Part shown: in pieces, positions 1 through 64,000 of the stretch
Layout of the letters: each line of letters begins with the position of its first letter
Numbering within the stretch: the first letter of the stretch is position 1
Assembly (NCBI GenBank): GCA_021292105.1
Contig: CM037869.1
Coordinates: 50,265,234 to 50,329,233 of the forward strand
Direction: 5' to 3'
Source of the DNA: Anadara kagoshimensis
Lineage: Eukaryota > Mollusca > Bivalvia > Arcoida > Arcidae
DNA length: 64,000 nucleotides
Made by a program: the position numbers and the translations under genes
Notes under the pieces: model-generated
Seen by the model: the letters and a program-made list of their open reading frames with translations, nothing else
Told to the model about the DNA's origin: nothing
Databases searched by the model: none

Positions 1-72
1 AGTACATGCCTATTTCGGGCCTCATCCAATCAAATTATATGTTGTATAAAATTAGATTATACCAGTACATAC

Positions 73-1364
73 CCAGTTCGGTGTACGCGTTCCGAAATCA
101 TCAATTAGTGTATTGCGGTAACAGCTGGCATTAGCTACAGCGACACCGTTCAACATCCATAAATCGCTAATGTACACATCACTTGGTCCATTTATTGACA
201 GCAGTGTTTGGTACTCCTTGTCTACAACTATTAATATAAACAAACAAGTATTAAGATTGATAAAATGTTTCTTTTATATCGAGGCGTCAACAATTTCAGA
301 TGAATTGACAACAAGCTTGGCAGAAGGTCAGTAGGCGTCGGTTACTTCCTAAGTTCCCTATGTCTTCAATTTTTAAATGCCGAGTGCTTTTCGGGAAAAA
401 GTCCCGACCTATTATCAAGTCGTGGTCCAATTCGGACGGCTTTTGAACCCGGGACCTTCCACATGCATACGAAGCGATTCCCGACCTATTCCCAAGTCGT
501 GGTCAAATTCGGACGGCTTTTAAAACTGGGACCTCCCACATACAAAGCGAGTCCCGACCTATTTTCAAGTCTTGGTCAAATCCGAACGGCTTTCGAACCC
601 GGGACCTCCCGAATACGAAGCGAGTCCCGACCTATTATCAAGTCGTGGACAAATTCGGACGGCTTTCGAACCCGGGACCTCTTTCATACGAAGCGAGTCC
701 CGACCTATTTTTAAGTCGTGGACAAATTCGGACGGCTTTCGAACCCGGGACCTCTCACATACGAAGCGAGTCCCGACCTATTTTTAAGTCGTGGACAAAT
801 TCGGACGGCTTTCGAACCCGGGACCTCCATCATACGAAGCGAGTCCCGACCTATTTTTAAGTCGTGGACAAATTCGGACGGCTTTCGAACCTGGGACCTC
901 TCACAAACGAAGCAAGCACTCTACCAACTGAGCTATAACAGTAGTAAATATTTAATAAAATAATTATTTAAAGTTAAGAAGAAAATCATCTGTAGAATAA
1001 GCCAAACATACTTTTGCTGTGCGTATTGTATACACAATAAGATGGGTGATTGGTTGAATGTTTGCTTACCGTCGCATCATCAATTAGGCAGCTATTCGAG
1101 ACGAGTATTATTTGATTATTCTATATTAATTAATCTATGAACACGTTCGTGTACATGCATGTGAAGTGAGAGAGTGCTGTATGGTCTGCCTTGTACTAGC
1201 ACGCACTCAGAGCGACTTTAACGTGCTAGCTCACAGAGTGAAAAATTCGGAAATTACATACACGCGAAAATTTGAACCTGCGAATTAAGTGCATTTACAG
1301 TATCCTTACCTGCTGTTGATCCTGGAACCGAACTAATAATATAAATCACCGCAAGAAGAAACAT
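73..1364 (-). CDS. Secreted protein of unknown function, first two exons (partial gene)
   Basis: Two exons read on the minus strand. Exon 1 (1364 down to 1310) starts with ATG and encodes MFLLAVIYIISSVPGSTA, a typical hydrophobic signal peptide, and ends at a strong donor (GTAAGG). Exon 2 (227 down to 73) follows an acceptor ending AATAG and ends at donor GTATGT. Exon 1 leaves one base over and exon 2 supplies two, so the frame joins cleanly; exon 2 ends on a codon boundary. Exon 2 includes VDKEYQTLLSING and later DLWMLNGVAVANASCYRN, with one Cys and one NAS glycosylation sequon. The gene continues left of the window. Intron 1 (228-1309) is filled by a SINE-derived tandem repeat. I do not recognise the family. 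The signal peptide, splice sites and phase match support a real gene; the product is inferred to be secreted or type I membrane. Confidence 0.5.
340..943 (-). repeat. tRNA-derived SINE with an internal 73-bp tandem array (7 units)
   Basis: The minus-strand head at 915-943 reads like a tRNA A box (TAGCTCAGTTGGTAGAG) and each unit carries a B-box-like GGTTCGAAA. Seven units begin at 403, 480, 553, 626, 699, 772 and 845; the first is 77 bp, the rest 73 bp. The body left of the array (around 378-400, GCCGAGTGCTT) matches the body of the full SINE at 59281-59630, so the array arose by amplification of the segment between SINE head and body. It lies in intron 1 of the secreted-protein gene. Confidence 0.75.
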
Positions 1365-1571
1365 TATAACAACTGTCCAAACTCTCCTCAAAACCAGTAT
1401 TCAGACATGCTCTGACTAACATACACTTAATCCTAAAGAAATTTACCGACTTCAAACACAAGACAAACTAGATCCGTATTCCCCATTGTTAAAACCCAAA
1501 TGTGAAGCTTTGATCTTTTTAATTGGTAATATACACTAGGTAGTATTGGTTACGGCTGCTAATATTCGGTA

Positions 1572-2059
1572 CAGACCTGTCGAAAGTTTAACGCTAGACT
1601 AATGAAAAAGTAGCGAATCGGCAGCTCATCTCGGCCCCTCGTTAAATACCTATATATATCTCTACAACTGCTGTATATCTGTCGGCAGCTTTTCGGTCAC
1701 TTGCCAACCATATCTAGGTCAGTCACTAACCATCCATATCTAGGCCAGTCACTAACCATCCATATCTAGGTCAGTCACTAACCATCCATATCTAGGCCAG
1801 TCACTAACCATCCATATCTAGGTCAGTCACTAACCATCCATATCTAGGTCAGTCACTAACCACCATATCTAGGTCAGTCACTAACCATCCATATCTAGGT
1901 CAGTCATTAACCATCCATATCTAGGCCAGTCACTAACCATCCATATCTAGGCCAGCCATCCATATCTAGGCTAGTCACTAACTATCCATATCTAGTCCAC
2001 TCGGAAGCCAATCTTCGACTTCGTTTCTTTAGGTCAGTGTTAAACTTTCGACAGGTCTG
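1572..2059. mobile_element. MITE with CAGACCTGTC ends and an internal 26-bp tandem array
   Basis: Inverted ends CAGACCTGTCGAAAGTTTAA and its complement TTAAACTTTCGACAGGTCTG, flanked by TA on both sides (1570-1571, 2060-2061), which fits a TA-targeting Tc1/mariner-like origin. From about 1705 to 2000 the interior is roughly twelve 25-26-bp units with core CATATCTAGGTCAGTCACTA. Related elements lie at 14903-15081, 20267-20670, 31590-31768, 36920-37323, 51353-51714, 59831-60025 and 60151-60363. Confidence 0.75.
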
Positions 2060-2065
2060 TACTGT

Positions 2066-3700
2066 AGTACTGTAGATTGTACCGTATACAGGCCATTCAA
2101 AAGGCTAAGACTAATCTAACAAATACATGCTGAATCGGTACCTCATTTCAGCCCCTCTTTAGCCATATATCGATAGCTGCTTTCTATGTCTTAGCAGTTT
2201 TTTCAGCTACTAGTTATCAACATTTCAGCCATTTTGCCGCCAAATTTTAACTCCTTTTATTTTATTTTTTTTAGTTCAGCTCAGTGATAAATTCTCGCCA
2301 GGGTTGTAATGTATAGCAATTTTTTCAAAAGTTTTTGTGTAAATAAAATTTTCAATATTTATACTGTATCAATATTTGCCATTATTTCTCTAATAAATAA
2401 TTTAAAGGGATTTTAGTATTTAGTAATGATCCCTAAATAATCGATAATTAGTACTTAAACAGGTATGTGACTGTTTCTGAACTACTCACCACTACCAATC
2501 TTTTCCAGAATTTTAGTTTATTCATTAAAATAAAAAGTGAGATCAATTAAAAAATTGATTTAATTTAAAAAATAAAACAGATATATACTCCAAAGATGAG
2601 ATTAATGAGAGATTAATAGAATCTGTCACACCTGGTGTTGTTAGAGTTCTTAATATATATTTGGTCCAGAACGAAGGTTGTCGAGTTCTGAACCAAATAT
2701 ATTAGAACAAGGGTTGAGATTTTCTTATCTGGCACTTTAAGTAGTGATTGATTCTATTCTTGCATCAGAAAGTACATTTTTTCAATTTAAAATAAATTCC
2801 AACTTATCGATACACTTCTGATTTTGTTGATAAAATTTTGCGGGAAAAACAGCGTGTAGACTATCTTGCACAGGGGGGTTACAAGATGGAGACGTCTTGC
2901 ATCTCTCTTGTTATGGATTTTTCTATCAGGGGTGCAAGAATTAATCATATAGCACAGCAGTCTGAAGACAAAAACTATTCTGTAATTGACTCATTGAGAG
3001 AAAAAAATTCTGGTTTAAAAAGAGAAATTAAATATTTTAGACCGTAAAGTTAATGTAGCGAAATTTTTGAACTGAAAGGTTGCCCCATGAGAGGCAGTAT
3101 CCTATGTTGAAAATCAGATAGATTATTTACACAAACTTATAATAAGAACACCTAGACGTTGAAATAGAATTTGTGAATAAACATCGCAATGGTCCAAATA
3201 AAACAGGAAAACCGCAGTCAATTGACATACAATGTATCTCCGGCCACGCCCACAATGTTCCGACACTGGCCGCCATCAGGTTACCAAAGCAGCGTCACGG
3301 CAACTAATGACGTTCTAGTGTCAGTAACGTCATTAAACCGCACAATTCAGGCCGAGTTTTCATTCTATTTGCGTATATTTCAAGCATGTCGACCCTTTGT
3401 CGGATGTCACTAATCGCATTGTAAAAGCTTGTTTTCAACAACGGGAAAGTACATCACGAAAAAAGTACCTATAGTTACAGCCGAAGACATCCTGCCAACT
3501 GAAAATGAACTTAGGACTAAAAAACATTAACAGTCTAAATTTCTGTTATGTGTTACAGATCAAGTTCATCTTTCATTCTACCTCACTGAGATTTGCGTTT
3601 TTACGTTAATGGTAACACTTGATTTCGTCCAATGTGTGGAAGAGTGGGGTATGTGAGGTCGCTCACAATTTTTTTCTACTCCATATTTGCTGATATTTAT
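2066..3700. other. Non-coding stretch with a diverged MITE, a hairpin and a MITE fragment
   Basis: No convincing gene. About 2083-2320 is a diverged relative of the CAGACCTGTC MITE. At 2651-2703 a near-perfect hairpin has arms built on AATATATTTGGTYCAGAAC and a loop of about 11 nt. At about 3223-3410 lies a partial copy, in opposite orientation, of the MITE at 60676-60886 (shared core GGCCACGCCCAC). The short open frames at 2838-3047 and 3189-3413 have no start context, splice sites or recognisable domain. Confidence 0.5.
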
Positions 3701-3701
3701 A

Positions 3702-3702
3702 A

Positions 3703-3754
<52 letters not shown>
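3702..3754. repeat. (CT)n microsatellite
   Basis: Nearly uninterrupted CT dinucleotides, broken once by TT. Its open frames (Arg/Glu repeats on the minus strand) are an artefact of the repeat. Confidence 0.95.
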
Positions 3755-3756
<2 letters not shown>

Positions 3757-3904
3757 GTTGCATTTACAATATTTATTATAAATATCGTTATTAAAGTCAA
3801 TGGACTGCATTTTTTAAATTTTTTTATTTTCTTCAGTCTGTTAAATAGTACGTCTGTAATCATATATGATATTTTGTGCTCCCTATTTAGCAAACCTTTA
3901 AGCC

Positions 3905-5049
3905 CAATGCGCCAGAAACAGGTCATAGTGTGATACCGCCAGAGACAGGTCATAGTGTGGATCCACCAGAGACAGGTCATAGTGTGATTCCGCCAGAGAC
4001 AGGTCATAGTGTGATTCCGCCAGAGACAGGTCATAGTGTGATTCCGCCAGACAGGTCATATAGGTGTGATTCCGCCAGACAGGTCATAGTGTGATTCCGC
4101 CAGACATGTCATAGTATGATTCCGCCAGACAGGTCATAGTGTGATTCCGCCAGAGACAGGTCATAGTGTGATTCCGCCAGAAACAGGTCATTGTGTGATT
4201 CCGCCAGAGACAGGTAATAGTGTGATTCCGCCAGAAACAGGTCACAGTGTGATACCACCAGAGACAGATCATAGTGTGATTCCGCCAGACTAGTCATAGT
4301 GTGATTCCGCCAGAGACAGGTCATAGTGTGATTCCGCCAGAGACAGGTCATAGTGCGATTCCGCCAGACTAGTCATAGTGTGATTCCGCCAGAGACAGGT
4401 CATAGTGTGATACCGCCGGAGACAGGTCATAGTGTGATACCACCAGAGACAGGTCATAGTGTGATTCCGCCAGACTAGTCATAGTGTGATACCGCCAGAG
4501 ATAGGTCATATTGTGATTCCGCCAGAGACAGGTCATAGTGTGATTCCGCCAGAGACTGGTCATAATTTGATTCGCCAGAGACAGACCATAGTGTGATTCC
4601 GCCAGAGACAGGTCATAATGTGATTCCGCCAGACAGGTCATAGTGTGATTCCGCTAGACAGGTCATAGTGTGATACCACTAGAGACAGATCATAGTGTGA
4701 TACCGCCAGAGACAGGTCACAGTGTGATTCCGCCAGAGACAGGTCATAGTGTGATTCCGCCAGACAGGCCATAGTGCGATTCCGCCAGAGACAGGTCATA
4801 GTGTGATACCGCCAGAGACAGGTCATAATGTGATACCGCCAGAGACAGATCATAGTGTGATACCGCCAGAGACAGGTCATAATGTGATACCGCCAGAGAC
4901 AGATCATAGTGTGATACCGCCAGAGACAGGTCATAGTATGATTTCGCCAGACACGTCATAGTGTGATTCTGCCAGAGACAGGTCATAGTGTGATTCCGCC
5001 AGAAACAGGTCATAATGGGATTCTGCCAGAGACAGGTCATAGTGTGATA
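3905..5049. repeat. 27-bp satellite, about 42 units
   Basis: Tandem array with consensus CCGCCAGAGACAGGTCATAG followed by TGTGATT. Some units are shortened to about 22-24 bp by loss of bases in the AGAGACAG part. Variants (ATACCGCC/ATTCCGCC, CAGAGACAG/CAGACAG) alternate in blocks, suggesting amplification of higher-order groups. The many minus-strand open frames with MTCLWRNH-like repeats come from the unit length being a multiple of three and are not taken as genes. Confidence 0.95.
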
Positions 5050-5825
5050 ACTTCTTAACCTTTTTTATTTTCAGTTTATTATACAGAAGTGTTCAAAACG
5101 ATTCAAAACAGTTTTATTATGTTCCGAATCCTTAACTTATTATTATGAACTTGCATGGCGATGAGTGTCTAGTTGCCTGCTGCGAAATGCACTTATAGGT
5201 GTCTATTGAAGATTGCATTTTGACCGACTAGATAAAAACGGATATGATAAGCAATTTGGCGAGTTCCAAATTTTTTAGTGATGGTTCTCATTCTTTAGCC
5301 ATTGGTCAGAATCTTTTATATTGTTCTTTTTATTTATATACGCATCTAAAAAACCAACCCGCACACAAACACACATGAAGTCTTCTGATCAGTCTGTGTT
5401 GTGACACACACAACTGTCCATTTTCCCATGATCTGTACAAAGGTTACACGTTTTTAAGACTTTCGATAAACATACAAACTCCAATGTCGATTCAACGTCA
5501 TACGAAACTCCGAGAGTATCGATTCGGTAATTAGATGAATGCCCCACTTATATCAATACTTCACCAGCTATATAGCTGTATGCGAAGTGACAGAAAGTTT
5601 GACCAATGGATTGCACTGAAATGAGGGTTAACGTTCTTTTATGTTCTACACCCGCGTCGACATTAGGCGTTGGTTTTTAGGTCTTAGCCAAATTACCCTG
5701 TCTGAGTTCGGACACGCGATCTTCCAAACCCGGAATGAATTCATTCCATTTAAAAAACCAAATAAACTATATAATGGAAACAGAAGCCAATTCTTCGTTA
5801 AATAAAATTGTTGTTCACATTAAAA
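5050..5825. other. Unannotated stretch
   Basis: AT-rich sequence without a convincing gene. I see no long open frame with splice signals, no tandem repeat and no clear inverted-repeat element. Confidence 0.5.
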
Positions 5826-5831
5826 ATGCAT

Positions 5832-6478
5832 TGTTACGCCACATAGCGGTGTTGCCGCATAAACGTGTTCCAACACCTCTATGTGGGGAATTTCAACGCA
5901 TATAGAGAACGCTTTAATGTGGCAAAAAGGCTACATTCCGCCGCATAAAGAAACATTTACTATCATCACCTACACCTACACCCCCATCATCATTAACACC
6001 TTCATTAAAAAACCACAACCATCACTATCATCGTGATGATCATCATTATCGTTATCATTATTATTATTAAAAGCAATGCTCGAAATTCTGCAAAAATCAC
6101 AATTTAACCATCATCAACATTACAGTCACCATCGCTTGCCGTCGTCGCCCTCTCATCGTCCCCGTCCACATCCTCCACCTCCTTCAATTATTATTACTAT
6201 TATCAACAACAGCATAAATTATCAATTGTCATCGTCATAATTAATGTCACCACCACCGTATTTGTCTAGATATTAGATCTTTTTTAAAATTCATACTAAG
6301 TTATTAAAATTAGTCCTCTTTATGCGTGGAAAAAGGCAGCCTCGCGCCGCATATAAGCAACACATCTTTATGCGTTGAACGCCGCCGCATAAACGTGGCC
6401 GACCTCTTTATGCGTTGAAATTCCCCGCATAGACGTGTTGGGCGCGTTTATGCGACAACACCGCTATGTGGCGTTACA
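5832..6478. mobile_element. Foldback/MITE element with long inverted ends
   Basis: Left end TGTTACGCCACATAGCGGTG and right end CACCGCTATGTGGCGTTACA are inverted copies with one mismatch. The similarity continues inward through short GCATAAACGTG-type motifs repeated in both arms. The flanks carry ATGCAT on each side (5826-5831, 6479-6484), a possible 6-bp target duplication, although ATGCAT is itself palindromic. The centre is rich in ATC/ATT trinucleotides. No coding capacity. Confidence 0.7.
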
Positions 6479-6830
6479 ATGCATTCATATTGTATAATTG
6501 TTCATTTGTCTTTTTTTTCACTGGATGCCTACATTCTATATCGTAAAAGTAATCTCATTCAAATGAAAGAAACAATTTTAACTTCCAAATATCGCTATAC
6601 CGGGGACTCATATTGCAGAATATCGCAAAAGGGGATTTTTTTTACGGATAAACCGAGACCTAACACGTTTTACGCAAAGGCAATTTGCGAACAAACTTCA
6701 AAATCGAAAAAGAAAATATTGTGTAGTTTGTCTAAATTTCGCAGATAATGAAAGAATTTGAATTGACGTTTAAATGCATATAAAACATTTGTAAACGAAC
6801 CCTCAGTATAACCTACACTACTTGATATCT
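6479..6830. other. Remnant of an old spacer unit
   Basis: About 6651-6810 (AACCGAGACC onward) is recognisably related to 22723-22870 and 39620-39770, the segment between the hammerhead motif and the cGLR promoter in the younger spacers. It is followed at 6827 by the ATCT target site of the next transposon. The related sequence resumes at about 10263 on the other side of that element. Confidence 0.5.
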
Positions 6831-7637
6831 TAGTCTGGTGGAAAAAAATTGAAATTTCACAATAGGGGGACACGAGTGTTCAAAGCTGGCAACATAGCTG
6901 TCTTATATCATCATATGTTAGGGGTCAAGAATCAACCTGTTGCCAAGCTGATCGACCCTTGGTTTAGTAGATAAAAGGTCAAAGGTCAGATAGTGGTTTT
7001 TCCCCAAAAATTAATCTTTGTTAGTTTATAGCTGCCCAAATATATACTTTCTGAGATTTAAATAAATCAAATAAATCTGTTCTCATGCAATCATAGCATT
7101 TCATGTATTTTAACATTGACTAGGAAGCTAATTGAGACGAGACTGTTTAGGCTAAAATTTAAATATTTCAATGTTATTTTTCAAAATTCTGACACAAGCT
7201 TCAAGATAGAATAAAATAAAAGTATACATTCAACATCAAAGCATGAATCAAAATGTTAATATATAATTCTTTTGTAAATACATGACTGTGATTAAAATAA
7301 ATATATTTTTTAAACCCAGCTAATAATTTGAAATTTATTAAAAGTTTAAAATCAAAGTACTGCAAGTACTGTAATCGGCGAGGCATAGTCACGAGAATCT
7401 CTGGAATATATCAGTCACATCTAACGATTTCTTTTCATTCATCAATATCACTATCTGTGGTATTATCATTCAAAGGGTTCAACCAATCAACGGTTTAACG
7501 GCCCCATTGCAAGTGCATACAGCCACCCACTTTCAATTGTATGCCCTACATGTACATCCTGTAGTGCAACATGATTTATATTTACATTTCAGCAATGCAT
7601 GACATGATTTTGGTAAAGGTTATTTTCTCATTAAAAC

Positions 7638-7880
7638 CCCTACCGTAGCTCGATTGGTATAGCGCTCACTCCCCGTATGTGGTGAGTCCTGGGTTCGAAC
7701 CCTAGTTGGGTCTGACCAAGACTTGAAATAAGGTAGTGACTGTTTTTTTTTGCCAAACCCTCGGTATTTAGTAACGAAAGTCACGAGATCCTTTGAGAGA
7801 GATCTTAAAATCCGATGCCCCGTGCCAAGGCGGGTGTAACATGTTAAGGAACTTTTCCTGCACATTTCCCTAAGTTCACT
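7638..7880 (+). repeat. tRNA-derived SINE
   Basis: Plus-strand tRNA-like head with A box (TAGCTCGATTGGTATAGCGC) and B box (GGGTTCGAACCC), followed by a SINE body with GACCAAGACTTGAAATAAGG. The cloverleaf is not complete, so this is a SINE head and not a tRNA gene. It is nested inside the 6831-10259 transposon. Confidence 0.75.
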
Positions 7881-8649
7881 GCAAAGGTCAAAATTTTTGC
7901 AACTTTACCTATAGCTGGTGACGTCTTGATATGACTGAAATACGTAAAAGCCCGTAAAACCCCATGTAATCAATAAATTTATAATTTTCTCATTAAAACT
8001 GTTTTAAGTCACATTCAGACTCGCACTAACTTAACTGTCCGAGAATAATCGTGAACATCAGGAAAATACTTAAGTCCAAAAAGTTAAGTTTTGTTCATGA
8101 TCCTTTGACATGTAATTGTCTTAGAAAAGTTAAAGTTCAAAGTAAGATTTAAGCAAAAAAAAGTTTAACTGTGAAAAAAAAACCCAGATTTAAGTATAAA
8201 AACCAGTACATGTATTGTGCGTGGTCCTGTTGCCAAATGACAAGACAAAATTAGTGACGAAAAGTTTATGGTGCATCACAAAACAAGGTCGTTTTGAAAC
8301 ATAAACACAAAAGCGACATTGGGAATGGATAGGTCACACCATCAAAACACCTGACAACATCACAAAACTTTGAAATGGAACACACACAAGAATAAAATAC
8401 ACCTTGAGACAAGTTACTGAAATTGAAACAGAGGGGGTAAAATTGCGCAGAACAGAGCCAGTTTGAGGGATTTTGTCGATGGACTAATCTCCATTGGGAG
8501 TGAAAGGCAAACAGTACGCAATTTAGTGAGACTAGCACCATCCGTGTCCTATAGTTGACGGGAGTTCTGGAACAAATACCAGGTATAACTAAATGCAGCC
8601 AAACTGCAGTTTAATAGTGTGCACGTTGAATATGTAGGTCGGTTGCATA

Positions 8650-9716
8650 TGATGTTTGAAGCGAATTTTCAATTGTACTTTTCCCCTGAGAGAAACAGTT
8701 TACATCGTAGATGAGAAATCCTCGCTAGGTACATTCAATGAAGGCATCTGCACTCACAAGTTCAGAAAAAAATTCCCTCTTGCAAAGGTGGGAAGAAGAC
8801 CTGTGTTTTCCCTGGAAACACGGAATGCTGTATTTAGAATGTCCAGAGAGTTAATTGACAGTCTTACAGTCTGTAATTGCATGAAATACTGGGAGCTTAT
8901 TCCTTTCCAGAGGTGATAATTTTATGCTATGAACAGGGACGAACTTTAAATGTCCCGGTCTGGAATCATACTTCCTCATTTAAAAGCAACAGAAGAATAA
9001 GGTCATCAGTATCACGACAGACAACAACTGTTCTTTTATAGCCTTGCATGTAAGCATCAACACCATGGGGAACAATTCTAGTATCGGCTTCCTTGTGTAA
9101 AGCTTTAAGAAGGGTAACACTCCTTCCTTTGTATGAATTAAACATGCTGTCTGCTGGACCTCCTGATACCCTCAGCTAAGCTAAGAAGTGTCTTGGATTA
9201 CTACGAGATCCTATTTTTTTTCTTTGTGACTTATAAAATCTTACCAATTTGATGGTAGAGGGACATTTTAATTATCAATAATTCTTCTAACAGAACGGGG
9301 ACCTGATCCCCTTTATCTCTAGATGGTTTCACCTTTTATGGATTAGTTGTCATATCTATCATAATGACATCAATTTTAATACATTTATCTTTCGCGTGGA
9401 TAAACACAGTTTGTGCGTTTCCTAACTCGCCGAATGCATTGATGCCTTTCCGTTTTCCCAGTGCTACAACTTCAAGTTTGACCATTAATTATTTTGGTAG
9501 TAATGTCTCCATGCAAACGTCTTCCTCAGTGATATTTTGAAGATCCGACTCGTCGGCTGCAGATAACAAGGGTCCTGATGTATCAGGTATAGAAAGCGAC
9601 ACTGGTAATAGTTCTTGTTTCAACAGTTCACTAATATTTCCACCAGAAAAAGAGAACACACTTGATAGTATTATACAGATACAGTCATTAAAGTTAATCA
9701 AATCTTTCAGTACCAC
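8650..9716 (-). pseudogene. Decayed transposon gene with an XPG/PIN-like nuclease motif
   Basis: Read on the minus strand in pieces. An N-terminal piece (9716-9486) includes ELLKQELLPVSLSIPD. A middle piece (about 9483-9330) includes INAFGELGNA and IDVIMID. A later piece (about 9105-8955) reads KEADTRIV then VVVCRDTDDLILLLL, and a last piece (8914-8860) reads LPVFHAITDCKTVN. The EADTR ... DTD pattern with acidic residues resembles the internal region of XPG/PIN-type nucleases, and the order of blocks matches mobile-element proteins I have seen in invertebrates. Several stops and frame changes separate the pieces. It sits between the TIRs of the 6831-10259 element, so it is probably that element's own gene. 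Function is inferred; no intact product is possible. Confidence 0.45.
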
Positions 9717-10544
9717 CAGTACTTTGATTTCTTTTTTTTAAAGTGGATACTTATATAAATACGGGCAATATGATTCAGTAAAATTATTTTAACAGAAGTC
9801 TAAAGTTTTGTTAAACAGTTGTAAATGCACAAATGTGTTTATACTAGGCGTATTTATTTGCCACAATTAATCATATTTGTAAAGGTCAAATTTGTGCGAG
9901 CGTCTAATCTTATTTTTCATGGAAAACTTTGAAAATAAGTGACTGAATTAGTTGGATATAACTTTCTTTTAATTTGAAGATACCACTTACATATTAAGAA
10001 GACAAAATGTATAAAGAAAAACTCCTGTAAACCACCTTGAGTTTGTGTATAGGTTAATATGGGCATTTTCACTTGAGCTTTGCACCCATTGATCTTTAGC
10101 TACCCAACAATGGCCACTGGGTGAAATCTTGCTTGGCAACAAGCCGATTCTACCAAAGTAAAGTTCAAAGAAGGTTATGACATAACTTGCCACCTTTGAA
10201 CACGTTGTCCTCCCTACATCGAAAAATAAGCGTTTTTTTCAAAATCCTCTACCAGACTAATCTAATTCCATTTCAATTGATAGTGAAATTGAACAACTAC
10301 AATTTATGAACTAATACAGTTCATGACTCAATTAACACTAAAATATGGATATTTAAAAATTGTCGGGTCATCTCCACAAATATAAAAACCTTCACAACAT
10401 TAAGTCAAGAACTAATGGGAGTTTAACAATAAGTATAGAGATTATTTTAACTCGATCCCTCGTTAGTTTCCTTATCTCCTTTACTCGACAGCCGACCCTC
10501 GACCACACTCTAATTATCTCTTGTGTACATACATTCCAATTGTT

Positions 10545-10830
10545 TATATAGGTAAACAGCATTGACCTGTCCGATTGACTTTTCATTTGGACTATTTATA
10601 TAAAATGATCCAATATCAAAAACATGGGTAGTTATAGGATAAAACATTGTACGTTTCTCCTCTTTTAGACAAAAGCCCCACTTATATCCCTATATATAAA
10701 TATACTAGTCCATAATAAATATTTACATTAAAGGTCAAACGGACAGGTCAATGTTGTTTGCTTATAAATACTGATAAAGATCATACCATATATTATATTA
10801 CAATCAAAATTGACATGTCCACTTGACCTA
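10545..10830. promoter_or_regulatory. AGGTCA direct-repeat modules upstream of cGLR copy 1
   Basis: Paired half-sites spaced by 7 bp: TGACCT...TGACTT near 10570 (minus orientation), AGGTCA...AGGTCA at about 10732-10750 (plus orientation), and a third, degraded pair at about 10811 that runs directly into coding sequence. Both pairs share flanks (CAACATTGACCT, GTCAATGTTG) with the modules upstream of copies 2, 3 and 4. Confidence 0.5.
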
Positions 10831-12626
10831 CAAGATAGAATTATGTCAATAGTAGCAGGACTGAGAATAATAAACAGTGGAAGTAGAGCAGAAGGACTAT
10901 CACTGCCTAGTAGTGATTTTGATACGATGTTTTTACTCGAAGAAGTGATTGTGTCAGACAATTTGGAGGATTTAGATAGTGACATAATCATTTAAACAAA
11001 TGATATTAAACCGGGTTTTGTAAAACTTCGTTGTTTACACAATCAAACATATGATATCATCAGCAATGCACTGACATGGACTCCCGAGGGTATGTTCCTA
11101 TCCAGTCTATTGTTCCGTGACTTGCATGTTAGGATAGCATCGAAAAACTACCCAGGTGCGTATGCTCACGGACCGTGTGCAACATATCAATCTGAATATA
11201 AAACCGAATACGACATGTTAATATGTTTGCCTTGTAGGTCGTGGACTAGGATAGCGTCAGAATGGATCGACAGAGTCAGCATAAAAATTGGCCATCACTA
11301 GATTTGATTCAAGATATTCTGCAAGAAGCTTGCTTATTGGTCCCTATTGGAAATCCTAATTCACAAGAGAGAGACATACAGTGGCGAATTTCTTTTTCGC
11401 TTGCTGAGAAAAAACTAGTGCTTTCTTTTAACCATACACAATTTTTGTGCTATGGTCTTTTCAAGTTATTTCTTAAACATGTTATAAATTCCAATGTGGA
11501 AATTAAGGATTTACTTTGTTCTTATTTCCTTAAGACAAGTTTATTCTATTGCATTGAGGAAGAGAACATCGTCTGGAATAAGGACAATTTTATTGACTGT
11601 TTCTGGACATGCTATAGACGTTTGATGAAGTGGGTTCGGGATGAATACTGTCCAAACTATTTTGTAAAAGATAACAACATGTTTGAGGGCAAGGTTTGTG
11701 GTAGTAAGGGGAGAGTACTGTTTGATCATTTATATAGATTGTATAACGATGGGTTAGACAGCATACTACGTATTCCCTGTTTTTCGGACTTATCTCCCTT
11801 TGTAAGGACATGGAGCATACCATCAAGTATTATAACTATTAGAAATGAATTAAGGGAATACCTTTGTGACGTAGAAACATTAAGCATACCCCCTTTGTTT
11901 GACATTGAGTTGATTGAAACAATACAAGTGAATTCCATTATTAGTTCAATGAAGCAACAATCTATCAGTTCCACGGACAGTACAATACTTACTTTAATGA
12001 TGTCTAACAACACTATGTATAACATTGTTCCATCTTTGTATAGGTATACACTAACAACAAGATCACATAAAAGTCGTTATAGACAAATCAGAGGTTTAAA
12101 ACAGTTCATTATCAATAACTGTATGTTCAACGATGTGAGTACCGGTAAGTTACTACTGGCTACTTTATGTTATCTGAGTGGACAATACAAGGAAGTGGTC
12201 ACTATTGTACAGAAAGTTCTGAAGGAGTTCAAACCTTACGTATTATATTTAGGCTTGTATATACAAATTCCTGATCATCCATACGTTGATTTAATTTGCG
12301 GTAAAGGTTTAACTTTCAATCAGAAGTTGAGACTCGGTGTTATCGCAAGAAATTTTATTTGTTGTATAAATCGCAAATTCTATCCCATAGAAATAGAAAC
12401 AGAAGTTGCACAACATTCTGATTTAAAAATAGCACATATACCACCAGTTGTGTATTGTAACGTTCTTTTGTTTCTATCATACTACCATATGGGATGTAGA
12501 GACAGAATGAGCTATACTCTGAATGAACTATATATAGCGGTACACGGAAAAAGATTTGTCGGAGTACTGGAAAGACCGTTAGCAAAAGCGTTGTTGCAAA
12601 GATGTCTGCATATTTTTGAAAACTAA
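10824..12626 (+). pseudogene. cGAS-like/Mab-21 gene copy 1, 5'-truncated, one stop, one frameshift
   Basis: Homologous to copy 4 from its residue 30 on; the first ~29 codons and start ATG are missing, replaced by promoter-module sequence. The nucleotidyltransferase motifs are visible: SGSRAEGLSLPSSDFDTMF (GS and D-x-D) and EYDMLICLPCRSW (third Asp). A TAA at 10993-10995 replaces a GAT codon of copy 4. A one-base loss near 11278 (GTCAGCAT versus GTCAGGCAT) shifts the frame. From 11279 to the stop at 12624-12626 the frame is open, covering the Mab-21 C-terminal part (WRISFSLAEKKLV, FKLFLKHVI, CFWTCYRRLMKWVRDEYCP). AATAAA overlaps the stop codon. The 3' end is type I, shared with copy 2 (KEVVTIVQKVLKEFKP). 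Intronless, as are all four copies. Confidence 0.85.
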
Positions 12627-13234
12627 ATAAAGATAACACCATGACGTGATGAACAAATTAATTTTTCAATTGTAATTAATTGATATATTTATTTTCAACA
12701 CATGTGCCATACATTTAGGTATTCTAATTTTGGATTGTGTTTCATCATTTTGATCATTATATTGGTAAATGAGTTCATTAGTGATCTAGGTCTCATTAGA
12801 GCAAAATGTAACAACAAAGTTTTTTGATTTTCATTTTAATAATATGACATCATATGGAACGTAATTTAAATATAACCAGAATTATCGTTCTTTTTAAATA
12901 GTTGAGTGTTTTATTATAGTTGTATTATACTTAACAGCAAACTGTGATCACTAATTTTCAGTTAATTTTTAAACTTGATTCGAAAAAAACAGAACCAGTT
13001 ATCATTGTTTTAGGGGATGGGTGGGTATTTTATATTAGTTGTATAGATATTTTGCATCAAAATATGACACTTATTTTGATTTAAATATTAAATTTATTCA
13101 TCTATATTGTTTGTTTTAGAAGTGGTTAATTAAGAAATAAAATTCTATTTGAGTGTATTCATTCGGTATTATGTTTTGTCAGAAACCTTATTTTCTATTT
13201 TAGAACCTTCATAAAGTTACATTTTTTGTTTGTA

Positions 13235-13490
13235 ATCCTGCTGTTTGAGTGATCTAAAGCGAGCCCTAAAAAAATAAATTTGTCTCCGGTTCTCTCGCCT
13301 CAATAAACAAAGATATATACATACTGTCAAAAACCTCAACATTTTATTATAGATCTTTGATAAAGTTACATTTGATCTAATTTTACATGTTTATTGTATA
13401 GTCCTGCTGTTTGAGTGATCTAAAGCGAGCCCTAAAGATTAAATTTGTCTCCGGTTCTCTCGCCTCAATCAACAAAGAACATACCACCTC
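13235..13490. repeat. 166-bp tandem repeat, 2 units (3 in spacer B)
   Basis: Units marked by CTGTTTGAGTGATCTAAAGC start near 13238 and 13404. Each has TTGTCTCCGGTTCTCTCGCC followed by TCAATAAAC, which resembles the 3' part of bivalve SINEs. In spacer B three units start near 29762, 29928 and 30094, so copy number changed after duplication. Confidence 0.75.
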
Positions 13491-14902
13491 GATATTAGTA
13501 TAATTATATTAAATCGGACAAACTCACCATTACTCTAGTATACCATCCTAAAACAGTCCGCATCTGTTTACCATTTGGCTCCAGTTTCCCTTCACTAAGA
13601 TTTTCCTTAATTTTAATTATGGAATTTGGACATTTTTTGAACTACGAACGGTATTTTTTTTACAAAACTGATACAAATATTGTAAGTTTACAGGCATCTT
13701 TAAATTAAATATTATACCAGTTTTAATTTTCAAAATGACACCTTACATTCCAGAATATCTGATATATTAAAGAAAATATCAAGATTTCAAATTTCCCAGA
13801 TTTAAGTCGAGGAAAATCTTAATGATAGTTTTGAATATTTGTGAAACTGGAACCTGTAATGAAATGACAATAGATCCACATGCTATCCATCGTAACAAAT
13901 CTCTGAAGAAAGGTTGAAGGATTTACCCTAACAAATATCAACTGTACTGGCTATATGTATTTCTGTAACTCGTTACCAATCACAAAAATATCATGGACAA
14001 CAACATGATTTCAGGACAGAGATAGCCATCAAGGGTATGCCAGTCGCGTTATAATTTCGTCACCAATCTTTTACTGTATCATATGGAGGGATAACATTCC
14101 CTTATATTGTCAAACTATCAATGTTTCTTTTAATGGTACTATATCAGTTTGTTGGTGCTTAGGTGCTAATACAAATATAGCAAAATTGCATATAAAGGGA
14201 TACTTATCCCTTGTATTGCTAAGCTATTCAATATGTCTCTTTATGTTGGTAGAATATCAGTTTGGGTATTTGAGGTGCTTACCTTTTCTTGTACAAATAC
14301 AGCACAAACCGCTTACCTTCGGGAATAATAAGGCTGAAAAATGACGTTGATGAGACACACAACATATATTGTAAATTAACCCTCACGCAAATTTTCGTAT
14401 TTATAATAGTATAACTTGACAGTTGTAATTGCTAACTTACTACTGTATATGTACAATACAATAATCAATACAATAATTTTTTCCATTAAATCAAAAGCAA
14501 ACATGAAAATTAATGTTTAATTACAATCCTAATGCAGGATAAACCCTTTAATTCTGACAAATTATGTGAAACGTGAACTTCCATCAGCAGAACGAGTCCG
14601 CTTAGTTTAAGACAGGGCCTAGTATTATATAAAGTTTTCCAGCTCGCTTCCCAAAAGTATGTTACTCTGGGCACTTCGGTTCCCGCCACCAGGCTAGAAT
14701 TGAAGGCCTGCCTATAGGTGAATCTTGACTTAAGCGTAAAACGTGTAATCTACTCCACTCTTTTACTGGCAATATAATTGGTGATAGTGTTATTTTGCTA
14801 TTTACTCGACTTACAATATTTTGTGTGTATTGGTCATTGAACGATGTTTGTTTTATAAAGGTTGAGGTACAGAATGAGAATAAATCCTTACGACTACTGC
14901 TA

Positions 14903-15081
14903 CAGACCCGTCAAAAGTTAAACACTAAACTAACAACTTAGTGCCGAATCAGGTCCACAATAGTTACAGTATTTCCTCAGCTGCTTTTGGTCAAGTGCTA
15001 TCATTCTCTTGGCAGCTTTTAGTCCACCAAGAAGCCGCTCGGCGCCTTGTCGTTTGTTTGGTTAAATTTTGGACAGGTCTG
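14903..15081. mobile_element. CAGACCTGTC-family MITE
   Basis: Ends CAGACCCGTCAAAAGTTAAA and AAATTTTGGACAGGTCTG; left flank TA. Same family as 1572-2059; duplicated at 31590-31768. Confidence 0.65.
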
Positions 15082-15140
15082 TCCATAGTTGTACTTTAAA
15101 TAAATACATAATCTTAGATAATATGTAATGATTTAAACTA

Positions 15141-16075
15141 CCGTAAATCGGAAAATTTTGGCGTCGGGATAATTTGGCGGTTTTCTCCCAAAATGTGGGC
15201 GTTTAATTTTGCTGTGTTTAAATTTGGCACTTCGCTAAAAAGGCGTTTTATTTTTGGCACTGCACTGAGTAAGATGTTCACAAACAGCCACAAGACGAAC
15301 GGATATGCTGATTGAAAACCGGAAGTGTTGTAATTTATAAATTAGAAAATGAAATGGAATGCACTATTATGCCTTCCGGGTTTCATAAAATAACTATAAT
15401 AACGATAATACAAATTGAAATAAATTTGAATGAACTTTATTAATCAAATACTATTTATCGAATATGATATTCGAATAACAGCCAACTAATATTTAAATGC
15501 TTAATTTTGGTTTTACTCTCACCTCGATGTTTGAATTATCAATAAAACTGTGGCCTCATACGGGATTTTGTTTACACGGTTTGTTGAACACACGTGGTCT
15601 CGGTAATTAAGTGATTAGAGGATTAACTCTTGTGTTGATTAAACACAGTCAATGATTACTTATCACACCGATTGTCCACCTGTTGGACATGTGGCTTCAT
15701 CTTAAGTCTTGTGTGATTACTCGATCGTGAACTAATCTTAATTGACAAGACAAAATTTAGTAGGTTTATCGGGGGGGGGGATCGAATAACCGAATTTCAA
15801 ATCAGCGATTTTTAGACGATTTCGGCGATTTGTGGGGCCCTGATATCGGTGTATACTATATAGGCAAGTTAAAGCAAAAGTACTGTATACCAGGACATCG
15901 GTTTTCCGGCAAGTTAAGATAAAAGTTCTCTATTACGGAATATCGATTTTAAAGTAAATATTGGCATTGCTTTTTTTTAGAATATGTATTATTTTGGTGT
16001 GTTTAATTTTGGCACTTTAAAGTTGGGTGTCAAATAAACTAAAGTTTAGCTACAAAAAAATTTACCGATTTATGG
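15141..16075. mobile_element. 0.94-kb MITE with CCGTAAATCGG ends, TA target
   Basis: Ends CCGTAAATCGGAAAATTTT and AAAATTTACCGATTTATGG are inverted copies, each flanked by TA. No open frame. The interior has a G10 run near 15770. Duplicated at 31828-32759. Confidence 0.7.
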
Positions 16076-17429
16076 TACTCCATTTATTAAAGAGCGAATG
16101 TGGGAAAAGCACACCTATAGTACATAACTGTCGAAAGTTAAAATTGAGCTAACAAAAATATAACAAATAACGAAATGGTTCCTAAATGGACTACCAATAT
16201 ATGGATTGGTGGCGGCGAAGTGTCTGTTGAGAAAGAGAGCGCAATTTGCAAGAAACTATCGCAATATATATTATGTGTTTAGATAAGCTACCGATAAGTG
16301 TTGATCTGTCGACATAACTGTGCTGTATTATATCTCCTTATTATGTCTATGTTAAATTTAATAGATTGTTATCAAATATGAAAACTGATACATCATTTTA
16401 TAGTGTAAAATATATATAATAGGATAAAATGTCAATATATTCAATTAATAGGCCTGAAGTATTAGTTTAAGTTAGTTTTATTTTTCTCTATATCATTGGG
16501 CTAATATAACTTGCAATGAACAAGAACATAAAAATAATTGGCATCAAGAGGCATTGAATTGATAAAGGACAAACTACAGACCTGTCAAAAGGTGTAGATG
16601 AATTAAGCAGTTTGTGCCGTATAGGTATCAGCAATTCATCTTTTCACCTCGTTAGCTACATCTCGAGAACCTTCAAACATACCAATCCATGTCAAAACCA
16701 GAATCCCAAAGCAAAGTATACATCTTGAGTCTGCAGATTAGGTTGTGGGACTTTAGTACTGTTCCAATTTTATTTCAGGTAAATGTCAAAACGAGCTAGA
16801 AAAGAAAATACAACGGAAAAACAATACATTTGTAAATGTCTACCTTATAGATTTATATCTGTGCGCAGCCCCATTGTTTGATTCGGTTAACATAATTGCT
16901 AAGAAGCAAAAAGATAACTCAAAAAAAAGTTAAAAAAAAGTAGCACCCTCCAAAACCTGCCTTTTTGAAATCTACGTATTGAACTTTAATTGCTAATTTT
17001 TAAAGTTTTAACTTTGCTTTTAGATTATGATTTGTACATGTCTGTCTGATATAGGAAATTAATAGTCACTAAAAGCTTTTGATTAGAAATATAAATGAGG
17101 TAAAAACAAAATTGAATTCGCCAAGCTTAAATATGATTAAAATCAACAAACTTTTAATATAATACAAAAATATAAAAAGTCATTTTTTGTATTTAATTTA
17201 ACTCAATTTACTTCCTTATCAAGCAATTTAAAATTTTAAACAAGCCACAAGGAAAAAAGTGAACTTTAGTTACGACGGATTTCCTTTCTAACCCATTGTA
17301 TTCATTATCATAGGAAAGCCCTGTATATATTTCCTGATATAATGATTTTGATCAGTTTGAAAATAATTAATTGTTCGTACAAAATAACTGAAATTTTACA
17401 AGACAACTTTAAAACTTCCTCACACTTTG

Positions 17430-19171
17430 CCAGCTTGGAATTCGAACCTAACTTCCTGCATCATCTTCCTCAGAGTCGGAGTTTGCGATAAAGGAGAAGT
17501 AAACTTTCAATTCCTCCTCCTCTAAACATTTGAGAGCCTCTGACTGTGAATTGCCGACATCGTTCTCAACGCCACATGTTTAACTAAATTTGCTATATTT
17601 TCCTTTGGAATTGCGGTTAGAACATTGATTAGTGTTTTTGGGTTTTTTTTTTCTTTGTATTTTTTTATTTGTTTTTTGTATAAAGTAATAACAAACGACG
17701 AACTTCAACGTTGTAACAAAGAATTTAATGAGTTAAAAAAAAAAGAACTTGGCTTTTAAAACAAACATAAAACTTAGTTTACTAGATTTACTGGATATTG
17801 TTATTTGACTGTCAATGATATATTCGTGTTTTATGGTTATGTGATAAAACATTTTACTTCCTTATCAAGTAATTTAAGATTTTAAACAAGCCTCCAGGAA
17901 AAAAGTAAATTTAGTAACGACGGATTTCCTTTCTAACCCATTGTACTCATTATCATAGGAAACCCTATATATATTTCCTTATATAATGATTTTGCTAAGT
18001 TTTAAAAATAAATTAATTGTTAGTATACAATAACTGAAATTTTTCAAGGCAACTTTAAAACTTCCTCACATTTCGCCAGCTTGGACTTCTAACCTAGGTA
18101 GTTCCTGCATCATCTTCCTCAGAGTCATATTTGGCGATAAAGGAGGAGTAAAGTTTCATTTCCTCCTTCTCTAAACATTTGAGAGCTTCTGACTCTGAAT
18201 CGCCGACATCGTCCGCAACGTCGGAAGCATCATTTATATAATCTAAAATAAAAAAGTAATAAATTCAAAAGATTTCTAAAAAAATTACGTGAATTGGTTT
18301 GGATGAAATAGAAATTTGTTTTGCTCAAATATGAATTGATTTTTGCTGAAATAAATCGTCGTTTGTCATAACATAAAAGATTTAAAACTAACCGTTTACA
18401 TTTAATCGTTTTCTCACTTCACTTTCTTCTTCTCTCTTTGTCTTTTTTCTTGTTCTTTTCTACCAGTCTTATTTGTTTATTTTTCTGCTCCTCTTCATGT
18501 TCTATCTTTCGTTTTTTGGATTTCTAATAAAATATCAAAGTATACATATAATAAAATATCAAATAAATTATAATAAAATATTAAATAAGTTATGCTGTAC
18601 TATCTAAATATTACTTAACTATTTATAAGTATACGTTTATACATATGTATTTATAGTATTCTCTAAATATAACTTAACTATGTATGATGTATACACAAAA
18701 CATTACACTTACTATTAGGTGGAAGTCGTTCAGCTAAACCCCTCATACAGTGTAACGTAACTTCGCTTGTACGAGGGGTTATCATCTTTGTATATTTCTT
18801 CTGTTTCTTTTTGTTCTTCTTCTCTTGTGACACGTGTTCTGTTTTCTTTAGATTTTTGTAAACGTTAAGGTCTATTAGTCTATATCTGTATCGCTTGCAC
18901 CATTCCTCGTCCTTCTTATCTTCTCGCAGCCCATCCTGTGTCGTAAAGGTCATGCTACAATTGGTGCAAACGCTATCGTACCCAAGCATCTTGCATCTTT
19001 TTATTTCTTCTTCAACCAGTGATTGGACCTTTTCATCATATAACCTATCCATCTCCACATCCATAGCATTCATATCATTTGTTTCTTTTTCATATATTTC
19101 ATTTTGTAAATTTTGCACTTGGGAGCAATAAACTTTTTCCTCCTCCAAAAAAGATAATTTCTCCTCTATAT
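17430..19171 (-). pseudogene. Coiled-coil gene of unknown function with duplicated last exon, copy A
   Basis: Minus strand. An exon from acceptor TTCATTATAG at 19172 runs to a GTAAGTG donor at 18712 and encodes a charged coiled coil with a CTNC pair and LPPN at its end. Exon 18523-18393 encodes a Lys/Glu-rich helix and ends at donor GTTAGT. The last exon (18242-18094) joins it in phase (G+AT) and encodes an acidic tail ending YDSEEDDAGTT and a stop. A second version of the last exon lies at about 17575-17445 (ending NSDSEEDDAGS), part of a ~390-bp tandem duplication (17205-17590 and 17855-18240). The middle exon of this copy is out of frame because of small indels; no first exon is seen because the acceptor abuts an AAT microsatellite and a hairpin MITE. 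I do not recognise the family. Possibly a decayed host or transposon gene. Confidence 0.4.
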
Positions 19172-19216
19172 CCTATAATGAAAACAAAAAATAAATAAAT
19201 AAATAAATAAAAAAAT

Positions 19217-19244
19217 CGAAATAATAATAATAATAATAATAATA

Positions 19245-19279
<35 letters not shown>

Positions 19280-19280
19280 T
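19217..19280. repeat. (AAT)n microsatellite
   Basis: Trinucleotide run beside an (AAAT)n run at 19190-19212; also at 35880-35925 and 50305-50355 in the duplicated spacers. It produces the Leu/Ile-rich false open frames on the minus strand. Confidence 0.9.
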
Positions 19281-19334
19281 AATTAAAAAAAAGAAACAAC
19301 AATAGTATTTCTGACATTTAATTGATCTGGATGG

Positions 19335-19557
19335 TATCCAAATCCGGTTTTCACGAACCGAACGCCTTCTCCTACCATTAGTCCGACACCGAACACCCAC
19401 TTCTCCTATCATGGTACACGTATAGATTTTTTCTATATAGGCCTCTCCATTGAGATAACGATGGGTAAGATGGGGACACATGATGGGAGAAGTGGGTGTT
19501 CGGTGTCGGACTAATGGTGGGAGAAGGCGTTTGCAAAAACGGATTCGGATTCGGATC
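19335..19557. mobile_element. Hairpin MITE with ~85-bp arms
   Basis: Left arm (19335-19421) and right arm (about 19470-19557) are inverted copies containing CATTAGTCCGACACCGAACA, separated by a loop of about 48 nt. Duplicated at 35986-36207 and 50418-50640. No coding role. Confidence 0.75.
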
Positions 19558-20266
19558 GACACCCCATCATAGAGTGTAAAAGAAAAAAAACAAAAGATCA
19601 GGTTCAAATTCCAGGATTGAAATAGCAGCAATGGTGGGAAAATCCAGAAACCTGTACCATTTTATCTTGTATTTTACCATAAGTGTTATAATAATAGGAA
19701 AACCGGATCAAGTCCAAATCCATTATAGTTCCTGATTACGTGATATACGTGTACAATGTCTTGTATATTTGAGGGGATGTATACAGATGATAAAATATGG
19801 ATAGATATCAGAATTCAAAGTTTTCGAAGAATTTAGACAATGAAATATCAATGAATTTGTACATCTGCATATTTAAAGAAAAACGACGCGAAAGTTTAAC
19901 TACGCCGATATGTTAATATTTCTCGTACCGCGAAAATAAATACACGCGAAATTAAAAACGTTTATAGTATTGTTTTGTTAGTAACCAAGGTATTTATTAC
20001 TAAAAATCTGACATGTTGTGCAAAATAAATCAATTTTTTTTTTATTAAAGTAACAATATCAGAATTAAATTTAACAATATTTGTTTCAAATCCAAATTTA
20101 TTCCATAAGTAGTCTGACATTTAAATTTTACACAGCAGGTAACAATATATGGTGCACGCTATTATTTTATTGCGTTGTAAGAACATATTTGTTAATTAAA
20201 TATGTTTTTAAAATCAATATAAAAAAAGTTGCCTAGGTTAACATGACATGGATTTAGTTACACCTA

Positions 20267-20670
20267 CAGGTTTGTCAAAAGTTTAACAATAATTTAGATA
20301 TCAAAAGCCGAAATGGTAGCTCATATCTAATCCTTTTTAGCTAAAAGGAATAAGGTCCGAATCGGTAGCTCATATCTACCTTTTTTAACTATAAGAAATA
20401 AGGGCCGAATCGGTAGGTCATATCTACCACTTTTTAGCATTAAGGAATAAGGCCCGAATTGGTAGCTCATATCTACCACTTTTTAGCAATAAGGGCCGAA
20501 TGGGTTACTCATATATACCACTTTTTAGCTATAAGGAATAAGGGCCGAATCGGTAGCTCTTTTGGCAAACGCAATATATAAATCTTGTCAGTAATTCGGA
20601 CAACACTCGCCCATATTTTAGTGACCGATGTCTTTTAACTTATCTATTTGTTATACTTTCGATAGATCTG
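20267..20670. mobile_element. MITE with internal ~60-bp tandem units
   Basis: Ends CAGGTTTGTCAAAAGTTTAA and TACTTTCGATAGATCTG flanked by TA. The interior has five to six units with core GGGCCGAATCGGTAGCTCAT and ATCTACCACTTTTTAGC. Copies at 36920-37323 and 51353-51714; the last has fewer units. Confidence 0.7.
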
Positions 20671-20803
20671 TAGAAGTACAATGAAGGCGGGGGAAGTTCA
20701 TTGTTGAATTATGATGATAAAGCTTCCTTTTACAAACAATGTTTACAGACACGTATATTTCTCCTTATATTTTTGTGTCAAATCATCTGCAATTAAGTAC
20801 TCT

Positions 20804-21893
20804 TTAGTCATAACTTCCATGGTGGGAGAAACATGTGAAGCTTAGTCATAACTTCCATGGTTGGAGTAACATGTGAAGCTTAGTCATAACTTCCATGGTG
20901 GGAGTAACATGTGAAGCTTAGTCATAACTTCCATAGCGGGAGTAACATGTGAAGCTTAGTCATAACTTCAATGGTGGGAGTAACATGTGAAGCTTAGTCA
21001 TAACTCCCATGGTAGGAGTAACATGTGAAGCTTAGTCATTACTTCCATGGTGAGAGTAACATGTGAAGCTTAGTCATAACTTCCGTGGTAGGAGTAACAT
21101 GTGAAGCTTAGTCATAACTTCCATGGTGGGAGTAACATGTGAAGCTTAGTCATAACTTCCATAGCGGGAATAACATGTGAAGCTTAGTCATAACTTCAAT
21201 GGTGGGAGTAACATGTGCAGCTTAGTCATAACTCCCATGGTAGGCGTAACATGTGAAGCTTAGTCATTACTTCCGTGGTGGGAGTAACATGTGAAGCTTA
21301 GTGATAACTTCCTTGGTTGGAGTAACATGTGAAGCTTAGTCATAACTTCCGTGGTAGGAGTAACATGTGAAGCTTAGTCATTACTTCCGTGGTGGGAGTA
21401 ACATGGGAAGCTTAGTCATAACTTCCGTGGTGGGAGTAACATGTGAAGCTTAGTCATAACTTCCATGGTGGGAGTAACATGTGAAGATTAGTCATCACGT
21501 CCGTGGTAGGAGTAACATGTGAAGCTTAGTCATAACTTCAATGGTGGGAGTAACATGTGAAGCTTAGTCATAACTTCCGTGGTTGGAGTAACATGTGAAG
21601 CTTAGTCAAATCTTCTATGGTAGGAGTAACATGTGAAGCTTAGTCATAACTTCCGTGGTGGGAGTAACATGTGAAGCTTAGTCATAACTTAAGTGGTAGG
21701 AGTAACATGTGAAGCTTAGTCATAACTTCCGTGGTAGGAGTAACATGTGAAGCTTAGTCATAACTTCCATAGTGGGATTAACATGTGAAGCTTAGTCATA
21801 ACTTCCGTGGTAGGAGTAACATGTGAAGCTTAGTCATAACTTCGATGGTGGGAGTAACATTTGAAGCTTAGTCATAACTTCCGTGGTAGGAGT
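20804..21893. repeat. 38-bp satellite, about 29 units (spacer A)
   Basis: Unit: AAGCTTAGTCATAACTTCCR followed by TGGTRGGAGTAACATGTG. Further arrays are at 37457-38773 (~35 units), 48877-49493 (~16) and 51848-52253 (~11). All end at the same right boundary (GGAGTGCTCGTCTC). Variant units (CCGTGGTAGG, CCATAGTGGG, CAATGGTGGG) are ordered similarly in A and B with insertions of blocks. Confidence 0.95.
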
Positions 21894-22026
21894 GCTCGTC
21901 TCTTACATGATTTGTCAATTTTCAAATTTTCTTCTTGCTTTGGGCTCTGAATATGGATTTGTACATTGTGTTTGTTTTTGATTCACAAAGTAAAAATTCG
22001 ATTCTAGTTTGTTTAAAAAAATTTGA

Positions 22027-22245
22027 TTGGTCAGATCTTTTTGTTTTTTCTTAATGTTTTACAAAGTTACGTATGCTTGCATATATTTCGCTACTGAAGT
22101 ACCAGGGGTAAGGTCAGCTGTGGGAATTGAATTTAATGTACATGTATGCTTTGGTGTCACCACATATAGAATTTCTTTGTTGAATAGCTTGGAAGAACTT
22201 TCATTATTACCCACTAAAATATTAACTTTGACTGTTCAAGCCTAA
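22027..22245 (+). other. Small open frame of unclear status, spacer A
   Basis: 72 codons from a TTG (first ATG at about 22054), ending SLLPTKILTLTVQA. The same frame is open at 38907-39143 and 49629-49865 (78 codons), which carry six extra residues (VDVKHI) from an 18-bp in-frame difference; the fourth copy near 52390-52623 has a TGA inside. No domain or signal peptide is recognised. The duplicates are too young for frame conservation to mean much. Confidence 0.2.
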
Positions 22246-22332
22246 AAACGAAGCCATTTTCTATACTAATATTTGTTTGAAAAAAAATCAAAAACTTTTC
22301 ATAGAATTTAATGAATGGGGAAATAGAAAAGA

Positions 22333-22495
22333 AGTTGAGTTGAGTAATGGTGTTTAACGTCCCTGACAAGAATATTTCACTTATATCAAGACATCAGCCA
22401 GCTATAGCCGAAGGTGCAGAAATTCAGCCTATGCATTGCGATAATGACATTATACAGCAGGGTTCTCTATCGTGCCAATCCCACCGTGATTAAAG
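22333..22495 (-). repeat. 3' fragment of the tRNA-derived SINE
   Basis: GTTGAGTTGAGTAATGGTGT through CCACCGTGATT matches the body of the full SINE at 59281-59630; the tRNA head is missing. Duplicated at 39232-39390, 49954-50112 and 52713-52862. Confidence 0.75.
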
Positions 22496-22649
22496 GATAA
22501 AATAAATAATAAAAGATGGTGTAAATGTCATTTTTTACATGCGCATGTTATGTAATGTTATATAAAGGAAGACACAGTAACAATGGAGTGAAGAGGTGAA
22601 GAATACTATGTTGTGTCAAAATCACATATTATACCAGTTATAATTTTAC

Positions 22650-22695
22650 AGCACTAGACGGCCGTTTCGGAATACAATTCGTCATCAGTAGTGCT
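22650..22695 (-). ncRNA. Hammerhead-ribozyme-like motif (type I, short stem III), spacer A
   Basis: On the minus strand: AGCACTA, the core CTGATGA, a small stem II (GAAT-TGT-ATTC, with a C-C mismatch at its base), GAAA, a short palindromic stem III (CGGCCG), the cleavage triplet GTC, then TAGTGCT, which pairs perfectly with the first seven bases as stem I. This is the order of conserved parts of a hammerhead ribozyme. Motifs with very short stem III are known from Penelope-like retroelements; no reverse transcriptase is seen beside it. Repeated at 39548-39593 and 53018-53063. Confidence 0.6.
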
Positions 22696-23184
22696 TGGAC
22701 CAAAATTATAAAAGCAAAATAAACCGAGACTTAAAACATTTAACGAAAATGTTGTGTAGTTTCCTTTCACACCCACTCTAAATTTAGCGGATAATGGCAA
22801 AATTTGAATCGTCGTTTTAACGTTTAAAAAACATTTGTAAATGAATTCTCAGTATAAATAAACTTCTTTCTGTCAAATTGCTTATCAAGAATGTGTTAAC
22901 AGTGAAGTTGAATAACTACAGTTTATGAACTACTGCAATTTATGACTTAATTAACCCTAAAATATGGACATTTACAAATCATAGGGTCATCTCCACGAAT
23001 ATAAAAAACCTTAACAACATTAAGTACAGAACTGTTGGAAGTTTAACGCTAAGTTGTTTACGGATCAGTTTAACTCCATCCCTTGTTAGCTATGTAACCA
23101 GCTATCCATATCTCGTTGACTCGGCAGCCGAGTCTCGAATCCTTTTTTTCGTGAACTCTAAGTGTTTCTCATGTATAAGTAAAC

Positions 23185-23640
23185 AACATTGACCTGTCCG
23201 TTTTACCTTTGAATTAAATAGTCATTATGGATAGGTAAATTTGGGTAATAGGGATCATGCGTGTATATTTCGTCTATATGATGTAAACACTATTCATGGA
23301 CAATGTGTATATGTATTAACAACTTACCCTAACGCTACCTATATATTGGATGGACCCTCCTATATGAATATTCCTAATGAAAGGTCAAACGGAAAGGTCA
23401 ATGTTGTTTGCCTATATATAAATATACATTCCTATTGTTTGTATCATGTATATATAGCATGATCTTTATCGATATTTTTATAAATAACAATCAACATTGA
23501 CCTGTTCGATTGACCTTTAATGTAAATATTTATTATGGATCGGTAAATTTTTGTATAGGGATGTAAGTGGGTTTTTTAGTCACAATAAAAGGTCAAAAGG
23601 ACAGGTCAATTTTGTTTGCCTATACATGTATATATCAAGT
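23185..23640. promoter_or_regulatory. Four AGGTCA direct-repeat (7-bp spaced) modules and TATA-like box of cGLR copy 2
   Basis: Half-site pairs at 23190-23208 (minus; TGACCT/TTACCT), 23382-23400 (plus), 23498-23516 (minus) and 23590-23608 (plus), all with a 7-bp spacer, alternating in orientation. The last lies about 20 bp upstream of a TATA-like stretch (TGTATATATC near 23627), itself about 115 bp upstream of the ATG at 23744. Nuclear receptors bind AGGTCA half-sites; use here is inferred. Confidence 0.5.
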
Positions 23641-23743
23641 TTAAATCATACATTGCACACAGTGAGTCGGTGTTTATTGTTAGCATTTGTAAAGTCCGTT
23701 GTACACGATTTCGGTTTGTATTTACATTCCTTTTAATTTGAAG

Positions 23744-25634
23744 ATGGAGCATATTTCAGTTACGTTATGGACCCATCTAAATATATTCTTAGGAACAGTA
23801 GAGTCAGTATTCATAAAAAGGCGAAGATTTGACTTACATGATAGCATTGTGTCAATTATGGCAGGGTTGAGGGTAATACATAGTGGAAGTAGAGCAGAAG
23901 GACTATCACTTCCTAGTAGTGATTATGATACGATGTTTTTACTCGAAGAAGTGATTGTGTCTGACAATTCAGAGGATTTTGACAGTGACATAATAATTGA
24001 TACAAATGATATTAAACCGGGTTTTGTAAAACTCCGTTGTTTACACAATCAAAGATATGATATCATCAGGAAAACAATGACACAAACTCCCGAGGGTCTG
24101 TTTCTGTCCAGTTTATCTTTCCGTGACGAAACTGTTCAGATAGTATTGAAACAATTTTCAGGTGCGACTGCTCATGGACCGTGTGCAACATTTCAAACTG
24201 AATTTAAAACCGAATACGACATCTTAATATGCTTGCCTTGTAGGTCATGGCCTCAGACAGCGTCAGAATGGATCGACAGAGTCAGACATAACAATTGGCC
24301 ATCACAAAATTTAATTCAGGATATTGTTCAAGACGGATGCCTATTGGTCCCTATTGGAAATCCTAACTCACTGGAGAGAGACATACAGTTGCGAATTTCT
24401 TTCTCACTTGCTGAACAAAAACTGGTTTATTCTTTCAACCATACACAATTTTTGTTCTATGGTCTTCTTTAGTTATTTCTTAAACATGTTATAAACTCCA
24501 ATGTCGAAATTAAGGGTTTACTCTGTTCCTATATCCTTAAAACAAGTTTATTCTATTGCATCGAGAAAGAGAACATCGTCTGGAACAAGGAGAATTTTAT
24601 TGATTGTTTTTGGACATGCTATAGACGTTTGATGAAGTGGGTTCGAGATGAATACTGTCCAAACTATTTTATAAAAGATAACATCATGTTTGAGGGTAAG
24701 GTTTGTGGTAGTAAAGGGAAAGTACTGTTTGATCATTTATATAGATTGTATAACGACGGGTTAGACAGCTTACTACTTATTCCCTGTTTTTCAGACGTAG
24801 CTTTTTATGTCAGTACAGGGGAAATGCCATCAAACAATATTTCTATAAGAAGTGAAATGGCAGAATACCTTTGTGATATAGAAATATTAAATATTTTTTT
24901 TTTCTGACATTGATTTTAATGAATCAATAAAATTAAATTCCGTAATTGGTTCTATGATGCAACAACCAATCAATTCAACTGACGGTGCAATTCTTTTTTT
25001 AGTTATGTTCAATAACACTTTGTATAACATTGTTCCATCTTTGTATAGGTATACACAAACAACAAGATCACATAAAATTCGTTATAGACAATTCAGAGAG
25101 TTAAAACAGTTCATTATTAATAACTGTATGAACGGTGATGTTGGTACCGGGAAGTTACTACTGGCTACAGTTTGTTATCTGAGTGGACAATACAAAGAAG
25201 TGGTCACTATTGTACAGAAAGTTCTGAAGGAGTTCAAGCCTTACGTATTATATATAGGATTTGATACACAATTGTCAACTCATCATCCATACATTGATTT
25301 AATTTGCAGTAAAGGTTTAACTCTGAATCAGAAGTTGAGACTCGGTGTTATTGCAAATCATTTTATTTGTTTTAGAAAACATAAATTCTATCCCCATGAA
25401 ACAGAACCTGAACTTTTACAACATTCTCATTTTCAAACAGCATATATACCACCAGTTGTGTATTGTAACGTTCTTTTGTTTCTATTGTGCTACCATTTGG
25501 AATGTAGAGAGAGAATGAGCTACACTCTAAATGAACTATATATAGCAACACATGGAGATAGATTTATCGGATCACTGGAAAAACCGTTAGCAAAAGCGTT
25601 GCTGCAAAGATGTCTGCGTATTTTTGAAAACTAA
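23744..25634 (+). pseudogene. cGAS-like/Mab-21 gene copy 2, one stop and one frameshift
   Basis: ATG at 23744 (MEHISVTLW), as in copies 3 and 4. GS and D-x-D are intact (SGSRAEGLSLPSSDYDTMF) as is the third Asp (EYDILICLPCRSW). A TAG at 24470-24472 replaces the AAG of copies 3 and 4 after residue 242, so a translated product would stop just after the N-terminal catalytic lobe. The frame then continues to about 24900, where a T-run (ATATTTTTTTTTTC) shifts it; it is open again from about 24910 to the stop at 25632-25634. Without these two lesions the gene would be full length. Type I 3' end shared with copy 1. Amino-acid differences from the other copies cluster in DETVQIVLKQFSGATAHG. Confidence 0.9.
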
Positions 25635-25957
25635 AGAAAGATAACACCATGACATGATGAACAAAATAATTTTTCAATTGTAATTAATTGATATATTTAT
25701 TTTCAACACATGTGCCATACATTTAGGTATTCTAATTTTGGATTGTGTTTCATCATTTTGATCATTATATTGGTAAATGAGTTCATTAGTCAGCTAGGTC
25801 TCATTAGAGCAAAATGTGACAACAAAGTTATTTAATTTTCATTTTAATAATATGACATCATATGGAACGTAATTTATAACCAGAGTTATCGTTCTTTTTT
25901 AAATAGTTGAGTGTTTTATTATAGTTGTATTATACTTAACAGCAAACTGTGATCACT

Positions 25958-26426
25958 CATACGCAGAAATCGAGGCCCGATCTGAAGGGTTATCTGCCCT
26001 TACATTAAAAGTCGCCCTATACTGACCATCTTTATATACGGATACAGGTGTGATATACTTTACAGTTATAAAGATGGTAGTTTTGTTCAGTCGAGCGTGA
26101 CCTGTTAGATAATTCCAATTTGGGAGAGCAATTAGTGATTATAGATCAACAAAAATCCAATCGGGGTTTTATATGTCTCTGGCTAAACGCAGACGGATTA
26201 TAATCAGTATTTAGACACTAATGACTTGAATGCATCTCGTAATAAAATGATGGGAAATAATTAACATGTGTACCAGCTAATTGAAAATTTGCACAAAATC
26301 ATAATTTTATAAATGTTTCAAGTATTTGTTTTAAATACGTTTTCTCGGGGTCTTATATGCTTACTTTAAGTTTAAATAAAAATTAAATCAGCGTTTTTAA
26401 GTATTCTATTCTAGCTATAATAATAC

Positions 26427-26485
<59 letters not shown>

Positions 26486-26800
26486 AAAATAAAAATAATA
26501 ATTTTTCCCAGCATCAACAATTCAATCTAGCAGAACTTTAAATAAGAAATAAATCTTCGTTTTTTAAACATTTCATTTTAGCTTTATTATATACTTAATA
26601 AATAAATAAATAAATACTATGATTTTTCTTATGTTTTTTTCATATCTAGATGATTTGATATTCATCTAAATGAATCGACAAATCAAATGAGCTGAATAGT
26701 TAATGCAATATTTTATATTTATTTTATTCATCGACCTGAACTGTGAAAAGAATGCAATATAAACCTGGCACTGGTAAGGACAAGGCCATGTGTAACAATT

Positions 26801-26843
<43 letters not shown>

Positions 26844-27707
26844 ATCACTCTCAAGTCACAAATATTGTTCAATAAATATGATCAATATACAGTAATATTA
26901 CTTTTTATTTTTACAATCAGGACATAATCGGGACATGGTCGAAATACAATATAATATTCTAAAAGTTCATGAGAACTTAAAACAAAATTTGAACATAATG
27001 TTCCTATTGAACGGTAGGGACTCATGCGTGACGGTTTACCTAATTGTTTCATTAATCAATTAATTTCCCAATTAACTAAAAACCGAACCTAGCCCATCGC
27101 TTTACCTAGATCATGTTTTTTTTAGTAAGTAAGTATCTTTATTTGCATAAATTATACAATATACTTATAGCATTATTACAAAATAATTAATAGATGGCAT
27201 GACACATTATGACAATGATATTTCGAAACAATAGAAAATAGTACATGCACAATAAATAATATGGAAAGACCACAGTTGATTATAATAAACTTTCACGCCT
27301 TTTAAATGAAATATATAAATATTTAGCAAATCTGACCAGTTTTCTTTTACTTAAATTACCCGACATAAGAATAGAAAATTTATTTACATTTGGCCAATGG
27401 CAAAAATAATTATCTAAATATTTTATTCTAATATCTCTATAGATTTGACAAACCATGACAAAGTAGTATTTGTCTTCAAGTACTTGCATATTACATAATT
27501 TACACATTCTATTAGACACAGCATTACCATCATATCTACCCTGTTCTACAGCTTAACTGTGTGCACCAACACGTAATTTTGTTAGTGAAATTCTATACTT
27601 GGTTTCTGTTACAATATTTAAATATTCTGAGAAATGTTATTTGTGTCATGGTACGCACTTAACATCACAGATTTATTTATTTTAGAAGTAGTAACTGCGT
27701 GGTGTTA

Positions 27708-27752
<45 letters not shown>

Positions 27753-28041
27753 ATGTGATGTATTTGAATGATAATTTTATCACGAACCGTTTGAAAATCT
27801 AATAAATATTAGTTATAAATTTATTTTTCGTCATTCTGTTTTGTTTATTTTAGTATAATTAAATCCGTTCAAAAGACAATTATTTAAATGTAATTGTTAA
27901 TTTTAACTTTAGTCATCTTCAATGTTTTTTCCTTCAATTTTAGTGTATCAAGTCAAAATGGCTGGAAATAATCATATTGTATTTCATTTAGGTTTAAATG
28001 TTTTATTGCATTAATTACTTTTGAGACTTTAAGAAAAAAGA

Positions 28042-28081
<40 letters not shown>

Positions 28082-28892
28082 TAAATGAAAAAAGAATATA
28101 ATAAATAAAAATGTGCATATTTTTCCTTTTTAAATGAATTTCTGAACTCTTGTTATTTTAAAGTCTCATACTCTATCAGTCTGTTAGTCAAATAATTATG
28201 ATGAAATGGAAAATGAAAATGTACACATTTCAATACTTCCTATTTTTTAAACTTGATTTAATTTTTTAATAATATTTTAAATAGAAATGGGCACAATGTT
28301 GTATTAGATCCAGTAGGCTAGTGTGTTTAACCATATCCATAGTACATGTATATACATAGTCTATCCTATTGGCCTTGATCCACTGACTGAAATATTGATA
28401 CAAATATTGTACCACCTAAATTTCAAATTAAAAGTATAATGGATTTTTTTAAAGATACCACAGAGATTTTTATAACTGAATTTTCATCACGATGTGAATT
28501 TTATCATGAAAACCAGACATTTTCACTTTTCTATATCTTTGATAAGAAAAACTCTGTTTATAAAAACAGTGCTGTGCACTTTCTAATGAGTTTCATAGGG
28601 AAATTAAGTAAAATGTCACCATATTTTAAATCAAAAAGCGGAATGGATTTTTTCAAGATATTTTAATCATGTTTATATTTAATATTCGTGACAGTATGTA
28701 TTTTTCACTGAGAACCAGACATTTTCAGAAAATAATATTGTTATTGGTGAAATTTAAATTTGAAAATCGGGTATATCTAGTTCCCATTGTAACTTAACGG
28801 GCTGGCGATCGCACAGGTGACTTAATACAGGTGATGAGACCATCGTCTTAACGCATCAATGGTTTACGGTTGGACCTCGATTTCTGTACATG
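25958..28892. mobile_element. 2.9-kb insertion with CAGAAATCGAGG inverted ends
   Basis: Absent from the matching site in spacer A (GATCACTAATTTTC near 12949). Left end CATACGCAGAAATCGAGGCC; right-end complement CATGTACAGAAATCGAGGTC. The target duplication is unclear (only T/TA). The interior has (AAAT)n at 26429-26487, (GA)n at 26804-26840, (ATT)n at 27708-27750 and 28041-28080, and a LINE fragment. No transposase is recognised; the open frame at 28439-28666 has no recognisable domain. Probably a non-autonomous DNA transposon that collected nested repeats. Confidence 0.55.
27258..27605 (-). pseudogene. 3' fragment of a LINE reverse-transcriptase ORF
   Basis: On the minus strand: ISLTKLRVGAHS, a stop, then EQGRYDGNAVSNRMCKLCNM and YFVMVCQIYRDIRIKYL. 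The CxxC ... C ... LR.KYL arrangement after a TKLR-type segment is the C-terminal zinc-motif region common in animal non-LTR retrotransposon ORF2 proteins. Only this end is present, with one in-frame stop; nested in the 2.9-kb insertion. Confidence 0.6.
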
Positions 28893-29071
28893 TAATTTTC
28901 ATTTAATTTTTAAACTTGATTCGAAAAAACAGAACCAGTTATCATTGTTTCAGGGGATGGGTGAATATTTTATATTAGTTGTATAGATATTTTGCATCAA
29001 AGTATGACACTTATTTTGATTTAAATATTAAATTTATCCATCTATATCGTTTACTTTAGAAGTGGTTGATT

Positions 29072-29230
29072 AAGAAATAACATTCTATTTGAGTGTATTC
29101 ATTCGGTATTATGAATGAGAGTCAGGAATAGCTTATTCAATGAACTCTGAAGCAGTTCATGTTAAATATGCTATTCCTGACTCTCATTCATAAAACCGAA
29201 TGAATACACTCAAATAGAATGTTATTTCTT
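29072..29230. repeat. 61-bp-arm palindrome
   Basis: Arms 29072-29132 and 29170-29230 are inverted copies with one mismatch (GGTATTATG versus GGTTTTATG complement), loop 37 nt. The outer ~42 bp of the left arm is ordinary spacer sequence (compare 13131-13172 in spacer A), so the right arm is an inverted copy of host flank. Confidence 0.9.
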
Positions 29231-29344
29231 ATATGTACAATTATAAGAAATATTGATAGCATGTCCGAAATGTAAAATTATCGCTACAATAATTCATTTC
29301 ATTCAAGATTTCGCCAAACATACGGGATTGACAGTCTTGCTCCA

Positions 29345-29552
29345 AATAAGGAAAGTTACGTCGCGAGTAGACTTGGATGCTGACCAATCAAACAATGCGT
29401 GACGTAATAGATGTCATTCTTTGACGTAATCGAATAGTTAAACGTTACGTAATCAGAGGTCATGACCCCACACTGTATTCAAGAGCAATTGAATGCCAGT
29501 AAAAACAAATAGGTTCATCTAAGGAAGGTCAATTCCAATTGTATATATAAGT
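29345..29552 (+). promoter_or_regulatory. Promoter-like cluster: CRE-type sites, CCAAT and TATA
   Basis: Within the insertion specific to spacer B: TTACGTCG near 29352, ACCAATCA near 29382, TGACGTAA at 29400-29407 and 29422-29429, TTACGTAA at 29445-29452, and TATATAAG near 29544. No gene follows directly. It could be a remnant of a retroelement LTR or a captured promoter; inferred only. Confidence 0.35.
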
Positions 29553-29761
29553 TTTTATCTTTGTATTTATCTGTATGTTGTAGTTAGCTGTACTATTGTA
29601 TCCTTATATATTTCATCCACATTTAAAATATGTTCTATAGGAAAAATAACAGGAACGGTATGTTATGTTCGAATGGCTTCATTTTATTATTTTTATTTTT
29701 TGTCAGAAACCTCATTTTCTATTTTAGAACCATCATAAAGTTATATTTTTTGTTTGTAATG

Positions 29762-30175
29762 CTGCTGTTTGAGTGATCTAAAGCAAGCCCTAAAAATTTA
29801 AATTTGTCTCCGGTTCTCTCGCCTCAATAAACAAAGATACATACATACTGTCAAAAACCTCAACATTTTATTATAGATCTTTGATAAAGTTACATTTGAT
29901 CTATTTTTTACATGTTTATTGTGTAGTCACTGTTTGAGTGATCTAAAGCGAGCCCTAAAAGATTAAATTTGTCTCCGGTTCTCTCGCCTCAATAAACAAA
30001 GATACATACATACTGTCAAAAACCTCAACATTTTATTATAGATCTTTGATAAAGTTACATTTGATCTAACTTTACATGTTTATTGTGTAGTCCTGCTGTT
30101 TGAGTGATCTAAAGCGAGCCCTAAAGATTAAATTTGTCTCCGGTTCTCTCGCCTCAATAAACAAAGAACATACCA
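29762..30175. repeat. 166-bp tandem repeat, 3 units (spacer B)
   Basis: Counterpart of 13235-13490 with one more unit; starts near 29762, 29928 and 30094. Confidence 0.75.
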
Positions 30176-31589
30176 CCTCGATATTATTATAATTATATTA
30201 AATCGGACAAACTCACCATTTCTCTAGTATACCATCCTAAAACAGTCCGCATCTGTTTCCCATTTGGCTCCAGTTTCCCTTCACTAAGATTTTCCTTAAT
30301 TCTAATTATGGAATTTGGACATTTTTTGAACTACGAACGGTATTTTTTTTTTTTACAAAACTGATACAAATATTGTAAGTTTACAGGCATCTTTAAATTA
30401 AATATTATACCAGTTTTAATTTTAAAAATGACACCTTACATTCCAGAATATCTGATATAGTAAAGAAAAGTATCAAGATTTCAAATTTCCCAGATTTAAG
30501 TCGAGGAAAATCTTAATGATAGTTTTGAATATTTATGAAACTGGAACCTGTAATGAAATGACAATAGATCCACATGCTATCCATCGTAACAAATCTCTGA
30601 AGAAAGGTTAAAGGATTTACCCTAACAAATATCAACTGTACTGGCTATATGTATTTCTGTAACTCGTCTACCAATCACAAAAATATCATGGACAACAACA
30701 TGATTTCAAGGACAGAGATAGCCATCAAGGGTATGCCAGTCGCGTTATAATTTCGTCACCAATCTGTTTTACTGTATCATATGGAGGGATAAGATTCCCT
30801 TATATTGTCAAACTATCAATGTTTCCTTTTAATGGTACTATATCAGTTTGTTGGTGCTTAGGTGATAATACAAATATAGCAAAATTGCATATAAAGGGAT
30901 ACTTATCCCTTGTATTGCTAAGATATCAATATGTCTCTTTATGTTGGTAAAATATCAGTTTGGGTATTTTGAGGTGCTTACCTTTTCTTGTACAAATACA
31001 GCACAAACCGCTTACCTTCGGGAATAATAAGGCTGAAAAATGACGTTGATGAGACACACAAAATATATTGTAAATTAACCCTCAAGCAAATTTTCGTATT
31101 TATAATAGTATAACTTGACAGTTGTAATTGCTAACTTACTACTGTATATGTACAATACAATATTTTTTTCCATTAAATCAAAAGCAAACATGAAAATTAA
31201 TGTTTAATTACAATCCTAATGCAGGATAAACCCTTTAATTCTGACAAATTATGTGAAACGTGAACTTCCATCAGCAGAACGAGTCCGCTTAGTTTAAGAC
31301 AGGGCCTAGTATTATATAAAGTTTTCCAGCTCGCTTCCCAAAAGTATGTTACTCTGGGCACTTCGGTTCCCGCCACCAGGCTAGAATTGAAGGCCTGCCT
31401 ATAGGTGAATCTTGACTTAAGCGTAAAAAGTGTAATCTACTCCACTCTTTTACTGGCAATATAATTGGTGATAGTGTTATTTTGCTATTTACTCGACTTA
31501 CAATATTCTGTGTGTATTGGTCATAAATCGATATTTGTTTTATAAAGGTTAAGATACAGAACGATAATAAATTTTAATAACCACCGCTA

Positions 31590-31768
31590 CAGACATATCA
31601 AAAGTTAAACACATAACTAAGATATTATTACCGAATTAGGCCCTCAGTAATTACAGCTTTGCGTCAGCTGCTCTTGGTCAAGTGCTATCATTCTCTTGGC
31701 AGCTTTTCGTCCACCAAGAAGCTATTCGGCGCCTTGTCGTTTGTTTGGTTAAATTTTGGACAGGTCTG
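31590..31768. mobile_element. CAGACCTGTC-family MITE (spacer B)
   Basis: Duplicate of 14903-15081, with more substitutions at its left end (CAGACATATC). Confidence 0.6.
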
Positions 31769-31827
31769 TCCATAGTTGTACTTTAAATAAATACATAATC
31801 TTAGATAATATGTAATGATTTAAACTA

Positions 31828-32759
31828 CCGTAAATCGGAAAATTTTGGCGTCGGGATAATTTGGCGGTTTTCTCCCAAAATGTGGCGTTTAATTTTGGTG
31901 TGTTTAAATTTGGCACTTCGCTAAAAAGGCGTTTTATTTTTGGCACTGCACTGAGTAAGATGTTCACAAACAGCCACAAGACGAACGGATATGCTGATTG
32001 AAAACCGGAAGTGTTGTAATTTATAAATTAGAAAATGAAATGGAATGCACTATTATGCCTTCCGGGTTTCATAAAATAACTATAATAACGATAATACAAA
32101 TTGAAATAAATTTGAATGAACTTTATTAATCAAATACTATTTATCGAATATGATATTCGAATAACAGCCAACTAATATTTAAATGCTTAATTTTGGTATT
32201 CTTTTCACCTCGATGTTTGAATTATCAATAAAACTGTGGCCTCATACGGGATTTTGTTTACACGGTTTGTTGAACACACGTGGTCTCGGTAATTAAGTGA
32301 TTAGAGGTTTAACTCTTGTGTTGATTAAACACAGTCAATGATTACTTATCACACCGATTGTCCACCTGTTGGACATGTGGCTTCATCTTAAGTCTTGTGT
32401 GATTACTCGATCGTGAACTAATCTTAATTGACAAGACAAAATTTAGTAGGTTTATCGGGGGGGGGATCGAATATCCGAATTTCAATCAGCGATTTTTAGA
32501 CGATTTCGGCGATTTGTGGGGCCCTGATATCGGTGTATACTATATAGGCAAGTTAAAGCAAAAGTACTGTATACCAGGACATCGGTTTTCCGGCAAGTTA
32601 AGATAAAAGTGCTCTATTACGGAATATCGATTTTAAAGTAAATATTGGCATTGCTTTTTTTAGAATATGTATTATTTTGGTGTGTTTAATTTTGGCACTT
32701 TAAAGTTGGGTGTCAAATAAACCAAAGTTAAGCTACAGCAAAAATTTACCGATTTATGG
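31828..32759. mobile_element. CCGTAAATCGG MITE (spacer B)
   Basis: Duplicate of 15141-16075, again flanked by TA. Confidence 0.65.
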
Positions 32760-34094
32760 TACTCCATTTATTAAAGAGCGAATGTGGGAAAAGCACACCT
32801 ATAGTACATAACTGTCGAAAGTTAAAATTGAGCTAACAAAAATATAACAAATAACGAAATGGTTCCTAAATGGACTACCAATATATGGATTGGTGGCGGC
32901 GAAGTGTCTGTTGAGAAAGAGAGCGCAATTTGCAAGAAACTATCGCAATATATATTATGTGTTTAGATAAGCTACCGATAAGTGTTGATCTGTCGACATA
33001 ACTGTGCTGTATTATATCTCCTTATTATGTCTATGTTAAATTTAATAGATTGTTATCAAATATGAAAACTGATACATCATTTTATAGTGTAAAATTATAT
33101 AATAGGATAAAATGTCAATATATTCAATTAATAGGCCTGAAGTATTAGTTTAAGTTAGTTTTATTTTTCTCTATATCATTGGGCTAATATAACTTGCAAT
33201 GAACAAGAAAACAAAAATGATTGATCAAGAGGCATTGAATTGATAAAGACAAACTACAGACCTGTCAAAAGGTGTAGATGAATTAGGAAGTTTGTGCCGT
33301 ATAGGTATCAGCAATTCATCTTTTCACCTCGTTAGCTACATCTCGATAACCCAAAATACCAATCCATGTCAAAACCACAATCCCAAAGCAAAGTATACTC
33401 TTGAGTCTAGATTAGGTTGCGGGACTTTAGTACTGTTCCAATTTTATTTCAGGTAAATGTCAAAACGAGCTAGAAAAGAAAATACAACGGAAAAACAATA
33501 CATTTGTAAATGTCTACCTTATAGATTTATCTTGCGCAGCCCCATTGTTTGATTCGGTTAACATAATTGCTAAGAAGCAAAAAGATAACTCAAAAAAAAG
33601 TTAAAAAAAATTAGCACCCTCCAAAACCTGCCTTTTTGAAATTACGTATTGAACTTTAATTGAATTTTTAAAGTTTTAACTTTGCTTTTGATTATGATTT
33701 GTACATGTCTGTCTGATATAGGAAATAATAGTCACTAAAAGCTTTTGATTAGAAATATAAATGAGGTAAAAACAAAACCGAAATTCGCCAAGCTTAAATA
33801 TGATTAAAATCAACAAACTTTTAATATAATACAAAAATATAAAAAGTCATTTTTTGTATTTTAATTTAACTCAATTTACTTCCTTATCAAGCAATTTAAA
33901 ATTTAAACAAGCCACAGGAAAAAGTGAACTTTAGTTACGACGGATTTCCTTCTAACCCATTGTATCATTATCATAGGAAAGCCCTATATATATTTCCTGA
34001 TATAATGATTTTGATCAGTTTGAAAATAATTAATTGTTCGTACAAAATAACTGAAATTTTACAAGACAACTTTAAAACTTCCTCACACTTTGCC

Positions 34095-35830
34095 AGCTTG
34101 GAATTCGAACCTAGCTTCCTGCATCCTCTTCCTCAGAGTCGCAGTTTGCGATAAAAGAGGAGTAAATTTCAATTCCTCCTCCTCAAAACATTTGAGAGCC
34201 TCTGACTGTGAATTGCCGACATCGTTCTCAACGCTACATGTTTAACTAAATTTGCTATATTTTCCTTTGGAATTGCGGTTAGAACATTGATTTGGGTTTT
34301 GGGTTTTTTTTTTTTGTATTTTCTTCATTTGTTTTTTGTATAAAGTAATAACAAACGACGAACTTCAACGTTGTAACAAAGAATTTAATGAGTTAAAAAC
34401 TAAAAAAGAACCTTGGCTTTTAAAACAAACATAAAACTTAGTTTACTAGATTTACTGGATCTTGTTATTTCACTGTCAATATATATTCGTGTTTTATGGT
34501 TATGTGATAAAACGATTTACTTCCTTATCAAGTAATTTAAGATTTTAAACAAGCCTCCAGGAAAAAAGTGAATTTAGTTAACGACGGATTTCCTTTCTAA
34601 CCCATTGTACTCATTGTCATAGGAAATCCCTATATAATTTCCTTATATAATGATTTTGCTAAGTTTTAAAATAAATTAATTGTTAGTATACAATAACTGA
34701 AAATTTTCAAGGCAACTTTAAAACTTCCTCACATTTCGCCAGCTTGGAATTCTAACCTAGGTAGTTCCTGCATCATCTTCCTCAGAGTCATATTTGGCGA
34801 TAGAGGAGGAGTAAAGTTTCATTTCCTCCTTCTCTAAACATTTGAGAGCTTCTGACTCTGAATCGCCGACATCGTCCGCAACGTCGGAAGCATCATTTAT
34901 ATAATCTAAAATAAAAAAGTAATAAATTCAAAAGATTTCTAAAAAAATTACGTGAATTGGTTTGGATGAAATAGAAATTTGTTTTGCTCAAATATGAATT
35001 GATTTTTGCTGAAATAAATCGTCGGTTGTCATAACATAAAAGATTTATAACTAACCGTTTACATTTAATCGTTTTCTCACTTCACTTTCTTTTTCTCTCT
35101 TTGTCTTTTCTTCTTGTTCTTGATTTTCTACCAGTCTTATTTGTTTATTTTTCTGCTCCTCTTCATGCTCTATCTTTCGTTTCTAGGTTTCTAATAAAAT
35201 ATCAAAGTATACATTATAAAATATCAAATAAATTATAATAAAATACTAAATAAATTATGTCGTACTATCTAAATATTACTTAATTATTTATAAGTATACG
35301 TATATACCTATGTATTTATTTTATTATCTAAATATTACTTAACTGTGAATGATGTATACACAAAACGTTACAGTTTTTCCACTAAAACATACAAGGTAAC
35401 TTCACTTCGCTCCTTGTACGAGGGGTTATCATCTTTGTATATTTTTTCTGTTTCCTTTCTTTATTCTTTTTGTTTTTCATCTGTTGTGATACGTGTTCTG
35501 TTTCCTCAGATTTTTGTAAACGTTAAGGTTTGTTAGTCTATATCTGTATCGTTTGCACCATTCCTCATCCTTCTTATCTTCTTGCAGCCCATCCTTTGTC
35601 GTAAAGGTCATGCTACAATAGGTGCAAACGCTATCGTACCCAAGCATCTTGCATCTTTTTATTTCTTCTTCAACCAGTGATTGGACCTTTTCGTCATATA
35701 ACCTATCCATCTCCACATCCATAGCATTCATATCATTTGTCTCTTTTTCATATATTTCATTTTGTAAATTTTGCACTTGGGAGCAATAAACTTTTTCCTC
35801 CTCCAAAAAAGATAATTTCTCCTCTATATC
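34095..35830 (-). pseudogene. Coiled-coil gene of unknown function, copy B
   Basis: Duplicate of 17430-19171. The first visible exon (from about 35830) is open through KDEEWCKRYRYRL and then shifts frame near 35500. The middle exon is open through EVRKRLNVN, where copy A is broken, but has a TAG near its start. The proximal last exon (about 34906-34760) is intact in sequence; the distal duplicate (about 34230-34110) has lost its frame. Copies A and B carry different lesions, so the ancestral gene was probably open when duplicated. Confidence 0.4.
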
Positions 35831-35985
35831 CTATAATGAAAACAAAAAATAAATAAATAAATAAATAAAAAAATCGAAATAATAATAATTAATATAATAA
35901 TAATAATAATAATAATAATAAAATAATTAAAAAAAAAGAAACAACAATAGTATTTCTGAATGACATTTAATTGATCTGGATGGTA

Positions 35986-36207
35986 TCCAAATCCGGTTTT
36001 CACGAACCGAACGCCTTCTCCTACCATTAGTCCGACACCGAACACCCACTTCTCCTATCATGGTACACGTATAGAGTTTTTTCTATATAGGCCTCTCCAT
36101 TGAGATAACGATGGGTAAGATGGGGACACATGATGGGAGAAGTGGGTGTTCGGTGTCGGACTAATGGTGGGAGAAGGCGTTTGCAAAAACGGATTCGGAT
36201 TCGGATT
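35986..36207. mobile_element. Hairpin MITE (spacer B)
   Basis: Duplicate of 19335-19557. Confidence 0.7.
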
Positions 36208-36919
36208 GACACCCCATCATAGAGTGTAAAAGAAAAAAAACAAAAGATCAGGTTCAAATTCCAGGATTGAAATAGTAGCAATGGTGGGAAAATCCAGAAA
36301 CCTGTACCATTTTATCTTGTATTTTACCATAAGTGTTATAATAATAGGAAAACCGGATCAAGTCCAAATTCATTATAATTCCTGATTACGTGATATACGT
36401 GTACAATGTCTTGTATATTTGAGGGGATGTATACAGATGATAAAATATGGATAGATATCATAATTCAAAGTTTTCGAAGAATTTAGACAATGAAATATCA
36501 ATGAATTTGTACATCTGCATATTTAAAGAAAAACGACGCAAAAAGTTTAACTACGCCGATATGTTAATATTTCTTGTACCGCGAAAATAAATACACGCGA
36601 AATTAAAAACGTTTATAGTATTGTTTTGTTAGTAACCAAGGTATTTATTACTAAAAATCTGACATGTTGTGCAAAATAAATCATTTTTTTTTTATTAAAG
36701 TAACAATATCAGAATTAAATTTAACAATATTTGTTTCAAATCCAAATTTATTCTATAAGTAGTCTGACATTTAAATTTTACACAACAGGTAACAATATAT
36801 GGTGCACACTATTATTTTATTGCGTTGTAAGAACATATTATTTGTTAATTAAATATGTTTTTAAAATCGATATAAAAAAAGTTGCCTAGGTTAACATGAC
36901 ATGGATTTAGTTACACCTA

Positions 36920-37323
36920 CAGGTTTGTCAAAAGTTTAACAATAATTTAGATATCAAAAGCCGAAATGGTAGCTCATATCTAATCCTTTTTAGCTAAAAG
37001 GAATAAGGGCCGAATCGGTAGCTCATATCTACCTTTTTTAACTATAAGAAATAAGGGCCGAATCGGTAGGTCATATCTACCACTTTTTAGCATTAAGGAA
37101 TAAGGGCCGAATTGGTAGCTCATATCTACCACTTTTTAGCAATGAGGGCCGAATAGGTTACTCATATCTACCACTTTTTAGCTATAAGGAATAAGGGCCG
37201 AATCGGTAGCTCTTTTGGCAAACGCAATATATAAATCTTGTCAGTAATTCGGACAACACTCGCCCATATTTTAGCGACCGATGTCTTTTAACTTATCTAT
37301 TTGTTATACTTTCGATAGATCTG
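36920..37323. mobile_element. MITE with internal ~60-bp units (spacer B)
   Basis: Duplicate of 20267-20670, TA-flanked. Confidence 0.65.
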
Positions 37324-37456
37324 TAGAAGTACAATGAAGGCGGGGGAAGTTCATTGTTGAATTATGATGATAAAGCTTCCTTTTACAAACAATGTTTACA
37401 GACACGTATATTTCTCCTTATATTTTTGTGTCAAATCATCTGCAATTAAGTACTCT

Positions 37457-38773
37457 TTAGTCATAACTTCCATGGTGGGAGAAACATGTGAAGCTTAGTC
37501 ATAACTTCCATGGTTGGAGTAACATGTGAAGCTTAGTCATAACTTCCATGGTGGGAGTAACATGTGAAACTTAGTCATAACTTCCATGGGGGAGTAACAT
37601 GTGAAGCTTAGTCATAACTTCCATAGCGGGAGTAACATGTGAAGCTTAGTCATAACTTCAATGGTGGGAGTAACATGTGAAGCTTAGTCATAACTCCCAT
37701 GGTAGGAGTAACATGTGAAGCTTAGTCATTACTTCCGTGGTGGGAGTAACATGTGAAGCTTAGTCATAACTTCCTTGGTTGCAGTAACATGTGAAGCTTA
37801 GTCATAACTTCCGTGGAAGGAGTAACATATGAAGCTTAGTCATTACTTCCGTGGTGGGAGTAACATGTGAAGCTTAGTCATAACTTCCGTGGTGGGAGTA
37901 AGATGTGAAGCTTAGTCATAACTTCCATGGTGGGAGTAACATGTGAAGCTTAGTCATCACGTCCGTGGTAGAAGTAACATGTGAAGCTTAGTCATAACTT
38001 CAATGGTAGGAGTAACATGTGAAGCTTAATCATTACTTCCGTGGTGGGAGTAACATGTGAAGCTTAGTCATAACTTCCGTGGTTGGAGTAACATGTGAAG
38101 CTTAGTCATAACTTCCGTGGTAGGAGTAACATGTGAAGTTTAGTCATTACTTCCGTGGTGGGAGTAACATGTGAAGATTAGTCATAACTTCCGTGGTGGG
38201 AGTAACATGTGAAGCTTAGTCATAACTTCCATGGTGGGAGTAACATGTGAAGCTTAGTCATAACTTCCGTGGTTGGAGTAACATGTGAAGCTTATTCAAA
38301 TCTTCTATAGTAGGAGTAACATGTGAAGCTTAGTCATAACTTCCGTGGTGGGAGTAACATGTGAAGCTTAGTCATAACTTAAGTGGTAGGAGTAACATGT
38401 GAAGCTTAGTCATAACTTCCGTGGTAGGAGTAACATGTGAAGCTTAGTCATAACTTCCATAGTGGGATTAACATGTGAAGCTTAGTCGTAACTTCCGTGG
38501 TAGGAGTAACATGTGAAGCTTAGTCATAACTTCCGTGGTAGGAGTAACATGTGAAGCTTAGTCATAACTTCCGTGGTAGGAGTATCATGTGAAGCTTAGT
38601 CATAACTTCCATGGTGGGAGTAACATGTGAAGCTTAGTCATAACTTCCATAGTGGGATTAACATGTGAAGCTTAGTCATAACTTCCATAGTGGGATTAAC
38701 ATGTGAAGCTTAGTCATAACTTCCGTGGTAGGAGTAACATGTGAAGCTTAGTCATAACTTCCGTGGTAGGAGT
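37457..38773. repeat. 38-bp satellite, about 35 units (spacer B)
   Basis: Same unit and right boundary as 20804-21893, about six units longer; repeated variant blocks (CCATAGTGGGATTAAC) suggest recent internal duplication. Confidence 0.95.
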
Positions 38774-38906
38774 GCTCGTCTCTTACATGATTTGTCAATT
38801 TTCAAATTTTCTTCTTGCTTTGGGCTCTGAATATGGATTTGTACATTGTGTTTGTTTTTGATTCACAAAGTAAAAATTCGATTCTAGTTTGTTTAAAAAA
38901 ATTTGA

Positions 38907-39143
38907 TTGGTCAGATTTTTTTGTTTTTTCTTAATGTTTTACAAAGTTACGTATGCTTGCATATATTTCGCTACTGAAGTACCAGAGGTAAGGTCAGCTG
39001 TGGGAATTGAATTTAATGTACATGTATGCTTTGTAGATGTGAAGCACATTGGTGTCACCACATATAGAATTTCTTTGTTGAATAGCTTGGAAGAACTTTC
39101 ATTATTACCCACTAAAATATTAACTTTGACTGTTCAAGCCTAA
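38907..39143 (+). other. Small open frame of unclear status, spacer B
   Basis: 78 codons; same frame as 22027-22245 plus VDVKHI. See that entry. Confidence 0.2.
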
Positions 39144-39231
39144 AAACGAAGCCATTTTCTATACTAATATTTGTTTGAAAAAAAATCAAAAACTTTTCAT
39201 AGAATTTAATGAATGGGGAAATAGAAAAGAA

Positions 39232-39390
39232 GTTGAGTTGAGTAATGGTGTTAAACGTCCCAGTCAAGAATATTTCACTTACATCAAGACATCAGCCAGC
39301 TATAGCCGAAGGTGCAGAAATTCAGCCTATGCATTGCGATAATGACATTATACAGCAGGGTTCTCTATCGTGCCAATCCCACCGTGATTA
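39232..39390 (-). repeat. SINE 3' fragment (spacer B)
   Basis: Duplicate of 22333-22495. Confidence 0.7.
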
Positions 39391-39547
39391 AAGGATAAAA
39401 TAAATAATAAAACAAGGTGTAAATGTCTTTTTTCACGTGCGTATCTTATGTAATGTTATATAAAGGAAGACACAGTAACAATGGAGTGAAGAGGTGAAGA
39501 ATACTATGTTGTGTCAAAATCACATATTATACCAGTTATAATTTTAC

Positions 39548-39593
39548 AGCAGTAGACGGCCGTTTCGGAATACAATTCGTCATCAGTAGTGCT
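39548..39593 (-). ncRNA. Hammerhead-ribozyme-like motif, spacer B
   Basis: Same parts as at 22650-22695, but the second stem I strand reads TACTGCT instead of TAGTGCT, giving one mismatch in stem I. Confidence 0.5.
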
Positions 39594-40074
39594 TGGACCA
39601 AAATTATAAAAGCAAAAAAAACCGAGACTTAAAACATTTAACGCAAAAGAAAATGTTGTGTAGTTTCCTTTCACACCCTCTCTAAATTTAGCGGATAATG
39701 GCAAAATTTGAATCGTCGTTTAAACGTTTAAAAACATTTGTAAATGAATTCTCAGTATAAATAAACTTCTTTCTGTCTAATTGCTTATCAAGAATATGTT
39801 AACAGTGAAGTTGAATAACTACAGTTTATGAACTACTGCAATTTGTGACTTAATTAACCCTAAAATATGGACATTTAGAAATTATCGGGTCATCTCCACA
39901 AATATAAAAAAACCTTAACAACATTAAGTAGAGAAATATTGGAAGTTTAACACTTAGTTTAGGGATCAGTATAACACCATCCCTTGTTAGCTATGTAACC
40001 AGCTATCTATATCTCGTTGACTTAACAACCGATCCTCGAATCCTTTTCGTGAATTCTAATTTTCTCTCATGTAT

Positions 40075-40835
40075 AGGTAAACAACATTGACCTGTCCGTT
40101 TTACCTTTGAATTAAATATTCATTATGGATAGGTAAATTTGAGTTATAGGGATCATGCGTGTATATTATGTCTATATGATGTAAACAATATTCATGGGCA
40201 GTGTGTATATGTATTAATTGCTTACCCTAACGCTACCTATATATTGGATGGATATTCCTAATGAAAGGTGAAACGGACAGGTCAATGTTGTTTGCCTATA
40301 TATATACATTCCTATTGTTTGTTTCATGTGTATATATAGCATGATCTTAATCGATATTTATATAAATAACAATCAACATTGACCTGTTCGATTGACCTTT
40401 AATGTAAATATTTATTATGGATTAGTACATTTATGTGTAGGGATGTAAGTGGGTTTTTTTGTCTAAAAGACAAGAAACGTACAATGTGTCAATCCTAAAA
40501 CTACCCATGTTTTTGATATTGGAACATTGTATATAAATAGTCCTAATTAAAAGTAAAACGGACAGATCAATGTTGTTTTGTCTATATATGCATAGGTAAA
40601 CAACATTGAACTAGCCGCTCGACCTTTGATTTAAATATTCATCATGGACGAGTAAATATACGTAATAGGGATCACGCGTGTATATTCCGTCTACCTGATG
40701 TGGACACTAATCATGGGCAATGTGTTTATGTTTTAATTGCGAATTCTAACGATACCTATGTATTGGGTAGGCCCTCCTATATGTATATTACTGATGAAAG
40801 GTCAAACGGGCAGGTCAATGTTGTTTGCCTATACA
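40075..40835. promoter_or_regulatory. Six AGGTCA-type direct-repeat modules of cGLR copy 3
   Basis: Alternating minus/plus pairs near 40087, 40266, 40378, 40552, 40606 and 40798; several have one changed base (AGGTGA, AAGTAA, AGATCA, TGAACT). The last, AGGTCA...AGGTCA, precedes a TATA-like stretch (GTATATATC near 40845), about 115 bp upstream of the ATG at 40964. One more alternating pair than in copies 2 and 4. Confidence 0.5.
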
Positions 40836-42361
40836 TGTATATATCAAGTTTAAATCATAAGTGTACACAGTTAGTCAGTGTGTAGTTTTAGCATTTGTAA
40901 CGTCCGCTGTACACGATTTCGGTTTGTATTTACATTTGTAAAGAAATTCCTTTTAATTTCAAGATGGAGCATATTTCAGCTATGTTATGGACCCGTCTTA
41001 GCATATTCCTTGGAACAGTAGAGTCAGTATTTATCAGAAGGCAGAGATATGACCTATTTGGTAGTATTGTGTCTATGATAACAGGCTTCAGGGTAATAAC
41101 CAGTGGAAGTAGAGCAGAAGGACTATCACTGCCTAGTAGTGATTATGATACGATGTTTTTACTCGAAAAAGTGATTGTGTCTGACAATGTAGAGGATTTG
41201 GACAGTGACATTATCGTTGAAACAAATGATATTAAACCTGGTTTTGTAAAACTTCGTTGTTTAAACAATCAAAGAAATCTTATCAGGAATGCAATGACAC
41301 GGACTCTCGAGGGCATGTTTCTATCCAGTGTATTGTTCCGTGACTTAACTGTTCAGCTGGTATCGAAAAATTTCCCAGGTGCGTATGCTCATGGACCGTG
41401 TGCAACATTTCAATCTAAATGTAAAATAGAATACGACATCTTATTATGTTTGCCTTGTAGGTCGTGGCCTCGGATAGCGTCAGAATGGATCGACAGAGTC
41501 AGGCATAATAATTGGCCATCACCAGATTTGATTCAAGATATTGTACAAGAAGCTTGCTTATTAGTCCCTATTGGAAATTCTTACTCACAGGAGAGAGATT
41601 TACAGTGGCGAATTTCCTTCTCACTTGCTGAGAAAAAACTAGTCCATTCTTTTAACCATACACAATTTTTGTGCTATGGTCTTCTCAAGTTATTTCTGAA
41701 ACATCTTATAAATTCCAATGTGGAAATTAAGAATTTACTCTGTTCTTATTTCATCAAAACAAGTTTATTCTATTGCATTGAGGAAGAGAACATCGTCTGG
41801 AATAAGGAGAATTTTATTGATTGTTTTTGGACATGCTATAGACGATTAATGAAGTGGGTTCGGGATGAATACTGTCCGAACTATTTTATAAAAGATAACA
41901 ACATGTTTGAGGGCAAGGTTTGTGGTAGTAAGGGAAGAGTACTGTTTGATCATTTGTTCAGGTTGTATAACGACGGGTTAGACAGCTTACTACTTATTCC
42001 GTGCTTTTCAGGCTTATCTTCTTTTGTAAGGACAGGGAACATACCAACAAACATTACATATATTAGGCATGAATTGAGAGAATACCTTTGTGATGTAGAG
42101 ATAATAATTTTAGATTTAGCTCTTAGTAATATTGAATTTCATGAATCAATAAAATTTAATTCCATAATTGGTTCTATGATGCAACAATCTATCAGTTCAA
42201 CGGACAGTACAATACTTACTTTAATGATGTCTGATAACACTATGTATAACATTGTTCCATTTTTGTATAGGTATACACAAACAACAAGATCACATAAAAA
42301 TCGATATAGACACATCAGAGGGTTAAAACAGTTCGTAATAAATAAATGTATGGTCAGTGAT

Positions 42362-45300
42362 CACAGCTGTTATATACAGTACACTTTAGTTACAGCAGCA
42401 GTAAGAAAAATGTAGGTCAATCTTATCTACAGTGTGTTACTAGGTGCACTCATGAATATTATAATGAGGTCAGAGATGGCGACTTAAGAATGCCACCTCA
42501 TGTTTTTCAAAAAATAAATAAAAATACTAATCAACTGAAATTTGAAGTGACCATGCATCTTTTATTATGTTTTAACATTATATAATAATATCCATCATTA
42601 AATTTGCCCAAAGTAACAAAAATAATCACAAACATAGAGACAAATACCTGTAAGTGTTGGTAAAATGAGGGTCCACTTGGGATTGAATAATGATGACTTT
42701 TAAAAAATAAAATAAAATATTTTGCAACTTTTAAATTATATTTGAAATATATCATGTAAAACTTCACACTTTCAACTATATAGTACAACAATTCATTTGT
42801 ATTGGGCACTTAAATTATTTTTGAACAAACACATTTAAAAGTATATATAAACCATAATACCGTTCATTGTTGAACCATATTCTATGTAATATTAACTAAA
42901 TTAAAAACAATATAAATTATATATAGCTTTTATATCCAAGTACATTTAGTATTAATTTGGATAACCAGACTGTAAAACAAAATATTTAGATGATACATAC
43001 ACAAATATATATCAAATTATTGTAATCTTTTCCTTTTTATTTGGGGTATCTCTGACTGAATTTCAGGGGATGTTTTCAGGAGATTCTTCAAAAATGGATG
43101 ATTCTCTTTTAAGTGGCTGCCGAATGCCAGAGTGGGTTTTAGATAGTTGGTTAAATTCTTTATGAATTGATTCTCCACCTTGTTCTCCAAAATACCCAAA
43201 ACCAAAGTGCCAGTCGGAAAGCCATTGCATTATATGATCTTCTAATAAATGTTGCTTTAAAATGATTCTAATTCTAGGAAATTTAGCCGAAAATAGTTCA
43301 AGTACCTACTAATTAATTTATCTATTTCTTGTATCTCTTTATCTTCAATATATCTATCATGTGAAATTTTCAAATGAATATATCTAAAACGGTAAACAAT
43401 TCCTGAAATTTACATTTAATCCCAAATGCCTTAGCAATTATTGTATTGTCAGATGTTACTCAACTGTTTTGCTTACTACACTATTACAGATAGATGTGTA
43501 TGTACCAACTTCTAAATATTTGTTACAATGATTTCCAACAAAACTTTTCCCATGATATGCTTGACGTTGGATTCCATGTGACTTCAATACATCATCAAGA
43601 TTTTTTGCCAATGGTCCTGAACCTTTTTCAAGTTTTGCATCTTCTTGAATGGCCTCAATTTCTTTCTTTAATGTTTCAATTTTATCCCGAAGTGTTCGTT
43701 TTTTTCTAATTGTTTTATTTAAAATGCTTAAAGAACAGTTATTCGTATCTAAGTCATCAATTTGTGACTTAAGATTTTGAATTTTAATTTCAATTTTTTT
43801 TGCTTTTCGCAGTTTTTGTACATATGTATCAAAAAGTTGTTCAGACAGATGCCCTTGACGTTTCGCTTTTTCATTTGCAATTTCTAAATCAAGTCCATGA
43901 CATTCAGCCTCAAGCAGATCATGGTGTTTTTTAACTACTCCAAGTAAAATATGTAAATATGGTAGACAAATTTGATTCAAAGGGACAGGTAATATTCTAG
44001 ATCTGATAACGTTATAAAAATTTCTTTGATTCTTAAGATTACCTTTCCCTTTGTTCATAAAAGCGTTGTAATTTCTTTTCATTTGTAAGATTGTTCTTTT
44101 TTTAGCTAGAGTACGGTTACTCTTTTTAATTTGAATGTTATTTCTATCTATTTGACAAAATACATGGATATTTACCACTAGCTCCGGCAATACCCTGCAC
44201 TTTTGATAAAAAATCATAATCACCAAATAAGAAAACCCTAAATTTTTGCCTCTCCAGTTAGAATTTTGAAGTTCTTTAATTTGCTTTGCATATTTACTAA
44301 GACCTATTGTCAAGTTTTTGCTGAATCAGGTGCCAAAAAATAACAAAAAACAATTGTATTTTGTACTGAATTTGGATGTCGGAGATTACCTATTTGAAAA
44401 CACATTTTAAAACTACCACCCCCCTTATCACCACCAATTTTAACCCATATTTCGTCCTCCGGTATTTTGTTTCCTCTCCATGTTAATAACCCAGCATTGT
44501 GGTATCTATCTAAATAATTTTTAATAAAACTTTGAAGATCTTGTACACAAATACATGGAGCTGGATGAACATGAAGACCTGCCACACTGTCTGGCGAAGT
44601 ATCATCTAAAAATTCAAAATTTATATTTTCAGCCAAATATTTATCCCCATTCCCTATCAAACTCTTCTTTTCTGATCGCTGCATACTCTCAGAAGCTTCA
44701 GTTATACCTAAAGATTTTAATAAACGCCTTAAATTTCTTTTTTGATACCATGTAAGACCAACATGTGACTTTATTGCCAATCCCATCCGTTTGTTAATTT
44801 TTCCAACTTCTTTGATGCCTGCATTTTTAAAAATTTGTTGTTTCAGTTGTTTTGGTGTGTACTTAAGTTCTGATGATTGCTGTAAAGTTGTAGATTCATT
44901 GTCAGACCCGCTAACAATGGATCTAACAACTTTGATTTCCCTCGCCCTTTTCTTTTTAAGTGGGGATCTGGCGGTTGATGTTGATTTCCTAGCTTTCGTT
45001 ATAGGTGTTAAATGTATTGGCTGAAATAAAATTAAAACAGTACATGTATTAGTTTTTTTTTTATAAAAGTAAGTGTTGTGTTAAATATCCGAAATAAGTA
45101 ATTCAAACAAAGTTAAATTGGAAAATCAAGACGCGAATTTGTTAATCTGCTTAATAATTAAATGTAAATTTTATACCTGTCCCCCTGTCTTTGCTTTGAT
45201 CAGTTGTCCCTGTGCTGCATGCAGCTTTCGCTTTAGTGTATGTGTGAAAAGTTTTTCTTCTGTTTGTGTGAGTGGTGCATCTATTGGCTTTTCTAAAATT

Positions 45301-47081
45301 TCTTCAAGAGGATTTTCTAAAATATTTGGAACTGGAACTTGCTGTTGTTGGACATGTTGTTGTTCTTCAACTTGGTACTGGATTTGCTGTTGTTGCTGCT
45401 GAACCGGTTGTTGTTGTTGATAATGATGTTGATGCTGTTCTGGTCGTTGTTGTTGTTGTTGTTGGCAATTTGTATTCTTGTCTTTAGAATTTGGGTTTCA
45501 ATGTGCCTTCGTCACATATAGGTCTTACATGTACAGGTTTAGCCAAAAGTTGCCGTAGTGTGAGAGGTGGGGAAACATTTAGAGAGAGGAGGTTGCTTGT
45601 TATACATGTATGGTCATGAATCCTCTCCAGAGGACCTTTAAAATGGCATATTTTACATTTAACATCTAAACTCTAAAACCTGATTTCTAAATTTTAAATC
45701 AATAAACATAGATGACAATGAAATATCTGTTCTACAACAAGGGCATTTAGCTTCAGATTCAGAAGTCTGAACTGACAACTGTCGTTGTAGACATTTGCGC
45801 AAAATACATGCTCACATGAAGTCCTCACAGACTGTGGTGAATAAATATCATGACATATTGCACAATAAAATGTTGTTTCTGATTATTATTAAATCCAATA
45901 ATTTCATATCTCTCTGTATTTATGTTTGGAAAACGGTTAAGATCTGGCAACATTTCAAAAATATTTACACTATTGTTGATACATAATTTTTTAATATTGG
46001 TCTCCCACCTTTACACTGTTCTTTAAAAATTGAACAAACATGACATTCATTTAAAGAAATTTCAGAATTATAGGATTTTTTCCAAAAATTGTCATTATTA
46101 TATTGAATAGTATTACGAAATTTATCATATGATGATGAATCCTGTAACTTTCGTCTTACAGTTGTTTTTATAAAATTATAGCATTTTGTACATATAATGT
46201 CAGAATGTGCACTAGGTTTGTCTGTAACAACATCTATTTGAAAAATATCAAATATCTGCTGTTTTTGTGCATAACTTTTATGAATGATATTATTTCTTTT
46301 TTCTTTTCTTGTTTGTGCTCTAGACAAACAAAGTCTACACAATTCTGATACATTTTTATTATGCTTTTCAATAGAATGGTCAAGTATCTCCATTATAGAA
46401 ATAAATAGCTAAATAAAGTTAAAACTGACAAAAAATTAATAAAAAATAAAAACTTAATTAATAAAATTGATTGCTATGATGTATCTAATTATATTAATAT
46501 AATTAACAAGCAATACACAAGCTTGTTATGTAATACTAAAATATTACATGTACATATGGTTGAATAAAACTACATACGGTACCTAAGTTAAGAAGTTCTA
46601 CAAATTCCCCTCTTAGTGCCCCAAAAATATCACACTGATTAAACAGTCAAGCAACCTCCTCTCTCATGGATAACACATGCAATATGATAGAAAAACTTGC
46701 AAAATTAGTTTTTTTGACCTTTTAATTTACCATTACATTCTTTAAATGATTAATGACATTGTCCTCATGTTTATCTCATTATTTTCGGTTTTAAACACAA
46801 AAACTGTGACTTTAATTAACACGTGTTGAAAGATTTACTTATTTGGGTCATGATTTGACCTGACAGCCTGATATAACAGTGCAAATGTGATAAAAATAGT
46901 TTTAGGAAAGACCAAACATGCTTCTAAAGCTAGTTAGGTTGCGTCCTTAGAGACAAGCGTCTGCGCATGCTCAGCATGATGCATCATCCAAGAGCTGATA
47001 ACAGTGGAGTGTGACCTACATTCTACTGATAACAGCAGCTTAACTAAATGTTACTGTATATATAGTGTACAAACAGCTGTG
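42362..47081 (-). mobile_element. RAG1-N-terminal/Chapaev-like DNA transposon (4.72 kb)
   Basis: Ends CACAGCTGTT (left) and AACAGCTGTG (right) with further inverted similarity (ACAGTA.CA..TTTAGTTA). The target duplication is TGAT at 42358-42361 and 47082-47085; a 5-bp GTGAT reading is possible if one end base is lost. The empty site is seen in copy 4 (GTCAGTGATGTGAGTACC). The CAC start and 4-bp duplication fit the Chapaev (CMC) group, and the RSS-like end plus RAG1-N-terminal-like protein fit the N-RAG-TP type described from Aplysia. The transposase gene runs antisense to the cGLR. Confidence 0.8.
43020..46393 (-). pseudogene. Decayed transposase with RAG1-like N-terminal zinc modules and DDE core
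   Basis: Minus strand. ATG at 46391-46393. N-terminal module: ELCRLCLSRAQ, FQIDVVTDKPSAHSDIICTKC, NECHVC and CKGGRP, the Cys/His layout of the RAG1 N-terminal region. About 45975-45880 has VNIFEMLPDLNRFPN. RING finger at 45880-45705: CAICHD, TSCEHVFC, then in another frame CPCCRTDI. A further zinc motif CKICHF...RIHDHTC at 45655-45600. Gln-rich stretch 45475-45340, then donor CAG|GTATAA (45177/45176) and acceptor TTTATTTCAG (before 45020), in phase. Transposase core: first Asp in KIGGDKGGGSFK (near 44429), second Asp in VFLFGDYDFLSKVQG (near 44215), Glu in FGYFGEQGGESIHKEFN (43160-43200). About eight frame changes separate these blocks, so it is inactive. Homology is by recognition, not by search. 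Confidence 0.75.
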
Positions 47082-47580
47082 TGATGTGAGTACCGGAAGG
47101 TTACTACTAGCTACGTTATGTTATCTTAGTGGACAATACAACGAAATGGTCACTTTTGTACACGACGCTCTGGAGAAATTAAAATCTACCATGTTATATT
47201 TAGGCAAGGATATACAATTGTCAACACATCATCCATACATTGATATAATTTGCGGTAAAAGTTTAACGCTGAATCAAAAGCTGAGACTCGGTGTTATTGC
47301 AAGACCTTCTGTTTGCATTTTAAAACATAAATTCTATCCTCTTGAAATAGAAACAGATCTTGTAGAACATTCTAATTTAAAAACAGCATATATACCACCA
47401 GTTGTGTATTATAACGTTCTTTTGTTTCTATCATACCACCATATGGGATGTAGAGACAAAATGAGCTACTCTCTGAATGAGTTATATATAGCAGTGCACG
47501 GTGACAGATTCATCGAAGAACTGGAAAGACCGTTAGCAAACGCGTTGTTGCAGAGATGTCTGTACATTTTTGATAACTAA

Positions 47581-48876
47581 AGAAAAATTACACCATAAAC
47601 AGAATGGATTTTCAATTGTAATATAATTATCTTCTTATTTAATATATTTTTAGGTATATTGATCCGGATAATATTACGTTTCATCATTTTTTTCATCATA
47701 TTAGAAGAGGACTTAATTACAGAGCAAATTCTGTTTTTGTGTATTGATTTTGTGCGTTTGTTTATTGATCCGGACATGGATTGTAAATAATTCCCACTGC
47801 TAACTCTGACTGTAAGCAATATACTGTTTGGGGGTCGTTTCAAATTTCTTAATGTCATTAGATATATACATTTACGCCTTTTCCCATCAATTCTAATATA
47901 AAGCCGACTAGGAATTTATTGGAACCCCTTCTCAGACCAGTTTTATCAGTGAAATATCAGTTTTGCAGTAGTTTGATATCTATTTCCATTAAAACCCACA
48001 AACTCATTGCTTCATGTGAATGTATATGTTTGATCGCTGTAAAGGATGATGTGTTTGATAATATGGGCACAAACTAAACATTGGCACATGGAGTACTGTA
48101 TACAGTCGTTTGTTTTTGGTACGATAAATAAGTCAATAATATTACGATTTTTATCATTATCTGACTTATGGTAGCAAAGCTCATAAATTGACTTATTAAA
48201 TATTGTTTTATCTTCTTAGAGTGAAGTGCTTTCATTTGTATCGCGACATTACCAGCCATAATTGAAAAGGCAGATTAAATTTTTTGTAGCGTTCTTAGTT
48301 TATTGTACAAAAACGTTATTTTCGCCTACCGTACAACTGAACATTATAATTTTAATGTTACGGTCTACGTATACAGTATCTGGATGACTATTACTTTCAT
48401 TTCCAAAAAGTACTTGTCAAAACAACAATTTTCTATTTGCTATGGTTGGTCGGGACAAACCAGAGCTGAAACAACCAGCATTCGCCTTGCACTGCTGGAC
48501 ATTTGACTTGGATATTTGAGGAAAACTGAATCTGGATATACGTTTCTTCTTAATCTTTTATTTTTTTTTTATTTTAAATACAATACATGTAAAGTTGGCA
48601 CCGCTAGGTTATTTCGTTATAGAGCGGGTTTTTGCGACATCAAAATCACACAGGAGGAATGACTTTATTGTCGGTTCCAAAGTTTTTACTTTGCTTCTGG
48701 ATTGTGATTCGGAAATGGATTATTATGTTTGTTTTTGATTTATAATTTCCTTCCGACTAAAGTATTCTGGGTGACAAAACGTATCCTTACAAACATAAAA
48801 ATTCAGATAAAATCACCCGATTTTCAAAATAAATAAAGAATAATTTACAAAGTTTATTCCCGTAGAATGTTCAACA
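47581..48876. other. 3' flank of cGLR copy 3 (type II)
   Basis: Closely related to 56147-57415 downstream of copy 4, and only its first bases resemble the type I flank of copies 1 and 2. Ends abruptly at TTCAACAGTG, where the 38-bp satellite begins mid-unit. The open frame at 48303-48506 recurs at 56893-57096 but has no recognisable domain. Confidence 0.7.
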
Positions 48877-49493
48877 GTGGTAGGAGTAACATGTGAAGCT
48901 TAGTCATAACTTCAATGGTAGGAGTAACATGTGAAGCTTAATCATTACTTCCGTGGTGGGAGTAACATGTGAAGCTTAGTCATAACTTCCGTGGTTGGAG
49001 TAACATGTGAAGCTTAGTCATAACTTCCGTGGTAGGAGTAACATGTGAAGTTTAGTCATTACTTCCGTGGTGGGAGTAACAGGTGAAGATTAGTCATAAC
49101 TTCCGTGGTGGGAGTAACATGTGAAGCTTAGTCATAACTTCCATGGTGGGAGTAACATGTGAAGCTTAGTCATAACTTCCGTGGTTGGAGTAACATGTGA
49201 AGCTTAGTCAAATCTTCTATGGTAGGAGTAACATGTGAAGCTTAGTCATAACTTCCGTGGTGGGAGTAACATGTGAAGCTTAGTCATAACTTAAGTGGTA
49301 GGAGCAACATGTGAAGCTTAGTCATAACTTCCGTGGTAGGAGTAACATGTGAATCTTAGTCATAACTTCCATAGTGGGATTTACATGTGAAGCTTAGTCA
49401 TAACTTCCGTGGTAGGAGTAACATGTGAAGCTTAGTCATAACTTCCATGGTGGAAGTAACATTTGAAGCTTAGTCATAACTTCCGTGGTAGGA
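48877..49493. repeat. 38-bp satellite, about 16 units (spacer C, first)
   Basis: Same unit; begins in mid-unit (GGTAGGAGTAAC) at the duplication junction. Confidence 0.95.
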
Positions 49494-49628
49494 GTGCTCG
49501 TCTCTTACATGATTTGTCAATTTTCAAATTTTCTTCTTGCTTTGGGCTCTGAATATGGATTTGTACATTGTGTTTGTTTTTGATTCACAAAGTAAAAATT
49601 CGATTCTAGTTTGTTTAAAAAAATTTAA

Positions 49629-49865
49629 TTGGTCAGATCTTTTTGTTTTTTATTAATGTTTTACAAAGTTACGTATGCTTGCATATATTTCGTTACTAAA
49701 GTACCAGGGGTAAGGTCAGCTGTGGGAATTGAATTTAATGTACATGTATGCTTTGTAGATGTGAAGCACATTGGTGTCACCACATATAGAATTTCTTTGT
49801 TGAATAGCTTGGAAGAACTTTCATTATTACCCACTAAAATATTAACTTTGACTGTTCAAGCCTAA
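49629..49865 (+). other. Small open frame of unclear status, spacer C
   Basis: 78 codons, third copy of the frame at 22027-22245, with VDVKHI. Confidence 0.2.
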
Positions 49866-49953
49866 AAACGAAGCCATTTTCTATACTAATATTTGTTTGA
49901 AAAAAAATCAAAAACTTTTCATAGAATTTAATGAATGGGGAAATAGAAAAGAA

Positions 49954-50112
49954 GTTGAGTTGAGTAATGGTGTTTAACGTCCCTGACAAGAATATTTCAC
50001 TTATATCAAGACGTCAGCCAGCTATAGCCGAAGGTGCAGAAATTCAGCCTATGCATTGCGATAATGACATTATACAGCAGGGTTCTCTATCGTGCCAATC
50101 CCACCGTGATTA
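49954..50112 (-). repeat. SINE 3' fragment (spacer C, first)
   Basis: Duplicate of 22333-22495. Confidence 0.7.
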
Positions 50113-50305
50113 AAGGATAAAATAAATAATAAAAGATGGTGTAAATGTCATTTTTTACATGCGCTATTATGTAATGTTATATAAAGGAAGACACAGTAAC
50201 AATGGAGTGAAGAGGTGAAGAATACTATGTTGTGTCAAAATCACATATTATACCTCTATATCCTATAATAAAAAACAAAAAGAATAAATAAATAAAAAAA
50301 ATCGA

Positions 50306-50357
<52 letters not shown>

Positions 50358-50417
50358 TAATTAAAAAAACGAAACAACAATAGTATTTCTGAATGACATT
50401 TAATTGATCTGGATGGT

Positions 50418-50640
50418 ATCCAAATCCGGTTTTTACGAACCGAACGCCTTTTCCTACCATTAGTCCGACACCGAACACCCACTTCTCCTATCATGGTACA
50501 CGTATATACTTTTTTCTATATATGCCTCTCCATTGAGATAACGATGGGTAAGTTGGGGACACATGATGGGAGAAGTGGGTGTTCGGTGTCGGACTAATGG
50601 TGGGAGAAGGCGTTTGCAAAAACGGATTCGGATTAGGATC
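50418..50640. mobile_element. Hairpin MITE (spacer C)
   Basis: Duplicate of 19335-19557; preceded by a longer (AAT)n run at 50305-50355. Confidence 0.7.
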
Positions 50641-51352
50641 GGAACCCATCATAGAGTGTAAAAAAAAACAACAAAAGATCAGGTTCAAATTCCAGGATTG
50701 AAATAGTAGCAATGGTGGGAAAATCCAGAAACCTGTACCGTTTTATCTGGTATTTTACCATAAGTGTTATAATAATAGAAAAGCCGGATCAAGTCCAAAT
50801 CCATTATAGTTCCTGATTACGTGATATACGTGTACAATGTCTTGTATATTTTAGGGTATGTATACAGATGATAAAATATGGATAGATATCAGAATTCAAA
50901 GTTTTCGAAGAATTTAGACAATGAAATATCAATGAATTTGTACAGCTGCATATTTAAAGAAAAACGACGCGAAAGTTTAACTACGCCGATATGTTAATAT
51001 TTCTTGTACCGCGAAAATAAATACACGCGAAATTAAAAACGTTTACAGTATTGTTTTGTTAGTAACCAAGGTATTTATTACTAAAAATCTGTCATGTTGT
51101 GCAAAATAAATCAAAATTTTTTATTAAAGTAACAATATCAGAATTAAATTTCAAAATATTTGTTTCAAATCCAAATATATTCTATAAGAAGTCTGACATT
51201 CAAATTTTGCACAGCAGGTAACAATATATAGTGCACGCTATTATTTTATTGCGTTTTAAGAACATATTATTTGTTAATTAAATATATTTTTTTAAACTCG
51301 ATGTAAAAAAAAAGTTGTCTAGGTTAACATGACATGGATTTAGTTATACCTA

Positions 51353-51714
51353 CAGGTCTGTCAAAAGTTTAACAATAATTTAGAGATCAAAAGCCGAAAC
51401 GGTAGCTCCTATCTAATCCTTTTTAGCTAAAAGGAATAAGGGCCGAATCGGTAGCTCATATCTACCTTTTTTAACTATAAGAAATAAGGGCCGAATCGGT
51501 AGCTCATATCTACCACTTTTTAGCATTAAGGAATAAGGGCCGAATTGGTAGCTCATATCTACCACTTTTTAGCTATAAGGAATTAGGGCCGAATCGGTAG
51601 CTTTTTTGCCAAACGCAATATATAAATCTTGGCAGTAATTCGGATAACACTCGTCCATATCTTGGCGACCGATGTCTTTTTACTTATCTATTTGTTATAC
51701 ATTCGATAGATCTG
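51353..51714. mobile_element. MITE with internal ~60-bp units (spacer C)
   Basis: TA-flanked copy of 20267-20670 with fewer internal units. Confidence 0.65.
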
Positions 51715-51847
51715 TAGAAGTACAATGAAGGCGGGGGAAGTTCATTGTTGATTTATGATGAAAAAGCTTCCTTTTACAAAAAAAGTTTACATACACGTAT
51801 ATTTCTCCTTATATTTTTGTGTCAAATCATCTGCAATTACGTACTCT

Positions 51848-52253
51848 TTAGTCATAACTTCCATGGTGGGAGTAATACGTGAAGCTTAGTCATAACTTCC
51901 GTGGTGGGAGTAACATGTTAAGCTTAGTCATAACTTCCGTGGTGGGAGTAACATGTGAAGCTTAGTCATAACTTCCGTGGTGGGAGTAACATGTTAAGCT
52001 TAGCCATAACTTCCGTGGTGGGAGTAACATGTGAAGCGTAGTCATAACTTCCGTGGTAGGAGTTTCATGTTAAGCTTAGTCATAACTTCCGTAGTAGAAG
52101 TAACATGTGAAGCTTAGTCATAACTTCCGTGGTAGGAGTAACATGTGAAGCTTAGTCATAACTTTCATGGTAGGAGTAACATGTGAAGCTTAGTCATAAC
52201 TTTCATGGTAGGAGTAACATGTGAAGCTTAGTCAAAACTTCCGTGGTAGGAGT
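51848..52253. repeat. 38-bp satellite, about 11 units (spacer C, second)
   Basis: The shortest array; ends at the common boundary GGAGTGCTCGTCTC. Confidence 0.95.
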
Positions 52254-52712
52254 GCTCGTCTCTTACATGATTTGTCAATTTTCAATTTTCTTTCTTGCTT
52301 TGGGCTTTGAATATGTATTTGTACATTATGTTTGTTTTTTATTCACAGAGTAAAAATTCGATTCTAGTTTGTTTAAAAAAAATTGATTGGTCAGATCTTT
52401 TTGATTTTTCTTAATGTTTTACAAAGTTACGTATGCTTGCATATATTTCGTAACTGAAGTACTGGGGGAAAAGTCACCTGTGTGAATGGAATTTAATGTA
52501 CATGTATGGTTTGTGTATGTGAAGCACATTGGTGTCACCACATATAGAATTTCTGTGTTGAATAGCTTGGAAGGACTTTCATTATTACCCACTAAAATAT
52601 TAACTTTGACTGTTAAAGCCTAAAAACGAAGCTATTTTCTATACTGATATTTGTTTGAAAAAAATTAAAAACTTTTCTTAGAATTTAATGAATGGGGAAA
52701 TAGAAAAGAAGT

Positions 52713-52862
52713 TGAGTTGAGTAATGGTGTTTAACGTCCCAGTCAAGAATATTTCACTTATATCAAGACGTCAGCCAGCAGTTGCAGAAATGCAGCTTAT
52801 GCATTGCGATGATGACATTATACAGCAGGGTTCTCTAGCGTGCCAATCCCACCGTGATTAAA
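52713..52862 (-). repeat. SINE 3' fragment (spacer C, second)
   Basis: Duplicate of 22333-22495, somewhat shorter through a small deletion after TCAGCCAGC. Confidence 0.7.
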
Positions 52863-53017
52863 GGATAAAATAAATAATAAAAGATGATGTAAATGTCATT
52901 TTTCACATGCGTATTTTATGTAATGTTATATAAAGGAAGACACAGTAACAATGGAGTGAAGAGGTGAAGAATATTATGTTGTATCAAAATCACATATTAT
53001 ACCAGTTATAATTTTAC

Positions 53018-53063
53018 AGCACTAGACGGCCGTTTCGGAATACAATTCGTCATCAGTAGTGCT
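53018..53063 (-). ncRNA. Hammerhead-ribozyme-like motif, spacer C
   Basis: Identical in core and stems to 22650-22695, including the intact 7-bp stem I. Confidence 0.6.
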
Positions 53064-53549
53064 TGGACCAAAATTATAAAAGCAAAATAAACCGAGACTT
53101 AAAACATTTAACGCAAAAGAAAACGTTGTGTAGTTTCCTTTCACACCCACTCTAAATTTAGCGGAAAATGGCAAAATTTGAATCGTCGCTTTAACGATTA
53201 AAAAACATTTGTAAATTAATTCTCAGTATAAATAAACTTCTTTCTGTCTAATTGCTTATCAAACATGTGTTAACAGTGAAGTTGAATAACTACAGTTTAT
53301 GAACTACTGCAATTTATTACTTAATTATTTCTAAAATATGGACATTTAGAAATCATCGGTCATCTCCACAAATATAAAAAACTTGACAACATTAAGTACA
53401 GAACTAATCTAAGTTTAACACTAAGTTTAGGAATCAGTTTAACTCCATCCCTTGTTAGCTATGTAACCAGCTATCCATATCTCGTTGACTCGGCAGCCGA
53501 GTCTCGAATCCTTTTCGTGAGTTCTAATTTTCTCTCATGTATAGGTAAA

Positions 53550-54059
53550 CAACATTGACGTGTCTGTTTTACCTTTGAGTTAAATATTCATTATGGATAG
53601 GTAAATTTAAGTAATAGGGATCATGCGTGTATATTTCGTCTATAAGATGTAAACACTATTCATGGGCAAGTGTATATGTATTAACTGCTTACCCTAACGC
53701 TACCTATATATTGGATGGACCCTCCTATATGAATATTCCTAATGAAAGGTCAAACGGACAGGTCAATGTTGTTTGCCTATATATATACATTCCTATTGTT
53801 TGTTTCATGTGTATATATAGCATGATCTTTATCGATATTTATATAAATAACAATCAACATTGACCTGTTCGATTGACTTTTAATGTAAATATTTATTATG
53901 GATTAAGAGATTTATGTATAGGGATGTAAGTGGGTTTTTTGTCTAAAAGACGAGAAACGTTGAATGTGTTAATCCTAATACTATCTATGTTTTTGATATT
54001 GGAACATTGTATATAAATAGTCACAATAAAAGGTCAAACGGAGAGGTCAATGTTGTTTG

Positions 54060-54130
<71 letters not shown>
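53550..54130. promoter_or_regulatory. Four AGGTCA direct-repeat modules and (TA)n of cGLR copy 4
   Basis: Pairs at 53556-53574 (minus; TGACGT/TTACCT), 53747-53765 (plus), 53861-53879 (minus) and 54031-54049 (plus), all spaced by 7 bp. The last is followed by about 68 bp of (TA)n at 54062-54129, where copies 2 and 3 have a short TATA-like stretch. The ATG is at 54251. Confidence 0.5.
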
Positions 54131-54133
<3 letters not shown>

Positions 54134-54250
54134 TATAAAGTTTAAATCATACATTGCACACAGTGAGTCGGTGTTTATTGTTAGCATTTGTAAAGTCCGT
54201 TGTACACTATTTCGGTTTGTACATGTATTTATATTCCTTTTAATTTGAAG

Positions 54251-56146
54251 ATGGAGCATATTTCAGTTATGTTATGGACCCGTCTAAACATATTCCTAGG
54301 AACAGTAGAGTCAGTATTGATAAGTAGGCGAAGATTTGACTTAGATGATAGCATTGCGTCAATTATGGCAGGGATGAGGGTAATACATAGTGGAAGTAGA
54401 GCAGAAGGACTATCACTTTCTAGTAGTGATTTTGATATTATGTTTTCAATCGAAGAAGTGATTGTGTCTGACAATTCAGAGGATTTGGATAGTGACATAA
54501 TCATTGATACAAATGATATTAAACCGGGTTTTGTAAAACTTCGTTGTTTACACAATCAAAGATATGATATCATCAGGAATGCAATGACACAAACCCCCGA
54601 GGGTCTGTTTCTGTCCAGTGTATCTTTCCGTGACTTGCATGTTCAGAGAGCATCGAAAATCTGCCCAGGTGCATATGCTCACGGACCGTGTGCAACATTT
54701 CAATCTGAATTTAAAACCGAATACGACATCTTAAGATGTTTGCCTTGTAGGTCGTGGCCTCGGATAGCGTCAGAATGGATCGACAGAGTCAGGCATAATA
54801 ATTGGCCATCATCAGCTTTGATTCAAGATATTGTGCAAGAAGCGTGCTTATTGGTCCCTATTGGAAATCCTCACTCACAGGAGAGAGACATACAGTGGCG
54901 AATTTCCTTCTCACTTGCTGAGAAAAAACTAGTCCGTTCTTTTAACCATACGCAATTTTTGTGCTATGGTCTTCTCAAGTTATTTCTAAAACATCTTATA
55001 AATTCCAATGTGGAAATTAAGGATTTACTCTGTTCTTATTTCCTAAAAACAAGTTTATTCTATTGCATCGAGGAAGAGAACATCGTCTGGAACAAGGAGA
55101 ATTTCATTGATTGTTTTTGGACATGCTATAGACGATTAATGAAGTGGGTTCGGGATGAATACTGTCCGAACTATTTTATAAAAGATAACAACATGTTTGA
55201 GGGCAAGGTTTGTGGTAGTAAGGGAAGAGAACTGATTGATCATTTGTTTAGGTTGTATAACGACGGGTTAGACAGCTTACTACTTATTCCGTGCTTTTCA
55301 GGCTTATCTTCTTTTGTAAGGACAGGGAACGTACCATCAAACATTATAGCTATTATGCATGAATTGAGAGAATACCTTTGTGATGCAGAAACACTAATTT
55401 TAGATTTAGCCATTAGTAATATTGAATTTCATGAATCAATAGAATTTAATTCCATTATTAGTTCTATGATGCAACAATCAATGAATTTCACGGACAGTAC
55501 ACTACTTACATTAATGATGTCTTTTAACCTTATGCATAACATTGTTCCATTTTTGTATAGATATATACAAACAACAAGATCACATAAAAGTCGTTATAGA
55601 CAAATCAGAGGTTTAAAACAGTTCATTATTAATAACTGTATGGTCAGTGATGTGAGTACCGGAAGGTTACTACTGGCTACGTTATGTTATCTGAGTGGAC
55701 AATACAATGAAATGGTCACTTTTGTACACGACGCTCTGGAGAAATTAAAATCTACCATGTTATATTTAGGCAAGAATATACTATTGTCAACACATCATCC
55801 ATACATTGATTTAATTTGTGGTAAAGGATTAACACTGAATCAGAAGCTGAGACTCGGTGTTATTGCAAGACCTTTTATTTGTTTTATAAAACAGAAATTC
55901 TATCCACATGAAATAGAAACAGAACTTTTACAACAATCTGATTTAGGAACAGCATATATACCACCAGTTGTGTATTGTAATGTTCTTTTGTTTCTATCAT
56001 ACTACCATTTGGGATGTAGAGAGAGAATGTGCTACACTCTAAATGAACTATATATAGCAGTACAGGGAGACAGATTCATCAGAGAACTGGAAAGACCGTT
56101 AGCAAACGCGTTGTTGCAGAGATGTCTGTACATTTTTGATAACTAA
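54251..56146 (+). CDS. cGAS-like receptor / Mab-21 domain nucleotidyltransferase, copy 4 (intact)
   Basis: 631 residues, intronless, starting at the ATG (MEHISVMLW) conserved in copies 2 and 3; in-frame codons upstream lack an ATG. The nucleotidyltransferase lobe shows SGSRAEGLSLSSSDFDIMF: G48-S49, acidic pair D60 and D62; the third acid is D159 in EYDILRCLPCRSW. The Mab-21 C-terminal part follows with WRISFSLAEKKLV (216-228), NHTQFLCYGLLKLFLKHLI, a SYFLKTSLFYCIEEENIVW segment and CFWTCYRRLMKWVRDEYCP. The last ~170 residues are helical and repeat-like. In this family the enzyme senses a ligand, often double-stranded RNA, and makes a cyclic dinucleotide for STING signalling. The complete triad suggests activity; ligand and product cannot be told from sequence. 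I see no cGAS-type H...CC...C zinc thumb. It is the only unbroken member of the cluster. Confidence 0.9.
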   Translation: MEHISVMLWTRLNIFLGTVESVLISRRRFDLDDSIASIMAGMRVIHSGSRAEGLSLSSSDFDIMFSIEEVIVSDNSEDLDSDIIIDTNDIKPGFVKLRCLHNQRYDIIRNAMTQTPEGLFLSSVSFRDLHVQRASKICPGAYAHGPCATFQSEFKTEYDILRCLPCRSWPRIASEWIDRVRHNNWPSSALIQDIVQEACLLVPIGNPHSQERDIQWRISFSLAEKKLVRSFNHTQFLCYGLLKLFLKHLINSNVEIKDLLCSYFLKTSLFYCIEEENIVWNKENFIDCFWTCYRRLMKWVRDEYCPNYFIKDNNMFEGKVCGSKGRELIDHLFRLYNDGLDSLLLIPCFSGLSSFVRTGNVPSNIIAIMHELREYLCDAETLILDLAISNIEFHESIEFNSIISSMMQQSMNFTDSTLLTLMMSFNLMHNIVPFLYRYIQTTRSHKSRYRQIRGLKQFIINNCMVSDVSTGRLLLATLCYLSGQYNEMVTFVHDALEKLKSTMLYLGKNILLSTHHPYIDLICGKGLTLNQKLRLGVIARPFICFIKQKFYPHEIETELLQQSDLGTAYIPPVVYCNVLLFLSYYHLGCRERMCYTLNELYIAVQGDRFIRELERPLANALLQRCLYIFDN

Positions 56147-57780
56147 AGAAAAATAACACATTAACAGAATGGATTTTTAATTGTAATATATTTATCTTCT
56201 TATTTAATATTTATTTAGGTATATTGATTCTGGATAATATTACGTTTCATCATTTTTTTCATTATATTAGAAGAGGACTTAATTACAGAGCAAATTCTGT
56301 TTTTGTGTATTGATTTTGTGCCTTTGTTTATTGATCTGGACATGGATTAGTAAATAATTCCCACTGCTAACTCTGACTGTAAACGATATACTGTTTGGGG
56401 GTCGTTTCAAATTTTTATGTCATCATATATATACATTCACGCCTTTTCCCATCAATTCTAATATAAAGCCGACTAGAAATTTATTGGAATCCCTTCTCAG
56501 AACAGTTTTATCAGTGAAATATCAATTTTGCAGTAGTTTGATATCTATTTCCATTGAAACCCATAAACTGACTGCTTCGTGTGAATGTATATGTTTGATC
56601 GCTGTAAAGGATGGTGTGTTTGATAATATAGGCACAAACTAAACATTGGCACATGGAGTACTGTATACAGTCGTTTGTTTTATGATACGATACATAAGTC
56701 AATTATATTATTTATATTTTATTATATTGTATTTAGATGTTTATCATTATCTGACTTATGGGAGCAAAGCTATTAAATTGACTTATTAGATATTGTTTTA
56801 TTTTCTTAAAGTGAAGTGCTTTCATTTGTATCGCGACATTACCAGCCCTAAATGAAAAGGCTGATTGAAATTTTTGTAGCGTTCTTAGTTTATTGTACAA
56901 AAACGTTATTTTCGCCTACCGTACAACTGAACATTATAATTTTAATGTTACGGTCTACGTATACAGTATCTGTATGACTATTACTTTTATTTCCAAAAAG
57001 TACTTGGCAAAACAACAATTTTCTATTTGCTATGGTTGGTCGGGACAAACCAGAGCTGAAACACCCAGCGTTCGCCATGCACTGCTAGACATTTGACTTG
57101 GATATTTAAGCAAAGCTGAATCTGGATATACGTTTCTTCTTAATCTTTTATTTACTTTTTTATTTTATTTTGAATAAAATACATGTAATGTTGGCACCGC
57201 TAGGTTATTTCGTTATAGAGCGGTTTTTTGCGACATCAAAATCACACACAGCAATACCCTTTAGGAGGAATGACTTTATAATTTCCTTCCGACTAAAGTA
57301 TTCTGGGTGACAAAACGTATCCTTACACACATAGAAATTCAAATAAAATCAACCGATTTTCAAAATAAATAAAGAATAATTTACAAAGTTTATTCCCGTA
57401 GAATGTTCAACAGTGATATAAAAGTGTACAAAATACTACATGGCATCTGACGTCATCTGCCACGCAAACATAAAACCGCATTGTGAATAATCTTAGTTTA
57501 ATTTGTAGGAGAAAAATGATGAATATTTTATTAGTAAATCATGTTTGTATTTAACGTTTGTTTATCAACAATATATACATTCAATAACATCTTTTAAAAT
57601 GAACCCCGTTTAACCGTATATCGTATATAGTCAGATTTAGCAGTATATCGAAGTGGGAAATGTCTAGTATGCTTGTGGTTAATCCTTGACTTTTTACAGA
57701 AAATTATCTTATTTCCATAGTAATAATTATTATGAAGATAATATTAAACTTCATTTACATATAACTAGAGTTATCGTTCT
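56147..57780. other. 3' flank of cGLR copy 4 (type II) and unique sequence
   Basis: 56147-57415 matches the flank of copy 3; 57416-57780 is not seen elsewhere in the window. Possible poly(A) signals AATAAATAAAG near 57363. No gene. Confidence 0.6.
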
Positions 57781-58039
57781 TTCGACATGGGTCGTAGTTT
57801 TAAAATTATCTTGTTTAATCGGAGTTCTATAGAACTAAAGGGTATGGAGGGATGGGTGAATGTTTTATCTTAGTTAAGCTGTACTATAATATTCTTATTT
57901 TGTATATCCACAATTTAAACATTATCTTCAAATTTACAAAAATGGTGTATTATGTTTTAATGGCTCATCATAATTGTCAGAAATATCTTTTTTTTTTTGG
58001 TTATATATATTTGATAAAGTCAGAGATTATTTTGGTGTT

Positions 58040-58200
58040 TTTGTGGCCGAGTTGTCTAAATCAAGAGCTCTTAGATCAAAACGCTTTCCATAGTCTAGGT
58101 TCAAATCAAACTGGACAGATTCTATGTTAGAAAGTTTGTCAGTTCTCTTGTCGAAGGCAATGATTTTCTCCGGATCGCTCCCTTCCAAAATAAAAAAAAC
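58040..58200 (+). repeat. tRNA-Leu/Ser-like SINE
   Basis: A-box-like TGGCCGAGTTGTCTAAATC and B-box-like GGTTCAAATC, followed by TTTTCTCCGGATCGCTCCC and an A-rich tail. Arms do not pair well enough for a functional tRNA. Confidence 0.55.
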
Positions 58201-59280
58201 GAACCTACTCGATATCAGTAAAATGATATTGACTGCGGAAAACACACCATTACTTCACTCTACCATCCTAAATCAATCCGGAGTCTACCATCCTAAAACA
58301 ATCGGCATCTCTTTTGCATTTGGTTCCAGTTTTCTTTGACCAAGATTTTCCTTAACTTAAAGGATGTCTTCGGTTTTTGCGAGCGATCGACCCACAGGGA
58401 TATTCATGGTATGGCTTTAAGATTTCACCTGTATGAGGCCACTGTTATATAAAATAGTGTTTTCTGTCACTTAATCGGTGATAATGTTTCAGTTTAAATC
58501 CGTAATAAAAAGTGGCTGCAGAATTAATAAATCTACTTTAAATCGAAAGTAAATTATTTTTGTGATTTACCGATGCCCCAGCAGCCTTTTCAACTCGTTG
58601 TTCAAGATTACAGTCAAACCTACAGCCATGACACTCTTTTGTTACATATACCAGTATATAACAAGTACGTTGTTGAGACGGCATGTTATTCACTTTGCTT
58701 TGTCTTGTTATATATATGTTAATATCGATCCTTATACAACTTGCTTAGACATTAACTTTTGACGAAAAAAGTATTATTACTTATTCACTTACAATTTAAT
58801 ATAATTTAGTAAATAATGGGTAAGCATGCCCGTGGATAATCTTTAGGTCAGTGAAAACTACATTAAATACCTACATTTTTAGGGTTACCAGAGATATCTT
58901 TTTTGACATGGCACTTTAGAACATAATTTATTTTATAGATAGGAAATACTTTTAACCAATATTTTATTAATGTAAATTTTGACATGCATGAAATTTTTCT
59001 ATGGGTCATTTCTTTATATTTTCCGAAGACATCTTCTGTCAATTTTGACAATTACGAATTGTAATTATTTTTTACAAAACTGATACAAGTCAGTTAGCTT
59101 AGAATCAGCTTCAAAATGACACTTTCAATTCCCGAAATATCTTAAATATTTACAAAATTTGTCAAGATTTTATTTTGCCTGATTAAATTTAAGGAAAAAC
59201 TTAATTATGGAAATTTTGTGAAATAGGAGTAAGGGGATGAAAAGATGATAGTTGCATATGTTATCCAAAATGACAACTTG

Positions 59281-59630
59281 AGTGAGTGAGTGAGTAATGG
59301 TATTTAACGTCCCAGTCAAAAATATTTCACTTATATCGAGACGTCGCAAGCTATAGGCGAAGGTGCAGAAATTTGCCTGTGCGTTGCGCTGATTGCATTA
59401 TACAGCAGGGTTCTTTAGCGTGCAACTGAGCCCACCGTGACACGGGACCTTGATTATTTTAAGTTCCCATCCGAAAGAATCGTGACTTTCATTTCGTAAT
59501 GCCGAGTGCTTGGCGAAAGAACAGTCACTACCCACTTTCAAATCTTGGGTCAGACCCGGCCGGGGTTCGAACCCACGACCTTACACTTACGGAGCGAGCA
59601 CTCTACCAACTGAGCTACCGCAGTGGCCTG
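59281..59630 (-). repeat. Full-length tRNA-derived SINE
   Basis: Head on the minus strand at 59630 (GCGGTAGCTCAGTTGGTAGA), B box GGGTTCGAACCC, body ending at the (TCAC)n-type tail seen on the plus strand as GAGTGAGTGAGTGAGTAATG. Reference copy for the fragments in the spacers. Confidence 0.8.
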
Positions 59631-59830
59631 ACTGATTTACATTTACAGATACCAAATATTTACTAATTGGCTATATATAATTCCAAAACTCTCAACTAGC
59701 AATAACATGATATTGGACAATAACTTGCCTTTTATCGTCTGTGTTGGTATCTGCAAATTATATAATTGCTGTTATATATGGCGCAAATATATGTAATTAA
59801 TGATTTTGACAGTCTTTTTAACTTACAGTA

Positions 59831-60025
59831 CAGTCCTGTCGAAAATTTAAAACTGACCTAAAGAAACGGACTGGAAGGTTGTCTGCCGAACGGTCAAGAT
59901 ATATATGGTGGTTAGTGACTGAAAAGCTGCCGACAGATATACAGCAGCTATTAATTGAGGGACCGAGATGAACTGACCAATGGCTACTTATTCGTTAGCT
60001 TAGTGTTAAACTTTCGACAGGTCTG
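59831..60025. mobile_element. CAGACCTGTC-family MITE
   Basis: CAGTCCTGTCGAAAATTTAA and TTAAACTTTCGACAGGTCTG, TA on both sides; 195 bp. Confidence 0.75.
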
Positions 60026-60150
60026 TACTGTAGATGAGAAACAATCTTATTTAATCAAGTATAATGATATCGATGTCGGGGTTATGCTGGAGACAGGAAT
60101 GCGAGTACACAAAAACTAATACAATTAATAAAGGTGCTTAACGTACATTA

Positions 60151-60363
60151 CAGACATGTCAAAAGTTTAGCATGGAGCTTATAGAAAAACCAAAACCAAA
60201 ACCTACTACACTAATGGGTGACAAGGAGATCGTAAGGTTATAGACGAACAACTGACGAGAAAAACATGTAGCTAGCACCTGGCGAATAGCGGACCAGAGC
60301 TAGCTAGGAGCCTTGGCATGCAATGTGTCGATTCTGTACTGTGTTAAACTTTCGACAGGTGTG
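60151..60363. mobile_element. CAGACCTGTC-family MITE
   Basis: CAGACATGTCAAAAGTTTAG and TTAAACTTTCGACAGGTGTG; left flank TA, right flank CA. Confidence 0.65.
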
Positions 60364-60675
60364 CACTGTATAGTACATTGTCAAGTGTTTTACATTTGAA
60401 ATTTAAGAGTTAATTTACTGGCTTTTAAAACTCGTAATAATCTGTTTTATATATTTATTATTCCCTTATCAATTCTGACAATTAACGCCTGAGTTTTGAA
60501 TGGTTTAAATAAATCCTTTTAACACTCTAAAAAAAGCTATACCCTCAAAGTGGATGATATAATTACAAGCTACGGGAAATAAAGTATATGATAGTTCGTG
60601 ATCAAAAAGAATACATTATATATCACACACTTATACTAAACACTGTCCTCGTAAATTACAAAGTATCATATAGAA

Positions 60676-60886
60676 TTGACGGATCTTTGACCATGCCCAC
60701 AATGCTCTGACAAAAACCCGGCATGCTTGAATTAGACACAAGAAGAATAAAAACTCGACCAAAATTGTTTCATTTTATGAGGTCACTGGCACTAGTACGT
60801 CATCAGTTGCTGTGACGTTGCTTTGGTACCATGATGACGGCCAGATTCGGAACTCTGTGGGCGTGGCCGGCAATCCGTCAATTAAA
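60676..60886. mobile_element. MITE with AATTGACGGAT ends
   Basis: Ends AATTGACGGATCT and AATCCGTCAATT (inverted). The core includes GTGGGCGTGGCCGGC, also found in the opposite orientation near 3240. About 210 bp, non-coding. Confidence 0.65.
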
Positions 60887-61264
60887 AGATAACAGGAATA
60901 CAATATCGTCATATATACAGAATATTTTATCGCTGAAATATTGCGTGTGACCGTATGGTCAGCTTTTGTAACAAGATGGTCTGTAAGCGTATCATATTAT
61001 AATGTTGTCATTCTGTATCTTAAAATCTTATGCATGACCTAAAGAAGAATATTAAGTAAAGTTGCGATTTAGATGTCATTTGACTACCCAGTTACGATTT
61101 ACACAGGTTAGACTAAACCATTCCGTAGAATTTCTGTCGGTTGTTATTTCGACCACCAAGTTGCGATATACACAGCTCAAACGAGACCGTTTTCCGGAGA
61201 CTTTGAAACAACAAAAACTTCTAAAATTTGATTAAAAAAAGTTTTTGTATTATCCTCAGATAAA

Positions 61265-61605
61265 ATACAGGTTGGGTTGATTTGAGTAATGACGTTTAGC
61301 GTCCCAGTCAAGAATATTTTACCTATATCGAGACGTCGCCAGCTATAGGCAAAGGTGCAGACATTTTGCCTGTGCATTGCGCTGATGGCATTATACATTA
61401 GTGTTCTTAATCGTTACCAAGACACGGGACCTCGTTTAAGTTCCCATCGAAAGAACCGTTGCTTTCATTTCGCAATGCTGAGTTCTTGGCGAAAGAACAG
61501 TCAATGTCCTCTTTTAAGTCTTGGGGCAGACCTGGTCGGGGTTCGAACCCACGACCTTCCACTTACAGAGCTCACCATCTATGCCACCGAAGTGGTAAAT
61601 TTTCT
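61265..61605 (-). repeat. tRNA-derived SINE
   Basis: Same family and orientation as 59281-59630 (GTTGATTTGAGTAATGACG to the B box GGGTTCGAACCC); the head end (ACCGAAGTGG) is degraded. Confidence 0.75.
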
Positions 61606-61823
61606 ACGTGGCTGCACTGTATAAAGTTTATATTGATGGTCTTATCTGAGCTTTCTATAAAAAGAAACCTTAAGAATAATTACATTGCATGACGAATAAC
61701 AATGGCTTTTTTCAGCATCGATGCAATAAATTCTGTTTTATGTCGATTAAATTACAAAATTCTATGTTTAGTCACGAAAAATGGTTATCAATTGACAAAA
61801 TTATCAATTTCACTGAGAATATG

Positions 61824-62025
61824 TACAGACCTGTCAAAAACTTAAAACTGAGCTTACGAAACTGAGTCGAGTGGTCGAGATATGGATAGCTTAGGACCGA
61901 AAAGGCTATCGAGATATAAATAACAGCTGTCTAAAAGCTGTCAATACTAGTATATAACTAAAGAAAAGCTGCCATGAGATGTCTATTTGACACCAATTCG
62001 TTAGCTTAAAGTTACACTTAAAACA
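61824..62025. mobile_element. Degraded CAGACCTGTC-family MITE
   Basis: Left end CAGACCTGTCAAAAACTTAA is clear; the right end (GTTACACTTAAAAC) is decayed. Confidence 0.45.
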
Positions 62026-62037
62026 GCCTTTAACCCT

Positions 62038-62210
62038 TAGACTGCCAAAATCGGCCTTGGGCCGATGGTGACAAACTTTCACTGCCAAAATCGGCCTTGG
62101 GCCGATGGAGACAAACTTTCACTGCCAAAATCGGCCCAGGGCCGATGGAGACAAACTTTCACTGCCAAAATGCAAATCCAATACTGCCCTGGGCCGATAG
62201 AGAACCTGCT
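62038..62210. repeat. 40-bp tandem repeat with palindromic core
   Basis: About four units of CACTGCCAAAATCGGCCTTG followed by GGCCGATGGAGACAAACTTT; the core ATCGGCCTTGGGCCGAT is a short inverted repeat. The last unit is degenerate. Confidence 0.85.
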
Positions 62211-62724
62211 CAGTGCCAAAAGGTTTACTAAGTCAAATAATCTGTTCGTTACTTTTTCAGTTTTATAACGCTAACGTCGATGATGTTTGAATAAAATGAA
62301 TGACGTCATTGCACTGAAAATGACGTCACAATACCATAGTCTTCAATTTCCCGTACTTACAATGATTCTGACAGGTGTTCAGAGATATTATGATTGCCTT
62401 TACTAAAAGAAATTGTTTTCAATCCTATGTCATTTGAAATAATAGAATTAGGGGGGGGGGGGTGACAAAACATTTATCAAATAATCTTGGTAATATTTAG
62501 AGAGAAAAACATCAAACATCAAGAAGAAACAAGAGTTTAATTATAGTATTAATCATTCATTGCTGGCCATGTGAATTTTGATTTGAAATTGTAACTACTT
62601 GTTAGATACCCCGTGATTGAGGACTGCGGTAGCTGAGTTGTAATTAAGACCCCGGTCGACCCGACAAACACAAGTGGGAACAGTTTTTTTCCTTTTTGCA
62701 GGCCTCTGTCAATCGTTTTGGCAC

Positions 62725-62956
62725 TAGGTGTTGTGGACCGAATGGTCTTCAAATGTTTATCTGTACAAGGGCGGTTACAGACAATTAGTTTCGGCTAGCT
62801 TGTCTGTTTGTTTTGAAAAAAGACAAAAGCAGGACAGACTCATATTACAAAGGACACATAAAGGGGTATCATGGTCTTCCTGGAAACAAATAACATTTCC
62901 AGATGTGTGTCGTATCTCACATTATGCTATACTAAGATTTTTTAAAATGAAGCGCA
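62725..62956 (+). CDS. Possible internal exon of an unrecognised gene
   Basis: Open frame between a plausible acceptor (TTTTGGCACTAG at 62724) and a donor (CCAG|GTGAGG, near 62962), encoding a basic, Trp-containing stretch with LYKGGYRQLVSASLSVCF and HKGVSWSSWKQI. A stronger polypyrimidine acceptor (CCTTTTTGCAG at 62701) is not in frame for the whole exon. The KG...LVSA...KGVS...W pattern distantly recalls PC4-like DNA-binding domains, but this is weak. No partner exon is identified to 64000. Confidence 0.2.
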
Positions 62957-62965
62957 GTCCAGGTG

Positions 62966-64000
62966 AGGTGTAAAATATGCATCAAGCACTAGGTTCTAGG
63001 GTTCAATCTGTCGATATATTGGTATATTTAGCATAACCGTAAATTTTAATCATCATACCAGGCGGTGATAGGTTGTTTTTTTCAGATACTGAAACTCTGT
63101 CCTGAATTATAAATTTTAAACTAAACGTCTAAACACAATTGCACCTATATAAAAATAATGTGATATATTGATATGTTCATACTTTTAATTTGTGTCATAA
63201 ATATTTTTATTAGCATTTCTTTTATGCTGCCCAATGCCAAATACAAGTTGGGAGTTTCCTGGGTTTTTAATATTTTTTAGCGATTCCTCAGAGGACAATA
63301 TTTTGTCTTACTATCTCTGAATGCAATCTGTAAGAGTTTTGAAAAAGCCCGTCTTCGTCCGAGAAAAGGGTACACAAAAATAACGACACATACATCGTGA
63401 TTATACATGTGTATTCCAAATCGTTACTCCATTACCCGTCAGTGATTTCTTATTTAGCGTCAAGAGGAAAACTACGGATATAAAGGTCTGTTCTATTTCC
63501 TTTATTCTTCAATGAAAAGCAATAACATATTTTTTCTGTTTTCGCTTGTTTTTCATATTCATGCATAAAATGATATCAGAATGAAACACCTATTCGCAGC
63601 TGAAATTTTAAGAAAGTATTCCAACAGGCAATAAAACCATGAAACTCAACAAATCAGTATATAAAACCTTCGTAAAGTCAAATATTGGCTGATTATTATA
63701 CAAAATATTGAGTGGTTCTGTAGTCTATACACTATTTTGGAACTTTTTAATCATAAACTATAAACAGAGGAATAAGACTTTTGAATTATCATTTTGTATG
63801 GGTAATTTAACCAAGTATGCTAATTTTTGAAGTTTTAACTTGCTGCCTGCTTTTGAATTGTATTTTTCATGAAAATTCAAAAGGACCACATGGAAAGGGT
63901 CATTTATGCTTATAATGCAATGTAATGTCAATTATTCAAATTAAATTTAGGGAGAGGCACAATTAGCACAACGATATAATGTAAATAAACAGACATATCT
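62966..64000. other. Unannotated right end
   Basis: AT-rich sequence; I see no gene, tandem repeat or element ends. A G10 run lies further left, near 62451. Confidence 0.5.

Follow-up and report, generated by a model that had tools for sequence, protein, structure and literature searches.

Chapaev DNA transposons carrying a Chapa domain together with a RING finger were reportedly described by Kapitonov and Jurka in 2007, and Panchin and Moroz are said to have reported N-RAG-TP of Aplysia in 2008. Chapa corresponds to a shortened version of the RAG1 N-terminus, and two subgroups of Chapaev have a RING finger after it, in RAG1-like order; a RAG1-type N-terminus with RING on a core distant from that of Transib proper was on record for Chapaevs in 2015 (PMC4411706). 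Losses of the Chapa, RING and C2H2 domains have been inferred in different clades (PMC4411706). Classifications differ: Chapaev is a distant clade within a wide Transib superfamily in PMC4411706, while PMC4079192 places it in CMC and gives its hallmarks as a 3-4-bp target-site duplication (TSD), CAC...GTG termini, and the C(2)C, LH and H(4)H motifs. Chapaevs with a RAG1-type N-terminus bear on the origin of the non-core part of RAG1, regarded either as ancestral to the Transib/Chapaev assemblage (PMC4411706) or as gained through recombination with another transposon, N-RAG-TP (PMC8355894). No literature joining the RAG1 N-terminal domain, RING, Transib and molluscs was found; the RING fingers described in PMC3630058 are those of retroelements.

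Here we describe a locus within 64,000 nucleotides of Anadara kagoshimensis DNA (the window). It very probably represents a fossil cut-and-paste transposon of the Chapaev kind, whose broken transposase combines a Chapa domain, a RING finger, a possible further zinc finger and a DDE core of DUF1280 type. The element is a degenerate further example of an already described kind of transposon rather than a discovery, and adds one well-bounded case, its empty site proven, to the Chapaevs known to bear a RAG1-type N-terminus. Its features are listed in Table 1.

Table 1. Features of the element and its host gene family, in window coordinates (TSD, target-site duplication; TIR, terminal inverted repeat)
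Feature	Position	Strand	Basis or remark
DNA transposon, 4,720 bp	42362-47081		inside Mab-21/cGAS-like gene
TSD TGAT, left copy	42358..42361	+	single TGAT in empty paralogue copy 4
Left TIR, imperfect, starts CACAGCTGT	42362..42430	+	end comparison
Right TIR, starts CACAGCTGT on minus strand	47011..47081	-	end comparison
TSD TGAT, right copy	47082..47085	+	flank and paralogue comparison
RAG1-type N-terminal (Chapa) domain: CRLC, FQIDV...H...CTKC, CHVC...CKGGRP	45968..46393	-	Pfam, PDB, shuffles
C3HC4 RING finger, broken by frame change	45668..45882	-	zf-C3HC4, PDB, alignments
Second zinc motif CKICHFKGPLERIHDHTC, position of RAG1 C2H2 finger	45487..45672	-	coding pieces
Glutamine-rich linker	45174..45497	-	coding pieces
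Putatively spliced intron GT...AG, 156 bp, frame kept	45021..45176	-	by eye
First catalytic D region, GGDKGGGSFK; DUF1280 (PF06918)	44317..45020	-	Pfam, query 44313-45080
Second catalytic D: FGDYDF, then PC of C(2)C cut by frame change	44153..44248	-	
Insertion region, second D to E: LPYLHILL (possible LH), coiled-coil-like stretch (by eye), YHGKSFVGNHCNKYLE	43462..44151	-	
C-terminal core: HLLEDH [H(4)H], presumed catalytic E in GEQGGESIH	43066..43302	-	L019 alignment, copy L010
Host gene copy 3, 5' part, disrupted Mab-21/cGAS-like	40964..42361	+	Pfam, paralogue alignment
Host gene copy 3, 3' part	47086..47580	+	in frame with 5' part once insert omitted
Copy 4, uninterrupted paralogue with empty site	54200..56146	+	
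Copy 2, paralogue without insert	23585..25702	+	
Copy 1, paralogue without insert	10824..12694	+	

A Mab-21/cGAS-like gene, an animal gene of immune type, is repeated in tandem in the window, and the third of its four copies is interrupted by the element. Pfam assigns the host gene to Mab-21 (PF03281, E 1.3e-11; PF20266, E 7.3e-13). With its flanks joined, copy 3 aligns straight through the site with copy 4 at 91% identity over 877 columns, copy 4 having one TGAT where the element is flanked by TGAT at both ends. Copy 3 without the insert is also 82 and 84% identical through the site to copies 2 and 1, respectively, and the empty site is therefore present in 3/3 other gene copies of the window. 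The analysis confirms the element, with exact limits at 42362 and 47081. A first-pass annotation of this DNA had proposed an insertion in a cGAS-like gene, a TGAT duplication and the empty site of copy 4 as proof of the ends; all three are borne out by the Mab-21 matches and the three unfilled paralogues.

The left end of the element is CACAGCTGTTATATACAG at 42362 and the right end, on the reverse complement, is CACAGCTGTTTGTACACT at 47081, each with TGAT just outside. Aligned with each other, the outermost 75 bases at either end score 47 (13.6 ± 2.3, maximum 30, in 2000 shuffles), and the TIRs show a small length difference close to the tip. Both Chapaev hallmarks of the termini are seen: a 3-4-bp TSD in the form of the 4-bp TGAT (checked for the window copy), and CAC...GTG termini in the form of CACAGCTG...CAGCTGTG. 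Taken alone, the octamer CACAGCTG is no rarity: the window has it 5 times over its two strands. Elsewhere in the window, the element has a single match, of 54 bases. Recombination signal sequences (RSS) consist of the heptamer CACAGTG and the nonamer ACAAAAACC at a spacing of 12 or 23. The element heptamer equals CACAGTG at 5/7 bases, and at the 12- and 23-base spacings only 3/9 and 5/9 bases of the nonamer are found at the left end, and 2/9 and 4/9 at the right end. We accordingly reject the ends as V(D)J recombination signals. The initial description of them as RSS-like was overstated, the likeness stopping at CACAG.

The transposase coding pieces lie on the minus strand between about 46393 and 43020 and alternate among three frames, with about nine frame changes (counted by eye) between stretches of one protein. 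The order of the protein is N-terminal domain, RING, a CKICH...HDHTC motif, Q-rich linker, and a core with GGDKGGGSFK, FGDYDF, HLLEDH and GEQGGESIH. The motifs on which a single decayed gene had been proposed (CRLC, CTKC, CKGGRP, the RING, GGDKGGGSFK, FGDYDF and GEQGGESIH among them) can all be read on this strand.

In Pfam, the N-terminal piece matches PF12560 best (RAG1 importin binding; E 0.006, 16.6 bits against a cut-off of 23.3), followed by the unrelated PF20870 (E 0.0089, 15.9 bits against a cut-off of 27), and its best PDB match is the RAG1 chain 21wb_A (E 0.35). Alignment with residues 99-238 of mouse RAG1 gives a score of 71, reached by 0/2000 shuffles that keep the composition (28.7 ± 4.9, maximum 61), while the scores with the RINGs of RAG1 and BRCA1 are at background level (z 1.2-1.3). 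The third cysteine pair (CHVC...CKGGRP) falls outside the pairwise alignment with RAG1, and aligns with a RAG1-N-like unit from separate arrays of such units elsewhere in the genome (L015), at a score reached by 10/2000 shuffles. AlphaFold on the single sequence of the piece is uninformative (mean pLDDT 35.9). The cysteine pattern might alternatively belong to a generic zinc domain that resembles RAG1 by convergence, as the sub-threshold PF12560 match with PF20870 close behind, the PDB E value and a RING not specific to RAG1 would allow. We consider convergence unlikely, since RAG1 tops both libraries, no shuffle reaches the RAG1 score while the two RINGs stay at background, and the identical domain order is reported for Chapaev (PMC4411706). 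There is thus good evidence, short of profile-level proof, for shared descent of the N-terminal region and the RAG1 N-terminus. The RAG1-type N-terminus of the first-pass annotation stands as the best match in Pfam and PDB and in the shuffles, and falls short of the PF12560 cut-off and of a low PDB E value.

Assignment of the next domain as a RING is supported by its first piece, which matches zf-C3HC4 with 22.6 bits (cut-off 21); read through the frame change, the domain is below Pfam cut-offs. The element RING scores 82 with the RAG1 RING and 91 with the BRCA1 RING, each above all 1000 shuffles, and the RAG1 and BRCA1 RINGs score 110 with each other, so that the three are of one general type. 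In PDB at E up to 10, 9 sequences match, with BRCA1 first and no RAG1 among them. The data thus support a RING as such, but not one specific to RAG1. The second zinc motif lies at the place of the RAG1 C2H2 finger, but its score with RAG1 is by itself within the shuffle range (reached by 162/2000), and Pfam gives nothing for it at E up to 1. RING and second motif, read through together, score 89 with RAG1 (34.7 ± 6.6, 0/2000 shuffles).

The core belongs to PF06918/DUF1280 (Pfam E 3.6e-17), and GGDKGGG, FGDYDF and GEQGGES follow in the order of a DDE core, with catalysis predicted from sequence. It aligns throughout with the core of a second DUF1280 element of the genome (L019, C3:33.06 Mb) at a score of 306 (42.9 ± 5.5, 500 shuffles), the alignment covering D, D, the PC of C(2)C and E. 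L019 is set apart by a PHD-like finger that lies after its second D and before E, and none of the six L019 frames searched in Pfam matches a RAG1 or RING family at E up to 1. At the C(2)C position the window element has PC after the second D, then a frame change beyond which the motif is unreadable, and L019 has PCLWC. A candidate LH is found at a plausible place in LPYLHILL, a two-letter motif unmatched in L019. H(4)H precedes E as QHLLEDH, also in the fragmentary copy L010, and L019 aligns with its second H only. The core fits those Chapaev hallmarks that are still readable, and the element shows the duplication, the termini and H(4)H besides the DDE core, in line with the Chapaev-type DDE core first proposed.

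An element of Transib proper or of RAG1-like type (ProtoRAG/TransibSU) would share the RAG1-like N-terminus and ends starting CACAG, but this reading is largely refuted and highly unlikely. The duplication is 4 bp, not the 5 bp typical of Transibs (PMC4411706), and the nonamer is absent. PF12940 (RAG1 core) does not match the read-through core at E up to 1, and the PDB at E up to 10 returns 1 match to the core, an unrelated protein, and no RAG1 or Transib chain. The core is accordingly not detectably like Transib/RAG1 by sequence, as had been stated. A remote common origin of both core kinds, as proposed in PMC4411706, agrees with the open frame L023, which matches the element core weakly (73 vs 44.5 ± 5.4, maximum 72, 500 shuffles) and has 15 PDB matches, all of them RAG1 chains (best E 2.1e-5, query residues 497-629).

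The Chapaev placement follows from the hallmarks together with the domain order in print, rather than from comparison with Repbase Chapaev sequences. As in the described Chapaevs, a RAG1-type zinc domain and then a RING precede a DDE core that is distant from Transib proper, with RAG1-N as best Pfam and PDB match though below the Pfam cut-off, together with the short duplication and CAC...GTG ends given in PMC4079192. It differs, as far as descriptions allow comparison, in being strongly decayed and present as one full-length copy. With Aplysia N-RAG-TP, as described in PMC8355894, it shares a RAG1-N-like sequence within a transposon. Vertebrate RAG1 resembles it in the N-terminal domain and in the order N-domain, RING, zinc motif and DDE core, and differs in a core not detectably similar by sequence, in the RING (that of the element being closer to BRCA1) and in that the element gene belongs to a transposon with a 4-bp duplication. 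The joining of a RAG1-type N-terminus to a Chapaev core is confirmed here and already published (PMC4411706). Whether the first-pass term 'non-Transib' applies to the transposase varies with the classification (PMC4411706 vs PMC4079192).

It is possible, if rather doubtful, that in the lineage of the element a DUF1280-type Chapaev core carried Chapa, RING and C2H2 finger as a single cassette; the whole RAG1 N-terminus, and not parts of it only, would then predate its joining to the Transib core, or would have been swapped between cores as a unit. One broken copy cannot decide between the ancestral and the recombination view of the RAG1 N-terminus.

In the proposed mechanism, the transposase would bind the CACAGCTG ends, excise the element through predicted catalysis by its DDE core, and insert it into a target whose strands are cut 4 bases apart, which would leave the TGAT duplication. 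If the N-terminal domains act as in RAG1, their roles would be DNA binding, dimer formation and ubiquitin transfer. The host frame stops 17 codons inside the inserted element. With the insert omitted it comprises 630 codons with no stop, and comparison of copies 3 and 4 on the two sides of the insertion gives dN/dS of 0.42 and 0.50 and dS of 0.19 and 0.15, and hence there is no sign of long host decay. Because the host gene is free of frame breaks, against about nine in the transposase, the copy probably arrived in a broken state, mobilised by the enzyme of another copy. Alternatively, the clean host frame could have been kept by selection on a truncated host protein or by gene conversion between paralogues.

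Whole-genome searches (1.1 Gb, 36 contigs; match counts are lower bounds and include the window copy) gave the window copy as the only full-length one, plus a few fragments. There are at least 2 matches each to the core DNA and core protein, at least 5 at 4 places to the N-terminal protein, and at least 3 each to the left and right ends. Fragment L010 is internally rearranged and 83-92% identical to the window copy, L011 and L012 are 75-87% identical, and L013 (86-89%) consists of core and 3'-end pieces only. L010, L011 and L012 all keep the order of the window copy on one strand: each has the N-terminal domain and the start of the RING, followed in L010 by the end of the core, and in L011 and L012 by the second zinc motif and the start of the core. 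An accidental join, in which an N-RAG-TP-like RAG1-N element had nested in a Chapaev, might be suggested by the many breaks in the gene and the separate L015 arrays, but is hardly credible given the single pair of ends and single duplication that enclose the whole element and the N-terminal-to-core order kept in L010, L011 and L012. A search of viral contigs for relatives gave 5 pattern matches, 0 of them confirmed. A short fifth fragment, matching the right end, lies at C13:28004490.

The open frame at L023 encodes a predicted product of 832 aa, with the motifs GDGAK, GGDMKF, ACPWC, ELHMLM and HCLTYH, and scores 29.3 bits against the RAG1 core profile PF12940 (cut-off 25). In a PDB search all 15 of its matches were to RAG1 (best E 2.1e-5). 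Judged from its sequence, L023 is an uninterrupted transposase-like gene of the RAG1/CMC type. L019 is a second DUF1280-type transposase, broken like that of the transposon in the third Mab-21/cGAS-like gene, and its core carries a PHD-like finger between the second D and the E (E 4.5e-4, below cut-off), which is of interest in view of the PHD finger of RAG2.

The tandem array at L015 comprises 6.8 copies of an exon-like unit (period about 404 bp) carrying CRSC, IHPNSVC and CDLC. Two of the three frames scanned matched RAG1_imp_bd (PF12560, RAG1 importin binding) at 30.1 and 25.5 bits, above the cut-off of 23.3 bits, and the third gave no match; none of the DUF1280 matches from the genome search lies within the locus. 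An L015 unit also weakly matches L039 (E 6.5e-4, 30%), inside a 737-aa open frame in which a cysteine pair is followed by a KRGRPPKRK stretch.

The four Mab-21/cGAS-like genes in the window lie in tandem over 46 kb; neither copy 1 nor copy 2 reads as a single continuous frame, and copy 4 is one open frame of 648 codons.

Coordinates of the loci and genes (G000, searched genome; C3, C8 and C10, its contigs)
Feature	Location	Within locus	Strand
L015, tandem array	G000:C3:43400000-43409900	2428-5189	
L019, DUF1280-type transposase	G000:C3:33058500-33068400	5214-7187	
L023, open frame	G000:C8, around 56669592-56669981	1159-3378	minus
L039, weak match to L015 unit	G000:C10:30146729-30146938		
Mab-21/cGAS-like copy 1	window 10824-12694		
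Mab-21/cGAS-like copy 2	window 23585-25702		
Mab-21/cGAS-like copy 3	window 40964-47580		
Mab-21/cGAS-like copy 4	window 54200-56146
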